The notes below the pieces were generated by a model. The model had not been told where the DNA came from. It worked only from the letters and a program-made list of their open reading frames with translations, and ran no database searches. A stretch of DNA of 64,000 nt from Herminiimonas arsenicoxydans (GTDB lineage Bacteria > Pseudomonadota > Gammaproteobacteria > Burkholderiales > Burkholderiaceae_D): the NCBI GenBank assembly GCA_000026125.1, contig CU207211.1, forward strand, positions 62,001 to 126,000. The letters run 5' to 3'. A program made the translations under genes and the position numbers. Below are positions 1 through 64,000 of this stretch, piece after piece. Numbering within the stretch: position 1 is the first letter of the stretch; each line of letters opens with the position of its first letter.

Positions 1-1
1 A

Positions 2-298
2 CCGCCGGCACCGCCGGATCCAAATCAGAAATTCTGGGATATGGCCGATACCTTTATCCAGCTTGCGAATGAGAATTCCAAAGGCGCGGCGGCCGGCCAG
101 GTATGCGCGTCCATGATGTACGCGAGTGCCCGCTTCGGCGCGTTTGTCGCGTCCGGTGATGCGCCATCGGAAGCGACGTTCAAGGATCAGATAGATGGTG
201 CGGTGGCGTATTTCCGTACCGAGTATGAAAAGATGCTGCGCGAAAATTTCCGCGATTATGCAGAAAATTTCCAAAGCTATCATCCGGAAAAGAAATAA
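2..298 (+). CDS. DUF3144 family protein (5' partial)
   Basis: Small soluble protein of the DUF3144 family; function unknown. The frame is open to the left window edge, so the gene begins outside. Codons before the first internal ATG (position 41) read PNQKFWD, and FW-D-MAD-FI-LAN is the usual N-terminal block of this family, so the ATG at 41 is probably not the true start. The rest is alpha-helical and acidic and ends in HPEKK. A strong terminator follows about 30 bases after the stop. Family call is from sequence memory; no function is inferred. Confidence 0.75.
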   Translation, partial: PPAPPDPNQKFWDMADTFIQLANENSKGAAAGQVCASMMYASARFGAFVASGDAPSEATFKDQIDGAVAYFRTEYEKMLRENFRDYAENFQSYHPEKK

Positions 299-326
299 GC
301 CTGAAGCTGTCATACGCGCGGAACGT

Positions 327-372
327 AAAAAAAAGCCTCGATCTGCGATTGCCGCAGCATGGAGGCTTTTTT
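327..372. terminator. Bidirectional intrinsic terminator
   Basis: GCCTC at 335-339 pairs with GAGGC at 362-366, with an A-run on the left and a T-run on the right. The hairpin can stop transcription in both directions. It separates the rightward DUF3144 gene from the leftward ABM-domain gene. Confidence 0.75.
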
Positions 373-400
373 ACATCCGCCTGGAATGGCGGCTGGCGGT

Positions 401-703
401 TCAGGCCGATTTGGACAGCGGATTGAAATGTTCAACAGTTGGCGGTGCGGCGAAGTATGGGCCGACAATTGCGCGCCATTCCTGGAATGCCGGCGACTCA
501 CGGAAATCGACAGTGTGATTTTCCAGTGTTTCCCAGTAAATCTGGATCACGTAACGTTCAGGTGTTTCTATGCATTTGTTGATCACGTGCTGTTTGTAGC
601 CTTTGGCCTTGGCGATGACTTGTTCCAGGCCGCGTTGCACGGCGGCGTCAAATTCGGTTTGCTTGCCCGGCTGGATACGGATGTCGACGAGTTCGAGAAT
701 CAT
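401..703 (-). CDS. ABM-fold (antibiotic biosynthesis monooxygenase domain) protein
   Basis: About 100 residues forming a single ABM/dimeric alpha-beta barrel domain: an ILELVDIRI opening strand, a central helix with AAVQRGLEQV, and a QIYWETLENH strand. Such proteins act as small monooxygenases or as haem- or ligand-binding dimers; substrate is unknown here. The ATG at 703 is chosen because AGGAA lies just upstream and the domain begins at once. The longer in-frame ORF adds about 42 residues unlike the family. It stands alone and converges with DUF3144. Confidence 0.75.
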   Translation of the reverse strand: MILELVDIRIQPGKQTEFDAAVQRGLEQVIAKAKGYKQHVINKCIETPERYVIQIYWETLENHTVDFRESPAFQEWRAIVGPYFAAPPTVEHFNPLSKSA

Positions 704-867
704 GTGGGGTTCCTGTAAAAGTTTTGGATGCGGAATTATTGCATTTTGTCCCGCATGCCGCATCTGCTGCCTGTGGCCTACTCCGTTTGCCGTTCGTGAA
801 TCTTTGCGAGTCCTGCCGCAGTACAGCACCTGGTCGTGTTAAGTTGGCGTAACAACTGGAGAAGTTC

Positions 868-1356
868 ATGCAGAGAAATTTGAGCGCAATCATGCTGACG
901 GCCATCGCACTTGCCTTGCCGGTGTTGCCCTTGCAGGCTGAAGAAATCGGTGAAGTCAGTACGGTCTTCCGTTTCCTGGGCAAGAACGACCGCATTGTGA
1001 TCGAAGCCTACGATGATCCGAAGGTGGCGGGTGTGTCATGTTACGTTTCGCGCGCGCGTACCGGCGGTATCAGCGGTACGGTCGGTCTGGCCGAAGACAC
1101 GGCGGATGCGTCGATAGCGTGCCGGCAGATAGGCGACACGCTGCGTTTCACCGGCAAGCTGCCACAGCAGGAAGAAGTGTTTTCCGAACGCCAATCGATC
1201 GTATTCAAACGTCTGCATGTCGTGCGCGTGGTCGATCCGTTGCGTAATACACTGGTGTACATGACCTATTCCGACAGGCTGATTGAAGGCAGCCCGAAAA
1301 ACGGCGTGACAGCGGTACCAGTGCCGCGCAGCAATCCGATTCCCCTGAAAAAATAA
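868..1356 (+). CDS. creA: CreA family protein
   Basis: Periplasmic CreA family protein, 162 residues, role unknown. A signal peptide runs from the N-terminus to about residue 25 (hydrophobic core, then LQAEE). The mature part carries the family's EAYDDP, CYVSRA, GLAEDT and EGSPKN blocks in the expected order. An AACTGGAG ribosome-binding site precedes the ATG. Only about 25 bases separate it from the downstream AI-2E-type transporter gene, so the two may be co-transcribed. Confidence 0.9.
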   Translation: MQRNLSAIMLTAIALALPVLPLQAEEIGEVSTVFRFLGKNDRIVIEAYDDPKVAGVSCYVSRARTGGISGTVGLAEDTADASIACRQIGDTLRFTGKLPQQEEVFSERQSIVFKRLHVVRVVDPLRNTLVYMTYSDRLIEGSPKNGVTAVPVPRSNPIPLKK

Positions 1357-1381
1357 TCTGCTCACATTTACCCGGTTCATC

Positions 1382-2395
1382 ATGCTCGCTAACGCCAAAT
1401 TCAATGCCGTTGTCACCGCTTCCTATGTTTTGATGGGTGCAGCCCTGCTGCTCGTCATGCATCAGGGTTTGCTGGCTGCACTTTTCTCCGGTTTGCTGGT
1501 GTATTCGCTGGTGCAGTTGCTGGCGCCCAAGCTGGGCAAGAAGCTGGTGGGCCGACGTGCGCAGGTGGTGGCGGTGGCTTTGTTGAGTTGTCTCATTGTG
1601 GCGGCACTGACGGTAGGAATCTGGGGCGCCATCCGCTTTCTGCAAAGCGATGCCGGCAGAATTTCGGTGCTGCTGCAAAAAATGGCCGATATTCTGGAAG
1701 CTTCGCGCAGCCAGATTCCGGCGTGGATGGCCGCCTATATTCCGGTCGATGCCGATGCCTTGCGCGACATGCTTACCGGCTGGTTGCGTGCACATGCGCT
1801 GGAAGCGCGTTCCATGGGCAATGAAGCGGGCCGTATCCTGGCGCATATCCTGATCGGCATGATCATCGGTGCAATGGCTGCGCTGTACGACACCACTACT
1901 ACAAACAACTATAAACCGCTGGCTGCGGCGCTGCATGTGCGCGTCGTAGTCTTGCACGAGGCGTTTCGCAATATCGTGTTTGCACAAGTGCGTATTGCCG
2001 CGATCAATGCGGTGCTGACCGGTATTTACCTGATCGTGATTCTGCCGCTGGCCGGCATCGAACTGCCCTTGCGCAAGACAATGGTCGTGGTGACCTTCCT
2101 CGTCGGCTTGCTGCCGGTGATCGGCAATTTGATTTCAAACACCATACTGGTAATCATCGGCCTGTCGCATTCGCTGCATACCGCATTGGGGTCGTTGCTG
2201 TTTCTGATGACGATACACAAGCTGGAGTATTTCCTGAATGCGAAAATCATCGGCCATCACATCGATGCGCGCACCTGGGAATTGCTGACGGCAATGCTGG
2301 TGATGGAGTCGATATTCGGCATCCCCGGCGTGGTGGCGGCACCGGTGTTTTATGCCTACATCAAGAAAGAATTGAGCAGTCGCGGCCTGGTCTGA
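1382..2395 (+). CDS. AI-2E family (PerM-like) transporter
   Basis: Integral membrane protein of 337 residues with about seven or eight hydrophobic segments. The pattern is that of the AI-2E/UPF0118 exporter superfamily: two N-terminal helices, a long soluble loop around residues 85-150, then C-terminal helices with LPLAGIELPL, GLLPVIGNLIS and a final GIPGVVAAPVFYAYIK block. Members export diverse small molecules or act as Na+/H+ antiporters; the substrate cannot be read from sequence. It directly follows creA. Confidence 0.8.
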   Translation: MLANAKFNAVVTASYVLMGAALLLVMHQGLLAALFSGLLVYSLVQLLAPKLGKKLVGRRAQVVAVALLSCLIVAALTVGIWGAIRFLQSDAGRISVLLQKMADILEASRSQIPAWMAAYIPVDADALRDMLTGWLRAHALEARSMGNEAGRILAHILIGMIIGAMAALYDTTTTNNYKPLAAALHVRVVVLHEAFRNIVFAQVRIAAINAVLTGIYLIVILPLAGIELPLRKTMVVVTFLVGLLPVIGNLISNTILVIIGLSHSLHTALGSLLFLMTIHKLEYFLNAKIIGHHIDARTWELLTAMLVMESIFGIPGVVAAPVFYAYIKKELSSRGLV

Positions 2396-2404
2396 GGCGC
2401 AGGT

Positions 2405-3658
2405 TCATTGCCCATCTCTTGATTGCAGCCATGCTGCCGCGCCCAGGCCGGCGGTGCGTCCGCTGGCAAAACAGGCGCTGAGCAGATAGCCGCCGGTTGG
2501 CGCTTCCCAATCCAGCATCTCGCCGGCGCAAAATACGCCGGGCATGGCGGGCGCCATCAGGCGTTCGTCCAGCGCCTCAAACAGCACGCCGCCGGCACTG
2601 CTGATGGCTTCGTCCAATGGACGTGCTGCAATCAGCCGCAGCGGCAAGCCCTTGATGGCCTGCGCCAGTTTGTGCGGATGTGCGTAATCTTCTTTTGCCA
2701 CCACTTCGCGCAACAATCCCGCCTTCACGCCGGCAATGCCGACCTTGCTTTGCAAATGGCTGGCCATGGAACGCGCGCCGCGCGGCTGGGAAACTTCGTC
2801 CAGTACGCGCTCGAAAGTTTTGCCTGGCGCTAGATCCAGCGTCAGTGTTGCATAGCCTTGCCGGATGATCTGTTCGCGCAAGTGCGCCGACAAGGCATAG
2901 ATCAGGCTGCCTTCAATGCCCGTGGCGGTGACGACAAATTCGCCCTGCCGTTTGTATTCGCTGCCATCGACAGCAACGCAACTGGCAATGACCGCCTTGA
3001 CGGGCTGGCCGGCGAAGCGCTCCTGAAAATGCGTACTCCAGCCGATATCGAAGCCGCAGTTAGCCGGTTTCAACGGCGCCGCCGCGATCCCGTGCTGCGC
3101 CAGCAATGGCAGCCATGCACCATCGGAGCCCAGTCGGGCCCAGCTGCCGCCGCCCAGCGCCAGTATCGTCGCATCGGCTTGTACCTTGCACTCGCCTTCC
3201 GGCGTGGCGAAGCGCAGATGGCCTGTCTCGTCCCATCCCAGCCAGCGGTGACGCATGTGAAATTTGACGCCGGCATCGCGCAGGTGCTTCAGCCATGCGC
3301 GTAACAGCGGCGCGGCTTTCATATCGATTGGAAAGACGCGTCCCGACGAGCCGACAAAGGTCTCTATGCCGAGTTCATGCGCCCATGCACGCAGCGCATC
3401 CGGATCGAAGGCTTGCAACATGGGGGCGATTTGCGGCGCGCGGCTGCCGTAGCGCGACAGGAAAGCCGCACCTGCTTCAGTATGTGTCAGATTCATTCCG
3501 CCTTTGCCGGCCAGCAGGAATTTGCGGCCGACCGAAGGCATGGCGTCGTATACATCCACCGCCATGCCGTGCGAAATCAGCACTTCTGCAGCCATCAGGC
3601 CGGCCGGGCCGCCGCCGATGACGGCGACTTTACGTGAGGGTAATACGTGATCAGACAT
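2405..3658 (-). CDS. NAD(P)/FAD-dependent oxidoreductase, HI0933/BaiN-like flavoprotein
   Basis: Flavoprotein of 417 residues. A Rossmann FAD-binding motif VAVIGGGPAGLMAAE lies near the N-terminus, KGGMNLTHT follows, and the C-terminus has GVFCAGEMLDWEAPTGGY. This architecture belongs to the HI0933-like/TIGR03862 group of flavoproteins; physiological substrate unknown. The ATG at 3658 (MSDHVLPSRK) is preferred; the longer frame would need a TTG at 3700. It is convergent with the AI-2E transporter gene, which ends only 9 bases away. Confidence 0.85.
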   Translation of the reverse strand: MSDHVLPSRKVAVIGGGPAGLMAAEVLISHGMAVDVYDAMPSVGRKFLLAGKGGMNLTHTEAGAAFLSRYGSRAPQIAPMLQAFDPDALRAWAHELGIETFVGSSGRVFPIDMKAAPLLRAWLKHLRDAGVKFHMRHRWLGWDETGHLRFATPEGECKVQADATILALGGGSWARLGSDGAWLPLLAQHGIAAAPLKPANCGFDIGWSTHFQERFAGQPVKAVIASCVAVDGSEYKRQGEFVVTATGIEGSLIYALSAHLREQIIRQGYATLTLDLAPGKTFERVLDEVSQPRGARSMASHLQSKVGIAGVKAGLLREVVAKEDYAHPHKLAQAIKGLPLRLIAARPLDEAISSAGGVLFEALDERLMAPAMPGVFCAGEMLDWEAPTGGYLLSACFASGRTAGLGAAAWLQSRDGQ

Positions 3659-3894
3659 AAGCAGGGGCTGGCTGTAAATATGTGCAAAGACGAGCAGCAA
3701 GGCGCATGAGGTTCCGCTTCAGATGCGGATGGATGCCAAGCTTGCATCATCCTGTATGGAAGGCGCCATTCTTGATCAAGGCGGAAATTTGTACAAGCGA
3801 ATAAGCAGCCTGTTCATGCAGCATGTTTATTTCGTAAGACCGTATCGGCGATAATATTTGCTCGTCGCCGCCACTTTCCAGGAATCTTTCAAAC

Positions 3895-4467
3895 ATGACG
3901 CTTGCTCGCTGCAGCTGGGCCAATCCAGCCAATCCGCTGTATCTCAAATATCACGATGAAGAATGGGGCGTACCCTGCCACGATGAAACGCGCCTGTTTG
4001 AGATGCTAAATCTGGAAGGCGCGCAGGCCGGTCTTAGCTGGTCGACCATACTCAACAAGCGTGAAAACTATCGCGTCGCCTTCGATCAGTGGGATGCCAG
4101 AAAGATCGCTGCTTATGACGCGGACAAAGTAGCCGCGTTGCTGGCCAACCCCGGCATCGTACGCAATCGCCTGAAAGTGGCGGCCACGATCAACAATGCC
4201 CGGGCTTATCTGCGCTTGTGCGAAGACATCGGCAGTCTGGATGCATTTTTATGGGCTTATGTGGATGGCGAGCCGATTTTGAATGCGCGTGCGAGTATCA
4301 ATGAAACGCCGGCCACGACGCCTCTGTCGGATCAGCTGTCCAAGGATCTGGCCAGGCGCGGCTTCAAGTTTGTCGGCTCGACGATCATCTACGCTTATAT
4401 GCAGGCGATAGGGATGGTGAATGATCATGCGCAGGACTGCTTCTGTTATCAGGCACCCAGAATATAG
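3895..4467 (+). CDS. tag: DNA-3-methyladenine glycosylase I
   Basis: Constitutive base-excision repair glycosylase that removes 3-methyladenine. It has 190 residues. Family motifs are present in order: RCSWAN...YHDEEWG at the N-terminus (zinc-ligand Cys and catalytic Glu), FEMLNLEGAQAGLSW, GIVRNRLK, and FVGSTIIYAYMQAIGMVNDH with C-terminal His/Cys ligands. Length fits the Tag family. A GGAATC element lies about 10 bases upstream of the ATG. The sRNA locus begins about 30 bases downstream. Confidence 0.95.
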   Translation: MTLARCSWANPANPLYLKYHDEEWGVPCHDETRLFEMLNLEGAQAGLSWSTILNKRENYRVAFDQWDARKIAAYDADKVAALLANPGIVRNRLKVAATINNARAYLRLCEDIGSLDAFLWAYVDGEPILNARASINETPATTPLSDQLSKDLARRGFKFVGSTIIYAYMQAIGMVNDHAQDCFCYQAPRI

Positions 4468-4497
4468 GCGTGGGAGCAGGCTGACTTGTTCGCGGGC

Positions 4498-4561
4498 AAA
4501 AAAAAAGCCCGCACAAGAAGGCGGGCTAAATCTATATCAAAGGAGGAGACATAGAGGAGAC
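4498..4561 (-). ncRNA. Candidate small RNA A (tandem sibling, anti-Shine-Dalgarno type)
   Basis: Read on the minus strand, a transcript of about 64 nt is predicted. It carries two copies of TGTCTCCTC separated by TA, then TTTGATATAGATT, then a hairpin (AGCCCGC / GCGGGCT) followed by nine T. The C/U-rich 5' half is complementary to strong ribosome-binding sites. A promoter (-10 TATACT at 4568-4573, -35 TTGGCT at 4592-4597, 18-base spacer) and an operator-like palindrome at 4610-4620 lie upstream. The plus strand has no U-tract after the hairpin, which fixes the orientation. The element is repeated at a period of exactly 220 bases. I do not recognise a named family. Confidence 0.7.
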
Positions 4562-4567
4562 AGGTGA

Positions 4568-4620
4568 AGTATAGGGCGCTGACTTTGGCAAAGCCAATTC
4601 TCATTTCTGATATCGGATAT
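4568..4620 (-). promoter_or_regulatory. Promoter and operator of sRNA A
   Basis: On the minus strand: ATATCCGATAT (4610-4620, a perfect inverted repeat around one base), 12 bases, TTGGCT (-35, 4592-4597), 18 bases, TATACT (-10, 4568-4573). The same arrangement and spacings occur in copy B, although the 18-base spacer shares little sequence with it. This points to selection on the elements. Confidence 0.6.
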
Positions 4621-4718
4621 TCGATTTGTGAATATCACATTGGAAATATACGTCAGGGTCTTATGACTTGTTGTTGCGCACCGACATGCGTAACATTACG
4701 CCTCCGGATAGCGCAGGC

Positions 4719-4781
4719 AAAAAAAAGCCCGCACAAGAAGGCGGGCTGAATCTATATCAAAGGAGGAGACATAGAGGAGAC
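4719..4781 (-). ncRNA. Candidate small RNA B (tandem sibling of sRNA A)
   Basis: The minus-strand transcript of about 63 nt is almost identical to sRNA A: a doubled TGTCTCCTC, then TTTGATATAGATT, then an AGCCCGC/GCGGGCT hairpin with eight T. Its -10 is a perfect TATAAT (4788-4793) and its -35 is TTGGTG (4812-4817), again with an 18-base spacer. It differs from copy A in single bases, for example at the base before the hairpin. Transcription runs leftward, away from sugE and toward sRNA A and tag. Confidence 0.7.
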
Positions 4782-4787
4782 AAGTGA

Positions 4788-4840
4788 ATTATAGGGATTC
4801 TTGTCGCGGCGCACCAATTTCCTTTTCTGATATCAGATAT
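4788..4840 (-). promoter_or_regulatory. Promoter and operator of sRNA B
   Basis: On the minus strand: ATATCTGATAT (4830-4840, inverted repeat), 12 bases, TTGGTG (-35), 18 bases, TATAAT (-10, 4788-4793). Spacing is identical to copy A. A dimeric regulator binding about 15 bases upstream of -35 would fit an activator site, but no binding protein can be named. Confidence 0.6.
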
Positions 4841-4854
4841 TTGAAATATGAATA

Positions 4855-4874
4855 TGCCGTCTTGCAAGACGGCA
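4855..4874. repeat. Perfect 20-bp palindrome between sRNA B and the sugE leader
   Basis: TGCCGTCTTG at 4855-4864 is followed immediately by its reverse complement at 4865-4874. It could form a hairpin with a TGCA loop. No U-tract follows on either strand, so an operator or a boundary element is as likely as a terminator. Confidence 0.7.
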
Positions 4875-5009
4875 ATCTTCCTGGAATCACGGTCTTGGCA
4901 GGCATTTTCCGGGCAGCCCTGCCGGATAGTGCGATTTTTGCTAAAATTTGCTTGCGCACGGGTAACACATCGCCATTCTTCAGGCCGCGCATCAATCCGG
5001 AACAAGGAC

Positions 5010-5054
5010 GTGGGGACGACCTCACCGCTCCATCATCAATCGGGGACGGCCTCG
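5010..5054 (+). promoter_or_regulatory. Guanidine-II (mini-ykkC) riboswitch upstream of sugE
   Basis: Two short hairpins carry the signature ACGR tetraloops. P1 is GTGGGG-ACGA-CCTCAC (5010-5025) and P2 is CGGGG-ACGG-CCTCG (5041-5054), joined by a 15-base linker. This is the consensus of the guanidine-II class, in which guanidine stabilises loop-loop pairing of the two hairpins and exposes the ribosome-binding site. The GGAG of sugE (5062-5065) begins 8 bases after P2, consistent with translational control. The downstream gene is the expected guanidinium exporter. Confidence 0.93.
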
Positions 5055-5074
5055 GCAATGTGGAGAAACAAATT

Positions 5075-5395
5075 ATGCCCTGGCTTATTCTTGTAATTGC
5101 CGGCCTGTTTGAAATAGGCTGGGCCATCGGACTCAAATACACGGACGGTTTTACGCGTTTGTGGCCGACGGTCGGTACGCTGGGCGCGATGCTGATCAGC
5201 GTCGTGTTGCTGGGTTTGGCAATGAAATCGCTGCCGGTGGGAACTGCCTATGCAGTCTGGACTGGTATAGGCACCGTTGGCACCGTCATCCTGGGGATGG
5301 TGTTGCTGGGTGAGGCGGCTTCCGCGGTGCGCGTGGTCTGCATAATGCTGATCGTGGCCGGGATAATCGGATTGAAGGTTTTCAGCCCGACTTGA
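5075..5395 (+). CDS. sugE: Guanidinium exporter SugE/Gdx (SMR family)
   Basis: Inner-membrane small multidrug resistance protein of 106 residues with four transmembrane helices. It exports guanidinium in exchange for protons as an antiparallel dimer. The conserved Glu lies in [12 protein letters not shown] (helix 1), and [19 protein letters not shown] in helix 3 is characteristic of the Gdx subtype. The ATG at 5075 follows GGAG with a 9-base spacer, right after the guanidine-II riboswitch. The longer ORF upstream is untranslated leader. Regulation by guanidine is well supported by this context. Confidence 0.95.
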
Positions 5396-5435
5396 TCGCC
5401 TTGGCGGCGGACGCGCCCTGCGTCCGCCCTCTGCA

Positions 5436-5966
5436 TCAATCCTTCTGGTCTTTCTTTTTGCCTGGCTTTTTTGCTGACTTTCTAACTTTTGGCGCCAGCA
5501 TCGTGTGCCGGCAGCTTGCCGCGCCGCAACGGCATTCGTAGGCCTTTTTCAAGGCCTTGGTCTGACGCTCGTCGACCACCAGGCCGTAATCGTAATTGAA
5601 TTCCTCGCCGCGTTTGATATCGCGCAGAGTGTAAATATAGACGCGTTTTTTTTCTTCGCGCGCTTCGCAGTTCGGTTCGCATGCGTGATTGATCCAGCGT
5701 GCATCGCTGCCATCGACACCGCCATCGATCATCTTGCCGCTTTCGAGGCTGAAAAAGAAGGTGTGATACGGATTTTCCGGATCGCTGCCGTGACGCTTGG
5801 CTGCCTCTTTGTCGCTGATGCGTTCGCCTTCGTATTCGATCAGCAGCGTGTCGGCCGGAATGTTGCGCGTGGCAAAAACGCCGCGGCCGTGTATCGGTGA
5901 ATTTCTGACGATGAATGCAGGTTTGTCTGACGCGGCTACGGTTTTGCTCTTGCTCGATGAGGTCAT
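5436..5966 (-). CDS. SET domain-containing protein
   Basis: Probable protein-lysine methyltransferase of 176 residues. The SET core includes FIVRNSPIHGRGVFA, a central YEGERI, the SAM-binding/catalytic RWINHACEPNCEA, and EEFNYDYG with the catalytic Tyr. A post-SET cysteine cluster (ECRCGAASC) completes the fold, and a Lys-rich tail ends the protein. The target in bacteria is unknown. The ATG at 5966 starts just before the domain; alternative ATGs at 6023 and 6041 lack a clear ribosome-binding site too, so the start is uncertain. Confidence 0.85.
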   Translation of the reverse strand: MTSSSKSKTVAASDKPAFIVRNSPIHGRGVFATRNIPADTLLIEYEGERISDKEAAKRHGSDPENPYHTFFFSLESGKMIDGGVDGSDARWINHACEPNCEAREEKKRVYIYTLRDIKRGEEFNYDYGLVVDERQTKALKKAYECRCGAASCRHTMLAPKVRKSAKKPGKKKDQKD

Positions 5967-6261
5967 GTTCAGTTCAGTGACAAAAGAATGCGTGTTTTCA
6001 GGAGGTCTGGGGCCGACAGCCATGCACAAGAAGCATTCCACCTGCCGGCGCGCTATTGTCTATCAATACCGGCGCAAGGACAATTGCCTGACGACGTTTA
6101 TCGACGCAGCCCGCAGCCGCGAGCATATTGGCGGCAAAATCACCGGCGGGAAATAAAAATGCATGCAAGCCGGGTGTGCCGACTTGCATGCATCGAGTAG
6201 CGATTGCGCCGATCAGGCGCGCCGTTACCTGTTCTCCCTGATTCGCCGTGCGGTTTTCTGC

Positions 6262-7980
6262 TTAAAATTCTTCCCAGTCGTCGCCGCTCTTGTCGGCGCT
6301 GATCGGTTTTTGCGGTTTGGTTTCCAGCTGCTTGTGCGGCGCGGCAGTCAGTGCTCTCGATGTGGTAGCCGGGTTAGCCGCTTGCAAGGCTGGTGCAGCA
6401 CGCCTGGTTGATGCTGACGTTGACATGGCGCTGCCACCAGCGTCGAGTTTGAAGATGGCAACCGCACCAGACAGTTCCACAGCCTGATCCTGCATGCTTT
6501 GCGCCGCTGCAGCAGCCTGTTCGACCAGTGCCGCGTTTTGCTGCGTCATTTCATCCATCTGGCTGATCGCCTGATTGACCTGTTCGATGCCATCGCTCTG
6601 TTCCTGGCTGGCCGAAGTGATTTCACTCATGATATCGGCCACGTGCTTGACTGAAGTGACGATCTCCTGCATCGTGCTGCCGGCCTGGTCGACCAGCTTG
6701 CTGCCGGCATCGACCTTATGCACGGAGTCGTCGATCAGCGCCTTGATTTCCTTGGCGGCGCCGGCGCTGCGTTGCGCCAGATTGCGCACCTCGCTGGCGA
6801 CCACCGCAAAACCGCGACCCTGCTCGCCGGCACGCGCCGCTTCCACTGCGGCATTCAAGGCCAGAATATTGGTCTGGAAAGCAATGCTGTCGATGACGCC
6901 GATGATGTCGACGATCTTGCGCGAGCTGTCCTTGATCGAGCCCATGGTGATCACCACTTCGCTGACCACGCTGCCGCCCTTGACGGCGACTTCGGTCGCG
7001 GACACGACCAGTTGATTGGCCTGCCGCGCATTGTCGGCATTCTGGCGCACGGTGGAGGTCAGCTCTTCCATCGAGCTGGCAGTTTCTTCCAGTGATCCGG
7101 CCTGTGCTTCGGTACGGCTGGAGAGATCGGCATTGCCGGAGGCAATTTCACCGGAAGCGACGGTAATGGTTTCAGTGCCGCGGCGCACGGCGCTGACGGT
7201 TTTGGACAAGCTGTCGTTCATGTCCTTGAGTGCCTGCAGCAATTGCCCGGTTTCATTGGTGGAGTTCACATGGATTTGCTGCGTCAGATCACCGGCTGCG
7301 ACGCTGCGCGCAATCTGTACTGCATCATGCAGCGGGCGCGCGATCAGGCGGATTAGCCAGAATGCCATGAAGCCCGCCAGCAGTACGCCGAAGATGATGG
7401 CGCCTATCGAAATATTGCGCACCATGACAAAGCGCGTCTGCGATTCCTCGAATGCCTTTTTCGCTTCGCGCAGTTCCAAATCGATCAATGCGGCGACGCC
7501 GGCACGCACCGGCGTAATCAATTCTTCCATCGGCCCGTTGACGATCTCGGTCACGCGCAATACATTGCCGCCGCGTGAAGCGGCGATAGCCGGCTGCAGT
7601 GCTTTTTCGAGGAAAATCTTGCGGTCGGCGGCAAACTTATCTGCCAGCACTTTCGCTTCCGGCGTCAAAGTGCTGGCCATGAAAGCATCGAAAGCCTGAT
7701 TGATTTCCTTCGAGTGTTTTTCAATCGCATCCATCTTCGGGATCACCAGACCGGGGTCGCCGTAAATCGATGCAGCAAGATCGAGTTGATTGATGGTCGA
7801 TAGCGTGATGACGGTATTCAATTGCCCGATAGGCACAGTACGATCTTCGTACACGCTTCTCAATGCCTTGTTGGTTGTGTCGAGCGAGGTCAATCCCAGA
7901 ATGCCGGTTGCTATCAGCAAGAGGGAGAGTATGCCCATGACGAATAAAAGCAGGGATTTTATAGTTATATTTTTTAACAT
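6262..7980 (-). CDS. Methyl-accepting chemotaxis protein (Tar/Tsr type)
   Basis: Transmembrane chemoreceptor of 572 residues. TM1 is at about 8-30, followed by a four-helix periplasmic sensor domain (31-188), TM2 (189-211), HAMP (212-265) and the cytoplasmic signalling hairpin with its conserved tip [20 protein letters not shown]. The protein ends in DWEEF, which resembles the C-terminal pentapeptide that tethers CheR/CheB in enterobacterial receptors. The ligand is not evident. The cheW-like gene lies directly upstream in the same orientation. Confidence 0.93.
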
Positions 7981-8077
7981 GACGGTCTCAAAGCAAACAG
8001 GTGAATAACTGCAATCGGAGGAATACAATTTTCTCGCCGGGTGGCGCGGGTGCTGAGTGAGGCGACGGTTGGCAGCG

Positions 8078-8578
8078 TCAGGCGGGGCTGCGTTCCGCCA
8101 AACCCATGTCGGCGCCGGACATCAATTTCTCGATATCGATGAGTATCAGCATGCGTTCATCGACGGTCCCCAGGCCGAGCAGATAATCGGTGGCAAGGGC
8201 GCTATTCATTTCCGGCGGCGGTTTGATTTGTTCCGGCGTCAATGTGATGACGTCTGATACGCTGTCCACCACCATGCCGACGACATGGTTTTCGAGATGG
8301 AGAATCACGACGACGGTGAACTGGTCATAGCTCGGTGTACCGAGCTTGAACTTGATGCGCATGTCGATGATGGGGACGATGATGCCGCGCAGATTGACTA
8401 CGCCTTTGATGAACTCGGGTGCGTTGGCGATGCGCGTGACGGTATCGTAACCGCGCAACTCCTGTACCTTTTGGATCGAGATACCGTATTCTTCCTTGCC
8501 CAGAGTAAAGGACAAGAATTCCAGCGTGCTTCCTGCTGCATTGATGACAGATTGTGCGTTGTGCGCAACTGCGTTCAT
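8078..8578 (-). CDS. cheW: Chemotaxis coupling protein CheW
   Basis: Adaptor of 166 residues that links chemoreceptors to the kinase CheA. The CheW-like domain shows [33 protein letters not shown] and DMRIKFKLG in order, then [10 protein letters not shown]. The ATG at 8578 has an excellent GAAAGGAG ribosome-binding site; the longer ORF does not. It precedes the receptor gene by about 97 bases on the same strand. The rest of the che system is not in this window. Confidence 0.95.
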
Positions 8579-8991
8579 GTGCACTCCTTTCAAGTCTCCG
8601 TTACGCGTTCTATGAACGTCTCTTTTTGCTTGTCGTGGGCACAAATATTTTTGTATAAGCTTGTTGTGCTCTCATTTACCATAAACAAATAGTTTCCGGC
8701 AGTCAATGCGCTAGGGGCTTATATGGGGATTTAGAAACGAATGCGTTGCGTAGAGGACAAAGCCTCGTTGTTACAGGGGAAAGTTGGTGTGAAGTTACTG
8801 TTAATTCCATGTCGATGAGACAACCAAATTTTTTTTGTAGCCTATGGTAAAAATCAGTGATGATGGACGCTGCCGTGTCATGTGCGAGCATTTTTCCGGC
8901 GCTCTCCAGTGAATAAAAATGCGTAGAGTAAAATAGCGCGCTGCCGACCGACACAGGCAGATGATTTTTACACGACTGGCTAGAAACAAGC
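8579..8991. other. Intergenic region between cheW and the COG2509 gene
   Basis: Divergent 413-base intergenic region that must hold the promoters of cheW (leftward) and the flavoprotein gene (rightward). I see no convincing sigma-70 or flagellar-type promoter pair. An AT-rich stretch near 8900-8935 contains TAAAAT, a possible -10 for the rightward gene. A 100-codon minus-strand ORF here has no family features and was not called. Confidence 0.5.
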
Positions 8992-10617
8992 ATGCTGCGA
9001 CTCACTGACGTTCAACTCCCCTTAGACCATACCGAAGAAGACTTGCTGGCGGCGATCATTGCGCGCCTCGGCATCACGGCCGACGACCTGATCAGCCATA
9101 CGGTATTTCGTCGCGGTTACGATGCGCGCAAGAAAAACGCGATCATCATGGTCTACACGCTCGATGTAGAAGTGCGCAATGAAGAAAAAACGGCGAAGCG
9201 CCTGCAAGGCAATCGTCACGTCACGATTGCGCCCGACACCAGTTATCATTTTGTTGCGCAGGCGCCTGCCGACCTGAGCATGCGTCCGGTCGTGATCGGC
9301 TTCGGTCCCTGCGGCATTTTTGCTGCACTGGTTCTGGCGCAAATGGGTTTTCGTCCGATCATTCTGGAGCGTGGCAAGGAAGTGCGCGAGCGGACCAAGG
9401 ATACCTTCGGCCTGTGGCGTAAACGCGAACTGAATCCGGAATCGAATGTGCAGTTCGGTGAAGGCGGCGCGGGTACTTTTTCCGATGGCAAGCTGTGGAG
9501 CCAGGTAAAGGATCCCAAGCATTACGGCCGCAAGGTGCTGATGGAATTCGTCAAGGCCGATGCACCGGAAGAAATCATGTACGTCAGCAAGCCGCACATC
9601 GGCACCTTCCGTCTGGTAAAGATGGTGGAGCTGATGCGCGAAACCATCAAGCAATTGGGGGGTGAATTCCGCTTCGAGAGCAAGGTCGACGATATCGAGA
9701 TAGCAGACGGCAAGGTGTGCGGCCTCAAGCTGGCAGACGGTTCTCACATCGACACCAATCACGTCGTGCTCGCGATTGGTCACAGCGCACGCGATACTTT
9801 CCAGATGCTGCATGCACGCGGCATTTATCTCGAACCGAAACCGTTTTCGATCGGCTTTCGCATCGAGCATCCGCAATCGCTGATCGATGCCTGCCGTTTG
9901 GGCCCGAATGCAGGCCATCCGGTCTTGGGCGCAGCGGATTACAAACTGGTCTATCACGCCAGCAATGGCCGTTCGGTCTACAGCTTTTGCATGTGCCCGG
10001 GCGGGACAGTGGTGGCTGCCGCATCGGAACCGGGTCGCCTGGTGACTAACGGCATGAGCCAGTATTCGCGCAATGAACGCAATGCCAACGCCGGCATCGT
10101 GGTCGGTATTACGCCGAAAGATTATCCGGGCGATCCTTTGGCCGGCATGGAATTCCAGCGGCAATGGGAAGAGCGCGCGTTTGAACTGGGCGGCGGCAAT
10201 TACGATGCGCCCGGCCAACTGGTCGGCGACTTCATTGCGAACCGGCCATCAACCGCATTCGGCTCCGTTCTGCCCTCCTACAAGCCGGGCGTCAAACTGG
10301 GTGACTTGAATCCGTCGCTGCCAACGTATGTGATTGATGCGATCCGCGAAGCATTGCCGGCGTTTGAAAAACAGATCAAGGGATTTTCGATGAACGATGC
10401 GGTGCTGACCGGCGTGGAAACACGCACGTCTTCGCCTGTCAGTATCAAGCGCAACGACGACGATTTGCAAAGCATCAATACGCGCGGCCTGTTCCCGGCC
10501 GGTGAAGGCGCCGGTTACGCAGGCGGCATCATGTCGGCGGCGATCGATGGCATACGCGTGGCGGAAGCATTGGCACTCAGCATGCTGGAAGGCGTGAAGC
10601 GCGGCACGACGAAGTAA
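8992..10617 (+). CDS. FAD-dependent dehydrogenase, COG2509 family
   Basis: Flavoprotein of 541 residues. The N-terminal 90 residues form the small alpha/beta domain seen in this family (FRRGYDARKKN); the FAD-binding motif PVVIGFGPCGIFAALVLA follows. NVQFGEGGAGTFSDGKLW, SFCMCPGGTVV and a C-terminal GLFPAGEGAGYAGGI complete the signature. Physiological electron donor and substrate are not established. It is followed by a strong terminator shared with the convergent corA gene. Confidence 0.88.
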   Translation: MLRLTDVQLPLDHTEEDLLAAIIARLGITADDLISHTVFRRGYDARKKNAIIMVYTLDVEVRNEEKTAKRLQGNRHVTIAPDTSYHFVAQAPADLSMRPVVIGFGPCGIFAALVLAQMGFRPIILERGKEVRERTKDTFGLWRKRELNPESNVQFGEGGAGTFSDGKLWSQVKDPKHYGRKVLMEFVKADAPEEIMYVSKPHIGTFRLVKMVELMRETIKQLGGEFRFESKVDDIEIADGKVCGLKLADGSHIDTNHVVLAIGHSARDTFQMLHARGIYLEPKPFSIGFRIEHPQSLIDACRLGPNAGHPVLGAADYKLVYHASNGRSVYSFCMCPGGTVVAAASEPGRLVTNGMSQYSRNERNANAGIVVGITPKDYPGDPLAGMEFQRQWEERAFELGGGNYDAPGQLVGDFIANRPSTAFGSVLPSYKPGVKLGDLNPSLPTYVIDAIREALPAFEKQIKGFSMNDAVLTGVETRTSSPVSIKRNDDDLQSINTRGLFPAGEGAGYAGGIMSAAIDGIRVAEALALSMLEGVKRGTTK

Positions 10618-10632
10618 ATAAGCGTCACCAAT

Positions 10633-10661
10633 AAAAAACGCCGCATATTGCGGCGTTTTTT
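10633..10661. terminator. Bidirectional intrinsic terminator
   Basis: AAAAAACGCCGCA pairs with TGCGGCGTTTTTT around a short TAT loop. It sits between the convergent flavoprotein and corA genes and has an A-run and T-run on the two sides. Confidence 0.85.
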
Positions 10662-10693
10662 ATTTCAAGCATGGTTATGTCGAGGCAATCGAC

Positions 10694-11659
10694 CTACAGC
10701 CAGCCCGATTTCCGGAAGCGATAGTAAAGATAGCCGCATACGCCAGCGACCATCAGGACGGAAACCGGGTAGCCGTACTTCCACTCCAGTTCCGGCATGA
10801 ACTTGAAGTTCATCCCCCACAAACCGAAGAAGGCGGTGGCTACCGCAAAAATTGCCGCCCATGCAGCGAGGCGTTTGTTTACTTCACTTTCTTCAATCGT
10901 GACCATCGACAGGTTGACCTGAATTGCGGTTGTGATGGTTTCGCGGAAGGCATCGGCCAAGGCATTGATGCGGTATAGATGATCGCCGACATCGCGGAAA
11001 TATTCGCGCGTGCTTTCACACAGACTGGGAACGCGGCCGCCATAGAGTTTGCCGACGGATTCCATCAGCGGTGCGACCACATGCTTGAGCATGACGACTT
11101 CACGCTTGAGTTCGTACAGACGTTCGATGTTGGCGCGCTGCGAACCTTTGTGGAAAATTTTTCCTTCAATGAATTCCAGTTCACTTTCCAGCGCCTCGAC
11201 CACCGGGAAGTAGCGATCCACTACCGCATCCATCAATGCGTACAGGACGAAGGCCGAACCTTTGCGCAATTGTTCCGGCTCCTGTTCGCAGCGTGCGCGC
11301 ACACCGAGAAAACCCTGGGAGCTACGGTTGCGCACCGACAGAACATAGTTGGGGCCGACAAAAATATCGAGTTCGCCGATGTGCACGGTGCCTTCGACCA
11401 TCTCAGCCGTTTTCACCACGACAAATAGCGAATCGCCATATTCTTCCACCTTGGGACGTTGATGGCCCTTCATCGCATCTTCAACGGCCAAATCATGCAG
11501 ATTGAATTCTTCCTGCATCTGTTCGAGTTCGGCTGGTTCGGCATCTTTCAGCGCTACCCATACAAAGCAGTTGGGCCGCTTCAGGTAGTCGCTGATTTCC
11601 TCGATCGTAATATCGGATAATTTATTGCCGTCCTGATAGGCAACGCAGTTGATAAGCAT
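10694..11659 (-). CDS. corA: Magnesium/cobalt transport protein CorA
   Basis: Pentameric inner-membrane Mg2+/Co2+ channel of 321 residues. A large N-terminal cytoplasmic domain and a long stalk helix lead to two C-terminal transmembrane helices. The selectivity motif GMN is present in FFGLWGMNFKFMPEL, and the short positively charged tail (YYRFRKSGWL) is typical. The ATG at 11659 follows a GGAG. The upstream TTG codons at 11665-11668 are less likely starts. It stands alone. Confidence 0.95.
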   Translation of the reverse strand: MLINCVAYQDGNKLSDITIEEISDYLKRPNCFVWVALKDAEPAELEQMQEEFNLHDLAVEDAMKGHQRPKVEEYGDSLFVVVKTAEMVEGTVHIGELDIFVGPNYVLSVRNRSSQGFLGVRARCEQEPEQLRKGSAFVLYALMDAVVDRYFPVVEALESELEFIEGKIFHKGSQRANIERLYELKREVVMLKHVVAPLMESVGKLYGGRVPSLCESTREYFRDVGDHLYRINALADAFRETITTAIQVNLSMVTIEESEVNKRLAAWAAIFAVATAFFGLWGMNFKFMPELEWKYGYPVSVLMVAGVCGYLYYRFRKSGWL

Positions 11660-11815
11660 GGGCAACAATCTCCGGAATGAGTGCGACTTTGATCAGTCGT
11701 CGATGCGCGAGTGTACACGCGCCAGCGGCCTGTTCGTCAAGCGTTCGGTGCAGAATATATGACGCACAATGCGACAGGCATGTTACCTCAGGTAGCAGCA
11801 CGCGGTTGACGCGCG

Positions 11816-12691
11816 TCAGGGTTTGTCGGCAGCGCTGATGCATGCTGCTTTGATCGCGTTTGTTTTTGTAAGCCCGCCGTTTTCCGGACCTGCCGACGTT
11901 TTTTTCATTCCTGCACAGCGGCGGTAGTTTTTCACATACTCATCGAAAACGATCTTTGCCTGCGCCACCGGCAAGGCAGCCAGGCGCCTGGCCAAAGCGC
12001 GACTGATCTGAAAGTGCTGGTAATCGATAGGTGCATCCCAGTCGCCGCCCCAGATCAGGAAGCCGTGTTCGGCAAAGACGTCCACCACTTCTTCCGCCAT
12101 TCCCTTGCGTGCGGCTTTGCCCGGGCGCACGGCGAGACGATTGGCATAGGTGCTGCCGGCTGCTGGTAAATAGCTCGCCTTGCCGGCATCCTCAAATTGT
12201 ACGAACGGATTCTGTACCGGATTGATATCGATGGCGGCGCCGTAAGCATGCAGCGAGGGTGCATCGCCATTGGTGACAGCGCGATCATTGAAGGCGGAGG
12301 TATTGTTGGCGCGCATCGCGGCCAGATCGTCGCCGCGATAATGCTGCATCAACTGCGCCCCGGCGAGCGCGAATTTTCTTTGCTGCAGCGTGGCGAAAAT
12401 GGCCTGCACATGCTCGGCCAGCGCCGCCATGACCATCACCGCACCATCGTCGTGCACCTTGCCGTCCAATCCCAGATAGGAAAAGTGCACGACGCGCAGT
12501 TGCGCACAGCTGACGGGCGCATTTTTGTGCAGCACGCCGGCATCGCGCATGGCCTGGCACATGCCCGGATCGACTTCGGCGATGGCGATTGATGCGGGGC
12601 GTGCATTTTCCGCATGACTTGCCATGGCAGCAAACATCAGCAGGCAGGATCCGGCGCATCGAAATAATGAAGACATCGATAAAGAGGGCAT
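11816..12691 (-). CDS. M15 family peptidase, VanY/extensin-like
   Basis: Probable periplasmic D-alanyl-D-alanine carboxypeptidase-like protein of 291 residues. A signal peptide ends near SHA-EN (about residue 27). Zinc and catalytic motifs of the M15 fold are visible: PSLHAYGAAIDINP (first His and Asp) and a C-terminal WDAPIDYQHFQ (acidic residue and second His). The C-terminal 50 residues are Lys-rich and unrelated to the domain. The exact substrate within peptidoglycan is inferred only from the family. Confidence 0.75.
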   Translation of the reverse strand: MPSLSMSSLFRCAGSCLLMFAAMASHAENARPASIAIAEVDPGMCQAMRDAGVLHKNAPVSCAQLRVVHFSYLGLDGKVHDDGAVMVMAALAEHVQAIFATLQQRKFALAGAQLMQHYRGDDLAAMRANNTSAFNDRAVTNGDAPSLHAYGAAIDINPVQNPFVQFEDAGKASYLPAAGSTYANRLAVRPGKAARKGMAEEVVDVFAEHGFLIWGGDWDAPIDYQHFQISRALARRLAALPVAQAKIVFDEYVKNYRRCAGMKKTSAGPENGGLTKTNAIKAACISAADKP

Positions 12692-12846
12692 GAATTGTTC
12701 TTTTTGAAATGAATCGCGCTGAATGAGCATGTGCAGCGCGAAAGAGTTGCCATTATAGGAAGAGACGGTGCTCTGGTGTGCGCAAACCGACCGATTTTCA
12801 GGCCGGGCGGCGTAGAATGGGCGCTTCCCTTACTGTTACCGTTTCA

Positions 12847-14373
12847 ATGACCATACTGCTTTCCACACTCAACGCCCGTTACACGCATGCATCGCTGGGT
12901 TTGCGCTGTCTGCTGGCAAACATGGGCGAACTGCAAGGTGTGACGCAATTGCAGGAATTCGTGATCGGTGCGCGAGCGACCGATATGGTCGAAAAGCTGC
13001 TCGCGCATCAGCCGCGCATCATCGGCTTCGGCGTCTATATCTGGAACGTCGAGGAAACCACCAAGCTGGTCGCCCTGCTCAAGCGCGTGGCGCCGGAAGT
13101 CGTGATCGTGCTGGGTGGGCCGGAAGTGTCGCACGAATCGAACGAGCAAAGCATAGTGCAACTGGCCGATTACCTGGTCACCGGCTGGGGCGATGTCACG
13201 TTTCCCGCTTTGTGCAAACAGATACTCTACGGCCCCAAGCCGCTGATGAAAATTCATGCCGGCGTACAGCCGCCACTGGCGGAACTGACGATGCCGTATC
13301 AGCTCTACACCGATGAAGATATTGCGCATCGCACGCTGTACGTGGAAGCGTCGCGCGGCTGTCCGTTCAAATGCGAATTCTGCCTGTCTGCGCTGGATAA
13401 AACCGCGTGGCCTTTCGATATCGATCTCTTTCTCGCTGAACTGGAAGTCCTGCATGCGCGCGGCGCGCGGCTGTTCAAGTTCGTCGATCGCACCTTCAAT
13501 CTGAACATCAAGACCAGTTTGAAGATCATGCAGTTCTTCCTCGACAAGCTGGAAGCCAACCCGCAAGACCCGGTATTCGCGCACTTTGAAGTGGTGCCCG
13601 ATCATCTGCCGGATGCCTTGAAGGAAGGCATCATGAAATTTCCGCCCGGTACCTTGCAGTTTGAAATCGGCATCCAGAGTTTCAATCCGGAAGTGCAGGC
13701 GCTGGTCAGCCGCAAGCAGAATAACGAAAAGGCTGCAGAAAACATCCGCTGGCTGTGCGAACACTCGCATGCGCACTTGCACGTCGATTTGATTGCCGGC
13801 CTGCCGGGCGAAGATATTGCCAGTTTTGCGCGCGGCTTCGACAGACTGCTGGAATTGCAGCCGCATGAAATCCAGTTCGGCATCCTGAAGCGCCTGCGCG
13901 GTACGCCCATCATTCGCCATACCGAGCAATACGGCATGGTGTTCGATCCGTATCCTCCCTACACGATACTGGCGACCGACCGCATAGACTTCAATGCGAT
14001 GCAGCAACTGGTGCGATTTGCCCGCTACTGGGACCTGGTCGCCAACTCGGGCCGCTTTGCGCATACGCTGCCGCTGATATTGAACAGTCCTTTGTCCGCT
14101 TCACCGTTTGCCAATTTCATGCGACTGTCGAACTGGTTGTATGCGACTACCGATGCCACCAACCGGATTGCGCTGGAACGTCTGGCGGTATTGGTGGCGC
14201 AATGGCTGGTCAGCGAAGGGATGGATGAAGAGCAGGCGGCGGCGGTGCTGCGCAGCGATTACGCCGGACAGGCCAATACCAAGCTGAAGACGCAAGCCTT
14301 GAAGAAAGCTGAAAAGACGGCGGAGAAGAAAGCCGCTGCGCCGCAACGTCAGGCACGGCATATGACGGCCTGA
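12847..14373 (+). CDS. B12-binding domain radical SAM protein with DUF4080-like tail
   Basis: Radical SAM enzyme of 508 residues. The N-terminal 130 residues form a cobalamin-binding Rossmann domain (IIGFGVYIWNVEE, VVLGGPEVS). The iron-sulfur cluster motif C-P-F-K-C-E-F-C lies at residues 172-179. The C-terminus has the region usually labelled DUF4080, then a Lys/Ala-rich tail. Reaction unknown; relatives include cobalamin-dependent methylases. ATG at 12847 is chosen because the domain starts there; no clear ribosome-binding site is seen, and ATG at 12817 is an alternative. Confidence 0.85.
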   Translation: MTILLSTLNARYTHASLGLRCLLANMGELQGVTQLQEFVIGARATDMVEKLLAHQPRIIGFGVYIWNVEETTKLVALLKRVAPEVVIVLGGPEVSHESNEQSIVQLADYLVTGWGDVTFPALCKQILYGPKPLMKIHAGVQPPLAELTMPYQLYTDEDIAHRTLYVEASRGCPFKCEFCLSALDKTAWPFDIDLFLAELEVLHARGARLFKFVDRTFNLNIKTSLKIMQFFLDKLEANPQDPVFAHFEVVPDHLPDALKEGIMKFPPGTLQFEIGIQSFNPEVQALVSRKQNNEKAAENIRWLCEHSHAHLHVDLIAGLPGEDIASFARGFDRLLELQPHEIQFGILKRLRGTPIIRHTEQYGMVFDPYPPYTILATDRIDFNAMQQLVRFARYWDLVANSGRFAHTLPLILNSPLSASPFANFMRLSNWLYATTDATNRIALERLAVLVAQWLVSEGMDEEQAAAVLRSDYAGQANTKLKTQALKKAEKTAEKKAAAPQRQARHMTA

Positions 14374-14388
14374 TAGCCGTCGGATGGT

Positions 14389-14604
14389 TTATGCAAGCTG
14401 CTTGCGCCAGCCTTCTATCAGTTGCAGGCACGCCGGGTCCAGCGTTTCCAGCGGAATGGATTTTTGGCGATGGAAGATCATCAGCGCATACAGTTTTGCC
14501 AGCCCGTTTACTTCCGGCGACAAGGCGCGCTCTTCGCCGGTCGACGGGCGTTGCGTGCGCCAGTAATTGATGACCTGTTCGAGTTCGGGCAGTGTGATAT
14601 CCAT
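14389..14604 (-). CDS. DUF3717 family protein
   Basis: Small protein of 71 residues, typical of Burkholderiales, function unknown. It begins MDITLPELEQVINYWR and contains SPEVNGLAKLYALMI, the two conserved blocks of this family. The ATG at 14604 is preferred over the longer frame because the family starts at MDITL. It converges with the radical SAM gene, ending only 15 bases from it. Confidence 0.8.
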   Translation of the reverse strand: MDITLPELEQVINYWRTQRPSTGEERALSPEVNGLAKLYALMIFHRQKSIPLETLDPACLQLIEGWRKQLA

Positions 14605-14735
14605 CGCGCTATTGTACGCGCGGCGCGGTAACGGTAAAGGACGGCGTTGCCAGGCAGTGTTGCAGGACGACAAGCAGCCCTATCCGTATTCCCTGTTTTG
14701 ATGTGTGCCTTACCCTGAAAATTGTTTTGTCTCCC

Positions 14736-16421
14736 ATGAATTCTGCTTTCGATATCAAACGCTTTTTCCCTTTCCTGCGCTGGCCGCGACCGACGCTGGC
14801 CACGCTGAAAAGCGACGCCTGGGCTGGCCTCAGCGTCGGTATGGTGCTGATCCCGCAGGCCGTCGCCTACGCCACACTGGCCGGCATGCCGGCGGCGACC
14901 GGTTTGTATGCGGCGCTGATTCCCAGCCTAGTCGGTGTGTTGTGGGGCTCGTCTGCCCTGCTCGCGGTGGGGCCGGCCGCGCTGTCGAGTCTGCTGGTAT
15001 TCGGTTCGCTATCGCCGCTGGCGGTGCCGGCTTCCGGGCAATGGGTGGCGCTGGCGATCTGGTTGTCCATCTATTCCGGCGGGATACAGTTTTTACTGGG
15101 CGCATTTCGCCTGGGCCGTCTGAGCAATCTGGTGTCGCAGCCTGTGATCGTCGGCTTTATCAACGCGGCGGCGATCATCATCATGATGTCGCAATTGCCT
15201 ACACTGTTAGGCATCGCCGATATTTTCAACAGCCATCCGCTACAGGTGCTTGAGCGCGTCGGTGCAGCGCCATCGCATATGCTGATGACGACGGCATTCG
15301 GTGGCGGCACCCTATTACTGCTGGTGCTCGGCAAGCGATTTTTCCCGCGCTTTCCCACCATTCTGTTCGTGACGATACTGGCGACTGCGCTTAGTTGGGC
15401 GTTTGGATATGCGGCGGCCGGCGGTGAAGTGGTGGGCGACATTGCCCGGGGTTTGCCACCGCTGGTGCTGCCGTCGGCGATTTCATTCGAGCAGCACCGC
15501 GAATTGTGGTCGGCCGGTCTGGTGCTGGCATTGATCAGTTTTACCGAAGCGATGTCGAGCTGCCGCGTACTGGCGCGCAAGCGGCGCGAACGATGGGATG
15601 AAAACCAGGAGCTGATAGGTCAGGGTCTGGCAAAAGTGGCGAGCGGATTTTCCGGCGCGTTTCCGGTCAGCGGTTCGTTTTCGCGTTCGGCGCTCAATCT
15701 GTATGCCGGCGCCACCAGTGCATGGGCGACCTTGTTCACACTGATCTGCGTGCTGGTATGCCTGCTGTTCTTTACTGATATGCTGTATTACGTGCCGCGT
15801 TCGGTATTGGCCGCACTGATCATCATGCCGGTGTTCAGCCTGTTCGATTTCGGCGCCTTCAAGCGACTGTTTTCTATTTCACGCGACGATGGAGCGATTG
15901 CCGTTGTCACTTTCGCGGTTACCATCGCCGCCATGCCGCGCCTGCACTGGGGCGTGATGGTAGGCATCACGCTGACGATGGTGTCCTATCTGTATCGGCA
16001 TATGCAGCCGCGTATCATAGAAGTCAGTCAGCATGCAGACGGCACCTTGCGCGACCGCCAGCGCTTCCATCTGCCGCGTCTGGCGGACGATATGCTGGTG
16101 GTGCGCATCGATGCCGCGCTGAATTTCCTGACGGGCGGCGTGCTGGATAATTTTGTGGTCGAACAATGCAGCCGCGATCCGCAGATCAGACGTCTGTTGC
16201 TGTGCGTCGGTTCGGTCAATGATATCGATGCGACCGGCGTCGATACACTGGAGTCGTTGCAGATTACCTTGAAAAGCATGGGCATCGATCTCTATGTTTC
16301 GGCGATCAAGAAGCAGGTGTGGGATGTGTTGGAAGATGCGGGCTGGCTGAGAGGCTTGTCGCCGGAGCATATTTTCATGACGGATCGCGAAGCCATCGCA
16401 GCGCTGGCTACGGTTCGCTGA
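14736..16421 (+). CDS. SulP family inorganic anion transporter with STAS domain
   Basis: Membrane protein of 561 residues. About ten to twelve transmembrane segments (roughly residues 30-420) carry the SulP signature (AGLSVGMVLIPQAVAYA, AGMPAATGLYAAL), followed by a cytoplasmic STAS domain (about 440-555) with DIDATGVDTLESL. Substrates of this family include sulfate, bicarbonate and other anions; none can be chosen here. The ATG at 14736 starts the typical N-terminus. A weak hairpin (AGCCGG/CCGGCT, 16421-16440) follows the stop. Confidence 0.88.
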   Translation: MNSAFDIKRFFPFLRWPRPTLATLKSDAWAGLSVGMVLIPQAVAYATLAGMPAATGLYAALIPSLVGVLWGSSALLAVGPAALSSLLVFGSLSPLAVPASGQWVALAIWLSIYSGGIQFLLGAFRLGRLSNLVSQPVIVGFINAAAIIIMMSQLPTLLGIADIFNSHPLQVLERVGAAPSHMLMTTAFGGGTLLLLVLGKRFFPRFPTILFVTILATALSWAFGYAAAGGEVVGDIARGLPPLVLPSAISFEQHRELWSAGLVLALISFTEAMSSCRVLARKRRERWDENQELIGQGLAKVASGFSGAFPVSGSFSRSALNLYAGATSAWATLFTLICVLVCLLFFTDMLYYVPRSVLAALIIMPVFSLFDFGAFKRLFSISRDDGAIAVVTFAVTIAAMPRLHWGVMVGITLTMVSYLYRHMQPRIIEVSQHADGTLRDRQRFHLPRLADDMLVVRIDAALNFLTGGVLDNFVVEQCSRDPQIRRLLLCVGSVNDIDATGVDTLESLQITLKSMGIDLYVSAIKKQVWDVLEDAGWLRGLSPEHIFMTDREAIAALATVR

Positions 16422-16580
16422 GCCGGGCCCTACTCCGGCTTTGCAAATAATCATCTTCTGCGTGTAGTATTGCCGACTTCAGAATGGCTCATACATGCCG
16501 GTGTCCTGTTTTTCGTTATATTGCCTGACAGACAGCATGCTTGTGAAGATGTTTAACCTTACAAAAGGAGCACTAGCCGC

Positions 16581-17153
16581 ATGCGTCGCAGCCGTTTCTT
16601 CAAGCATATTCCGACCTCTGAAAGCATTCAGCAAAATCGTTTCCTGAAGCCGTTCAGTCGTTATTTGCATCATCACTTTCTCTGGCAATTCAACCGGCGC
16701 AGCGTGGCCGGCGGCTTGGCAGTGGGCTTGCTGGTCGGCATCCTGATTCCTTTCGCGCAAATATTGTTCGGAACGATAGGTGCGATTCTGACGCGGGTTA
16801 ATTTGCCGATCGCAGCATTCGCCACGTTTGTGACCAATCCGTTTACCGTGCCTCCGCTTTATTACGCCGCTTACCGGCTGGGTAACTTCTTGATTGGATC
16901 GGATGAAGTTGCCGCTGGCGCATCGTTGGGGCCGGGCATGCTTAATAAAGTCGTCAACGAGCAGGGCGAAGTCAGTCATTGGTACGACAAGCTGATCGCC
17001 TGGATACAAACCGTCGGTCCGGAGTTGATGGCAGGCCTGGCCATCATCGCGGTGGTGTCGGCGCTGACCGGATATGCACTGGTGAATGTGATCTGGCACT
17101 TGCAGGCGCGCTACCGCTGGCACAAACGAGGGTCGCGCAAGTGTGCAGACTGA
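16581..17153 (+). CDS. DUF2062 membrane protein
   Basis: 190-residue protein with the DUF2062 domain: an N-terminal charged stretch, a hydrophobic segment with GLAVGLLVGILIPF, the NPFTVPPLYYAAYRLG block, and a final transmembrane helix at about 150-175. The role is unknown; relatives are small inner-membrane proteins, sometimes fused to glycosyltransferases. AAAGGAG lies about 12 bases upstream of the ATG. A strong terminator follows the gene. Confidence 0.85.
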   Translation: MRRSRFFKHIPTSESIQQNRFLKPFSRYLHHHFLWQFNRRSVAGGLAVGLLVGILIPFAQILFGTIGAILTRVNLPIAAFATFVTNPFTVPPLYYAAYRLGNFLIGSDEVAAGASLGPGMLNKVVNEQGEVSHWYDKLIAWIQTVGPELMAGLAIIAVVSALTGYALVNVIWHLQARYRWHKRGSRKCAD

Positions 17154-17202
17154 GCAGGCGGCCCGGCTCAAACAGGTGCCTCGTTAACAGAAAAAGAGCG
17201 TA

Positions 17203-17243
17203 AAAAAGGGGCGGCATCCATAAACAGGTGCCGCCCCTTTTCA
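17203..17243. terminator. Bidirectional intrinsic terminator
   Basis: AAAAGGGGCGGCA pairs with TGCCGCCCCTTTT across a 12-base loop. It lies between the convergent DUF2062 and terC genes. Confidence 0.85.
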
Positions 17244-17268
17244 TTTGCTGCATGTGCTTTTTATTTTC

Positions 17269-18030
17269 TCACTCGTTTTTTTGTTCGTTTGCATAAGGCG
17301 CATGCAAATGCACGGGTTTGGCAGCAGCGCGTGCGCGCATGCGGATATTGATGACTTCCACGATCAGGGCAAACGCCATCGCGCTATAGATATATCCTTT
17401 TGGAACGTGGTGGCCGAATCCTTCGGCGAGCAGCACCACGCCGATCGCGACCAGGAATGCCAGCGCCAGTATCTTGATCGACGGATGGCGCGACACGAAG
17501 CGCCCGATCGGGCCGGCAAACACCATCATCAGGCCGACCGAGGCGATCACTGCCGCCACCATCACTTCGATGTGATCGACCATGCCCACCGCCGTGATGA
17601 TGGAGTCCAGAGAAAACACCATATCCACCACCATGATCTGCAGAATCACTGCAGTGAACGTGGCTTGCACCGCGCTGGACGTGTGACCCTCTGCGCCCTC
17701 CAGCGATTGGTGGATTTCGACGGTGCTTTTCCAGATCAGGAATAGCCCGCCGCCTATCAATATCAGATCCCGCCCGGAAATTTCCTGATTCAACACCGTG
17801 AACAGGGGTTCGACCAGGCCGATGATCCACGCCAGCACCATCAGCAAGCCTATGCGCATGAACATGGCGATGAACAGGCCCAGCTTGCGCGCGAACTCGC
17901 GCCGTTCGGCTGGCAGCTTGTCGACCAGAATGGAAATGAAAATGATGTTGTCGATGCCCAGCACGAGTTCAAGTGCGGTCAGCGTAATAAAGGCCATCCA
18001 GATTTGCGGGTCGGATAAAAGCTCAAGCAT
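17269..18030 (-). CDS. TerC family membrane protein
   Basis: Integral membrane protein of 253 residues with seven predicted helices. The acidic motifs LELVLGIDNIIFISI in the first helix and DMVFSLDSIITAVG in the middle define the TerC family; members such as Alx and MeeF export Mn2+, so manganese handling is plausible but not shown. The ATG at 18030 follows GGAG. I looked for a yybP-ykoY manganese riboswitch upstream and did not find one. Confidence 0.88.
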   Translation of the reverse strand: MLELLSDPQIWMAFITLTALELVLGIDNIIFISILVDKLPAERREFARKLGLFIAMFMRIGLLMVLAWIIGLVEPLFTVLNQEISGRDLILIGGGLFLIWKSTVEIHQSLEGAEGHTSSAVQATFTAVILQIMVVDMVFSLDSIITAVGMVDHIEVMVAAVIASVGLMMVFAGPIGRFVSRHPSIKILALAFLVAIGVVLLAEGFGHHVPKGYIYSAMAFALIVEVINIRMRARAAAKPVHLHAPYANEQKNE

Positions 18031-18272
18031 GTTCAGTCTCCAGTGATCTTGGTGGTACAGCAAAGACAAGGCAACAGCGGTGAGACTGTCATGCGAGCCG
18101 AAGCACGCCGCTATTTTTATGTATTTTAAATCGGGTCAAGAGGATTTGCGGCAACAAAATATGCCGCCGTTCAATAATCCGCCCCCTTCCGGTACTACTT
18201 CCCTTCATGTATGCGGCATGGGCCGCAGCGTTTCAAACGTGCTGCAAGCGCGCCACAGCGTACGCTGGCCGC

Positions 18273-18301
18273 TTGACACTCAAAAACAATATGACTAATA
18301 T
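18273..18301 (+). promoter_or_regulatory. Sigma-70 promoter of the fatty-acid hydroxylase gene
   Basis: A perfect -35 TTGACA (18273-18278), a 17-base spacer and TAATAT (18296-18301) form a near-consensus promoter, about 50 bases upstream of the hydroxylase start codon. Confidence 0.8.
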
Positions 18302-18311
18302 ATCAGTCATA
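18290..18311. promoter_or_regulatory. 22-bp palindromic operator over the -10 element
   Basis: TATGACT at 18290-18296 and AGTCATA at 18305-18311 are inverted repeats, and the centre ATATAT is itself symmetric. Only one pair of positions breaks the symmetry. The palindrome covers the -10 hexamer, so a dimeric repressor binding it would block RNA polymerase. The regulator is not adjacent. Confidence 0.65.
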
Positions 18312-18351
18312 CACAATACAAATAACCATCATAGCCCAGGAGAAATTCATC

Positions 18352-19170
18352 ATGATGAGTGAACGCCAGCGGAAATTCCGCGAAGAGTACAAAGCGGATA
18401 TCAGTCCGCTATATAACGGTCTGCTGCATATTGCGGTGATGTACGGCGTCGGTATTGCCGCACTGTGGTACTGCTCGACCAAATTGAGCGGCGTGACCTG
18501 GGAATGGATGCTCGCCATCCCGGTGTTTTTGGCCGGCAATTTCATCGAATGGGGCATGCACCGTTTTGTCATGCACCGTCGTATCGACGTATACGCCTTG
18601 CGTGCAATTTACGAACGTCATACGCGCCAGCATCACCAGTACTTTACCGATAATGAAGCCACCATCGATACCACGCGCGAATTTCGCATTGTGTTCTTTC
18701 CGTGGCGCGTGCTGGCGACGCTGGGTATCGGCGGCTTTACTCTGGGCTGGATCGCCACGCAGATTTTCAATCTGAACGCCGGCTACATTGTTTTCATGAC
18801 GATGGTCGCGCAATACCTGATTTACGAAACATTCCACTACTGCTGCCACGTGCATGAGAACTGGTTTGTGCGCAACATGCCGTTCATCAACACGATACGC
18901 CGTCATCATACTGCGCATCACAATCTCGGCATCATGATGAAGTACAACATGAACCTGACCTTTCCGATCGCCGACTGGGTCATGGGTACTACCGATTTGC
19001 GTCGCGGCCTGATTGGCCACCTGTTCAACGGTTATAGCGAAAAGCACATCAAGGAAGAGTTGAAGCCGATCATCAAGCGCTTCCGCTATGAAGAAACTGG
19101 CGACACTACCGATGGACCGAAGTTGACGAAAGAAGAGCAAGAAGCGCTGGATCGCAGTCTGGTTCTGTAA
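18352..19170 (+). CDS. Fatty acid hydroxylase / sterol desaturase family protein
   Basis: Membrane-bound di-iron oxygenase family protein, 272 residues. Histidine clusters appear in the canonical order: H70-x4-H75 (HRFVMH), H90-x3-HH94-95 (HTRQHH), later HYCCHVHENW, and HHTAHH. Two or more transmembrane hairpins surround them. Family members hydroxylate or desaturate lipids; the substrate here is unknown. AGGAGA lies 8 bases before the first of two adjacent ATGs. A near-consensus promoter with an overlapping palindrome lies upstream, and a hairpin terminator follows. Confidence 0.85.
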   Translation: MMSERQRKFREEYKADISPLYNGLLHIAVMYGVGIAALWYCSTKLSGVTWEWMLAIPVFLAGNFIEWGMHRFVMHRRIDVYALRAIYERHTRQHHQYFTDNEATIDTTREFRIVFFPWRVLATLGIGGFTLGWIATQIFNLNAGYIVFMTMVAQYLIYETFHYCCHVHENWFVRNMPFINTIRRHHTAHHNLGIMMKYNMNLTFPIADWVMGTTDLRRGLIGHLFNGYSEKHIKEELKPIIKRFRYEETGDTTDGPKLTKEEQEALDRSLVL

Positions 19171-19183
19171 TTCTGCTGAAATA

Positions 19184-19208
19184 AAAATGCCGGGCATGCC
19201 CGGCATTT
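19184..19208. terminator. Intrinsic terminator-like hairpin
   Basis: AATGCCGGGC pairs with GCCCGGCATT around a two-base centre, with A-run to the left and a short T-run to the right. It is shared by the convergent hydroxylase and GntR genes. Confidence 0.7.
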
Positions 19209-19232
19209 GTCGCGTTTGCTGGCTCTGAGTTG

Positions 19233-19982
19233 TTACATGTCGGACAGCAGCGTCGCCTTGGTGAAGGTTTCGATATTGTCGAGCAGGCGATCGAGCCCTT
19301 CGCCCGCCAGCTTGACATCGCCTTTGGCGATGGCACCGGCAACAGTTGCATGCAGGCGCGCCATTTCAGGCAGATCTGCTGTCTGCTTGTAGTGGAAGTA
19401 CCAGAAGCGACGCGAGAGTCCGTGCATCAGGCGCATTGCACCTTCGGCAAATTCATTGCGTGCGGCAATCAGTGCCAGTTCATTGAACTCGCGGTCCGAG
19501 CGCATGAAGCTGACATCGTCATTGGTGGACGAAGCGTGCATGAATTCATCGTGCAGGCGCGCAAATGCCGCGCGTTCTTCTTCGGTGGCGCGGCGTGCGG
19601 CGCTCTTGCAGATCAGGCGTTCGACTTCGCGTCGGGTTTCCAGCAATTTGAGCTGCTTCTTCAGATCGATTTCTGGAATCAGCAAGCCGCGTTGCGGTAG
19701 CACCAGCAGCAGATGTTCGCGCGCCAGGCGCTGGATTGCTTCACGTATCGGAGTGCGGCCGATGTTGAGCATTTCGCTCAGCGTCAGTTCGGATACCACC
19801 GAGCCGGGCGGAATGCGCAAGGTGATGATCGCCTCTTCGATCTGTTCGTAGGCGATGTCGGTCAATTTGACCTTGGGTTCGGCCATGTCTTGCATGGTTT
19901 TTTTGACGGCAGGTGCCCTGGCCGTTTTAGATTGTTTGGCTGCGGCGCGGGGTTTGCGCACAGCTTTTGGAGTAGAGGTCAT
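19233..19982 (-). CDS. GntR family transcriptional regulator, FCD subfamily
   Basis: 249-residue DNA-binding regulator. A Lys/Ala-rich N-terminal extension (1-35) precedes the winged HTH (about 40-105, with NIGRTPIREAIQRLAREHLL) and a helical FCD ligand-binding domain (110-240). The C-terminal GLSRRFWYF block is shared with the second GntR protein at 23827-24630, so the two are paralogues. It is divergent from the hydrolase-dehydrogenase pair and is the natural candidate to regulate it. Effector unknown. Confidence 0.88.
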   Translation of the reverse strand: MTSTPKAVRKPRAAAKQSKTARAPAVKKTMQDMAEPKVKLTDIAYEQIEEAIITLRIPPGSVVSELTLSEMLNIGRTPIREAIQRLAREHLLLVLPQRGLLIPEIDLKKQLKLLETRREVERLICKSAARRATEEERAAFARLHDEFMHASSTNDDVSFMRSDREFNELALIAARNEFAEGAMRLMHGLSRRFWYFHYKQTADLPEMARLHATVAGAIAKGDVKLAGEGLDRLLDNIETFTKATLLSDM

Positions 19983-20138
19983 ATTGGCTTGTGATGTCGT
20001 CAGGCGAAGTGCAAATAGCGATTGTATATGGCTGCTGTTACTAAATGGTCAAGCAGTGCCTCAAGTGGTGAAAAGATATTCCGCATACTGTAATGCATCT
20101 TATATATGTCTTGTATGAATAATTTCAATGGAGCTCCG

Positions 20139-20882
20139 ATGTCGGAAAGTGAAAAGTTGGATGTCATGTGCCGCGGAAGCGCCGAGCTGACGATCGTGGC
20201 AGTGCATGGAATCCAGGGCACGCGCGCCAGTTGGCAGCCGGTCGCGGATGCGCTGGGCGATGAGGTGCGCTGGGTGCTGCCGAATCTGCGCGGGCGCGCC
20301 GCTGCCTATCGCGGAACCGGCAGTGCCGATTACACGCTGGAAAAATTTGCCGACGATATCGTGGCCGTGATTGCACAGCATGTCGGTACGCCTGAGACCG
20401 GCAAGCCTAATTACGTGCTGGCGGGCTGGAGCATGGGTGTATCGGTTGCGCTGGCCGTGTATGCCCAACTGAAGGCCCGGGGCATGCCTGTGCCGCGCGG
20501 CCTGATCCTGATGTCGGGCAGTCCGGTATTGCAACAGACGAGCTGGTTCAATGAAACCGCGCACAGCGCTTTGCTGCAGGAAATCGCGGCACGCGAGCAA
20601 CGGCTCGCCCTGATCCATCCAGCCGACCGCGATGCGGTCGCCTGGACGTGGCAGGCGATCCGTCATTCCGATCAGCGCACGCTGCTGCCGACGATCGATG
20701 CGCCGGCACTGATCGTGCATGGCAGTGCCGATGAAGACTCGCCGTGGTCGCATGCGCAGTTGCTTGCGCACTCGCTGCCGCATGGACAACTGCGCACGAT
20801 CGATGGCGGTGCACATAGCATCCTGACCCAGAACACCACGCGCGTGGCAGAAGAAATGCGCGCTTTCCTTTCCAATTTTTAA
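20139..20882 (+). CDS. Alpha/beta hydrolase
   Basis: 247-residue alpha/beta hydrolase fold enzyme. The nucleophile elbow GWSMG, the oxyanion HGIQG near the N-terminus, the acidic residue in HGSADEDSP, and the catalytic His in GGAHSIL are all present. Substrate unknown; an ester or lactone is plausible. The ATG at 20139 is chosen because GGAG lies 5 bases upstream, shortening the ORF by 11 codons. It is 16 bases upstream of the iron alcohol dehydrogenase gene and surely in the same transcript. Confidence 0.8.
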   Translation: MSESEKLDVMCRGSAELTIVAVHGIQGTRASWQPVADALGDEVRWVLPNLRGRAAAYRGTGSADYTLEKFADDIVAVIAQHVGTPETGKPNYVLAGWSMGVSVALAVYAQLKARGMPVPRGLILMSGSPVLQQTSWFNETAHSALLQEIAAREQRLALIHPADRDAVAWTWQAIRHSDQRTLLPTIDAPALIVHGSADEDSPWSHAQLLAHSLPHGQLRTIDGGAHSILTQNTTRVAEEMRAFLSNF

Positions 20883-20898
20883 TTTATCCGGAGTTTCC

Positions 20899-22137
20899 AT
20901 GAGAAGTAATGATCAGATCCATTTTTGTCCGCCGGCTCGCGTCGTACTGGGTTGCGGCACGCGTTCCCAGTTGCCGGCGTTGCTGGCGCGTCTCGGTTAT
21001 CGCTCGGGTGTATTCATCACCGATACATTCTTCAGCGAAAAAACCCCGTGGGTGCGCGAATACATCGAAGCTGCGGAAGCGCTCGGCATTACCACCATCG
21101 TATTCGACGGCGGCAAGGCCGATCCGACCACCACCTTGTGCGATGACGCAACCGCATTGATACGCGCACAAATCGGCGCGGTGCAACCGGATCACGTGAT
21201 CGCTTTGGGCGGCGGCAGCAATATCGATTTGGCGAAGGCCTTGTGCGTCACCATTCCGGATGGCAAACCGGTAGCCGAATTTATCGGCGTCTTGCCAAAT
21301 GCACCGAAAGCCTTGCCGCTGATTGCCTTGCCGACGACTGCCGGTACCGGTTCGGAAGCGACGCCGGGTGCGATCCTGATCGATCCGAGCAATGCCACCA
21401 AGGTCGCGGTAATGGACAACGTGTTGCGTCCGGTGATTGCCTTGATCGACCCCGAATACACTTACACGTGCCCGCCGCGCGTGACCGCCGATTCCGGCGT
21501 CGATGCATTGACGCATGCGGTGGAGTCGTATCTGACGCTGGACTCGGCCGAGTTCGATCGCGGCGGTCAGGTCGATCCTGGCTACAGCGGACGCTCATCG
21601 CTGACGATGATGTTTGCGCATGAAGCGATCGATTTGTGCGCGCGCTATCTGGTGCGCACCTATGACGACGGCAGCGATACCGAAGCGCGTATCGGCATGG
21701 CGTACGCCAGCCACTACGCGGCCCTGTCGTATGGCGGTGCCGGCCTGAATGCAGTGCACGGCATTGCCTATGCAGTAGCCGGTATCACGCACGAAACCCA
21801 CGGCAGCACCAATGCAGTGATGTTGCCGTATGTGCTGGATGCGATGCGCTCGGTGCGTCATGACGAGCTGCTGAAAGTGGCGCGCCTGTTCGGCATCAAG
21901 GATGGCGATGAAGCGCGTGCGGTCAAGGAATTACCGGTTGTTATCCGTGAGCTGATCGGGCACCTGGGTATTCCGACCACGCTCGCAACGTTCGGTATCG
22001 CGCGCGAACAATTGCCGGGCATGGTCGCCGATGCGCTGGCTGTCACACGCCTGGCCAAGGCATTCCCGGTAGCGGACGTGCCGGCTGCGTATGCCAGCAT
22101 TATTGAGCGCGCCTGGTTGGGACAGCTGGGCGATTGA
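20899..22137 (+). CDS. Iron-containing alcohol dehydrogenase
   Basis: 412-residue group III alcohol dehydrogenase. The NAD(P)-binding GGGSNIDLAKA block, the LPTTAGTGSEATPGAIL signature and metal-ligand histidines in DALTHAVESY, NAVHGIAYAV and HETHGS are seen. It oxidises or reduces an alcohol/aldehyde using NAD(P)H and a divalent metal; the substrate is unknown. A short insertion around residues 215-232 (DRGGQVDPGYSG) is not usual in the core fold. The coupled hydrolase upstream and transporter downstream suggest an ester-to-aldehyde catabolic step. Confidence 0.87.
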   Translation: MRSNDQIHFCPPARVVLGCGTRSQLPALLARLGYRSGVFITDTFFSEKTPWVREYIEAAEALGITTIVFDGGKADPTTTLCDDATALIRAQIGAVQPDHVIALGGGSNIDLAKALCVTIPDGKPVAEFIGVLPNAPKALPLIALPTTAGTGSEATPGAILIDPSNATKVAVMDNVLRPVIALIDPEYTYTCPPRVTADSGVDALTHAVESYLTLDSAEFDRGGQVDPGYSGRSSLTMMFAHEAIDLCARYLVRTYDDGSDTEARIGMAYASHYAALSYGGAGLNAVHGIAYAVAGITHETHGSTNAVMLPYVLDAMRSVRHDELLKVARLFGIKDGDEARAVKELPVVIRELIGHLGIPTTLATFGIAREQLPGMVADALAVTRLAKAFPVADVPAAYASIIERAWLGQLGD

Positions 22138-22167
22138 GACTGCGAAACAATAAAAAAGCAGTGCCGG

Positions 22168-22220
22168 CCAGCTAATAGTTATGTTGAATTCTACTAAAAT
22201 TCATGTAATATGTTAGCTGG
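22168..22220. promoter_or_regulatory. Nested inverted repeats flanking the MFS gene promoter
   Basis: CCAGCTAA (22168-22175) and TTAGCTGG (22213-22220) are inverted repeats with 37 bases between them. Inside lies a second pair, TGAATT and AATTCA, around CTACTAA. The promoter elements fall within the outer pair, so the outer repeats look like a split operator; a cruciform or RNA hairpin is also possible. Confidence 0.55.
22184..22211 (+). promoter_or_regulatory. Predicted sigma-70 promoter of the MFS transporter gene
   Basis: -35 TTGAAT (22184-22189), 16-base spacer, -10 TAATAT (22206-22211), in an AT-rich pocket about 70 bases upstream of the start codon. Confidence 0.6.
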
Positions 22221-22282
22221 CATAAATTAACTTCCATAAAAATTCTAACAAGCCGCGCAGCGGTATTAACGGAGCATTATCA

Positions 22283-23665
22283 ATGGGTGCATTTACTGGG
22301 GCTTTCCTCCGCCCGAACGTCGCCAATCGTCTTGAGCGACTTCCAATGACCAACTATCAGCGTTCGCTATTTGGCATCATCGCAACCGCCTGGTTCTTCG
22401 ATTCGATGGATCTGGGCATCATGACCTTCGTCCTCGGTTCGATCAAAGCCGAATTCGGTTTGTCTACAGCGCAAGCCGGCTTGTTAGCCAGTTCCAGTTT
22501 CCTCGGCATGTTCCTCGGTGCAGCGATTGCAGGGATGCTGGCCGATAAATACGGCCGCAAACCGGTATTCCAGTGGAGTATGGTTTTCTGGGGTGTCGGC
22601 AGTCTTGCCTGCGGTTTCGCGCAAGACGTCGATCAATTGATGATTTTCCGCGTGATTCTCGGTTTCGGCATGGGGATGGAGTTTCCTATCGGCTTGTCGA
22701 TGGTGTCGGAAATCGTGCCGGCGAAAAGTCGTGGTAAATACGTCGCGATTCTGGAAGGTTTCTGGCCGCTCGGCTTCATCGCTGCCGGTATCCTGGCTTA
22801 CCTGACGCTGCCGTTGATCGGCTGGCGCGGTATCTTCATCGCCTTGTCCGTGCCTGCCGCTTTCGTGTTCGTGATTCGTCGCTATGTGCCTGAATCGCCA
22901 CGCTGGCTGGAGGAAGTGGGCCGCAACGAAGAAGCGGAAAAAGTCATCAGCACGATGGAAAAGAGCGTTATCAGGGCGAACGGCGGGCTGGCATTGCCAG
23001 AGCCGGCCAAACAAGCTGCGCCATCCTTGCTGAAGGGCGACAAGCGCGCCCTGTTTGCCGAACTGTGGCACGGCGTGTACGCAAAACGTACGATCATGTT
23101 GTGGGCTTTGTGGTTCTTCGCGCTGCTCGGTTACTACGGCCTGACCACCTGGCTCGGCGCACTGCTGCAACAGGCTGGCTATGAAGTCACCAAATCGGTG
23201 ACTTACACGATTTATATTTCGCTGGCGGGTATTCCGGGCTTTATCTTCTCGGCCTGGCTGCTGGAAAAATGGGGGCGCAAACCGACGTGCGTGCTGATGC
23301 TCGTCGGTAGTGCTGGTGCTGCTTATGTGTACGGTCAGACTGCGTCTGCACAAGCGCCGGTTGAGCAACTGATTGCTTCCGGTTTGTGCATGCAGTTCTT
23401 CATGTTCGGTATGTGGTCGGTGCTGTATGCCTATACGCCGGAACTGTATCCAACCCGTTCGCGTGCTACCGGTGCCGGTTTTGCTTCGTCAGTCGGCCGC
23501 CTCGGTTCGCTGCTGGGGCCTTTGGCAGTTGGCCTGATCCTGCCATTTACCGGACATACCGGCGTATTTACCCTGGGTGCAGTGTCTTTCATGATCGCGG
23601 CTTTTGTCGTGATTGCATTGGGCACTGAAACCAAAGGCAAGTCGCTGGAAGATGTATCCGGCTGA
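22283..23665 (+). CDS. MFS transporter
   Basis: 460-residue major facilitator with 12 predicted transmembrane helices. The motif A region GMLADKYGRKP follows helix 2; the second half carries LLEKWGRKPT and ELYPTRSRATGAGFASSVGR, as in the sugar-porter/aromatic-acid (NiaP-like) branches. It imports an organic acid or similar nutrient by proton symport; the exact substrate is unknown. CGGAG precedes the ATG. It has its own promoter but forms a locus with the hydrolase, dehydrogenase and two GntR regulators. Confidence 0.87.
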   Translation: MGAFTGAFLRPNVANRLERLPMTNYQRSLFGIIATAWFFDSMDLGIMTFVLGSIKAEFGLSTAQAGLLASSSFLGMFLGAAIAGMLADKYGRKPVFQWSMVFWGVGSLACGFAQDVDQLMIFRVILGFGMGMEFPIGLSMVSEIVPAKSRGKYVAILEGFWPLGFIAAGILAYLTLPLIGWRGIFIALSVPAAFVFVIRRYVPESPRWLEEVGRNEEAEKVISTMEKSVIRANGGLALPEPAKQAAPSLLKGDKRALFAELWHGVYAKRTIMLWALWFFALLGYYGLTTWLGALLQQAGYEVTKSVTYTIYISLAGIPGFIFSAWLLEKWGRKPTCVLMLVGSAGAAYVYGQTASAQAPVEQLIASGLCMQFFMFGMWSVLYAYTPELYPTRSRATGAGFASSVGRLGSLLGPLAVGLILPFTGHTGVFTLGAVSFMIAAFVVIALGTETKGKSLEDVSG

Positions 23666-23733
23666 TAAGTGAACTGAAGAATCGAGCTGAAAATCTATGT
23701 GGATTGGCTCGATCCGAACATCAGGTATCTACT

Positions 23734-23761
23734 CTAAAAGGCCCGTCGACGGGCCTTTTAG
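23734..23761. terminator. Intrinsic terminator after the MFS gene
   Basis: CTAAAAGGCCCGTC pairs with GACGGGCCTTTTAG, a perfect 28-base palindrome with T-run. It lies about 70 bases after the stop codon. Confidence 0.8.
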
Positions 23762-23826
23762 TCCATCAGGGGAAGATAGACGCGCATATGCGTTTGTGCA
23801 TATAGTTTGCGACTACCTTACTTCAG

Positions 23827-24630
23827 ATGGCATGGCTCGTCATGGAGGCAGCTTATATGCAAACCGTATCTGTAAAGTCGCGTCGGCGCGTGACGCCATC
23901 GATTCCGCGTGCGCGTCTGACATCGCCACGTCCTTCGCTGGGGCGCGCCGGCGAGCGCGCCTATCGCGTGATTGAAGCAGCCATTGTGACGCTGCAAATT
24001 GCGCCGGGCTCCACTATCAGCGAAGCTTTTCTGATCGAAATGAGCGGCTTTAGCCGGACTGCAGTGCGCGAAGCGATCCGCAAGCTGACGCTGGAACATC
24101 TACTGGTGATCAAGCCCAAAAACGGCATTTACGTCACCGAGATCGATACGCTGGCGCAACTGCGTTTGATAGAAGTGCGGCGTGAAATTGATCGCATCGT
24201 ATTTCAGAGCGCCGCCCTGCGCGCCAGCCCCGAGCAGCGCCATCAATTCTGGCAGCTGAGCGAACAATTCAAGCAGGTCGTCAAGAATGAGGATGCGCTG
24301 GAATTGATGCGGCGCGACAAGGAACTGAAGGAATTGTGTCTGCGCTGCGCAGAAAATGAATTCCTCGCCGTGTGCCTGCGTTCGACCCAAGGCTTGTCGC
24401 GCCGCTTCTGGTACCGGTATCAGGCTGAATTCGATTTTCTGCCAACAACCGGCCTGTTAAGTGCGGACGTCGCCGCAGTGGTCGCCAACGGCAAGCTGCA
24501 GCTGGTCGCAGAAGCGGCCAAGCGTCTGGTCGATAGCGCAGAGTCGCTGGCAAAAAGAGTCGCTTCGGTACGCGGCATCATTATTCCGGAGCCCGGTTTG
24601 CCTATGCTGGGCGAGCCTATATCGGGCTGA
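23827..24630 (+). CDS. GntR family transcriptional regulator, FCD subfamily (paralogue)
   Basis: 267-residue regulator. A basic N-terminal extension precedes the winged HTH (about 40-110, with SGFSRTAVREAIRKLTLEHL) and an FCD domain ending in a GLSRRFWYRYQ block. It closely resembles the GntR protein at 19233-19982 in layout and in that block. Several in-frame starts exist near the N-terminus (23827, 23842, 23857), and the true one is uncertain. A GCATATGC palindrome lies just upstream. It probably controls the neighbouring transporter locus. Confidence 0.85.
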   Translation: MAWLVMEAAYMQTVSVKSRRRVTPSIPRARLTSPRPSLGRAGERAYRVIEAAIVTLQIAPGSTISEAFLIEMSGFSRTAVREAIRKLTLEHLLVIKPKNGIYVTEIDTLAQLRLIEVRREIDRIVFQSAALRASPEQRHQFWQLSEQFKQVVKNEDALELMRRDKELKELCLRCAENEFLAVCLRSTQGLSRRFWYRYQAEFDFLPTTGLLSADVAAVVANGKLQLVAEAAKRLVDSAESLAKRVASVRGIIIPEPGLPMLGEPISG

Positions 24631-25068
24631 AGGTCAGCATCAGCTCGGCCGCTGCGTGCCGAGCTTTCCCCTGCCATATGCAGCCGAAGGCCGCCGAGTG
24701 CATACCTGTACTTGTTGAGTGTGGCCTTTGTTCCCGATTGCCTGTCAAATCCTCAATGCGCATCTCTACCCATGATTGGCTGATGCCTATCTGGGTATGG
24801 CCGGGCTTCTTTGAAGGCCGCGAATATCGTCGTGATGAAATCATGGATAATGTAAAATTAGGCGCTTAAGTGATAGCGGGTACTTACATTTTTCTGGTGG
24901 GCGCAGGATTCCGGCGCAGCCGCGGCAGCCGGGAACATTGCCAATGTCGCACTTCATAGACGCGTATTGCCGCGACAAATTGGGCGGATGAACGCTGGCT
25001 AGCCAGTATAATTCCGCCTACGTTTATCCAATTCAAGGCGCGGTGCTTGCACCGTCAGAAACACATCC
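24631..25068. other. Intergenic region upstream of argS
   Basis: 438 bases without a supportable gene. A perfect -10 TATAAT is at 25007-25012, but no good -35 lies at the right distance. The only ORF (24678-24869, plus) has no family features. No riboswitch or T-box fold is recognised. Confidence 0.5.
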
Positions 25069-26802
25069 ATGCTCGCAGCACAAAAACAACGCATCACCGA
25101 ACTCTTCCAGGCCGCCGTCGCACCGCTGGTCGCCGGCACCGAACTCAATCCGACCGTGACGCTGGAGCGTCCGCGCGATCCGTCGCACGGCGACGTCGCC
25201 TGCAATCTGGCGATGCAGATTGCCAAGCCGCTCAAAAAGAATCCGCGCGAAGTCGCACAGGTGCTGGTCGCCGCCCTGCTCGACAATCCGGCCAATCGTG
25301 ATCTGATCGAATCTGCAGAGATCGCCGGCCCCGGTTTCATCAACCTGCGCCTGACTCCTGCTTCGCGCCAGTCCGTCGTCAAAACCGTGCTGCAGCAAGG
25401 CGCGCAATACGGCAAGAGCAATCTCGGCGCGGGCAAAAAAGTCATCATCGAATTCGTCTCCGCCAATCCGACCGGCCCGCTGCATGTCGGCCACGGCCGT
25501 CAGGGCGCGCTGGGCGATGCGATGTCCTCGCTGTTCGATGCGCAGGGTTATGCAGTGACGCGCGAGTTTTATTACAACGATGCCGGCGTGCAAATCGCCA
25601 CCCTCGCCACTTCAGTGCAGGCGCGCGCTCGTGGCTTGAAGCCGGGTGCAGAAGGCTGGCCTGAGTCGGCTTACAACGGCGACTACATTCAGGACATCGC
25701 CAACGATTTCCTCGCGAAGAAAACCGTCTCCGCCAGCGATGGCCTGCCGGTGACCGCCAGCGGCGACATCGACGATATCGAATCGATACGCGCGTTTGCG
25801 GTCGCCTATCTGCGCCGCGAACAGGATCTGGATTTGCAGGCCTTCGGCGTCAAGTTCGATAACTACTATCTGGAATCGTCGCTGTACAACGACGGCAAGG
25901 TTGCCGCGACTGTCGATGCGCTGATCAAGGCCGACAAGACTTATGAGCTGGATGGCGCGCTGTGGTTGCGCACCACCGATTATCGCGACGACAAAGATCG
26001 CGTGATGAAAAAGTCTGACGGTACTTACACCTACTTCGTGCCGGACGTCGCCTATCACACGGTCAAGTGGCAGCGCGGCTTTACGCAGGCGATCAACGTG
26101 CAGGGCAGCGACCACCACGGCACCATCGCGCGCGTGCGCGCCGGTTTGCAGGCGCTGGATATCGGCATTCCGCAAGGCTATCCGGATTACGTGCTGCACA
26201 AGATGGTGACCGTCATGCGCAATGGCGAGGAAGTGAAGATTTCCAAGCGTGCCGGTTCCTATGTCACCTTGCGTGATTTGATTGAATGGTCGAATGGTGA
26301 AACGGTTGAAGGTCAGGAACGCGACCTGACCCGTGGCCGCGACGCCGTGCGCTTCTTCCTGATCTCGCGTAAGGCCGATACCGAATTCGTGTTCGACGTC
26401 GATGTCGCGTTGTCGCAGTCGGATGAAAATCCGGTCTATTACGTGCAATACGCGCATGCGCGCATTTGCTCGGTACTCGCACAATGGACCGACGGCGATG
26501 AAGCCGCGCTGCTTGATGTCGATCTGTCGCCATTGACGGCGCCGCGCGAAGCCGCCTTGCTGGCCAAGCTGGCGGAATATCCGGAAGCATTGCAGCGCGC
26601 ACTGGAAGAACTCGGACCGCATCAGGTGGCGTTTTACTTGCGCGACTTGGCGGCAGAATTGCATAGCTACTACAATGCGGAACGCGTGCTGGTGGATGAC
26701 GTCGCACTGAAGATGGCGCGCCTCACACTGATGCATGCAACAAGACAGGTACTGCGTAACGGCCTGGCTCTGATCGGTGTGTCGGCACCAGCCCGGATGT
26801 AA
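25069..26802 (+). CDS. argS: Arginyl-tRNA synthetase
   Basis: Class I aminoacyl-tRNA synthetase of 577 residues that charges tRNA-Arg. It has the N-terminal Arg-S additional domain ([15 protein letters not shown]), the HIGH-type motif HVGHGRQG preceded by SANPTGPLH, the KMSKS-like KISKRAG, and the C-terminal DALR anticodon-binding domain with the [10 protein letters not shown] block. Full length. It heads the argS–SPOR–dsbA group. Confidence 0.98.
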
Positions 26803-26812
26803 CAGGATATTT

Positions 26813-27433
26813 ATGAGCAAGAATAGAAAAACGAATAGCAGGGCGAAGAGTAAAAAGCAGGCCGGCGGCACGCTGCTCGGTTTGATTATCGGCCTGATCC
26901 TGGGCCTCGGCATTGCGGTCGGCGTGGCGATGGTGATTTACAAAACGCCGTTGCCGTTCACCAACAAGGGTGCCACTGTGGATAAAACGGTCACGCCGGC
27001 AAACGGCGAGCTGACCGATCCGAACCGCCCGCTCTACGGTAAAAAGCAGCCGGTGAAAGAGCCTGTGCCCGGTACACCGGCGCCTACCGTTGCCGAAGAA
27101 ACCATCAAGCCGCCAGTGGTGGACAAGGCGGCGCAGGCCAAGGAAAAAGCGGAAGCCGCCAAAGCTGAAGCTGCCAGGGCGGAAAGCGCCGATGAAAAAT
27201 GGATCTATTATCTGCAGGCCGGAGCCTTCCGGGAAACCGCCGATGCAGAAAGCATGAAAGCCAAACTGGCACTGATGGGATTTGAAGCGACCGTTTCCGA
27301 ACGCCAGGCAGAAACCGGCACGCTGCACCGCGTGCGTATCGGCCCTTTCGGCCAGCTGGAAACAATGAACCGAGTGCGCACCAAGTTGTCTGATAATGGC
27401 GTCGACGTCGCAGTTGTACGTATAGGCAAGTAA
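26813..27433 (+). CDS. SPOR domain membrane protein (FtsN-like)
   Basis: 206-residue bitopic protein. A short basic cytoplasmic N-terminus, one transmembrane helix (about 18-43, LLGLIIGLILGLGIAVG), a Pro/Ala/Lys-rich periplasmic linker and a C-terminal SPOR domain (about 128-205, YYLQAGAFRETADAE...) are seen. SPOR domains bind denuded septal peptidoglycan, so a division role like FtsN is likely. The ATG at 26813 follows AGGAT, 10 bases after argS. Confidence 0.87.
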   Translation: MSKNRKTNSRAKSKKQAGGTLLGLIIGLILGLGIAVGVAMVIYKTPLPFTNKGATVDKTVTPANGELTDPNRPLYGKKQPVKEPVPGTPAPTVAEETIKPPVVDKAAQAKEKAEAAKAEAARAESADEKWIYYLQAGAFRETADAESMKAKLALMGFEATVSERQAETGTLHRVRIGPFGQLETMNRVRTKLSDNGVDVAVVRIGK

Positions 27434-27459
27434 GTCGAAAAATAATCGAAAGGAATACC

Positions 27460-28119
27460 ATGCGTTTTATTCAACACCTGTTGGCTGTAGCAACGTTGGG
27501 TTTGATGGCAGCAACGGCAGGCGCTTCGCCGGCTGCTCCGATCAACGGTACCGATTACCGCACGCTTGAAAAAGCGCAGCAAACCGATAGCGGCAAAAAA
27601 GTCGAAGTCACCGAATTCTTCTGGTATTCATGCCCGCATTGCGAAGCGCTGGAGCCGACGCTGCAAGCATGGGTAAAAAAGAATGCCGACAAGATCGTTT
27701 TCAAACGCGTGCCGGTCGCCTTCCGTGCGTCCTTCATCCCGCAACAAAAGCTGTACTACACGATTGAAGCATTGGGCATGGTCGATACCCTGCACGCTCG
27801 CGTATTCCGTGCGATCCACATAGAACGCCAGCAGCTGGATACCGACAAGCAGATCCTCGACTTCATCGCCAAGCAAGGCGTGGACGCGAAGAAATTTGCC
27901 GATACCTACAATTCCTTCGGCGTACAAACCAAGGTGCAACGCGCCGCGCAACTGCAGGAAGCCTACAAGGTTGACGGCGTACCGATGATTGCGATCGACG
28001 GCCGTTATGTCACCTCGCCATCGATCGTCGGCGCAGCGCTGGGCAATCGTCCGGAAGCCGTGTTGCATGACGCCACCCTGCAAGTGATGGATCATCTGGT
28101 TGCCAAGGCGGCCAAGTAA
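27460..28119 (+). CDS. dsbA: Thiol:disulfide interchange protein DsbA
   Basis: Periplasmic oxidase that introduces disulfide bonds. 219 residues: signal peptide 1-22, thioredoxin fold with the CPHC active site at residues 58-61, an inserted helical domain, and the cis-proline loop VPM near residue 178. The CPHC dipeptide is the DsbA type. AAAGGAA precedes the start. It follows the SPOR gene by 26 bases and ends in two consecutive hairpin terminators. Confidence 0.95.
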   Translation: MRFIQHLLAVATLGLMAATAGASPAAPINGTDYRTLEKAQQTDSGKKVEVTEFFWYSCPHCEALEPTLQAWVKKNADKIVFKRVPVAFRASFIPQQKLYYTIEALGMVDTLHARVFRAIHIERQQLDTDKQILDFIAKQGVDAKKFADTYNSFGVQTKVQRAAQLQEAYKVDGVPMIAIDGRYVTSPSIVGAALGNRPEAVLHDATLQVMDHLVAKAAK

Positions 28120-28132
28120 GCTATAAAAACAA

Positions 28133-28199
28133 TTGCTGATTTTTTCAGCAATCACGCAGAACAAGAAAGTCCGCAACTCGCAAGAGGGCGGACTTTTTA
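28133..28199 (+). terminator. Two tandem terminators after dsbA
   Basis: The first hairpin is TTGCTGA/TCAGCAA (28133-28151), with its T-run in the loop. The second is AGTCCGC/GCGGACT (28168-28194), followed by five T. The second is a standard intrinsic terminator. Confidence 0.75.
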
Positions 28200-28217
28200 T
28201 TTGGAGTGGATTTGGAA

Positions 28218-29012
28218 ATGAGCGGAGCGAGCATGCAGGCAAAACGAGTCTTCATCACCGGCGCATCCAGCGGCCTCGGCGCCGCGCTGGCGCGGCAGTA
28301 CGCGAACGAAGGTGCAACGCTGGGCCTGGTGGCGCGACGCGGCGAAGTATTGCGTGAATTGGCAGCCAGCTTGCCGAATGCAGAGCGCCATCGCGTTTAT
28401 GCGCTGGACGTTAGCAATCACGCCGCACTCGCCAACGCCGCCGCCGACTTCATCGCCGCCGCGCAAGGTATCGATATTGTCATTGCCAATGCCGGCATTT
28501 CGCGCGGCACGCTGACCGAATACACGGAAGATTTGCATGTCTTCGAGAAAATTTTCGCCACCAACGTCACCGCCACCGTCGCGACTTTTGCGCCCTTTAT
28601 CGCGACCATGAAGGCGCAGGCTGCAGCGGGGCAAACGGGAGCGCGGCTGGTCGGCATCGGCAGCGTGGCCGGCATACGCGGCTTGCCGGGTGCAGGAGCC
28701 TACAGCGCATCGAAAGCTGCTGTCATTTCCTATTGCGAATCGCTGCGTGTGGAATTGCAGAAGGATGGCATCAAGGTTGTCACGATTGCGCCTGGTTATA
28801 TCGATACGCCGATGACGCAGGTGAATGATTATGCGATGCCGTTTTTGATGCCGGTGGAGAAGTTTGCTGAGCGGGGTGTGGCGACGATAGCAGCTGGCTG
28901 CAGTTATCGGGTGATTCCTTGGCAGATGGGGGTGGTGGCCAAGGTGCTGCGATTGTTGCCGAATTGGCTTTACGATTTGTTGTTCACGAATGCTCCGAGG
29001 AAGAAACGCTAG
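28218..29012 (+). CDS. SDR family oxidoreductase
   Basis: Short-chain dehydrogenase/reductase of 264 residues. The cofactor motif TGASSGLGAALA (TGxxxGxG), NAG in VIANAGIS, the catalytic Ser region GIGSVAGIRG, the YSASK motif and IAPGYIDTPM are all present. The C-terminal 50 residues contain a hydrophobic segment, suggesting membrane association. Substrate unknown. The ATG at 28218 has GGAG 11 bases away; ATG 28233 is an equally placed alternative. Confidence 0.85.
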   Translation: MSGASMQAKRVFITGASSGLGAALARQYANEGATLGLVARRGEVLRELAASLPNAERHRVYALDVSNHAALANAAADFIAAAQGIDIVIANAGISRGTLTEYTEDLHVFEKIFATNVTATVATFAPFIATMKAQAAAGQTGARLVGIGSVAGIRGLPGAGAYSASKAAVISYCESLRVELQKDGIKVVTIAPGYIDTPMTQVNDYAMPFLMPVEKFAERGVATIAAGCSYRVIPWQMGVVAKVLRLLPNWLYDLLFTNAPRKKR

Positions 29013-29030
29013 CTATATATAACTTTGTCG

Positions 29031-29060
29031 TTCTCGCGTAGGCGGGAATCCAGGGATGCT
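29031..29060. repeat. Fragment of a dispersed GCGGGAATCCAG-type repeat
   Basis: TCTCGCGTAGGCGGGAATCCAGG matches the widespread beta/gammaproteobacterial intergenic repeat usually written TTCCCGCGCAGGCGGGAATCCAG. Only one arm set is seen. Confidence 0.55.
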
Positions 29061-29116
29061 TATTTGTATAAAGCCAAGACAAGCAGGTTCTTCGTTTAAT
29101 ACTGTTTGAGCTTCGT

Positions 29117-29245
29117 GGTTGCTTGCCGGGGGTAGCCCGGCGGCTACTCACTTTTCTTGCTTCGCCAAGAAAAGTAAGCAAAAGAAGGCGACCGCGAAGC
29201 CGCTGCCCTTCGGGTTCCCGATTTTGCAGCACCTGAAATGGGAAA
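29117..29245. repeat. Dispersed Burkholderiales intergenic repeat with inverted repeats
   Basis: Contains a CCGGG/CCCGG hairpin at about 29127-29141, and CTTTTCTTG (29151-29159) facing CAAGAAAAG (29166-29174), followed by TAAGCAAAAGAAGGCGACCGC. This block is familiar as a multicopy intergenic sequence in Burkholderiales genomes. Copy number in this genome cannot be assessed from one window. Confidence 0.6.
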
Positions 29246-29330
29246 TGAAAAAACTCGCTACGCTCAGACAGTTTTCATTTCTGATCCATTTCACGCGCCG
29301 CAAAATCGGCAGCGTCAGAGCGGATTCTAA

Positions 29331-30311
29331 CTATGTTGTAGCTCTGAATGGTGTGCTCGACATTACAACTCGATTGGCTAACTCAGGTTTGCTGACTTTC
29401 GTCAGCATTCTTTTTACTGTCATCAAAGTGAGAATGTTTGAAATGGAAGGCCCTAAAATAATTTCTTTTACAATATTTTCAAGCGAAATAGAGCCTTCAA
29501 TAACGCCGTCGATCGGGCGAATTTTTAATTTTAATTTTGGTTCTATTCCATTACTTCCTAGAAAATAATCAAGCATATCGCTTAATTTTCCATCCCGATC
29601 TCGGTCTTTGAGATATACCAAACGCCATTCCTTTTCTTCTTCAAAGCCATCATGTTTTGTGAAAAGCGCGAATAACTTAAATCGCTCAATCAGTAAGTGT
29701 ATGGGGACATAAAACATATCTTCAGAAATTTCAGAGGTTTTTAAAAGAAGAGCAAATTCATCTAATTTTTCGTCTATCCATGTAAGGCGGTCTTCTGTGG
29801 ATGCATACGTAACGTCTGACAAGATAAGAGGGGATGTTTCGCTCGGATTTATTTTGCCAGTATCAAAAACGATTGCGGCCCCATTGCCGTTTGCGCCATA
29901 TCCTCTCCACATTGATAACAAGCCGTCAGATTTTTTATTGTCTTTTGAATGCTCTGAAAAACACATAACGTAGGTGTCAAAGGAATCTTCATTGCTAGTT
30001 ATTTCTAATTTTCTTTCAAAAGTACTTAAAAGATTCTTATAGCGATCATCGCCACCGCACGCTTCTTTGATTCCATCATGAAGTCTAAAAGACTTCGCAG
30101 CCTCGATGATGCCAAATCTTAATTCTTGACGGTCGTTCATAAGCAAGGGATTACCAAGCCATATTTCATCGTTTTTCATGATGCACTCAAGTGTACTGAT
30201 TGAAGTGTAATGAGCTAATAGCGGCCGCTTTTCTGGAAATGTATCTTCGCCTATAAGATCGGAAAAGAGCGCCTGAAACATGTCGTGAATTTCTTGAGCA
30301 GTATTCTTCAT
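29331..30311 (-). CDS. DUF2971 domain-containing protein
   Basis: 326-residue protein of the DUF2971 family, function unknown. Three conserved blocks are visible: HYTSISTLECIMKNDEIWL near residue 34, SMWRGYGANGNGAAIVFD near 130, and EEEKEWRLVYL near 220. The order His/Tyr, Tyr, Glu faintly recalls ADP-ribosyltransferase-like folds; this is speculation. Codon use is clearly AT-richer than every neighbour and dispersed repeats lie at its 3' side, so it was probably acquired by transfer. No partner gene is adjacent. Confidence 0.75.
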   Translation of the reverse strand: MKNTAQEIHDMFQALFSDLIGEDTFPEKRPLLAHYTSISTLECIMKNDEIWLGNPLLMNDRQELRFGIIEAAKSFRLHDGIKEACGGDDRYKNLLSTFERKLEITSNEDSFDTYVMCFSEHSKDNKKSDGLLSMWRGYGANGNGAAIVFDTGKINPSETSPLILSDVTYASTEDRLTWIDEKLDEFALLLKTSEISEDMFYVPIHLLIERFKLFALFTKHDGFEEEKEWRLVYLKDRDRDGKLSDMLDYFLGSNGIEPKLKLKIRPIDGVIEGSISLENIVKEIILGPSISNILTLMTVKRMLTKVSKPELANRVVMSSTPFRATT

Positions 30312-30320
30312 AAGCCTATC

Positions 30321-31385
30321 TTAACGAGTCAGAAATCGAATTACCCCATCGCTACAAACACTACGTTTCAAAACACCTTCAAACCAAAGCTTATGCAAAT
30401 GCGCCAACGCCTCTCCCAGCGCAAAACTCAACTGATGTGCATCCAGCTTGCGTACAAACATGATAGGAACAATGTCTGCTGCCGATTGTGGCGTGACGCA
30501 AGCATCTAATACTTCCTGCAAGCGCGCGGCATGATGATCGAATAGCTGCTGTATGCGCGTATGCAAACCGCGGAAGGGTTTGCCGTGTGATGGCAGCACT
30601 AGCGTGTCTTCCGGTAAATCCTTGTACTTCAATAATGAATCGAAAAATTGCTGCACCGGATTCGATTCCGGTTCTATCGCAAAGACCGAGACATTGGTCG
30701 AGATGCGCGGCAAGACCATGTCGCCGGAGATCAGCAGATTCAATTCTGCGCAATACAGCGATGCGTGTTCCGGCGCATGGCCGTAGCCGGTGATGACGCG
30801 CCATGTGTGTGCGCCGATGCGGAAACTCTGCGTGTCATGCATGCGTACGTAGCTGAGCGGCACGCTCGGTACCAGCGTCGGGTAATAACTGCGGCGGCCT
30901 TCCAGCTCTTGCAGCATGTGTGGATCGGCGAGGCCGTGCAGTTTGAAGAAGGGGAACATGGCTGTGCCGTCCGCGCCCGGCAAGGCGGCGGACATCATGC
31001 GTGCCGAGCCGTATTCGCCGGTGGTCATCCACAGTGGAACATTCCAGCGGCTGCAGATCCAGTCGGCGAGGCCGACGTGATCGGGATGGCAGTGCGTGCA
31101 GATGACGCGCACGACGGGCAGGCCTTCCAGTTGCGTGGCGAATATCTGTTCCCATGCATAGCGCGTGGCGTCGTTGGCGATGCCGCAATCGATGATGGTC
31201 CAGCCGCTGATGGGGCCGTTGTCGCCTTCGACAGTATCTTTCAGCAGCCACAGATTGATGTGATTGAGCGCAAACGGCAAACCCATGCGCAGCCACTTGA
31301 TGCCGGGCGCGACCTCGAACGTGCCGCCAACGTCGGGCAAGGTGTTGTCAAAAGGGTAGTTCAGCTGGGCTTCAAGCAGATTCAT
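30321..31385 (-). CDS. MBL-fold metallo-hydrolase
   Basis: 354-residue metallo-beta-lactamase-fold hydrolase. The zinc motif THCHPDHVGLAD is intact, with downstream ligands in GYGHAPEHASLY (His), SGDMVLP (Asp) and LPSHGKPF (His). A C-terminal helical region with HLHKLWFEGVLKR resembles the winged-helix tail of the LACTB2-like group. The thioester/hydroxyacylglutathione substrate is not defined. The start at ATG 31385 is preferred; ATG 31472 is possible. It is divergent from the ychJ-like gene. Confidence 0.82.
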   Translation of the reverse strand: MNLLEAQLNYPFDNTLPDVGGTFEVAPGIKWLRMGLPFALNHINLWLLKDTVEGDNGPISGWTIIDCGIANDATRYAWEQIFATQLEGLPVVRVICTHCHPDHVGLADWICSRWNVPLWMTTGEYGSARMMSAALPGADGTAMFPFFKLHGLADPHMLQELEGRRSYYPTLVPSVPLSYVRMHDTQSFRIGAHTWRVITGYGHAPEHASLYCAELNLLISGDMVLPRISTNVSVFAIEPESNPVQQFFDSLLKYKDLPEDTLVLPSHGKPFRGLHTRIQQLFDHHAARLQEVLDACVTPQSAADIVPIMFVRKLDAHQLSFALGEALAHLHKLWFEGVLKRSVCSDGVIRFLTR

Positions 31386-31535
31386 CGAGTCTCGCGGTGG
31401 GGTAATACGATTCACATTCCAGTCTGGCACGCCTACAATAGCTTCCTGAAATGCTTGGTAAACATTCAGCATTATTTTAAACGGTGCATGAGCACCGCGC
31501 CTGAAGATTCCGACGGGCAAGGCAAACAAGAAATC

Positions 31536-31943
31536 ATGGCAAAACAAAATTCCGCAGCGAACGCCGCCTGCCCTTGCGGCAACCACGACGGCAAAGACAG
31601 CTACGCCACTTGCTGCAAGCAATACCACGATGGTGCAGATGCGCCGCATGCGGAAGCATTGATGCGTTCGCGTTACAGCGCCTATGCATTGGGACTGATG
31701 CATTACGTGCATGCAACGTGGCATGCGAGTACGCGCCCGCCTCTGGCCGATTTTGCGCATGACGCAGCCACCAGATGGCTGGGGCTGGACGTGAAGAAGT
31801 TTGTGCCGGGTGAAACGGAAGCGACGGTGGAATTTGTCGCACGCTCCAAAATCGGCGGCCGCGCACAACGCCTGCATGAGGTCAGTCGCTTCGTCAAAGA
31901 AGATGGCCGCTGGTTCTATATCGACGGCGCGTTTCCGGAATAA
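31536..31943 (+). CDS. YchJ family (UPF0225) protein with SEC-C-like motif
   Basis: 135-residue protein. An N-terminal cysteine cluster (CPCG...CC) forms the SEC-C-like zinc motif, followed by the YchJ core: ALMRSRYSAYALG, HYVHATWH, and a NTF2-like domain with VEFVARSKIGG and HEVSRFVKEDGRWFYIDG. Function unknown. ATG 31536 is taken as start; an in-frame ATG at 31488 would add 16 residues unlike the family. It lies 67 bases upstream of bioA. Confidence 0.87.
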   Translation: MAKQNSAANAACPCGNHDGKDSYATCCKQYHDGADAPHAEALMRSRYSAYALGLMHYVHATWHASTRPPLADFAHDAATRWLGLDVKKFVPGETEATVEFVARSKIGGRAQRLHEVSRFVKEDGRWFYIDGAFPE

Positions 31944-32010
31944 GTTGGACCGCGCTTGCACCGGCAATCGCGTTGAAACAATACAAAAAACATCGGCGAG
32001 GTTGAATGCA

Positions 32011-33357
32011 ATGAATCACACACCTGGCAAACAAGACGATCTGGTGACACGCAGCCTGCGCAGCGTATGGCATCCGTGCACGCAGATGCAGCATCACGAA
32101 ACCCTGCCGCTGATTCCCGTCAGCCACGGTCGCGGTGCGTGGCTGTATGACATCAACGGTGATCGCTATCTGGACGCCATCAGTTCGTGGTGGGTCAACC
32201 TGTTTGGCCACGCCAATCCGCGTATCAATAGCGCGTTGAAGCTGCAGCTCGATTTGCTGGAGCATGCGATGCTGGCCGGCTTTACGCACGAGCCGGTCGT
32301 GCAATTGTCGGAGCAGCTGGCAGCGCGTACCGGCCATGTGCTCGGTCACTGCTTCTACGCATCCGATGGCGCGTCGGCGGTAGAGATTGCCCTGAAGATG
32401 AGCTTCCACACGTGGCGCAATCATGGCAAGCCGGCCAAGCGCGAATTCGTTTGCCTGAAGGGCAGCTACCACGGCGAAACCATCGGTGCGCTGGGTGTCA
32501 CCGATGTGCCGATTTTCCGCGATGCCTACGATTCCCTGCTGCAGCATGCGCATGTGGTGGCAAGCCCGGATGCGCGGAATGCGGAACCGGGTGAGTCCGC
32601 CGCCGATGTGGCGCGTCAGGCTGCCGGGGAGCTGGAAAAATTATTGCAGGAGCGCGCATCGCAGATTGCCGCCATCATCATCGAGCCGCTGGTGCAATGT
32701 GCGAGCGGGATGGCGATGCACGACCCGGTGTATCTGCAGGAAGTGCGCTTGCTGTGCGACAAATATCAAATCCATATGATTGCGGATGAGATCGCGGTCG
32801 GTTGCGGTCGCACCGGCACTTTCTTCGCGTGCGAGCAGGCGGCGATCTGGCCGGATTTTATCTGTTTGTCGAAAGGCATCAGCGGCGGTTATCTGCCCTT
32901 GTCGCTGGTGATGACGCGCGATGAAATTTACCAATCCTTCTATGACATTGATGTGAGGCGCGGCTTCCTGCATTCGCATTCCTACACCGGCAATCCGCTC
33001 GCGTGCCGTGCGGCGCTGGCGACGCTGGCGATCTTTGAAGAAGACGATGTGCTTAACGCCAATCGTGCGCGTGCCGCGCAATTGACTATGGCGCTGGCGC
33101 CATTGGCGAGCCATGAACAGGTTGCAAACTTCCGTCATCGCGGCATGATCTGGGCCTTCGATGCAGTGATCGATAGTCCGCAGGCTGCAGCGACTTTCTC
33201 GCAGCGATTTTTTTCCACTGCGCTGGAACACGAATTGTTGCTGCGCCCTATAGGCAACACGGTGTATCTGATGCCGCCTTATATTTTGAGCGACGAAGAG
33301 ATCGCAGGCCTTGCCGCGCGCGTGCAAACCGTTTTTGCAAGAGTGATGGCCGCATGA
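32011..33357 (+). CDS. bioA: Adenosylmethionine-8-amino-7-oxononanoate aminotransferase
   Basis: PLP enzyme of 448 residues that makes 7,8-diaminopelargonate from 8-amino-7-oxononanoate (KAPA) with SAM as amino donor, in biotin synthesis. Class III aminotransferase motifs are present: SSWWVNLFGHANP, GSYHGETIGALGV, IADEIAVGCGRTGTFFA and the PLP lysine in CLSKGISGGYLPLS. GAGG precedes the ATG. The stop codon overlaps the ATG of a 37-codon ORF (ATGA), then bioD and bioB follow. bioF, which makes the substrate of this enzyme, is missing here. Confidence 0.96.
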   Translation: MNHTPGKQDDLVTRSLRSVWHPCTQMQHHETLPLIPVSHGRGAWLYDINGDRYLDAISSWWVNLFGHANPRINSALKLQLDLLEHAMLAGFTHEPVVQLSEQLAARTGHVLGHCFYASDGASAVEIALKMSFHTWRNHGKPAKREFVCLKGSYHGETIGALGVTDVPIFRDAYDSLLQHAHVVASPDARNAEPGESAADVARQAAGELEKLLQERASQIAAIIIEPLVQCASGMAMHDPVYLQEVRLLCDKYQIHMIADEIAVGCGRTGTFFACEQAAIWPDFICLSKGISGGYLPLSLVMTRDEIYQSFYDIDVRRGFLHSHSYTGNPLACRAALATLAIFEEDDVLNANRARAAQLTMALAPLASHEQVANFRHRGMIWAFDAVIDSPQAAATFSQRFFSTALEHELLLRPIGNTVYLMPPYILSDEEIAGLAARVQTVFARVMAA

Positions 33358-33467
33358 GCAAGTTGATCGCTGGCTTGGATGCACACAGCTGGCGCAAATG
33401 GATGCGCAAAACCTGCATCGTCGTGCAACTGGTCGATGTACTTCATCAAATTGAAAAGGAAACATGA
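33354..33467 (+). pseudogene. 37-codon ORF in the bioF position (possible bioF remnant)
   Basis: An ORF starting MSKLIAGLDAHSWRKWMRK overlaps the bioA stop by ATGA, the arrangement expected for a translationally coupled next gene. It ends one base before the bioD start codon. In many Burkholderiales bioF lies between bioA and bioD. The first residues (LIAGLDA) are vaguely like BioF N-termini, but the likeness is weak. It may instead be a leader peptide that couples bioA to bioD translation. The call is tentative. Confidence 0.3.
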
Positions 33468-33468
33468 C

Positions 33469-34188
33469 ATGACGGCATCTTTCAGTTGTTTTGTCACCGG
33501 CACCGATACTGAAATCGGCAAGACGCTGATTTCCACCGCCATTCTGCATGCGCTGGTGCAAGGCGGGGTGCGGGCGGCAGCCATCAAAACTGTTGCAGCG
33601 GGGGCCACAGCCATACAGACAGCGGGTATCGAGGTCTGGCACAATGACGACGCTGACGCATTGGCGCAGGCTGCCAATGTCGTTTTGCCAACGGAATTGG
33701 CAACGCCCTACCTGCTGCATGCAGCCGCCGCACCGCATGTTGCGGCAAAATTGCAGAATATTGCGCTGGAAATCGCGCATATTAAGAGATGTTATGCGCA
33801 GGTGGCCGAAATGGCCGATGCGGTGGTGGTGGAAGGCGTGGGCGGTTTTTGCGTACCCCTGTCGGACGATGCGGACATGGCGGATTGTGCACGGCAACTG
33901 GATTTGCCCGTCATAATGGTGGTCGGCCTGCGTTTGGGCTGCCTCAGCCATGCCTTGCTGACAGCCGAAGCGATTGCTGCGCGTGGCCTCAAGCTGGTGG
34001 GCTGGGTCGCCAATACGGTCGATGCCGGCATGCCGTTTGCCGAGGATAATGTGGCTGCTTTGACCGCGCGTTTGCCTGCGCCGTTGCTGGGTTGTGTGCC
34101 GCGTCTGGCGGCGCCCTTGCCTGCGGCAGCGGCTGCGTATCTGGATTTTTCGTGTTTGCCGGGTTGGCCCGGTACACCTACTGTTTAA
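33469..34188 (+). CDS. bioD: Dethiobiotin synthetase
   Basis: 239-residue ATP-dependent carboxylase that closes the ureido ring of biotin. The P-loop is GTDTEIGKT, close to the family GTDTEVGKT. The usual K-P-V-A-A-G reads KTVAAG here, keeping the substrate Lys but replacing Pro with Thr. [32 protein letters not shown] and GWVANTVD are standard. The C-terminus is Ala/Pro-rich. AAGGAA lies upstream, at the end of the 37-codon ORF. Confidence 0.93.
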
Positions 34189-34211
34189 ATTTTAGTCAGG
34201 AGTTTTTTTCT

Positions 34212-35231
34212 ATGTCGTCGCAACCCGTTACTTTTCAGGCGCCTGTCGCTCCCATCGTTCCGACAGCATGGCCGGTTGACGACGTCTTGGCCCTGTTCAA
34301 TCTGCCATTCAACGAATTGATGTTCCGTGCGCAAACCGTGCACCGCGAACATTTCGATCCGTCGGAAGTGGAACTGGCAACCCTGTTGTCGATCAAGACC
34401 GGCGGCTGCCCGGAAGATTGCGGCTATTGCCCGCAAGCCGCGCGTTACGACACCGGCGTGACGGCACAAAAAATCCTGCCTCTGGAAGAAGTATTGACTG
34501 CGGCGCGCGAAGCCAAGGCGCACGGCGCAACGCGTTTCTGCATGGGCGCGGCATGGCGTGAACCGAAAGATCGCGATCTGGAAAAAGTCGAAGAGATGGT
34601 GCGCGAAGTAAAAGCGATGGGGATGGAAACCTGCGCCACGCTCGGCATGCTGGGCGAAGGCCAGGCTGAGAAACTGAAAAACGCCGGCCTTGATTACTAC
34701 AATCATAATCTCGACACCGCGCCTGAATTCTATTCCAACGTGATCTCGACCCGCGATTACCAGAACCGCATCGATACATTGGCGCGCGTGCGCAATGTGG
34801 GTATCAAGGTCTGCTGCGGCGGCATCGTCGGCATGGGCGAATCGCGTTTGCAGCGCGCCGGCCTGATCGCGCAATTGTGCAATATGGACCCGTATCCTGA
34901 GTCGGTGCCGGTCAACAATCTGGTGCAGGTCGAAGGCACGCCTTTGCACGGTACCGACCCTATCGATCCGCTGGAATTCGTGCGTACCGTTGCGGTAGCG
35001 CGCATCACGATGCCGAAGGCGCGCGTGCGTTTGTCCGCCGGTCGGCGTGAAATGGGCGAAGCGATACAGGCGCTGTGCTTCGTTGCTGGCGCAAACTCGA
35101 TTTTCTACGGCGACAAGTTGCTGACGACCGGCAATCCGGAAGCGCTGGCCGATCAGGAGTTGCTGGAAAAACTCGGCATGCACACACGCAGCACCGCCAT
35201 CGATGCGCGTTGCGATGTGACGCCTTCGTAA
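34212..35231 (+). CDS. bioB: Biotin synthase
   Basis: Radical SAM enzyme of 339 residues that inserts sulfur into dethiobiotin. The cluster motif is [42 protein letters not shown] and RLSAGRREM (the 2Fe-2S-proximal Arg region) are present. AGGAG is 9 bases upstream of the ATG. Last gene of the bio cluster; a strong hairpin terminator follows. Confidence 0.98.
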
Positions 35232-35251
35232 ATATCGCGGAGTGATCCGAG

Positions 35252-35282
35252 CGGCCGGTTGATGATTCGACCGGCCGTTTTT
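35252..35282 (+). terminator. Terminator after bioB
   Basis: CGGCCGGT pairs with ACCGGCCG, extended by a GU pair, with TTTTT downstream. It ends the bio cluster before the HMG-CoA lyase gene. Confidence 0.8.
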
Positions 35283-35331
35283 CCATCTACAGTAAATTTT
35301 CTCTGAACTCTGTTTTGTCGAGGTTACTCAA

Positions 35332-36249
35332 TTGATTTCTTCCAGCCTGCCCAAAGCCGTCAAGATCATAGAAGTCGGCCCGCGCGACGGTTTGCAGAAT
35401 GAACAGCAAACCATCAGCGCCGACGTCAAGATCGAACTGGTGAATCGCCTGTCGCAAGCCGGCTTCGTCAATATCGAAGCGGCATCATTCGTGTCGCCGA
35501 AATGGGTACCGCAAATGGCGACGTCAGCAGAAGTGATGGCGGGCATTACGCGCCGGCCGGGCACGCTGTACTCGGCTCTGGTGCCGAACATGAAAGGCTT
35601 CGAAGCGGCATTGGCGGCAGGTGTGGATGAAGTCGTGATCTTCGCTGCCGCGTCGGAAGCATTTTCGCAAAAAAATATCAATTGCTCGATTGCCGAATCG
35701 GTAGAGCGCTTCCGCGATGTGGCGCGCGCCGCCAAGGAAAACAAGTTGCGTTTGCGCGGCGCATTGAGTTGCGCTTTCGGTTGCCCTTATCAGGGCGAGG
35801 TATCGGCCGATAGCGTGGCGAGCGTGGTGCAGCAGCTGCGCGATCTCGGTTGCGATGAAATCGATATTGCCGACACCATAGGCGTGGCGACGCCGCGTCA
35901 TGTGCAAGCCGTCATGCAGCGTGCGGCACAGGAATTTCCGATTGAAAAGCTGTCCGGCCATTTCCACGATACCTATGGCCAGGCGCTGGCGAATATCTAT
36001 GCGAGTCTGGAAGTCGGCATCACGATTTATCACGCGTCGGTGGCCGGCCTGGGTGGCTGCCCTTATGCAAAAGGTGCAACGGGTAATGTCGCAACTGAGG
36101 ACGTGCTGTACATGCTGCGCGGCCTGGGTATAGCAACCGGTATCGATTTGGACAAAGTAGTCGATGCAGGGCAATTCATCTCTGCGCAACTCGGACGCAA
36201 GGCAGTCAGCCGTGCGGGAAATGCGCTTGCGGCAAAACGAGGTAACTGA
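35332..36249 (+). CDS. mvaB: Hydroxymethylglutaryl-CoA lyase (TTG start)
   Basis: 305-residue HMGL-like lyase that splits HMG-CoA into acetoacetate and acetyl-CoA in leucine catabolism. EVGPRDGLQNE (metal Asp), GALSCAFGCPYQGEV, SGHFHDTYGQAL (metal His) and the signature GLGGCPYAKGATGNVATED with the catalytic Cys are all present. The start appears to be TTG at 35332, as the family begins LPKAVKIIEVGPRDG and AGG lies about 9 bases upstream; there is no suitable in-frame ATG. Confidence 0.93.
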   Translation: MISSSLPKAVKIIEVGPRDGLQNEQQTISADVKIELVNRLSQAGFVNIEAASFVSPKWVPQMATSAEVMAGITRRPGTLYSALVPNMKGFEAALAAGVDEVVIFAAASEAFSQKNINCSIAESVERFRDVARAAKENKLRLRGALSCAFGCPYQGEVSADSVASVVQQLRDLGCDEIDIADTIGVATPRHVQAVMQRAAQEFPIEKLSGHFHDTYGQALANIYASLEVGITIYHASVAGLGGCPYAKGATGNVATEDVLYMLRGLGIATGIDLDKVVDAGQFISAQLGRKAVSRAGNALAAKRGN

Positions 36250-36280
36250 TCGTCCGGCAAGATCGATGCTGCGGAAAATA

Positions 36281-36318
36281 AAAAACGGGATGCATCCTGA
36301 CAGATGCATCCCGTTTTG
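36281..36318. terminator. Bidirectional intrinsic terminator
   Basis: AAAACGGGATGCATC pairs with GATGCATCCCGTTTT across a six-base loop: a 15-bp stem with A- and T-runs. It lies between the HMG-CoA lyase and the convergent dctM gene. Confidence 0.9.
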
Positions 36319-36333
36319 TTGTTGCGAACCTGG

Positions 36334-38268
36334 TTAGTTGTACAGCACCCCAGGCAGCCACAAGCCGATGGCCGGGAAGATGTAGAGCAGAATCAGCGCA
36401 AGAACCTGGATCGCCATGAACGGCATCATGCCGAGGAAAATCTGATTCAGCGTGACATGTGGCGGCGCTACCCCTTTCAGATAGAAAGCCGACATCGCTA
36501 CCGGCGGCGACAGGAAGGCGGTCTGCAGGTTCATCGCTACCAGCAAGCCGAAGAACAGCGGATCGATATCGAAGTGCGGCAGCAGCGGAATAAAGATCGG
36601 CATGAAGATCACGATGATCTCGGTCCATTCCAGCGGCCAGCCCAGCAGGAAAATAATGACTTGCGCCAGTATCATGAACTGGATCGGAGTCAAATCCATG
36701 CCGAGTACCCACTCATTGATGATTTCCTGTCCGCCCAGCAGCGCGAATGCTGCCGAGAAGATGCTGGAACCGACAAACAGCCAGCACACCATCGCACTGG
36801 TTTTGGTCGCCAGGAATGCAGATTCCTTGAGCATCGCAAAATTGAAGCGGCGGTAACACGCAGCGAGGATGATGCCGCCAAATGCTCCCATTGCGGCCGC
36901 TTCGGTCGGTGTTGCAAGACCGAATACGATGCTGCCCAGTACCGCCAGAATCATGAATGCCAGCGGGAATAGCGAACCCATTAACATCTTGAAGATTTCC
37001 AGCCGTGCAAAGGTGAATATCGCATAGAACACCACCATCGCGACGAAGGCTACGGCGAATGCAATCCAGTAGCTCATGGGTGCAGGTTTGGCGCTCGCAG
37101 TGACCGTTTCTGCTGCCGGTTTGGCTGCTTCTACCGGCGCTGCCGGTTCTGCAGTGGCGACAACTGGCGCTTCGGCCGCAGGTTCATTCAGGCTTCCCTC
37201 GGACGGAGGTTCGCCAAAGCCGCTTTCGCCGGCTGGTTCGCTCAAGCTGTCTTCGAAGTGCGTACTCATATCCTGCGCTTCGGTCCCCATTTCAACCAGC
37301 TCGGTTTGTGCAGCATCGGGTGCGGTGACCAGCTTGTAGCTAATGCCCATTACCAGTGCAAAGGCCAGCGCCGGCAACAGTGCGATCCCGAGCTGCTGCA
37401 AGATCGTGCGGGTCGGAATGTCGGCATTGCGCTTGCCTTTCAGCGCGCCGAGCAAACCTGGCAGGGCCTTGTTGCTGAAGGTGCTGGAGATGGTGGCGGC
37501 AAACTCGGACAGAGTGACGCGCCGGTCTTCTGCGGATAATGGCGGCGCCATATTGGGTTTGAGTTTCGCTACCACGATGACGTAGCCGATATACAGCACG
37601 GCCAGCATGATGCCAGGGAAAAATGCGCCAGCGTACAGTTTGACGACGGATACCCCTGCAGTCGCGCCGTACACAATCAACAGCACGGATGGCGGAATCA
37701 GGATGCCGAGACAGCCGCCAGCCGTAATCGAGCCGGCTGCCAGTTGCGTGCTGTATCCGGCTTTCAGCATCGCTGGCAAGGCCAGCAAGCCCATCAGCGT
37801 GACGACTGCGCCGACGATGCCGGTTGCTGTTGCAAACACTGCGCAAGTCACAATGGTTGCCACTGCGAGTGAGCCGGGTATGCGCGCCATTGCAATGTGC
37901 AGGCTCTTGAACAATTTCTCGATCAAGTTGGCGCGCTCGACCAGATATCCCATGAAAATGAACAGCGGGATGGAGATCAGCACATCATTCGCCATGACCG
38001 AATATGCTCTTTGCACCATCAGATCGAGCGTCTGCTGGACGGCCAGACTGGGGTCTCGACTATGGAAGGCGAACCAGGCAAAGATCACGCCCATACCCAT
38101 CAATGTGAAAGCGGTAGGGAAGCCGAGCATGATCGCTACCACTACCAATGCCAGCATCAATAAACCCAGATGTCCATTCGTCATGTCGGCAGGTGCCGGC
38201 ATCATGAAAAATACACCAACGACGATTGCTACTAAAATCGATATGCCAAACCAAATCTCTTTTTTCAT
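36334..38268 (-). CDS. dctM: TRAP transporter large permease DctM, enlarged by a central insertion
   Basis: 644-residue permease that transports organic acids with Na+ together with DctQ and DctP. The usual DctM core is about 430 residues. Here the two halves (1-245 and 430-644, with GLATPTEAAAMGAFGG) are separated by about 185 extra residues: two additional hydrophobic segments (about 291-312 and 399-420) around an Ala/Glu/Pro-rich, acidic linker (315-398). The reading frame is intact. Start overlaps the dctQ stop by four bases. Confidence 0.92.
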   Translation of the reverse strand: MKKEIWFGISILVAIVVGVFFMMPAPADMTNGHLGLLMLALVVVAIMLGFPTAFTLMGMGVIFAWFAFHSRDPSLAVQQTLDLMVQRAYSVMANDVLISIPLFIFMGYLVERANLIEKLFKSLHIAMARIPGSLAVATIVTCAVFATATGIVGAVVTLMGLLALPAMLKAGYSTQLAAGSITAGGCLGILIPPSVLLIVYGATAGVSVVKLYAGAFFPGIMLAVLYIGYVIVVAKLKPNMAPPLSAEDRRVTLSEFAATISSTFSNKALPGLLGALKGKRNADIPTRTILQQLGIALLPALAFALVMGISYKLVTAPDAAQTELVEMGTEAQDMSTHFEDSLSEPAGESGFGEPPSEGSLNEPAAEAPVVATAEPAAPVEAAKPAAETVTASAKPAPMSYWIAFAVAFVAMVVFYAIFTFARLEIFKMLMGSLFPLAFMILAVLGSIVFGLATPTEAAAMGAFGGIILAACYRRFNFAMLKESAFLATKTSAMVCWLFVGSSIFSAAFALLGGQEIINEWVLGMDLTPIQFMILAQVIIFLLGWPLEWTEIIVIFMPIFIPLLPHFDIDPLFFGLLVAMNLQTAFLSPPVAMSAFYLKGVAPPHVTLNQIFLGMMPFMAIQVLALILLYIFPAIGLWLPGVLYN

Positions 38269-38891
38269 CCTTGACTCCCCGGTTTGGTGGCAACAAGCGT
38301 GTCTGCTTCGGCAATGTCACTATCTGTCACGTGTACCATCGCCTTGAGTTTTTCGACATCGACTTCTTCCACGTCTTTTTCGCGTGCCGGCCATTCGCCT
38401 TCTTTCAGGCAAATGATGCAGCGAACAATTTCCACGAAGCCTTGCAGCAACAGCAGCACACCTGAAATTGGAATGATCATCTTGAACGGATACAGCGGAG
38501 GTCCGTTTGCAGTCAGCGTGGACGACTCACGTATTGCCAGCGATTCCAGCGCGTAAGTGTAGCCAGCCCATACCAGCGCGACGACGCCGGGAATAAAGAA
38601 CAGGAAGTACAAGGTCAGATCCAGCCCGGCCTGCAGGCGCGGGGGGAAAAAACCGTACAGCACGTCGCCACGGACATGCCCGTTTTTGGCGAGTGTATAG
38701 GCGCCCGCCATCATGAAGGAGGTACCGTACATCATGATCATCAAATCGAATGACCATGGATTTGGATGGTTGAGGACGTAGCGGGAAAAAACTTCCCATG
38801 AAATAAGAAAGGTCAACACTACGATAAGCCATGAAAAAACCTGACCTACCCAGCTGCTCACCTTGTCTATGAAAAACAAAATATTTTGCAT
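38265..38891 (-). CDS. dctQ: TRAP transporter small permease DctQ
   Basis: 208-residue membrane subunit with four transmembrane helices. WEVFSRYVLNHPNPWSFD and the GHVRGDVLY block are the conserved features of the DctQ family. A charged C-terminal tail of about 45 residues (EGEWPAREKDVEE...) extends the usual length. Its stop overlaps the dctM start (ATGA), indicating translational coupling. It is separated from dctP by a strong terminator. Confidence 0.9.
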   Translation of the reverse strand: MQNILFFIDKVSSWVGQVFSWLIVVLTFLISWEVFSRYVLNHPNPWSFDLMIMMYGTSFMMAGAYTLAKNGHVRGDVLYGFFPPRLQAGLDLTLYFLFFIPGVVALVWAGYTYALESLAIRESSTLTANGPPLYPFKMIIPISGVLLLLQGFVEIVRCIICLKEGEWPAREKDVEEVDVEKLKAMVHVTDSDIAEADTLVATKPGSQG

Positions 38892-38947
38892 GACGAACTC
38901 CGATTGAAGACAGGTGATGTTCGGTGTTGCAACGCCGGACGGCGTTT

Positions 38948-38980
38948 AAAAAACACCATCCGTTTGGATGGTGTTTTTTT
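38948..38980 (-). terminator. Terminator between dctP and dctQM
   Basis: AAAAACACCATCC pairs with GGATGGTGTTTTT around a GTTT loop, with a T-run on both strands. Read leftward it follows dctP and precedes dctQ, so partial termination would give more binding protein than permease. Confidence 0.8.
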
Positions 38981-38995
38981 GTGTCATCAATGCAA

Positions 38996-40147
38996 TCAGG
39001 CTTTCTTTTGTCCCGCCTTTGCCACGAAGTAGTGGTTGTAGGCCATGCGACGATTATTGTTGGTGTCCATGTCCCATTTCATTGCGCGCTCGGCGAACGC
39101 GCGCTGCGATTTTTCTACTTCCTTGAATAATGGATTGTCGGCGCCTTTCTTCGCTACCACGTCATCCCATATTTTCAATTGGTCCTGCAATACCGTGTCT
39201 GGCGTTTTGTAGAATTTGACGCCGTCCTTGGTTTGCATTTCACGGTAGTCGGTGGAATAACGATCGATGGCTTTCCATGACATGTCGGCTGACGAAGCTT
39301 CCACTGCATTGGCAATGATGGCTTTCAGTTTTGGTGCCAGGCCATCGTATTTGGTTTTGTTGAAACTGACTTCAAATTGCTCCGAGCTTTGGTGGAAGCT
39401 TTGCAGCATGCACACTTTGGAGACGTCCGGGAAACCAAGGATGCGGTCGGAGCTGGCATTGTTGAACTCGGCGCCATCCAGCAAGCCCCTGTCCATTGCC
39501 GGAACGATTTCGCCGCCCGGCAGTGCATTCACGGCGGCGCCCATCGCGGTAAACAAATCGATCGCCAGACCGTTGGTGCGGAACTTCAATCCCTTGAAAT
39601 CTTCTTTTTTGGTGATAGGTTTTTTGAACCAGCCTAGCGGTTGCGTTGGCATCGGTCCGGTGAGGAAGGACACGACATTGGCGCCGATCGAGCTATACAG
39701 TTTTTCCAGCAGCGCCTTGCCGCCGCCATATTTATGCCATGCCAGCACCATGTTCGCATCCATGCCGAATACCGGGCCGGAAGTCCACAATGCAATCGCA
39801 CTTTGCTTGCCGTAGTTGTAGCCCATCACGCCATGACCACCGTCGAGTGTGCCTTTCGATACTGCATCCAGCAAGCCGAAGGCAGGTACTACTGCACCGG
39901 CTGGCAATACTTCGATCTTCAGTTCGCCACCGGTCATGTCATTGACCTTCTTGGCGAAATCCAGAGCGTATTCGTGGAAAATATCCTTGCTGGGCCAGGT
40001 ACTTTGAAAACGTAATTGTGTGACAGTCTGCGCTGTCGCGATCATCGGGAAACTGAGTGCTGCGGCGGCACCGCCGGTGGCGGCTGTGCCAAGAAATTTG
40101 CGGCGGGAAGGTGCGGTGCTTTGAGTAGACTTGTTAGTCTTTTTCAT
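38996..40147 (-). CDS. dctP: TRAP transporter substrate-binding protein DctP (Tat exported)
   Basis: 383-residue periplasmic binding protein. A twin-arginine signal SRRKFLG lies near residue 14, followed by a hydrophobic stretch and an Ala cleavage region near 40. The mature part (LRFQSTWPSKDIFHEYA, GLKFRTNGLAIDLF with the carboxylate-binding Arg, LPGGEIVPAMDRGLLDGAE) is like TakP-type proteins that bind 2-oxo acids; the exact ligand is unknown. A strong AAAGGAGA precedes the ATG. Expressed leftward ahead of dctQ and dctM. Confidence 0.92.
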   Translation of the reverse strand: MKKTNKSTQSTAPSRRKFLGTAATGGAAAALSFPMIATAQTVTQLRFQSTWPSKDIFHEYALDFAKKVNDMTGGELKIEVLPAGAVVPAFGLLDAVSKGTLDGGHGVMGYNYGKQSAIALWTSGPVFGMDANMVLAWHKYGGGKALLEKLYSSIGANVVSFLTGPMPTQPLGWFKKPITKKEDFKGLKFRTNGLAIDLFTAMGAAVNALPGGEIVPAMDRGLLDGAEFNNASSDRILGFPDVSKVCMLQSFHQSSEQFEVSFNKTKYDGLAPKLKAIIANAVEASSADMSWKAIDRYSTDYREMQTKDGVKFYKTPDTVLQDQLKIWDDVVAKKGADNPLFKEVEKSQRAFAERAMKWDMDTNNNRRMAYNHYFVAKAGQKKA

Positions 40148-40205
40148 TGTGTATCTCCTTTTATATTATTAGAAATAACGTTGATTCGTCACCCGATGAA
40201 CGGCT

Positions 40206-40222
40206 CCATTTTCGAGAAATGG
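40206..40222. promoter_or_regulatory. Palindromic operator candidate in the dctP leader
   Basis: CCATTT and AAATGG are separated by TCGAG. The site lies just downstream of the predicted transcription start, where a repressor could block dctPQM. Confidence 0.5.
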
Positions 40223-40240
40223 CGGCAGGACTGACGCTTG

Positions 40241-40269
40241 TAGAATGCCCTTTCACGGCTATATGTCAA
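40241..40269 (-). promoter_or_regulatory. Predicted dctPQM promoter
   Basis: On the minus strand a perfect -35 TTGACA (40264-40269) is followed after 17 bases by ATTCTA, a poor -10. Such a weak -10 would fit an activated promoter. Confidence 0.45.
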
Positions 40270-40657
40270 GTTGCGATGCAGCAATAAAACAGGAAATTAT
40301 TTGCTGCTTTCTTTATGCATGTAATAGAAAGGCAGAATGTGTTAAATGTTTTCGACATGCTCCAGCGTCAATTCCATTCGGTATTTTCATGTTCTTGATT
40401 GCCGGATGAAAATGCGATGTTTACATAGGGAGAGCTGTATATTTTTTAAGCATGTAAAAAGGGTGTCTCAAAATTTTTTGCACTGCACATCAAGATGAAA
40501 TTACGCATGCATGGATGTGAAGTGCGAGGCACAAACCTTCGTTTGTGACGATGCGATTAATCTGTTTAAATGGTTCAATTATTTTTCGCGCTTCATCCAC
40601 AAAATACGATCGCGTCAATTTTTCTTACGTGACGCTTACAAAAAAGGCGCATTTCTC

Positions 40658-41137
40658 ATGTCGACGATAGCCCTGATTCAAATCAACCAGCAAGGACGTC
40701 CGTTAGGCGAAGTCGGCAAGCTGGACGACATCGCGCGGCAAGTGTGCGCAGCGACGACCTTGCTGTATGCTGGCGCCGGTTTTGCTCCGCCATGGATAGG
40801 TTATCTTGCGCAACACGGCGGAAAAGTGGTGGGCGCGTGCGCATTCAAGGCACCGCCGCTCGATGGCAAGGTGGAGATCGGTTACTTCACTTTCCCCGAT
40901 TGGGAAGGGCGAGGCATGGGCACATCGATGGTGCGTGCGTTGCTGGAAATCGTGCAGGCAGAACAAACGCCATTGACAGTGGTGGCGCAGACTGCGAATG
41001 AAGAAAATGCGTCGAATACGATCCTGCGCAAGTTCGGTTTTACGCTCGCACGTGTGACGGAAGATATGGAAGATGGCGAAGTATGGGAATGGCACTGGAA
41101 CAAGGATAGTCAGGTGATAGAGCAAAAAGATGTTTGA
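40658..41137 (+). CDS. GNAT family N-acetyltransferase
   Basis: 159-residue acetyltransferase fold protein. [20 protein letters not shown] is the acetyl-CoA-binding motif A region (R-G-x-G), and [18 protein letters not shown] is motif B. Substrate unknown. The ATG at 40658 fits the domain; upstream in-frame codons do not. Its end overlaps the next gene (UPF0060) by eight bases, so the two are co-translated. Confidence 0.85.
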
Positions 41138-41459
41138 ACTGAAAACCGTCGCGCTGTTTGTCGTCACTGCAATTGCAGAAATCGTCGGCTGCTATCTGCC
41201 CTATCTGTGGTTGCGGCAATCGGGTTCGATCTGGTTGCTGCTGCCGGCAGCCTTGAGCCTGGCGCTGTTTGCATGGTTGCTGTCGCTGCATCCGGAAGCC
41301 AGCGGGCGTGTGTACGCAGCGTATGGCGGCATCTACGTTGCTGTGGCGCTCGGCTGGTTGTGGCTGGTCGACGGCATCAAGCCGACGAACTGGGATGTGG
41401 CCGGTGTTGTCTTCACCTTCATCGGCATGGGCATCATCATGTTCGCTCCGCGCGCGTGA
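41130..41459 (+). CDS. UPF0060 (YnfA-like) membrane protein
   Basis: 109-residue inner-membrane protein with four helices, related to the small multidrug resistance fold. [30 protein letters not shown] and [15 protein letters not shown] are the conserved YnfA blocks. Role unproven. It overlaps GNAT upstream and the DUF1289 gene downstream. Confidence 0.93.
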
Positions 41460-41659
41460 CGAGCGCAATCGATAGTGCTGATCCGGATCAGCCTGTTTCG
41501 CCATGCACGGGTATTTGCCGCATGGATGAAAAAATGAAGCTGTGTACAGGCTGCTTGCGCAGCATGCAAGAAATTGCGCAGTGGCCTACGGCTGGCGAGA
41601 GCGACAAACGCACAATCTTGCAGGCGATACAGCAGCGTCGTGCTGCAATTTTGTCATGA
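41456..41659 (+). CDS. DUF1289 family protein (GTG start)
   Basis: 67-residue Cys-rich protein. [19 protein letters not shown] carries the four conserved cysteines of DUF1289, a presumed Fe-S or zinc site; function unknown. The start is probably GTG at 41456, sharing GTGA with the UPF0060 stop, which indicates translational coupling. It is too short to stand out by ORF length. Confidence 0.82.
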
Positions 41660-41720
41660 GTGCGCACATGGCTTGATCTGTGCGACTATTCCGCTGCACG
41701 AAATTTTATAAAGAAACGAT

Positions 41721-42182
41721 ATGGAATTGAATTTTTACAAGCCGGCCAAAACAGTCAGCGGCCCTGCATACAGCCTGTGGTTCAAGATAGTGGCAACCAT
41801 CTTTTCGTTCGCACTGGTCGTGTATGCAATCGATATCATGCGTCGTTTTCCATTGCTGGAATATGGCTTCAGTGTAAAAGTCTTGCTGTTTTTTGCGGCA
41901 TTGATGCTGGTCGTCAGCTACTACTGGTTCCTGCGCTCGACGATCACGATCGATGAAAAAGGCATCACGCAAACCTGGATGTATAACCGTCACGTCGAAT
42001 GGCGCGATGTGCGCAGCGCCAAAATGATAGGCATACCCTACGCCGGCTGGATTTTTCCACCGCGTCTGGTGGTGCGCACCGGTAATTCCTTCAGCACCTT
42101 CAATGGCGGCACGCAAGAGATCCTGATCGAGTTCGCACATATTTCGCTGGCGTTCCAGATGAGCAAGCAAGTCGGGAAATGA
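41721..42182 (+). CDS. Small membrane protein with PH-like domain
   Basis: 153-residue protein not matched to a named family. Two adjacent transmembrane helices (about 20-40 and 52-70) are followed by a beta-rich region, ITIDEKGITQTWMYNRHVEWRDV, typical of bacterial PH-like domains (YcxB/DUF-type). It could be a membrane stress or envelope protein; nothing more can be said. It stands 61 bases after the DUF1289 gene. Confidence 0.65.
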   Translation: MELNFYKPAKTVSGPAYSLWFKIVATIFSFALVVYAIDIMRRFPLLEYGFSVKVLLFFAALMLVVSYYWFLRSTITIDEKGITQTWMYNRHVEWRDVRSAKMIGIPYAGWIFPPRLVVRTGNSFSTFNGGTQEILIEFAHISLAFQMSKQVGK

Positions 42183-42286
42183 TTGCGCTGCAGCGTTAAA
42201 GCCTTCGTTTCCATCGCGTTCCTGTCAATCCGGATCTTGTCCGAAAACGGCTAGACGCTGTCCAGGCCTGCGCGTATAAATACGCC

Positions 42287-43789
42287 ATGGATGTGCTCAA
42301 TATCAAGGATTTGCAGGACGATGCCACGCTCACGCACGAGAGTTGCTACCGCGCATTGGCAGCGAAAGATGCGCGTTTCGATGGCGTCTTTTTTACCGGC
42401 GTAAAAACCACGGGCATTTATTGCCGGCCTGTCTGCTCCGTCAAAACGCCGCGTGCGTCTTCCTGCGTTTTTTTCAGCAGCGCGGCAGCGGCAGAAGTCG
42501 CCGGCTTTCGTCCCTGTTTGCGTTGCCGCCCTGAACTGGCGCCGTATGCGCTGCAGCAGAATCTTGCGTACGCAGTGTGGCAGCGTATTGCCGCGGGCGC
42601 ATTGAATGATGGCGATATGGAGCGATTGGCTGCGGAGGTGGGATTGTCTTCGCGCCAGTTGCGGCGCGTCCTGCTGCAGCATTTCGGCGTGACGCCTGTC
42701 GAACTTGCACAGACTCAGCGCCTGCTGTTTGCGAAAAAATTGTTGCAGGAAACGCGTTTGCCCATGAGTGACGTCGCGTATGCCGCCGGCTTTGGCAGCA
42801 TACGTCGCTTCAATGCATTGTTCCTTGCCCGCTATGGCATGGCGCCGACCAGCATACGACGCGCGGCGGAAAAATTTCCGGGCAACGACCTCGATGTCAT
42901 TACCTTGCGGCTTGCTTACCGCCCGCCATTTGCATGGACGGAAATGCTGCATTACCTGTCAGGTCGCGCAATCGCCGGCGTCGAAGCCGTAACTGAAGAT
43001 GAGAGCGGCCATCTGTCTTATGCGCGCAGCGTGCGCGTCGACGGCATCAACGGCTGGTTGTGCGTGCGGCATCTTCCTGAAAAACATCAACTTGAAGTAT
43101 CGCTGTCGATCACGCTTGCGCATGCATTGATGCCTTTGCTGGCGCGCATACGCAGCCAGTTCGATCTCGATGCCAATCCGCAAGTGATCGCCGCGCATTT
43201 GGCGAGCGACGCATTGCTGGCAAAACAGATAGTCCGGACGCCGGGCCTGCGTGTGCCCGGTGCTTTCGATGTGTTTGAACTGGCAAGCCGCGCGGTGCTG
43301 GGTCAGCAAGTCAGCGTGGCAGGAGCGACGACTTTATCAGGACGACTGGTTGGCAAGTTTGGCATCGCAACAGACACGCCGTTCGCTGGCGTGACACATC
43401 ACTTCCCGCTGGCAGAACGCCTGGCAGCAGCAAGCGCAACAGAGATCGCTGCTATCGGCTTGCCGGTTGCACGTGCCGAAGCGATACGCAATCTGGCGCA
43501 GTTTGCGGCGCAAGGCGGCTTGAAAATCAAGGTAGGTACGTCTTTGCCGGATGTGGTCGCCCATTTGAAAACCGTGCGCGGCATAGGCGAATGGACTGCG
43601 CAATACATTGCGATGCGCGTCTTGCGATACACCGATGCATTCCCGGCTGGCGATCTGGGTTTGCAAAAAGCAGCGATAGAATTTGACGATGGTGTGCGCC
43701 TGACGGAAAAGCAGTTATTGCAGCGCGCTGCCGGCTGGTCGCCGTGGCGCGGCTACGCGGCGCTATTGTTGTGGCAGTCGCTGGCTTGA
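42287..43789 (+). CDS. Ada/AraC/AlkA fusion: DNA alkylation-repair regulator and glycosylase
   Basis: 500-residue three-part protein. An Ada-type zinc domain (residues 20-90; Cys46, Cys50, Cys77, Cys80) would accept methyl groups from phosphotriesters. An AraC-type HTH (95-200, with two helix-turn-helix units) binds DNA. An AlkA-like HhH-GPD glycosylase (205-495) ends with LKTVRGIGEWTAQYIAMRV and the catalytic Asp in PAGDLGLQK. Neighbouring ogt supplies O6-methylguanine repair, so the pair forms an adaptive-response unit. Confidence 0.92.
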   Translation: MDVLNIKDLQDDATLTHESCYRALAAKDARFDGVFFTGVKTTGIYCRPVCSVKTPRASSCVFFSSAAAAEVAGFRPCLRCRPELAPYALQQNLAYAVWQRIAAGALNDGDMERLAAEVGLSSRQLRRVLLQHFGVTPVELAQTQRLLFAKKLLQETRLPMSDVAYAAGFGSIRRFNALFLARYGMAPTSIRRAAEKFPGNDLDVITLRLAYRPPFAWTEMLHYLSGRAIAGVEAVTEDESGHLSYARSVRVDGINGWLCVRHLPEKHQLEVSLSITLAHALMPLLARIRSQFDLDANPQVIAAHLASDALLAKQIVRTPGLRVPGAFDVFELASRAVLGQQVSVAGATTLSGRLVGKFGIATDTPFAGVTHHFPLAERLAAASATEIAAIGLPVARAEAIRNLAQFAAQGGLKIKVGTSLPDVVAHLKTVRGIGEWTAQYIAMRVLRYTDAFPAGDLGLQKAAIEFDDGVRLTEKQLLQRAAGWSPWRGYAALLLWQSLA

Positions 43790-43822
43790 TGGCCGAAGCA
43801 TGGCTCAGTAAAGGGAAACATC

Positions 43823-44314
43823 ATGATTTCATATATAGAACACCCCAGTCCCGTTGGCATCCTGCTGATCGCGGCAACGGATGCCGGCATTTGCGGCATC
43901 TATTTTGAAGAGCACAAACACTTCAAGGGCAAAGACGGCTGGCTGCAAACGCCAACGCAATCTGCATTGCGGCATCTGAAGAATGCCGCAATGCAGCTGG
44001 ATGAATACTTTGCGGCGAAACGTACAAGGTTCGACGTGGCGCTGGATTTGTCCGGCACTGCATTCCAGCGTGAGGTGTGGAGCGCATTAAACGCCATTCC
44101 GTTCGGACAAAGTGTCAGCTATGCGCAGCATGCGCAGGGATTGGGTAATCCGAAAGCACTGCGTGCAGTCGGCTCCGCCATCGGGAAAAATCCCGTGTCC
44201 ATCATCGTGCCCTGTCATCGCGTGATCGGTTCCGCAGGCGCAGTGACAGGGTATGCCGGCGGTGTGGAGCGCAAGCGCTTCCTGCTCGCGCTGGAGAGTG
44301 TTGCAGTGAAGTGA
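43823..44314 (+). CDS. ogt: Methylated-DNA–protein-cysteine methyltransferase
   Basis: 163-residue suicide enzyme removing methyl groups from O6-methylguanine. The active site PCHRV contains Cys131; the arginine-finger helix-turn-helix has YAQHAQGLGNPKALRAVGSA. AAAGGGAAA precedes the ATG. It lies 33 bases after the Ada-AlkA fusion and is likely co-transcribed and self-regulated by it. Confidence 0.95.
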   Translation: MISYIEHPSPVGILLIAATDAGICGIYFEEHKHFKGKDGWLQTPTQSALRHLKNAAMQLDEYFAAKRTRFDVALDLSGTAFQREVWSALNAIPFGQSVSYAQHAQGLGNPKALRAVGSAIGKNPVSIIVPCHRVIGSAGAVTGYAGGVERKRFLLALESVAVK

Positions 44315-44346
44315 TGCAGGCTATGGCTGGTTGCCGGCAGCTTGAG

Positions 44347-44380
44347 GGCGCTGGAAAAGCATGGCGCTTTTCCAGCGCCT
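44347..44380. terminator. Terminator between ogt and the DUF4870 gene
   Basis: GGCGCTGGAAAAGC pairs with GCTTTTCCAGCGCC around a short loop. It is shared by convergent genes; the T-run lies inside the stem, so efficiency is uncertain. Confidence 0.65.
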
Positions 44381-44384
44381 TCAT

Positions 44385-44729
44385 TTATTGCACCAGGCGT
44401 ATCGCAAGCGGATAGCGATACGCCTGTCCCTTGGATGCCGCGATTGCAGCGAGTATGCAGAAGATCAGATTGGCGACATACAGGATGGGGAAGAGAATAA
44501 AGCCGATCAGGATAAACGCCAGCACCCACGCAATCAAAAAGCCTATCGTGATGGTGATCTGAAAATTCAATGCTTCCCTGGCTTGCGAGTTCGCAAAACC
44601 CGGGCTGTCTTTCTTCAGTATCCAGATTATCAGCGCACCGATGAAGCCGGTGAAAATCCCCAATAGATGCGCGAGCATCGCAAGGTTGCAATCGTCTTTG
44701 CTTGGGCTGCCTGTATCGATCTGATCCAT
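44385..44729 (-). CDS. DUF4870 (Tic20-like) membrane protein
   Basis: 114-residue protein with three or four transmembrane helices. LAMLAHLLGIFTGFIGALIIW, the REALNFQIT motif and a final AIAASKGQAYRYPL are typical of DUF4870. Function unknown. Confidence 0.82.
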   Translation of the reverse strand: MDQIDTGSPSKDDCNLAMLAHLLGIFTGFIGALIIWILKKDSPGFANSQAREALNFQITITIGFLIAWVLAFILIGFILFPILYVANLIFCILAAIAASKGQAYRYPLAIRLVQ

Positions 44730-44846
44730 AAAACCCCCTGCGGTTGGTAGTGCAAGATTCGCTTTGAAAACCTGTGCAGCCCATCAATGGGTAAGTGTAG
44801 AGTGTCGGCTGTATCCAGTCATTCCTGCGCCTGCTCTTGCACGGAG

Positions 44847-45650
44847 TTATTTCGCGCGCAGGTACAGCATCTTGCGGTGAGTTCCGGGCAACTGCCGCTC
44901 TTCAGTAATGAAGATATCAGTTTTTGCCTTGACGAGATCGGAAAGCTTTTTGTAACCGTATAGTCTGGAATCAAAGTCGGGTTGCAGTTTTGTAAGATAG
45001 CTGCCAAATGCAGCAAGTCCAGCCCAGCCGGTATCGTCTATCGATTGATCAAGGGCCGCCAGAACGAACTTCTTCGGGAATGCATGTCCGGTGTCCGTTG
45101 TGGCCGTTTTGGCAGGCGTAGCGGTTTTTCTTCCACGCTTGACGGCAGGCAGTTCGGCGGCCGATTCCGTAATGGATTCAGGACGCAGGACTTCGGTGAA
45201 GATGAATTTGTGACAGGCATTGCGAAAGGCGTCCGGCGTTTTCTTTTCCCCAAAGCCGAGCACGGTCAGGCCTTCTTCACGCAAGCGCATCGCCAGTCCG
45301 GTGAAATCACTGTCACTTGTTATCAGGCAAAAGCCATCGAATTTGCGTGTGTACAACAAATCCATCGCATCGATGATCAAGGTGCTGTCGGTCGCATTCT
45401 TCCCGGTCGTGTACGCAAATTGCTGAACCGGTTTGATCGCATATTGCTGCAAGACCTTTTTCCATGATGCACTGGTCGGCGCGGTAAAGTCGCCGTATAT
45501 GCGCTTCACGGTTGCTTCGCCAAATCTCGCGATTTCCGCGAGCAGGCCTTCTATGACTGCTGCCTGCGCATTGTCGGCATCGATCAGCACTGCCAGTCGA
45601 AGCGTGGAATCATCGGATTCCATTTTTGCGATTGATCGCGAAGGTGCCAA
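44847..45650 (-). CDS. NYN domain protein with OST-HTH/LOTUS domain
   Basis: 267-residue predicted ribonuclease. The N-terminal NYN (PIN-like) domain has AVLIDADNAQ, IDAMDLLYTRKFDGF and ITSDSDFTGLAMRL, giving the acidic metal site. The C-terminal LOTUS domain (about 195-265) has GWAGLAAFGSYLTKLQPDFD and should bind RNA. The TTG at 45650 has GGGAGG just upstream; ATG 45623 has none. The target RNA is unknown. Confidence 0.85.
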   Translation of the reverse strand: MAPSRSIAKMESDDSTLRLAVLIDADNAQAAVIEGLLAEIARFGEATVKRIYGDFTAPTSASWKKVLQQYAIKPVQQFAYTTGKNATDSTLIIDAMDLLYTRKFDGFCLITSDSDFTGLAMRLREEGLTVLGFGEKKTPDAFRNACHKFIFTEVLRPESITESAAELPAVKRGRKTATPAKTATTDTGHAFPKKFVLAALDQSIDDTGWAGLAAFGSYLTKLQPDFDSRLYGYKKLSDLVKAKTDIFITEERQLPGTHRKMLYLRAK

Positions 45651-45737
45651 GATGCCTCCCGATTTTGATGATTAATCAGGCGCATCCGTGTGAATGCGCC
45701 ATGCAGATTGCGCCAGCCGGATGAGTGCGGGTCGGTC

Positions 45738-48374
45738 TTATGCGGCAGTTTTTTTAGCGGCCGGTTTCTTCTTTGCGACCGTTTTCTTTGCAGCCGGTTT
45801 TTTAGCTGCTACTTTCTTCGCGGCTTTGGGCGGTGCTGCATCCGTTGTTTCCTCTGCATCGTCCGCTACAGCCGCCGCTTTTCCTTTGCCCGGCACTTTT
45901 TCCTTGCGCGGTTCAAATTCGAAGCTGGTCTTGCCATCCTTGCCGCGGACCAGGTAAGCCTTGAATGCGCGCCGTGTGCGCTGCGAGACAAATCCCGGCA
46001 GCAGATCGGTCTTGCCTTCGTTGAGCAGCTTGCTCATCTGTTCGGGCAGAATTTCCTGCTGCAGAATGATGCGGCCGCTGCGGAAGTCGCAGGTCTTCGG
46101 TTTGGCTACCGAGTTTTCGCACACATAGGACAGCGGCATTTCGTACACGCCGCCGGCACATTTCGGACAAGGTCCGAGTGGCGTCTGGTCGCTGAAATCT
46201 ACCGGTTCTGCATTTTCGTCATCGTTCTGGCCGAAGTCGAATTCGAGTTTGTAATTCTTGATCTCTTCGTCGCGCGAAATTTTCAGTACGGCGGCGAATG
46301 GACGGCCCATTTTCGAGCGGAAGCCTTGCAGCGGCCCGATGGTTTTGTTCGTCAATAATTCTTCAACTTCAGCCACTTCAAACTGGCGGCTACCTGGCGT
46401 TTTGCTCATCGAGAATTCGCACTTGGTGCAGGCGAAGCGACGATAGTTTTCCTTGACCACGCTGCCGCAATTCGGGCATGGCGTTTTCAGTGTCGCGTAG
46501 TCGCCGGGGATGGTGTCGTTGTCGTATTCTTTTGCGCGCTTGACGATGACTTGCGTCATCTGCGCGATCTCGCGCATGAACTCTTCACGGCTGATCTTGC
46601 CGCGTTCCATTTCCGACAGTTTGTATTCCCATTCGCCGGTCAGTTCAGGCGCGGTCAGTTCGTTGACGCCCAGGCCGCGCAGCAAGGTCATCAACTGGAA
46701 TGCCTTGGCGGTCGGCATCATTTCGCGACCTTCGCGCAGCAGATATTTTTCCGTCAGCAAGCCTTCGATGATGGCCGCGCGCGTAGCCGGTGTGCCCAGC
46801 CCTTTGCCGGTCATGGCGACGCGCAGGTCGCTGTCGTCTATTAATTTGCCGGCGCCTTCCATGGCCGACAGCAGCGTGGCTTCCGTATAGCGCGCGGGCG
46901 GTTTGGTAACGAGGCCATTGGCGACTACCGATTCGGTTTGTACCTTCTCGCCTTTGGCGACCGGCACCAGCGTGCCGCTGTTTTCCGGATCTTTTTCGTC
47001 GATGACTTCCTTGCCGTACACCGCAAGCCAGCCCGGATTGGTCATGACCTTGCCTTCAGTCTTGAACTGATGGCCGGAGACTTCTGTGAAGCGTGTGGTG
47101 ACCTGGAATTCTGCCGCCGGGAAGAAGATCGCCATGAAGCGGCGTGTCACGAGGTCGTACAGTTTCTGTTCAGGCTCCGACAGATTCTTCGGTGCCAGTG
47201 TGGTCGGGATGATCGCAAAGTGATCGCTGATTTTCGTGTTGTCGAAAATCCGCTTGTTCGGCTTGACCCATTTGCTATTCAGGATCTGCTTGGCAAACTG
47301 GTGATAGTTATTGTTTTCGGCGACGACTTCCAGCGTTTCCAGCACGGTGGGCAGATAATCTTCCGGCAGGTGGCGCGAATCGGTACGCGGATAGGTCAAT
47401 ACTTTATGACGTTCGTACAAGGCTTGCGCGAGACCGAGTGTGTTTTTCGCGGAGAAGCCGAAACGGGCATTGGCTTCGCGCTGCAGGCTGGTCAGATCGA
47501 ACAAGGCCGGCGCCATCGAGGTGGTCGGTTTCGATTCTTCGGTGACATTGCCCGGCTTGCCGCCACGGCAGGCGGCGACGATGGATTCTGCTGCAGCCTT
47601 GCTCCACAGGCGCTCCGGGCGACGCTCGGGATCGGTTTCGTCTTTCTTGAAAGCCGTGTCGAGCCAGCGGCCCTGATAGATGCCGGCGGCGCAAATGAAT
47701 TCGGCGCGCACTTCCCAGTAATCACGCGGCACGAACTTTTTGATCTTTTCTTCGCGTTCCACCACGATGGACAGCGTCGGCGTTTGTACGCGGCCGACAG
47801 TGGTCAGATAGAAGCCGCCTTCCTTCGAGTTGAAGGCGGTCATGGCGCGCGTGCCGTTGATGCCGATCAGCCAGTCGGCTTCACTGCGGCTGCGGGCGGC
47901 GTCGGCCAGCGACAGCATTTCCTCGTCGCTGCGCAGATTCTTGAATGCTTCGCGTATGGCGCCCGGCGTCATCGATTGCAGCCACAGGCGTTTGATCGGT
48001 TGCTTGGCTTTTGCGTATTGCGCAATCAAACGAAAAATCAGTTCACCTTCGCGCCCGGCATCGCATGCATTGATCAGGCCGGTGACATCCTTGCGCTTGA
48101 TCAGCTTGTTCAATACTTTCAGGCGCGATTCGGTTTTGGCGATCGGGTTCAGCGCAAAGTACGGCGGGATCATCGGCAAGTGGGCAAACGACCATTTGCC
48201 GCGCTTGACGTCATATTCTTCCGGGACCGAGATTTCAACCAGATGACCGACTGCAGAGGACAGCACGTATTCGTCGGATTCAAAGTAATCATCATGCTTG
48301 GTAAAGCCGCCGAGCGTCTTCGCGATATCGTTCGCGACGGATGGCTTCTCGGCAATGATGAGTGTTTTTGTCAT
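45738..48374 (-). CDS. topB: DNA topoisomerase III
   Basis: 878-residue type IA topoisomerase that relaxes and decatenates DNA. TOPRIM residues lie in IIAEKPSVA and DAGREGELIF; the active tyrosine is in LTYPRTDSRHLPEDYLP. Zinc-finger-like CPNC and CPKC motifs follow, and a Lys/Ala-rich tail of about 40 residues (AAKKPAAKK type) ends the protein, as in other Burkholderiales TopB. It is the last gene of the LysM–dprA–smg–topB group. Confidence 0.95.
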   Translation of the reverse strand: MTKTLIIAEKPSVANDIAKTLGGFTKHDDYFESDEYVLSSAVGHLVEISVPEEYDVKRGKWSFAHLPMIPPYFALNPIAKTESRLKVLNKLIKRKDVTGLINACDAGREGELIFRLIAQYAKAKQPIKRLWLQSMTPGAIREAFKNLRSDEEMLSLADAARSRSEADWLIGINGTRAMTAFNSKEGGFYLTTVGRVQTPTLSIVVEREEKIKKFVPRDYWEVRAEFICAAGIYQGRWLDTAFKKDETDPERRPERLWSKAAAESIVAACRGGKPGNVTEESKPTTSMAPALFDLTSLQREANARFGFSAKNTLGLAQALYERHKVLTYPRTDSRHLPEDYLPTVLETLEVVAENNNYHQFAKQILNSKWVKPNKRIFDNTKISDHFAIIPTTLAPKNLSEPEQKLYDLVTRRFMAIFFPAAEFQVTTRFTEVSGHQFKTEGKVMTNPGWLAVYGKEVIDEKDPENSGTLVPVAKGEKVQTESVVANGLVTKPPARYTEATLLSAMEGAGKLIDDSDLRVAMTGKGLGTPATRAAIIEGLLTEKYLLREGREMMPTAKAFQLMTLLRGLGVNELTAPELTGEWEYKLSEMERGKISREEFMREIAQMTQVIVKRAKEYDNDTIPGDYATLKTPCPNCGSVVKENYRRFACTKCEFSMSKTPGSRQFEVAEVEELLTNKTIGPLQGFRSKMGRPFAAVLKISRDEEIKNYKLEFDFGQNDDENAEPVDFSDQTPLGPCPKCAGGVYEMPLSYVCENSVAKPKTCDFRSGRIILQQEILPEQMSKLLNEGKTDLLPGFVSQRTRRAFKAYLVRGKDGKTSFEFEPRKEKVPGKGKAAAVADDAEETTDAAPPKAAKKVAAKKPAAKKTVAKKKPAAKKTAA

Positions 48375-48630
48375 GGTTTTCGATCTCTAAAAAAGTGCCG
48401 GCACGCATGGCTGGGTGCAGGTTGAGGCATACAGCTTATGGCGCAGGCAGCTTTTTTCAAGGAAGACCCGCGCTAATATAAGAGTTGCATAGGCGTCAAG
48501 CGGCCAATGATAAGCGCGTTGCGTCGAAATCCGCAAGCAGGACACCAAGAGATATGAAAAAAAGAAATCGGGAAGTGTTGCTGAAGAAGCATGTCCGCTG
48601 CGCACGGACATGCTGTAGGCCTACTCGTTA

Positions 48631-49107
48631 TTAGTGCAGTATCCGCGGTGCGGCATCGTCGTCGTCGAGAAACAGCTCGTCGAAGATCAAACCGTCCGGT
48701 TCCTTGCCCTGGCTCCATAGCACCATCAACACGATGACCTTGAGCTTCTCGAGCGAAATAGGCGTCTCGCCGGCGGCCAGTGCGCGTTCGATCACGATTT
48801 CGCGCTGGATGGGGTTGATCAGCTTGGCTGCTTCGAGGAACTGGATGAAGCCGACGGCTGGCGTGCCGAGCACGTCCGTCTCTTGCGATACGTAAATGCG
48901 TGTACCGAACGAGAATGCGGTCTGGTGCGGGTAGGAGTCGGAAAGTTCGTTGGTGGTTTCGGCCAGCGCCGTCAGCCAGCCGAGCGCTTTGGTAATCTCT
49001 TCTTCTTCAAAGCCGACAGCAGATAATTTTTTTACCAGCGCCTCCGAATCGGGACAGGCGTCGGGGCGGTAATAGGTTTCGTACAGATAAACTAGGACAT
49101 CAAACAT
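48631..49107 (-). CDS. smg: Smg family protein (DUF494)
   Basis: 158-residue protein; begins [13 protein letters not shown] and has the acidic [11 protein letters not shown] tail of the family. Its position between dprA and the topoisomerase gene is conserved in many proteobacteria. Function is unknown; link to DNA processing is by context only. Confidence 0.92.
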
Positions 49108-49377
49108 GGCATCACCGTAGCGCTTGGGTTAAAACGACACTATTGCAGTGTGTCGTCAGGATCGGATGCGTATGAATCACACTCTTCGCACAAGCATCTT
49201 ACAAAGAGGTGTTACGACAGCGGCAGATCAAAGACAGCGCTTACTTGATTCAAGGATACCCTAAAAATGATGAGGCCAACAGGGGAAGGAAATTTTGTTG
49301 TCGCTGCGTGATGTCAAAGTGAAATGTCTAACTGGAATGATGCAACCTTGCGTGCCGCAATCGCTTCTCTGGCGGAT

Positions 49378-50496
49378 TCAATCCAGACGGCGGTATAGGG
49401 CGCCGGGCAATATCTCAAGCTGATTGCTTAACTCCAGCATCAGCAATTGCGCGTGCAGTGTTGCCATGTCGAGCTGACAGCGCGCTGCCAGCGTATCTGC
49501 ATCCACCGGGTCGAAACCGAGCGCCTGCAATATCTGTTGCGCTTGTGCATCCAGCGCAGGCGCGACGGATTTGCTTGCTGCGTTTGCAGCAGGCAGTGCG
49601 TATTGCAGCTCTTCCAGAATGTCCTGCGCCGTTTCCACCAGCTTGGCACCCTGCTTGATCAACAGGTGACAGCCTTTCGACAACGGCGAATGGATAGAGC
49701 CGGGGATGGCAAACATGTCGCGCCCCTGTTCTGCCGCCATGCGGGCGGTGATCAGCGAACCGGATTGCAGTGCGGCTTCCACCACCAGCACGCCGCGCGC
49801 CAGGCCGCTGATGATGCGATTGCGGCGCGGGAAGTTGGAGGCGATGGCCGGCATGCCGAGTGGATATTCGCTGAGGATGCAGCCGGCTTCGGCGATCTGA
49901 TGGGCGAGCGCACGATTGCGCGCCGGATAGACGATATCGGCGCCGGTGCCGATGACGGCGATGGTGGAGCCGGCATGCGGCGCTTGCCGGGCCGCGAGCA
50001 AGCCGCCGCGATGCGCCGCTGTGTCTATGCCCAGTGCCATGCCGGAGACGATACTCAAACCGGCCAGGCTCAATGCTTCGGAAAATTTTTCTGCATTGAC
50101 TATGCCTTGTGTCGTGGCGTTGCGGCTGCCGACTACCGCCAGCGAAGGGCGCGACAATAAATTTAGACGGCCTTTTGCGTAGAGCAGTATCGGCGGATCG
50201 GGAATTTTCAGCAGGGCCGGCGGATAGTCGGCATCAGCCAGCGTCAGCACATGATTGCCGGCTTGTGCCGCCCATTTATGCGTGGCTTCGATTAATGCAC
50301 GCACGTTTTCTGCTGGCGGCGCGAGCAGTGCATGCGCGATGCGCTCGGGTACGACTTGTTGGAGTGCGATAAAATTCGCTGCGAAGATATTTTCCGGCAG
50401 GCCGAAGGCGCCGAGTAATTTGCGCGCGGTATCGGGACCGACGCCTGGCGTCTGTTCCAGTCGCAACCAGCTTGCAAGATCGTCCGGGGCTGGCAT
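49378..50496 (-). CDS. dprA: DNA processing protein DprA
   Basis: 372-residue protein that loads RecA onto incoming single-stranded DNA in transformation. An N-terminal SAM-like region precedes the Rossmann fold (AVVGSRNATTQG, SGMALGIDTAAHRG, NFPRRNRIISGL, VVEAALQSGSLITA). A C-terminal winged-helix domain (310-370) is also present. It lies 97 bases downstream of the LysM gene on the same strand. Confidence 0.95.
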   Translation of the reverse strand: MPAPDDLASWLRLEQTPGVGPDTARKLLGAFGLPENIFAANFIALQQVVPERIAHALLAPPAENVRALIEATHKWAAQAGNHVLTLADADYPPALLKIPDPPILLYAKGRLNLLSRPSLAVVGSRNATTQGIVNAEKFSEALSLAGLSIVSGMALGIDTAAHRGGLLAARQAPHAGSTIAVIGTGADIVYPARNRALAHQIAEAGCILSEYPLGMPAIASNFPRRNRIISGLARGVLVVEAALQSGSLITARMAAEQGRDMFAIPGSIHSPLSKGCHLLIKQGAKLVETAQDILEELQYALPAANAASKSVAPALDAQAQQILQALGFDPVDADTLAARCQLDMATLHAQLLMLELSNQLEILPGALYRRLD

Positions 50497-50592
50497 TAAA
50501 CGAGCGGCAGCAGAGAGCGATGCAATTCCTGACGCGCATCTGGCAAGTGCATGATGTGACGCGTCAGGATGGGCAGGTGTCGGTGCGCCGGC

Positions 50593-51690
50593 TTATTCGG
50601 GCGATTTGGCGACGTCGGCAACCTGTACGGTATCGGTCACCTGCATCACCAGGCCGTAGGAAATATTATCGAAAACGCGGAACACCAACAGGTTGCCGTA
50701 GGCTTCATCCGGCAGCTTGATCAGACCGCGGCCATTGCCCTCGGTGCGATCCGGCACCAGCTTGCCCAGGCGCTGCAGTTCCAGCACGGCACCGATATCG
50801 ACGCCATCCTTGCTGCCGCGATTGATGGAGACGATCTGGTTCTGCCCCGCTTGCGAGACGCCACCATACACCGACACGATTTGCGCATGCACTGCTTGTT
50901 CCGGTGCATGCGGCACGTAATTGATGAAGGGTGCCGGCTCTACCGGAAGCAAACGGTCGCGCACGCCCATCTCTTCCTTGGCATTGGTCACGATCATCGT
51001 GTGCGGCTCGTTGTCGAGCTTGCTCAGGCGTTGCAGTTTCAGGGTGCCCAGATAGACGGCTTCATAACCGATGATTTTTTTGCTGGCAGGATCGGTCAGC
51101 GGTTTGCCGGGGCGGAAGGCCTCGAATTCGGTGCGGCCGTTCAGATCGCCGCGGACATAGGCTTTATCGCCGCTGGCGAGGAAGACGTGGCCCTCTTGCG
51201 TGGCGACGATACGCGGCGCGCTATTGAGTTCGGTTTCACCGACGATCAGGGGTTTGGTCAGGAATTGTTCAATCGCCGACAGGGGGATGGTGGCAATGGC
51301 ATTCGAGCCGGCCGCTGTCGAGCGTACTTGCGGCGACAGGCGCACGGTAGGCACGCCGCCATTGTCGCCAGTACCTTTTCCGAGGCGTAATTTGCCTGCA
51401 ACACGGTCGAAATAAACGGTTTGGCCAGGATAAATCCAGTGCGGGTTGCGGATCTGCTCGCGGTTCATGTCCCATACTTGCGGCCAGCACCATGGGTGCT
51501 GCAGAAACTTCCCGGAAATGCCCCATAGCGTATCGCCGCGCACGACCACATGCTGATCGGGAGCGTTCGGCAAAAATGCGCAGCGCGCATTGCCGCCCAC
51601 TGTTTTGGCAGGCGCTTCGGCGAAGGTGGTTGCGGGTAAAACGACTGAGGCAAGAGCAAGGAAGAGTGCAGCTGTGCTAAAATTTTTCAT
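50593..51690 (-). CDS. LysM peptidoglycan-binding protein
   Basis: 365-residue exported protein. A signal peptide (1-24, ending TFAEA) is followed by a LysM domain (about 48-95) with VVVRGDTLWGISGKFLQHPW and NPHWIYPGQTVYFD, then a long beta-rich region with no recognised domain. It begins the dprA group and probably acts in the envelope. The ATG at 51690 fits the signal peptide; the GTG at 51801 does not. Confidence 0.87.
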   Translation of the reverse strand: MKNFSTAALFLALASVVLPATTFAEAPAKTVGGNARCAFLPNAPDQHVVVRGDTLWGISGKFLQHPWCWPQVWDMNREQIRNPHWIYPGQTVYFDRVAGKLRLGKGTGDNGGVPTVRLSPQVRSTAAGSNAIATIPLSAIEQFLTKPLIVGETELNSAPRIVATQEGHVFLASGDKAYVRGDLNGRTEFEAFRPGKPLTDPASKKIIGYEAVYLGTLKLQRLSKLDNEPHTMIVTNAKEEMGVRDRLLPVEPAPFINYVPHAPEQAVHAQIVSVYGGVSQAGQNQIVSINRGSKDGVDIGAVLELQRLGKLVPDRTEGNGRGLIKLPDEAYGNLLVFRVFDNISYGLVMQVTDTVQVADVAKSPE

Positions 51691-51865
51691 GGTTTGTCCG
51701 GTGAGCTTGACCAATTGTGACGCCATTACTGTGCTGCTGCATGTTATGAGTGAAATAATACATTCGTGAAAAAACTTGCTAAATTGAATCAAATTCTGCA
51801 CATAAATCCTTGAAGTAGCAAGAAAACCACGCCATTAACCTGCCGCCTTGTTGCGCAAAAGCCGT

Positions 51866-52396
51866 ATGTCTATATTAAATATCCTGCGTTATCCTGATTC
51901 ACGGCTGCATAAAATTGCCAAGCCGGTCACCACCTTTGATGCACGCATCAAGACGCTGGTCGCCGATATGGCCGAAACCATGTACGACGCGCCGGGCGTT
52001 GGCCTGGCCGCATCGCAAGTCGATGTGCATGAACAGGTGATCGTCATCGATACCTCGGAAACGCGCACCGAACTGCGCGCCTACATCAATCCCGAGCTGA
52101 TCTGGGTCAGCCCGGAAATGCAGATTTATGATGAGGGTTGCCTGTCCGTGCCCGGTGTCTACGATGGTGTCGAGCGGCATGCAAAAGTGAAGGTGCGCGC
52201 CTATGATGCGGACGGCAAACAGTTCGAACTGGAAGCCGAAGGCTTGCTGGCCGTATGCATCCAGCACGAAATGGATCATCTGAAAGGCAAGGTATTTGTC
52301 GAATACCTGTCGCCGCTGAAGCGCAATCGCATCAAGACCAAGATGCTGAAAGAAGAGCGCGAGCTGAATCGCCACAACAAGGTGGCGCAGCACTGA
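51866..52396 (+). CDS. def: Peptide deformylase
   Basis: 176-residue metallohydrolase removing the formyl group from nascent proteins. The three motifs are intact: [15 protein letters not shown] and QHEMDHLKG. The ATG at 51866 begins [11 protein letters not shown]; the longer frame is less likely. It is followed by fmt, as usual. Confidence 0.97.
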
Positions 52397-52490
52397 TGGT
52401 GTAATTGCGGTTCGTTCCCGCAAGACATCATCCGGCAAGCCGGTAGTCGCATGGTTTCTCATTCTGCGCCTGCCGTACTACAATCCCCCC

Positions 52491-53444
52491 ATGAAAATCA
52501 TTTTTGCCGGTACGCCGGAATTTGCGGCGGTCGCTCTGGCTGCCCTGCACGCGGCGGGCTTCGAGATTCCGCTTGTCCTGACGCAACCCGATCGTCCGGC
52601 CGGACGCGGCATGCAATTGCAGGCTTCGGCCGTCAAGCAGTTTGCGCTGGCGCACAAGATCCCGGTGGCGCAACCGATCTCCTTGCGGCTGGATGGAAAA
52701 TATCCCGATGTGGCACAGGAAGCGCACGACTTGCTGCGCGCAACGCCGCACGATGTGATGGTGGTGGCAGCATACGGCCTGATCCTGCCGCAATCGGTGC
52801 TGGATATTCCGCCGCTGGGCTGCCTGAATATTCACGCTTCATTGCTGCCGCGCTGGCGTGGTGCGGCGCCGATTCACAGAGCGATTGAAGTCGGCGACGA
52901 GAAAACCGGCATCACCATCATGCAGATGGAGCTGGGACTGGATACCGGCCCGATGCTGCTGATGGAAAGTCTGCCGATCGCAGCCGACGATACGACGGCC
53001 AGCCTGCACGACAAGCTGGCCCGACTGGGCGGCGAAATGATAGTTGAGGCCTTGCTCAAACTGGAAAAAGGCGAGCTGACAGCAACGCCGCAACCCGAAG
53101 CGGGCGCCAACTACGCAGCCAAAATCGCGAAGGAAGAAGCTACGCTGGACCTCAGGCAATCGGCCCAGGAACTGGCGCGCAAGATACGTGCGTTCAATCC
53201 CTTCCCCGGCGCCATGGGAATATGCAATGGCACGCCGGTCAAGTTCTGGCAGGCGCAAGCATTGGAATGTTCAAATCAATGGCCTGCCGGCCAAGTCATC
53301 TCGGCCAATGCGCAGGATGGCGTGGTGATTGCCTGCGGCGACGGTGCCTTGCGTGTGACTGAACTGCAAAAGCCGGGCGGCAAACGCTTGCCGGCGGCAG
53401 AATTCATCAAGGGCTTTGCGCTGGAAGCGCAGCGCTTTCAATAA
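52491..53444 (+). CDS. fmt: Methionyl-tRNA formyltransferase
   Basis: 317-residue enzyme formylating initiator Met-tRNA. The catalytic Asn/His/Asp are in [16 protein letters not shown] and LDTGPML; the C-terminal domain has [14 protein letters not shown]. It pairs with def upstream and has a lipoprotein gene 63 bases downstream. Confidence 0.97.
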
Positions 53445-53507
53445 GCGGGGCGGATGCCCGCTTTCCTGGCAGGTTCAGTCTGCCTGCCTCGTTCGACAGG
53501 AGACGCG

Positions 53508-53921
53508 ATGAAATGGATGCTTGTTTTGCTGGCGGTGTTTTTATCTGCCTGTCAGGGCACGGATGCGATCAGGCAGAAAACCGCAGAGCCACCACCGGAA
53601 AGAAATACGCAGATGGCCAGTGTGGTGATCTGGTGGGCGCACGGCAACGAGCCGTTCTGGCATTTCACTGCAGACGCAGGCAAGCTGCGTTTTGAAAACC
53701 TCGGCGAGGATGCGGAATATTTTCCCTATCGTGTGTTCGGCCGCGACGGCACGACGCGCACTTTCAACGCAAGGAATGCAACTTCATCGATACAAATCAG
53801 GATGATGCGCAAGACCTGTTTCAACGACATGTCAGGCGCCGAATATCCATGGACGGCAGAAGTCACGATAGGTGGACGCAAGCTGCAAGGCTGCGGCGAG
53901 CGCGGCAGCTTGCCGGAATAA
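53508..53921 (+). CDS. Putative lipoprotein, COG3650-like
   Basis: 137-residue protein with a type II signal peptide and lipobox FLSAC near residue 14. The mature part has the GNEPFW block characteristic of COG3650-like proteins, plus two further Cys near the C-terminus. Function unknown. AGGAGA precedes the ATG. It ends one base from the stop of the convergent Lrp gene, with no visible terminator between them. Confidence 0.75.
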   Translation: MKWMLVLLAVFLSACQGTDAIRQKTAEPPPERNTQMASVVIWWAHGNEPFWHFTADAGKLRFENLGEDAEYFPYRVFGRDGTTRTFNARNATSSIQIRMMRKTCFNDMSGAEYPWTAEVTIGGRKLQGCGERGSLPE

Positions 53922-53922
53922 T

Positions 53923-54390
53923 TTAGTCCGGTAAAGGCAAGGGGCTGGCGGGTTTGATTTCCTCCAGACATACCATGGAGCGCACGCCGGCCACGCCAGG
54001 CACTTGCATCAGCCTGTCCGTTAAAAAGGACGACAGCGATTTCAAATCGGTGGCGACGACTTTCAGCAGATAGTCGAAGTCGCCGGAGATGGTGTAACAC
54101 TCCAGAATTTCCGGGAACTGCCGGATAGCTTGCTCCAGTTCGCGCACCTGCTTGAACTGTTCACGTGCAATATTCAGGTTCACGAAAGCGGTGACGCCTA
54201 GCCCGAGAGCTGCGGCATCGACTAGTGCGGCATAGCCCCGGATCACACCTTCCTGCTCCAGTCGCTGTACCCGTCTATAGCATTGTGGCGGCGATAAATT
54301 GACGCGTTCGGACAATTCCACATTGGAGACGCGGCCCTTGCTTTGCAGGGTTTCCAGCAGGATGCGATCGTAGCGGTCGAATTTCTCCAT
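53923..54390 (-). CDS. Lrp/AsnC family regulator
   Basis: 155-residue regulator. An N-terminal HTH (SERVNLSPPQCYRRVQRLE) and a RAM/Lrp ligand domain (65-145, with GDFDYLLKV) are present. A strong AAGGAGGAG precedes the ATG. It is divergent from rocD and the amidinohydrolase gene, so arginine- or ornithine-responsive control of that pair is likely. Confidence 0.92.
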   Translation of the reverse strand: MEKFDRYDRILLETLQSKGRVSNVELSERVNLSPPQCYRRVQRLEQEGVIRGYAALVDAAALGLGVTAFVNLNIAREQFKQVRELEQAIRQFPEILECYTISGDFDYLLKVVATDLKSLSSFLTDRLMQVPGVAGVRSMVCLEEIKPASPLPLPD

Positions 54391-54520
54391 AAACTCCTCC
54401 TTATACGCACGATTCGTTCACTTTATACCTAAAGCATGTTGAATAACGCAGACATATTTCTGTGCATTGGACTTACCATGGAAGAGTGAATTGATATCGT
54501 TTTCTATGAGGAGCGCTATC

Positions 54521-55747
54521 GTGAACAGCCATCGCATCACATTGGAAGATCGCTACTGCGCGCACAACTATCAGCCTCTGCCTGTCGTACTGAGCAAGGG
54601 CAAGGGCATCTGGCTGTGGGATGAAAACGGCAAGCGCTATATGGACATGATGTCCGCTTATTCGGCGGTCAGCTTTGGCCATAGCCATCCTGACCTGGTC
54701 GCTGCACTGACGCATCAGGCTGGCCGGCTGGCCGTCACTTCGCGCGCGTTTTATACCGATCAACTGGGGCCGTTCCTGCAACTGCTGTGCGAGATGACAG
54801 GTATGCCGCAAGCGCTGCCCATGAATAGCGGTACCGAAGCGGTGGAAACTGCCTTGAAAGCGGCGCGCAAATGGGGTTACAAGGTCAAGGGTATTCCCGA
54901 TCAGCAAGCCGAGATCATTGTTTGCCACGGCAACTTTGCCGGACGCACGACGACCATCGTCGGCTTTTCTTCCGAGGCGCAATACCGCGATGGCTTCGGG
55001 CCGTTTGATGGCGGCTTCGTGACAATACCTTTCGGCGATGCGGCGGCGCTGGAAGCGGCGATCACGCCGCGCACCACGGCGTTTCTGGTGGAGCCGATAC
55101 AGGGTGAAGGCGGCATCATCGTGCCGCCGGATGGCTATCTGGCGCAATGCCGCGAGATATGTACGCGCCACAATGTCTTGCTGATCTGTGATGAAGTGCA
55201 AACCGGATTGGGGCGTACCGGACGTTTGCTGGCCTGCGATCACGAGGGTATCAAGCCGGATGGCTTGATACTGGGCAAGGCTTTGGGCGGCGGTTTGTTG
55301 CCGGTCTCGGCATTTCTGGCGCGGCGCGATGTGATGGGTGTATTCACGCCGGGCGACCACGGCAGTACCTTCGGCGGCAATCCTTTGGCGGCCGCGGTCG
55401 GCCATGCTGCACTGTCCTTGCTGCACGATGGCGAGTTGATTGCAGCGGCACGGCAACGCGGGCAACACCTGCTTGACGGCTTGCATGCGATACGGCATCC
55501 GGCAATACGCAGCGTGCGCGGCAAGGGTTTGCTGATAGGACTGGAGCTGGATCCGGCAATTATTCTGGCGCGCAGCTTTTGCGAGCGCCTGATGGAAAAC
55601 GGTCTGCTGTCGAAAGAAACGCACTACACGGTAGTCCGCCTGGCGCCGCCGCTGGTTATCAGTGCCGCAGAAATTGACGCAGCGCTACGCATCATCGAAC
55701 ATGTTTTTGCCACGTTGACCACGCCGCACATGGAGGGCTGCACATGA
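54521..55747 (+). CDS. rocD: Ornithine aminotransferase
   Basis: 408-residue class III PLP aminotransferase converting ornithine and 2-oxoglutarate to glutamate-5-semialdehyde and glutamate. SAYSAVSFGHSHP, NSGTEAVETALKAARKWGY, GNFAGRTTTIVGFS, CDEVQTGLGRTG and the PLP Lys in ILGKALGGGLLPVSA match RocD. GTG at 54521 is taken as start, since GAGGAG lies 7 bases upstream; ATG at 54506 has none. The stop overlaps the next gene's ATG. Confidence 0.92.
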   Translation: MNSHRITLEDRYCAHNYQPLPVVLSKGKGIWLWDENGKRYMDMMSAYSAVSFGHSHPDLVAALTHQAGRLAVTSRAFYTDQLGPFLQLLCEMTGMPQALPMNSGTEAVETALKAARKWGYKVKGIPDQQAEIIVCHGNFAGRTTTIVGFSSEAQYRDGFGPFDGGFVTIPFGDAAALEAAITPRTTAFLVEPIQGEGGIIVPPDGYLAQCREICTRHNVLLICDEVQTGLGRTGRLLACDHEGIKPDGLILGKALGGGLLPVSAFLARRDVMGVFTPGDHGSTFGGNPLAAAVGHAALSLLHDGELIAAARQRGQHLLDGLHAIRHPAIRSVRGKGLLIGLELDPAIILARSFCERLMENGLLSKETHYTVVRLAPPLVISAAEIDAALRIIEHVFATLTTPHMEGCT

Positions 55748-56634
55748 TGAACCAGCATCGCGATATCTTCCTGATGTGCGCGCCCGAATATTTTGAAGTG
55801 TCCTACATCATCAATCCATGGATGGAGGGGAATGTTGCGCATGGCAATCGGGCAAACGCACAAGGACAATGGCAGGCGCTGATGCATGCCTTGCAACAGG
55901 TGGCGCAAGTCGAGTGCATGCCGGCGGTGGCCGGTGTGCCGGATATGGTCTTTACTGCGAATGGCGGCCTGCTGCTGGGCGATCAGGTAGTGTTGTCATC
56001 TTTTCTTCATGTCCAGCGCCAGGCGGAAGAAGCGCACTTTGCCGCATGGTTCGCCGCGCGCGGCTTGCGTGTGTTGCATATGCCGCATGCATTGCCGTTC
56101 GAGGGTGCCGGCGATGCCTTGCTGGACAGGGCTGCCGACTTGCTGTGGTTCGGTCATGGTCATCGTTCGGATGCCGCTTGCGCCCCCTTGCTCGCCGAAT
56201 TGTTGGATATCGAGGTGCAAGCCGTGAAGCTGGTCGATCCGCGCTTCTATCATCTGGATACTTGTTTCTGCCCCTTGCAAGGTGGTTATTTACTGTACTA
56301 CCCGGACGCCTTTGATACTGCGGCCCAGGCGTGTATCGCGGCGCGCGTGCCGCTGGAAAAACGCTGCGCCGTGTCGCGCGAAGATGCACTGAATTTCGCC
56401 TGCAATGCGGTCAATAGCGGCGAACACGTATTCTTGAATCATGCCTCGCCGGCATTGATCGCACAGTTGCAGCAGTGGGGTTTCCGCGTGCATCAGCTTG
56501 CACTGACGGAATTCATGAAGGCTGGTGGCGCGGCGAAGTGCCTGACGCTGAAAATGAACGAGCCGCGCCGGAAAGCCGGCATGCCGACGCGCCTGTCTGA
56601 CGACAGCCTGCCCGCAGCTGCACCGGCGGTTTAG
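55744..56634 (+). CDS. Amidinohydrolase of the arginine dihydrolase/CtlX type
   Basis: 296-residue guanidine-modifying hydrolase (DDAH/amidinotransferase fold). Features: VPDMVFTANGG near residue 65, FEGAGDAL (Glu120 and Asp124), His170 in YHLDTCFC, and catalytic Cys266 in GGAAKCLTLK. These match arginine dihydrolase-like domains (AgrE/ArgZ), which release ornithine from arginine, or CtlX citrulline hydrolases. Translational coupling to rocD fits a product of ornithine. The substrate is inferred, not seen. Confidence 0.8.
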   Translation: MMNQHRDIFLMCAPEYFEVSYIINPWMEGNVAHGNRANAQGQWQALMHALQQVAQVECMPAVAGVPDMVFTANGGLLLGDQVVLSSFLHVQRQAEEAHFAAWFAARGLRVLHMPHALPFEGAGDALLDRAADLLWFGHGHRSDAACAPLLAELLDIEVQAVKLVDPRFYHLDTCFCPLQGGYLLYYPDAFDTAAQACIAARVPLEKRCAVSREDALNFACNAVNSGEHVFLNHASPALIAQLQQWGFRVHQLALTEFMKAGGAAKCLTLKMNEPRRKAGMPTRLSDDSLPAAAPAV

Positions 56635-56676
56635 CCTGGGACCGGCGGTGGCGCCCTCAGAGCAGGGGCTTTCACG

Positions 56677-56734
56677 TATAATTTCCCCAGCTTTCATGCT
56701 TGTTTAGCCCGGCACAGTTTGTGGCCGGGTTTTT
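56677..56734 (+). promoter_or_regulatory. metH upstream region: -10 element and terminator-like hairpin
   Basis: TATAAT is at 56677-56682, followed about 25 bases later by CCCGGC/GCCGGG with TTTTT (56708-56734), then metH 45 bases on. Either the hairpin ends the upstream rocD operon, or, if TATAAT is a real promoter, it is an attenuator in the metH leader. No SAH, SAM or cobalamin riboswitch was recognised. Confidence 0.4.
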
Positions 56735-56779
56735 GTATTTGTACAGCTGAACCGATAACGAACAGATAGAGAATTGATA

Positions 56780-59700
56780 ATGAAACGCGACGCTATTTCT
56801 CCGACCGAAACCCTCTTGCGCGACCTGATGGCGCGCCGCATCCTGATTCTGGATGGCGCGATGGGGACGATGATTCAGCAATACAAGCTGACAGAAGAAG
56901 ATTATCGCGGCACGCGTTTCGCCGACTTCGCGGTGCCCGGCAAGGAAGTTTTCGTCAAGGGCAATAACGAATTATTGTCGCTGACCCAGCCGCATGTGAT
57001 CAGCGAAATTCACGAAAAGTATCTGGCGGCCGGTGCCGATCTGATCGAAAGCAATACCTTTGGCGCTACTACGGTAGCGCAGGACGATTACCACATGGGT
57101 CATCTGGCCTATGAAATGAACGTGGCCTCGGCGCGCCTGGCGCGCGCTGCCTGCGACAAGTATTCGACGCCGGACAAGCCGCGCTTCGTGGCCGGCGCAC
57201 TCGGCCCCACGCCGAAGACCGCCTCGATCTCGCCGGACGTCAACGATCCGGCGGCACGCAATGTGACCTTCGATCAGTTGGTCGCTTCGTATCTGGAACA
57301 GACGCGCGGCCTGGTGGAAGGCGGCGCCGACGTGCTGCTGGTCGAAACCATTTTCGATACGCTCAACTGCAAAGCCGCATTATTCGCAATCGATCAATTT
57401 TTTGAAGAGTCGGGCCAGCGTTTGCCCATCATGATCTCTGGCACTGTGACCGATGCCTCGGGCCGCATTCTGTCCGGCCAAACGGTGCCGGCATTCTGGC
57501 ATTCGATTCGCCATGCCAGACCGCTGACGGTGGGCTTGAACTGCGCACTCGGTGCGGCGCTGATGCGTCCGTATGCGGAAGAATTGTCGAAGATCGCCGA
57601 TACCTTCGTCTGTATTTATCCGAATGCCGGCTTGCCCAATCCGATGAGTGACACCGGTTTCGACGAGACGCCGGATGTGACCTCCTCCTTGCTGAAGGAT
57701 TTTGCCGAAAGCGGCTTCGTCAATATCGCCGGCGGTTGCTGCGGCACCACGCCGGATCACATCAAGGCGATCGCCGATACGGTCGCGAATATTGCACCGC
57801 GCATCGTCCCCACGATAGAACCAACGATGAAACTGTCGGGCCTGGAACCCTTCATCATCGATGACAACTCTCTGTTTGTTAACGTCGGCGAACGTACCAA
57901 CGTCACCGGCTCCAAAGCATTTGCGCGCCTGATCATCAATGAAAAATACGATGAAGCGCTGACCGTTGCACGGCAACAGGTAGAAAACGGCGCGCAGATC
58001 ATCGACATCAATATGGATGAGGCGATGCTCGATTCAGAGGCGGCGATGACGCGCTTCCTGAATTCGGTGGCATCCGAGCCGGACATCGCACGCGTGCCTA
58101 TCATGATCGATTCGTCGAAATGGTCGGTCATTGAAGCCGGTTTGAAATGCGTGCAGGGCAAGGCGATCGTCAACTCGATTTCGATGAAGGAAGGCGAGGA
58201 AAAATTCCTGCATGACGCGAAGTTGTGCCGTCGTTATGGCGCGGCCGTGATCGTGATGGCCTTCGATGAAAAAGGTCAGGCCGATACTTTCGAACGCAAG
58301 ATAGAAATTTGCGAGCGCGCGTATTGGCTGCTGGTCAATGAAGTCGATTTCCCGCCGGAAGACATCATTTTCGATCCGAACATTTTCGCGATTGCGACCG
58401 GTATCGAAGAACACAATAACTACGCCGTCGACTTTATCAATTCGGTGCGCTGGATCAAGGAGAATTTGCCGCACGCAAAAATCAGCGGCGGCGTATCCAA
58501 CGTCAGCTTCTCGTTCCGCGGCAACGATCCGGCGCGCGAAGCGATCCATACCGTGTTCCTGTATCACGCCATCAAGGCCGGCATGACGATGGGTATCGTC
58601 AACGCCGGCATGGTCGGCGTGTACGACAATCTGCCGGCAGAGTTGAAAGAATGCGTCGAAGACGTGGTGCTGAATCGTCGTGAAGACGCCACCGAGCGCA
58701 TGATCGAAATTGCCGCCACCCTGAAAGCCGGCGACAAGAAGGAAGAAGCCACGCTGGAATGGCGCAGCGGTACCGTGCAGCAGCGTCTGGCGCATGCGCT
58801 GGTACAGGGCATCACGCAATGGATCGTTGAAGACACCGAAGAAGCGCGACAGGAATTGCTGAAAAATGGCGGTCGTCCCATCCATGTGATCGAAGGTCCG
58901 CTGATGGATGGCATGAACATCGTCGGCGATCTGTTCGGCCAGGGCAAAATGTTTTTGCCGCAGGTGGTCAAATCTGCGCGCGTGATGAAGCAGGCGGTTG
59001 CGCATCTGATCCCGTTCATCGAGGAAGAAAAACGTCTGTTGCAGGAACAAACCGGTATCGTCAGCAAACCGAAGGGCAAGATCGTCATCGCTACCGTAAA
59101 GGGTGATGTGCATGACATCGGCAAGAACATCGTATCGGTGGTCCTGCAATGCAATAACTTCGAAGTCGTCAACATGGGCGTGATGGTGCCATGTTCGGAA
59201 ATTCTCGCGCGCGCCAAAGCCGAGAATGCCGACATCATCGGCCTCTCCGGATTGATCACGCCGTCGCTGGAAGAAATGGCTTACGTCGCGAAGGAAATGC
59301 AGCGCGACGAATACTTCCGTGGCTTGAAAACGCCACTGCTGATCGGCGGTGCGACCACCAGCCGTGCGCATACCGCCGTCAAGATCGCGCACAACTACGA
59401 TGGTCCGGTCGTGTATGTACCGGATGCCTCGCGTTCGGTATCGGTTGCGCAATCCCTGCTGACGCCGGAAAGTCGCGATCAATACATTGCCGATATCGCG
59501 ACCGATTACGAGCGCATACGCGTACAGCATGCGAACAAGAAGACCTTGCCGATGCTGAGCCTGGAGCAGGCGCGCGCCAACAAGATGCAGGTGGAATTCA
59601 CCGGCAAATATGCGCCGGTCAAACCGAAGTTCATCGGCCGTCGCGTGTTCAAGAATGTCGATCTGGCGACGATTGCGCAATATATCGATTGGGGCCCGTT

Positions 59701-60538
59701 CTTCCAGACCTGGGATCTGGCCGGCCCCTACCCTGCGATTCTGACGGATGAAGTGGTGGGCGATGCCGCGACCAAGGTGTTTGCCGAAGGGCAGGCCTTG
59801 CTGAAAAAAATCATTGAAGGTCGCTGGCTGACCGCCAACGGCGTGATTGCATTGCTGCCGGCCAATACCGTCAATGACGACGACATCGAGGTGTACACCG
59901 ATGAAACGCGCACTCAGGTTGCTTTCACCTATTACGGTGTGCGCCAGCAAACCGTCAAGCCGATCATCGATGGCGTGCAGCGTCCCAATCAGTGTCTGGC
60001 CGATTTCATTGCACCGAAATCATCCGGCATTGCCGATTACATCGGCCTGTTTGCAGTGACGGCAGGGCTGGGTATTGAAAAATACGAGAAGCGCTTTGAA
60101 GATGCGTACGACGATTATTCTTCCATCATGCTGAAGTCGCTGGCGGATCGTCTGGCGGAAGCGTTCGCCGAACAGCTGCATGAACGCGTGCGTACCGATT
60201 TGTGGGGTTATGTGCCGGATGAAGCCTTGAGCAATGAAGCAATGATCAAGGAAGAATACCTGGGCATACGCCCTGCTCCCGGCTATCCGGCGTGCCCCGA
60301 ACATACGGTCAAGGCTGAGATGTTCAAGACCTTGCAGGCGGAAGAAATCGGCATGATGCTGACCGATTCGTTTGCGATGTTCCCGGGTGCGGCGGTATCT
60401 GGTTTTTATTTCGCCCATCCGGAAGCAAAATACTTTGTGGTCGGCAAAATCGGCGAGGATCAGGTCAAGGACATGGTGCTGCGACGCGGCGTTTCGCAGG
60501 AAGATATCGAACGCTGGCTGGCGCCTAACCTGTCTTGA
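56780..60538 (+). CDS. metH: Cobalamin-dependent methionine synthase
   Basis: 1252-residue full-length MetH. It transfers a methyl group from methyltetrahydrofolate to homocysteine via cobalamin. The N-terminal homocysteine domain (zinc Cys in GGCCGTT), the pterin domain, the B12 domain with DVHDIGKNI near residue 776, and the C-terminal SAM-activation domain ([13 protein letters not shown]) are in the usual order and length. ATG 56780 gives the standard start. A strong terminator follows. Confidence 0.98.
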
Positions 60539-60576
60539 TCCGATGATGAGTGGCGATGCACTATCGCCGCATCAAT

Positions 60577-60612
60577 AAAAAAGCTGCAGGAATTTTCCTG
60601 CAGCTTTTTTTA
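60577..60612 (+). terminator. Terminator after metH
   Basis: AAAAAAGCTGCAGG pairs with CCTGCAGCTTTTTT around a six-base loop, T-run on both strands; shared with the convergent amidotransferase gene. Confidence 0.9.
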
Positions 60613-60632
60613 TGTGCATCGAATGTACGGGT

Positions 60633-61400
60633 TCAAGGCAAAGGCATGCCGTCAATGAATACCTTCAATTCACCGGTTTTGAATTGCGTCCATGTTTCAT
60701 TCGTGGTTAGCGGTTCGGTGACGATGATCGCGACGCGGTCACTCGGCGTCGTCACTTCGGAAAAATCCACTTTCATGTCTTCATCGCACAGTACTGCTTC
60801 GGCAAACGGAAACTGCCGCACGATGTAATGCAGATTGGTCGAGCAATGCGCAAACAGTGCCGAGCCATCGGACAGCATCATGTTGAAGGTGCCATGCGTG
60901 GCGATTTCGGCGCACAGTTTTTCAATCGCAGCGCGCAGTGGCGGCAGTGCCGGCAAGGCATCGCCAAACTGGCGACGCAATTCCTGCAGGATGTAGCAGA
61001 AGGCAGCTTCGCTATCGGTGTTGCCGACCGGCCTATACGGACCGTTCAACTCCGGATTGAAACCTTTCAGATCGCCGTTATGCGCGAAGACGAAATAGTG
61101 GCCCCATAGTTCGCGCACGAAGGGATGGCAGTTTTCCAGTGCGACGTGACCTTGCGTGGCCTTGCGGATATGCGCGATGACATTCTTTGACTTGATGGGG
61201 AAGCGCCGTATCAGCTCGGCAACCGGCGATGCGATCGCGGCCTGATAATCGACAAAGTGGCGTACGCCGGCACCTTCAAAAAATGCGATGCCCCAGCCGT
61301 CATTGTGGGCATCGGTACCGCCGCTGCGTGTTGCAAAACCGGTGAAGCTGAACACGATATCGGTGGGAACATTGCAATTCATTCCGAGAAGCTGGCACAT
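60633..61400 (-). CDS. Class II glutamine amidotransferase
   Basis: 255-residue YafJ-like protein. Cys2 becomes the N-terminal nucleophile after Met removal (MCQLLGMN). NDGWGIAFFEG, IAHIRKATQG, FAHNGDLKGF and NTDSEAAFCY are the Ntn amidotransferase motifs. It lacks a synthetase domain, so the ammonia acceptor is unknown. Confidence 0.88.
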   Translation of the reverse strand: MCQLLGMNCNVPTDIVFSFTGFATRSGGTDAHNDGWGIAFFEGAGVRHFVDYQAAIASPVAELIRRFPIKSKNVIAHIRKATQGHVALENCHPFVRELWGHYFVFAHNGDLKGFNPELNGPYRPVGNTDSEAAFCYILQELRRQFGDALPALPPLRAAIEKLCAEIATHGTFNMMLSDGSALFAHCSTNLHYIVRQFPFAEAVLCDEDMKVDFSEVTTPSDRVAIIVTEPLTTNETWTQFKTGELKVFIDGMPLP

Positions 61401-61445
61401 GTATTTCCGTTGAAACTGTAGTTGTTCTGTTAGGCAGGATAGTCG

Positions 61446-62162
61446 CTACAGTAGCACGACTGCCGGCTTGTCAGTCCCTCCGGCGCTGTGCCCGGATGCA
61501 AGCGCAATCCGGCAACGCCAGAGCGCATGTCCGGAGGCTTGATATTTTTGTTCAAACGGCGTGATGGCCCGCTCGGGCACATAGGCTTCGCAGGCAACGG
61601 GCTGCTGCGTCAACTGCTGCAGGGCGGTGCCAAATTCTTCCACGTAAATACGCCAGTTGCTGCGGCATTCCAGTACGCCGCCCAGTGCAACGATGGTGGG
61701 AAATACCGGGTGACCCTGCCAGCGGCGCGCCAGATGTCCGATCTTCGGCCAGGGATTCGGATAGAGAATGTAATGTCGGACCAGCGGCACTCCGCTTTGC
61801 AGAAGCAGTCGCCAGTAATCGACCAGATCAGCGCGCAGGCGCAGAACATTCGATGGCATCGGATGCGGCCAGTGCGTGTTGCGCGCAATACGATCCGCGG
61901 ATTGATCGACGCCGATAACAAAGTGATCCGGGAATTGCGTGGCCAGATGCAGGCTGGATAATCCGACGCCGCAAGCGGCATCGAGGATCAATGGCTTCGC
62001 GCCGGCCTGCTGCCATGCCGTCATGCTGTGCTGGAAGGCCGCGCGATTGTAATCAGTGATCGGTTTTTGAAATACATGCGTTGCATGCCTTGCCAGCCGT
62101 GCGCCCAATTGCTGATGGACTTCATGCTGGCGACTGATGATGAGATGGGAATTCGCGTGCAT
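61446..62162 (-). CDS. TrmB-like SAM-dependent methyltransferase
   Basis: 238-residue methyltransferase. The SAM site is ILDAACGVGLSSLHLA; YPNPWPK in the fourth strand corresponds to the TrmB PDPWPKK motif. The usual KKRHNKRR stretch after it is replaced by IGHLARRWQ, and the N-terminus is short. It may be a diverged tRNA (m7G46) methyltransferase or a paralogue with another substrate. The ATG at 62162 fits the domain. Confidence 0.75.
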   Translation of the reverse strand: MHANSHLIISRQHEVHQQLGARLARHATHVFQKPITDYNRAAFQHSMTAWQQAGAKPLILDAACGVGLSSLHLATQFPDHFVIGVDQSADRIARNTHWPHPMPSNVLRLRADLVDYWRLLLQSGVPLVRHYILYPNPWPKIGHLARRWQGHPVFPTIVALGGVLECRSNWRIYVEEFGTALQQLTQQPVACEAYVPERAITPFEQKYQASGHALWRCRIALASGHSAGGTDKPAVVLL

Positions 62163-62198
62163 CGCGATGGAATGGACTGAAGTGAGTAGGGAGATAAT

Positions 62199-62243
62199 GC
62201 AAAAATGCGCCTGCAATCATTGAACATGATAATGCAGGCGCAC
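62199..62243 (-). terminator. Terminator after the DUF3567 gene
   Basis: On the minus strand TGCGCCTGCA pairs with TGCAGGCGCA, an inner ATCAT/ATGAT pair extends the stem, and TTTTT follows. It ends DUF3567 transcription ahead of the methyltransferase gene. Confidence 0.75.
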
Positions 62244-62278
62244 AAGAATGCAATCTCTTCCGCAGAAGAGAAATATGT

Positions 62279-62536
62279 TTAGTGGAAGGTGACAGGCTGG
62301 CTCATGAATGAACCGTAGTTGCCGAGAAAGTCGTCGATTTCCTCTATGCTGGGCTCGGTCACAATCAAATCCTTTACGTCCCGGCGGAATAATTCCGCCA
62401 GTGCACCGGCAATGAATATTTCGCGTTTTGCCGGTTTGTCCATGATTTCATAGCCGCCGAAGCGCAGCGCATCGCAGTCGTCATCGACGCCGAATTCCAC
62501 CACGCTGTACTGCTCACTGTTATAGATCACGTTCAT
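62279..62536 (-). CDS. DUF3567 family protein
   Basis: 85-residue protein typical of Burkholderiales. MNVIYNSEQYSVVEFG and the middle block GGYEIMDKPAKREIFI match DUF3567. Function unknown. AGGAGG lies just upstream of the ATG. It has its own terminator. Confidence 0.87.
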   Translation of the reverse strand: MNVIYNSEQYSVVEFGVDDDCDALRFGGYEIMDKPAKREIFIAGALAELFRRDVKDLIVTEPSIEEIDDFLGNYGSFMSQPVTFH

Positions 62537-62717
62537 ATACCCTCCTGTTGCCTATGCAATGAAAATCATCGCGCTGATAGAGACATGGCGCAGATCGGGA
62601 TAATTTCAAGACCGGAACCGTACTGTCTGTCCATAATTTGGTAACGGCTTGTTACCGAGAATATTGAATGGCGCTCACGAAGATCAACAAAGTGATCGAA
62701 ATATCATTGTTGTTTTG

Positions 62718-63086
62718 TTATGTAGCGACGGCAATATCGTCTGTGAGCGTGAGCAGCGTGTCGTACGGTGGCTGCGCGAGGAAGAGGCGCAATTGTTCTA
62801 TGTGTTCGCTGTTGGCGACGCTGATATACAGGCGCGCAGGTTTGCTGCGCAAGATGCGGTTCAGGTGTACGCGCATGATCATGTTGCCGGTGCAGCACAT
62901 GCAGCCGGGGGCAATACGCACGATAGTCAGGAGGGAGTTGCCTGTCTGAGCATCCAGTTCGCTGCTGCCGTCGGGCAGGCCTTCCAGGATGATCGCGGTT
63001 TTCTGGTTTGAAGCGAGGTGGCCGAGGATGAGAGTTTCGCGTTTGCGGGCTCCGCCGCCTGTTACCAGCGACGTCAGAGTCGTCAT
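62718..63086 (-). CDS. CobW/G3E-like small protein with degenerate Walker A
   Basis: 122 residues resembling the first half of a COG0523/CobW GTPase. The start (TSLVTGGGARKRETLILGHL) aligns with the Walker A region but the GKT/S triplet is lost. GCMCCTGN keeps the C-x-C-C metal motif, and the following RILRSKPARLYI resembles the next block. The downstream GTPase motifs are absent. The ATG overlaps the response-regulator stop (ATGA), so it is translationally coupled to it. Function unknown. Confidence 0.6.
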   Translation of the reverse strand: MTTLTSLVTGGGARKRETLILGHLASNQKTAIILEGLPDGSSELDAQTGNSLLTIVRIAPGCMCCTGNMIMRVHLNRILRSKPARLYISVANSEHIEQLRLFLAQPPYDTLLTLTDDIAVAT

Positions 63087-63793
63087 CCTTTTTTTGCTAT
63101 CTTGCCTGGTTCGACACCGAGTTGCTTGAGCTTGCGATACAGGTGCGTGCGTTCGAGGCCGGTTTTTTCCGCGACGCGCGTCATGCTGCCGCCTTCCTGT
63201 CCCAGATGATGCTCGAAGTAGGCGCGCTCGAATGCATCGCGCGCTTCGCGCAACGGCAGTTCGAACGACGTGGTAAAAAATTGCGTATCGGCAGACATCA
63301 GCGATACCGGCGTGCTGGTCGGGTAGCTGATGCCGGCCAGGGGCTGGTGACTTCTATCTGAGGATAAATGCGTATCGTTGTGGATGATGGGTGCGCGTAC
63401 CGGAATGGACGCCACGCGGCTTACTTCCTGGCCGCGCGAGATGCCTTGTTGCACGGCCTTCAAGAGTTTTTGCAGCGAGATCGGTTTTTCCAGAAAGTTG
63501 AGCGCGCCTATGCGGGTTGCTTCGACTGCTGTGTCGATCGTCGCGTGGCCGGACATCATGATGACCGGCATGGTCAGCAAGCCATCGCGTTGCCATTCCT
63601 TGAGCAGCGTCACGCCGTCAGTATCGGGCATCCAGATATCCAGCAAAACCAGATCCGGCTTGGCCGCAGCACGCAGTTCACGCGCCTGCTGTGCATTTTC
63701 TGCTGTTGCTACGACATGTCCTTCATCTCCCAGGATTTCCGACAGCAACTCCCGTATTCCCATTTCGTCATCAACAACTAGAATATTGGCCAT
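63083..63793 (-). CDS. Response regulator with Fis-type HTH, lacking an AAA+ domain
   Basis: 236-residue regulator. The receiver (1-120) has Asp52 as phosphoacceptor in LLDIWMPD and a conserved Lys in FLEKPIS. A linker (120-180) leads directly to a Fis-like HTH (about 190-230, RVAEKTGLERTHLYRKLKQLG). The sigma-54-interacting AAA+ domain of NtrX/NtrC is missing. A strong GAGGGAGG precedes the ATG. The kinase gene lies 60 bases upstream. Confidence 0.88.
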   Translation of the reverse strand: MANILVVDDEMGIRELLSEILGDEGHVVATAENAQQARELRAAAKPDLVLLDIWMPDTDGVTLLKEWQRDGLLTMPVIMMSGHATIDTAVEATRIGALNFLEKPISLQKLLKAVQQGISRGQEVSRVASIPVRAPIIHNDTHLSSDRSHQPLAGISYPTSTPVSLMSADTQFFTTSFELPLREARDAFERAYFEHHLGQEGGSMTRVAEKTGLERTHLYRKLKQLGVEPGKIAKKG

Positions 63794-63853
63794 CTGTTCA
63801 CCTCCCTCATCATGATCGTCATCCTCTTTTGCAAGTCCTGTAGTCAGACTTTG

Positions 63854-64000
63854 TCAGGAGGATAACTTTAACAGCAAAATTGCCACTTTTGCACCATTTG
63901 TGCTGGTCCTGTTTTTGATGTCGATACGTCCACCGTGTTCCTCAATAATTTTTTTCACCATTGCAAGACCCAGACCCGTACCGCGCGGTTTGGATGTGAT
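63854..64000 (-). CDS. Histidine kinase, C-terminal end (partial)
   Basis: The last 48 codons of a sensor kinase reach the right window edge. RGTGLGLAMVKKIIEEHGG is the G2 box and end of the HATPase domain. With the response regulator downstream it forms an NtrY/NtrX-like two-component pair. The sensor part lies outside the window. Confidence 0.88.
   Translation of the reverse strand: MTSKPRGTGLGLAMVKKIIEEHGGRIDIKNRTSTNGAKVAILLLKLSS

Follow-up and report, generated by a model that had tools for sequence, protein, structure and literature searches.

A tandem pair of RF02278 small RNA genes in Herminiimonas arsenicoxydans and its probable link to a LysR-type regulator

The tandem sRNA locus

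The window analysed here, a 64-kb stretch of the single-contig, 3,424,307-base genome of Herminiimonas arsenicoxydans, carries two small RNA (sRNA) genes in tandem on its minus strand, with a methyladenine DNA glycosylase gene (tag) on one side and a small multidrug resistance gene on the other (Table 1; positions are those of the window unless the genome is named). Copy 1 consists of an unpaired 5' UGUCUCCUC, a first hairpin whose loop holds another C/U box, and a terminator hairpin; copy 2 has the same anatomy, and TGTCTCCTC occurs twice in each of the two transcripts. An earlier, sequence-only reading of this DNA had placed a palindrome, a −35, an 18-base spacer, a −10, a C/U-rich transcript of about 64 nt and a terminator twice on the minus strand, with the copies 220 bases apart, and reading both strands confirmed these elements, the transcript lengths, the 18-base spacing in both copies and the start-to-start distance of 220 bases. 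The generic promoter scan was unremarkable (2 sites against 2.1 expected, copy 1 being the sole one of the pair listed), so the case for these promoters is built on conservation and not on consensus matching. The riboswitch and the small multidrug resistance gene form an ordinary guanidine-exporter arrangement adjoining the sRNA pair, and the ORF at 5436–6041 on the minus strand looks SET-domain-like by eye. Weak overlaps with other Rfam families (suhB/mmgR, GcvB, anti-hemB, Trp leader) fell under their own gathering scores and were dropped.

Table 1. Features of the tandem sRNA locus and the associated regulator gene
Feature	Position	Strand	Evidence
Methyladenine DNA glycosylase gene (tag), conserved neighbour	3895–4467	plus	Pfam PF03352; in 15/16 loci tested
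sRNA copy 1, RF02278	4499–4562	minus	Rfam 67.5 bits; fold z −6.8; family covariation
Terminator hairpin, copy 1, then 9 T	4506–4527	minus	scan and sequence
−10 TATACT, copy 1	4568–4573	minus	promoter scan
−35 TTGGCT, copy 1; TTGG is the end of the conserved upstream block	4592–4597	minus	promoter scan, column conservation
Candidate operator block, copy 1: GATATTCAC box (4628–4636), ATATC-C-GATAT (4610–4620), A-rich stretch, AATTGG	4594–4636	minus	motif discovery, columns, genome pattern search
Palindrome ATATCCGATAT, copy 1	4610–4620	minus	sequence
sRNA copy 2, RF02278, anatomy as copy 1	4719–4782	minus	Rfam 68.1 bits; fold z −5.9
Terminator hairpin, copy 2, then 8 T	4726–4747	minus	scan and sequence
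−10 TATAAT, copy 2	4788–4793	minus	sequence
−35 TTGGTG, copy 2	4812–4817	minus	sequence, column conservation
Candidate operator block, copy 2: GCATATTCA box (4849–4857), ATATC-T-GATAT (4830–4840), AAAAGGAAATTGG	4814–4857	minus	motif discovery, columns, genome pattern search
Palindrome ATATCTGATAT, copy 2	4830–4840	minus	sequence
Guanidine-II riboswitch RF01068	5008–5054	plus	Rfam 44.4 bits; before small multidrug resistance gene
Small multidrug resistance gene	5075–5395	plus	Pfam PF00893; in 9/13 same-genus loci
LysR-type regulator gene	genome 3378095–3379051 (outside the window)		Pfam PF00126 and PF03466

Rfam assigns both copies to RF02278 (Betaproteobacteria toxic sRNA, or double-hairpin RNA), with full-length matches (1–64 of 64) that lie above the gathering cut-off of 50 bits and have an E value of about 1e-11 over the whole window. 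These covariance-model matches bear out the call of sRNA genes, and the pair almost certainly belongs to RF02278; the sequence-only reading did not recognise it as a named family, but the family is in Rfam and several of its members have published work. The folding energies of the two RNAs (−21.5 and −21.6 kcal/mol) both lie below those of all 200 shuffles. Across 28 diverse family sequences chosen from 89 selected copies, 96.3% of cells of the two-hairpin structure (12 pairs) were paired, 46 cells showed double-sided changes and 8 pairs had double changes, while 0/500 shuffles reached either the paired fraction or the double-change count, and sliding the partners abolished the signal. As expected of an RF02278 member, the RNA thus has two hairpins supported by covariation, the second of which is the terminator. 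The 5' GTCTCC box was found in 22/22 further Rfam-listed copies, each read by coordinate, whereas the second C/U box is looser (CTCC in 73/89 selected copies, CTCCTC in 49/89), which makes the 5' single strand the more conserved part. Besides the pair, the genome holds RF02278 matches at genome positions 1042541 (copy 3, 53 bits) and 3379947 (copy 4, 39 bits, under the cut-off), four in all.

Relatives of these sRNAs have been studied in several bacteria. Burkholderia cenocepacia encodes four homologous double-hairpin RNAs, ncS03, ncS05, ncS27 and ncS62, which are higher in growth arrest and low amino acids and three of which share an unnamed upstream motif that may or may not relate to the operator block described below (PMC5688073). 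They resemble the pair in matching the model end to end, in their C/U boxes and in being multicopy; however, they are reported as "not in tandem" (PMC5688073), whereas the Herminiimonas copies are tandem, with an operator in common with a LysR gene. A review assigns NcS27 a role in metabolic shutdown upon nutrient loss (PMC10987360), and Herbaspirillum seropedicae has four family copies (PMC7011215). The likeness to Neisseria tandem siblings that the sequence-only reading proposed is real and had already been drawn in print for RF02278 RNAs (PMC5688073). Neisseria NmsRA and NmsRB are tandem and carry two anti-Shine-Dalgarno (anti-SD) motifs, with metabolic targets that include prpC (PMC5362039), and the pair similarly stands in tandem, its two RNAs being almost identical and their C/U boxes open to pairing with ribosome-binding sites (RBSs). 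The two Neisseria RNAs are, nonetheless, about 70% identical to each other and RelA-controlled, and the passages of PMC5362039 available give no LysR link.

Age and maintenance of the tandem arrangement

The pair is present in 13/13 same-genus genomes searched, with its copies 206–228 bases apart, and tag adjoins it in all 13, as it does the single copy in 2/3 other-genus loci tested. The first 34 nt are alike in 25/26 same-genus copies and the spacers share merely 0.35–0.47 identity; with spacers so diverged and the pair kept throughout the genus, the duplication is old and not recent, as had been proposed, and the simplest history is a single duplication at the base of the genus. The earlier reading had further held that homologous loci keeping the repeats while losing the promoter and terminator would speak against it. 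Such loci are absent within the genus, where 26/26 copies from 13 genomes keep the −10, a run of at least 7 T and the operator block (≤3 mismatches).

Spacer identity is higher within a genome (0.44) than cross-copy between genomes (0.35), which hints at occasional gene conversion. We give roughly even chances to the copies being plain dosage duplicates, without separate roles and kept alike by gene conversion, given that the first 34 nt are so uniform and that the spacer identities suggest some conversion, while the spacers nevertheless stay diverged within genomes. Such an explanation is compatible with the regulatory reading developed below and is no alternative to it.

A promoter block in common with a LysR-type regulator gene

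From 97 loci, 79 non-redundant sRNA upstreams were taken for motif discovery, which placed a block of about 45 bp at −58/−59 upstream of 54/79 copies. Column conservation, taken from 52 of these 54 copies (the upstream sequence of the other two does not reach far enough), gives the consensus GnTATTCa-N8-ATAtCnGrTATcanAAAnntAAATTGG, in which the TATTC box starts 14 bases before ATAtCnGrTAT and the AAATTGG end coincides with the −35. The same upstreams trained the matrix used below; the copies were picked, among the matches listed, by TGTCTCCTC/TGTCTCCTT plus a T-run, so the 5' box is biased. The other 25/79 copies, including copies 3 and 4 of the host genome and many family copies beyond the genus, lack the block at that position, and reading by coordinate found it in 10/22 further copies, one of which repeats a copy already counted. 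The shared operator of the sequence-only reading is thus common to both copies of the pair, but it is longer than the palindrome noted, which is kept exactly in just 15/26 same-genus copies. Exact ATATCNGATAT occurs at four sites in the 3.42-Mb genome, two of them at the sRNA pair and the other two not promoter-placed by eye; the exact palindrome was accordingly rejected as the operator, and the longer block worked.

With up to three mismatches, the block pattern has five matches in the host genome, against 0 for the reversed control: two at the pair, one at genome 3379108, one at genome 3416888, and an other-strand overlap with the operator of copy 2. The match at 3379108 sits between the LysR-type regulator gene and a divergent small ORF, with TTGG and TATACT spaced as in the pair, and sRNA copy 4 lies 0.8 kb downstream of this promoter on the same strand. 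The match at 3416888 precedes a 42-aa ORF with the promoter TTGGAT-18-TACACT (G000:C1:3416888; L101 1500–1730). This ORF is without a Pfam match, recurs in the same arrangement in a second genome (G003, L296) and is a possible further regulon member. A third class of pattern matches, ATATCATATTCCTGAAATGCGAATTGG, in G002, G005 and G011 (similar in G012), lies by eye inside coding sequence and was taken as chance. The third sRNA copy of the genus (L003, L044–L051) has another conserved upstream, GACTATGCAAATAATTAATTGGT or near it in several loci, with the matrix optimum shifted to −64/−65, and the gene that follows it in L003 is Crp/Fnr-like by eye.

The link between block and regulator gene extends well beyond the host genome. 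Among same-genus genomes, the pattern (≤3 mismatches) also lies between regulator and divergent ORF in 11/13, and the sRNA-trained matrix, scored at its best place anywhere in the locus, finds the block at the regulator orthologue in 13/13 (24.4–33.7 bits). The best 80 of 402 regulator relatives in named records (74–98% identity) span Herminiimonas, Oxalicibacterium, Noviherbaspirillum, Collimonas, Herbaspirillum, Undibacterium, Massilia, Janthinobacterium, Rugamonas, a Duganella bin and further bins. In these best 80 of 402, the only set for which scoring was restricted to 450 nt upstream of the regulator, the matrix exceeded 20 on the divergent strand in 78/80 loci (the misses being L249 with 12.0 and L252 with 7.8) and on the opposite strand in 0/80. 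Scored at the best place anywhere in the locus, the background reached a maximum of 11.0 in 107,484 positions of other host-genome loci, non-orthologous LysR loci (L171–L178, L204–L213) gave at most 15.0, and 25/30 further orthologue loci exceeded 20 (L320, one of the 30, has almost no upstream sequence). In the same best 80 of 402 loci, 39/80 have an RF02278-like sRNA on the divergent strand at no more than 1.6 kb (25/80 with a stricter pattern), compared with 3/80 in which one lies on the opposite strand or to the other side of the regulator gene. The site therefore stands, as in a LysR regulon, both in the regulator's own divergent promoter and before the sRNAs.

In several genera, the small ORFs divergent from the LysR gene (L149–L203, L214–L293) have a C-terminal LNRMA...QPNLAAELR in common; their N-terminus is often hydrophobic, and the four tested have no Pfam family. 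The motif is repeated in the Herminiimonas ORFs. In two Herbaspirillum loci (L260, L269) the cassette seems doubled, the operator promoter being followed by ORF, sRNA, second like ORF and second sRNA.

The solved structure nearest to the regulator is the LysR-type protein 1uth (169 bits), which we take to be DntR. The nearest NCBIfam models are BsrA (NF050187), whose equivalog the protein does not join at 213 bits against a cut-off of 480, and LeuO (162 bits against 262), from which we infer, by sequence comparison, a LysR protein of the DntR/LeuO/BsrA neighbourhood. To our knowledge, no cognate sRNA belongs to the definition of DntR/NahR, BsrA or LeuO-type regulators. The outer dyad of copy 1, TATTC-N7-GAATA, is centred near −65, presumably the usual position for LysR sites, and its T-N11-A spacing would, as we understand such sites, fit a LysR recognition site. 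The ATTCAC half-site seems to us to resemble the NahR box, a resemblance on which a literature check found nothing.

A probable LysR-controlled sRNA regulon

Regulator and sRNAs also track each other across genomes. In a table of 116 of the 123 family genomes (seven were left out), with the regulator called at 64% identity or more, the 93 genomes with a regulator have a median of 6 sRNA matches and at least two in 90/93, whereas the 23 without have a median of 1 and at least two in 4/23; the comparison is descriptive and its P value too strong, because the counts share ancestry, and several of the regulator-less genomes are small. The four exceptions without a regulator match are G072 (6 sRNA matches) and G081 (4), both drafts with the regulator present in same-genus genomes, and G069 and G108 (2 each). 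Exceptions with a regulator are G134 (0 matches), G073 (1) and G137 (1): the best matrix scores anywhere in the G134 and G073 regulator loci, 14.5 and 6.7, fit a joint loss of block and sRNAs, while the G137 locus, in a draft assembly, scores 33.8 with its one match and is a misfit. Among the copies read from regulator-less genomes, where the best homologue reaches at most 56%, 0/11 have the block, and the two Burkholderiaceae plasmid copies read, out of six, are likewise without it. S17-type copies, named after the Bordetella pertussis RNA, lack the block also in genomes that have the regulator, and in this respect those read in relatives are unlike the pair.

Two distributional observations stand apart. 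RF02278-like matches on conjugative plasmids (Burkholderia vietnamiensis G4 pBVIE01, L301; Caballeronia grimmiae p2, L300) each lie beside a HAD-IB hydrolase gene. One region (L038, G017:C113:124000-143000) holds at least six RF02278 copies in 16 kb, those read having a variant operator; a repeated gene cassette was considered for this array and rejected, as the intervening genes look unrelated by eye.

Since the operator block also stands in the divergent promoter of the regulator itself, the pair can be read as two outputs of a LysR regulon, and we regard it as likely that these are two independently transcribed members of a multicopy sRNA regulon that the LysR protein controls in Oxalobacteraceae. 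One LysR-type regulator would bind the block of about 45 bp before each promoter and drive transcription, each sRNA being transcribed independently of the other. Regulation of the pair by the LysR protein is probably direct, and the position of the dyad near −65 leads us to guess at activation rather than repression.

It is unlikely that a factor other than the LysR protein binds the block upstream of otherwise ordinary RF02278 sRNAs and that the LysR gene is just one more of its targets. The same block does precede the 42-aa ORF, which is unlinked to the regulator, and block and regulator are thus not universally linked. Against this explanation, the block recurs in the regulator's divergent promoter in nearly all of the best 80 of 402 orthologue loci, the dyad of copy 1 lies at a position typical of LysR sites, and regulator presence tracks sRNA copy number across the 116 genomes.

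A second explanation, which we consider improbable, treats the block as strong promoter context only (an A-rich, UP-like stretch with an extended −10 CCTATACTTCA of sigma-S type), with expression following growth phase and no dedicated regulator. In our estimation the A-rich stretch does resemble an UP element and CCTATACTTCA a sigma-S type −10, and both the A-rich stretch and AATTGG adjoin the −35. Relatives also accumulate at growth arrest (PMC5688073); however, an UP element leaves the two-sided ATAtCnGrTAT and the TATTC box unexplained, as it does the near restriction of the block to regulator-bearing genomes. The Rfam name could be taken to point to a toxin within a toxin-antitoxin module, which the toxicity of RF02278 members on cloning in E. 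coli (PMC4603805, citing Kimelman 2012) would allow. Such a role of the RNAs is very improbable and was set aside, since no antitoxin was recognised among ORFs of at least 80 aa around the pair, where there is also no other Rfam sRNA, and since the copies are dispersed and multicopy and B. pertussis S17S hardly affects growth (PMC11722255).

Returning to control by the LysR protein, we hold it to be fairly likely that Oxalobacteraceae have put an old betaproteobacterial anti-SD sRNA family under a dedicated LysR regulator, enlarged the family to up to 21 matches in a genome, and assembled a cassette in which the regulator gene stands together with an sRNA and the divergent small LNRMA...QPNLAAELR protein. 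The pair would represent the Herminiimonas/Oxalicibacterium branch, and a sensed metabolite would switch broad repression of nutrient uptake. The sRNAs are known as a family, and what appears new is the operator block in common with the LysR gene; the searchable literature yielded neither the tandem form of RF02278 nor a LysR-linked operator regulon. If true, the regulon would offer a clear example of a multicopy sRNA family driven by a single transcription factor. The regulator of sRNA accumulation in B. cenocepacia was stated as unknown by Sass et al. 2017 (PMC5688073). Members of the family hold back growth and the use of nutrients. With one candidate regulator and a precisely delimited block, the question of what controls their accumulation can be tested directly in an environmental bacterium that is harmless.

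Predicted pairing with ribosome-binding sites

The unpaired 5' UGUCUCCUC and the C/U box in the loop would pair with GAGGAGACA-like RBSs, and covering of the RBS, which has been shown to act in relatives, would here block translation of mRNAs for transport and carbon metabolism. In B. pertussis, Sites 1 and 2 of S17 can pair with RBSs, and compensatory mutations establish direct repression of BP2158 via RBS pairing (PMC11722255). S17 and S17S share with the pair a 5' C/U Site 1 and a loop Site 2, but S17S is an RNase E cut from a 190-nt transcript, whereas for each member of the pair a separate promoter is predicted directly at the 5' end of the mature RNA (PMC11722255 for S17S). Growth inhibition by S17S is not reported for exponential phase in the available passages of that paper. 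The anti-SD motif of the sequence-only reading was therefore right, RBS pairing being published for the family, and the C/U boxes of the pair probably act in this way.

For relatives such as B. pertussis S17 (PMC11722255), there are good grounds for the further suggestion of paired repressors of many mRNAs, although the exact 8-mer shows no clear genome-wide enrichment here over neighbouring 8-mers, and targets in the host thus stay predicted. AGGAGACA lies 3–12 bases before ATG at 19 places in the genome, two of which are the sRNA genes themselves, against 2 for the reversed control. Within a wider AGGAGANA set of 87 matches, AGGAGAAA accounts for 43, AGGAGAGA for 13 and AGGAGATA for 12, compared with 17 for AGGAGACA without the sRNA genes, so these 17 sites are no evidence of selection.

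At 13 of the 17 sites the ATG starts a reading frame of at least 64 aa, and Pfam names 12 of the predicted targets: OmpW, a nitric oxide reductase, two TctC receptors, a DctP receptor, an MFS transporter, a branched-chain permease, a universal stress protein, TerC, DUF485, a transketolase-fold enzyme (AceE-like by eye) and a citrate-synthase-fold enzyme. This set resembles the transport and metabolism lists in the available passages published on S17 and the double-hairpin RNAs.
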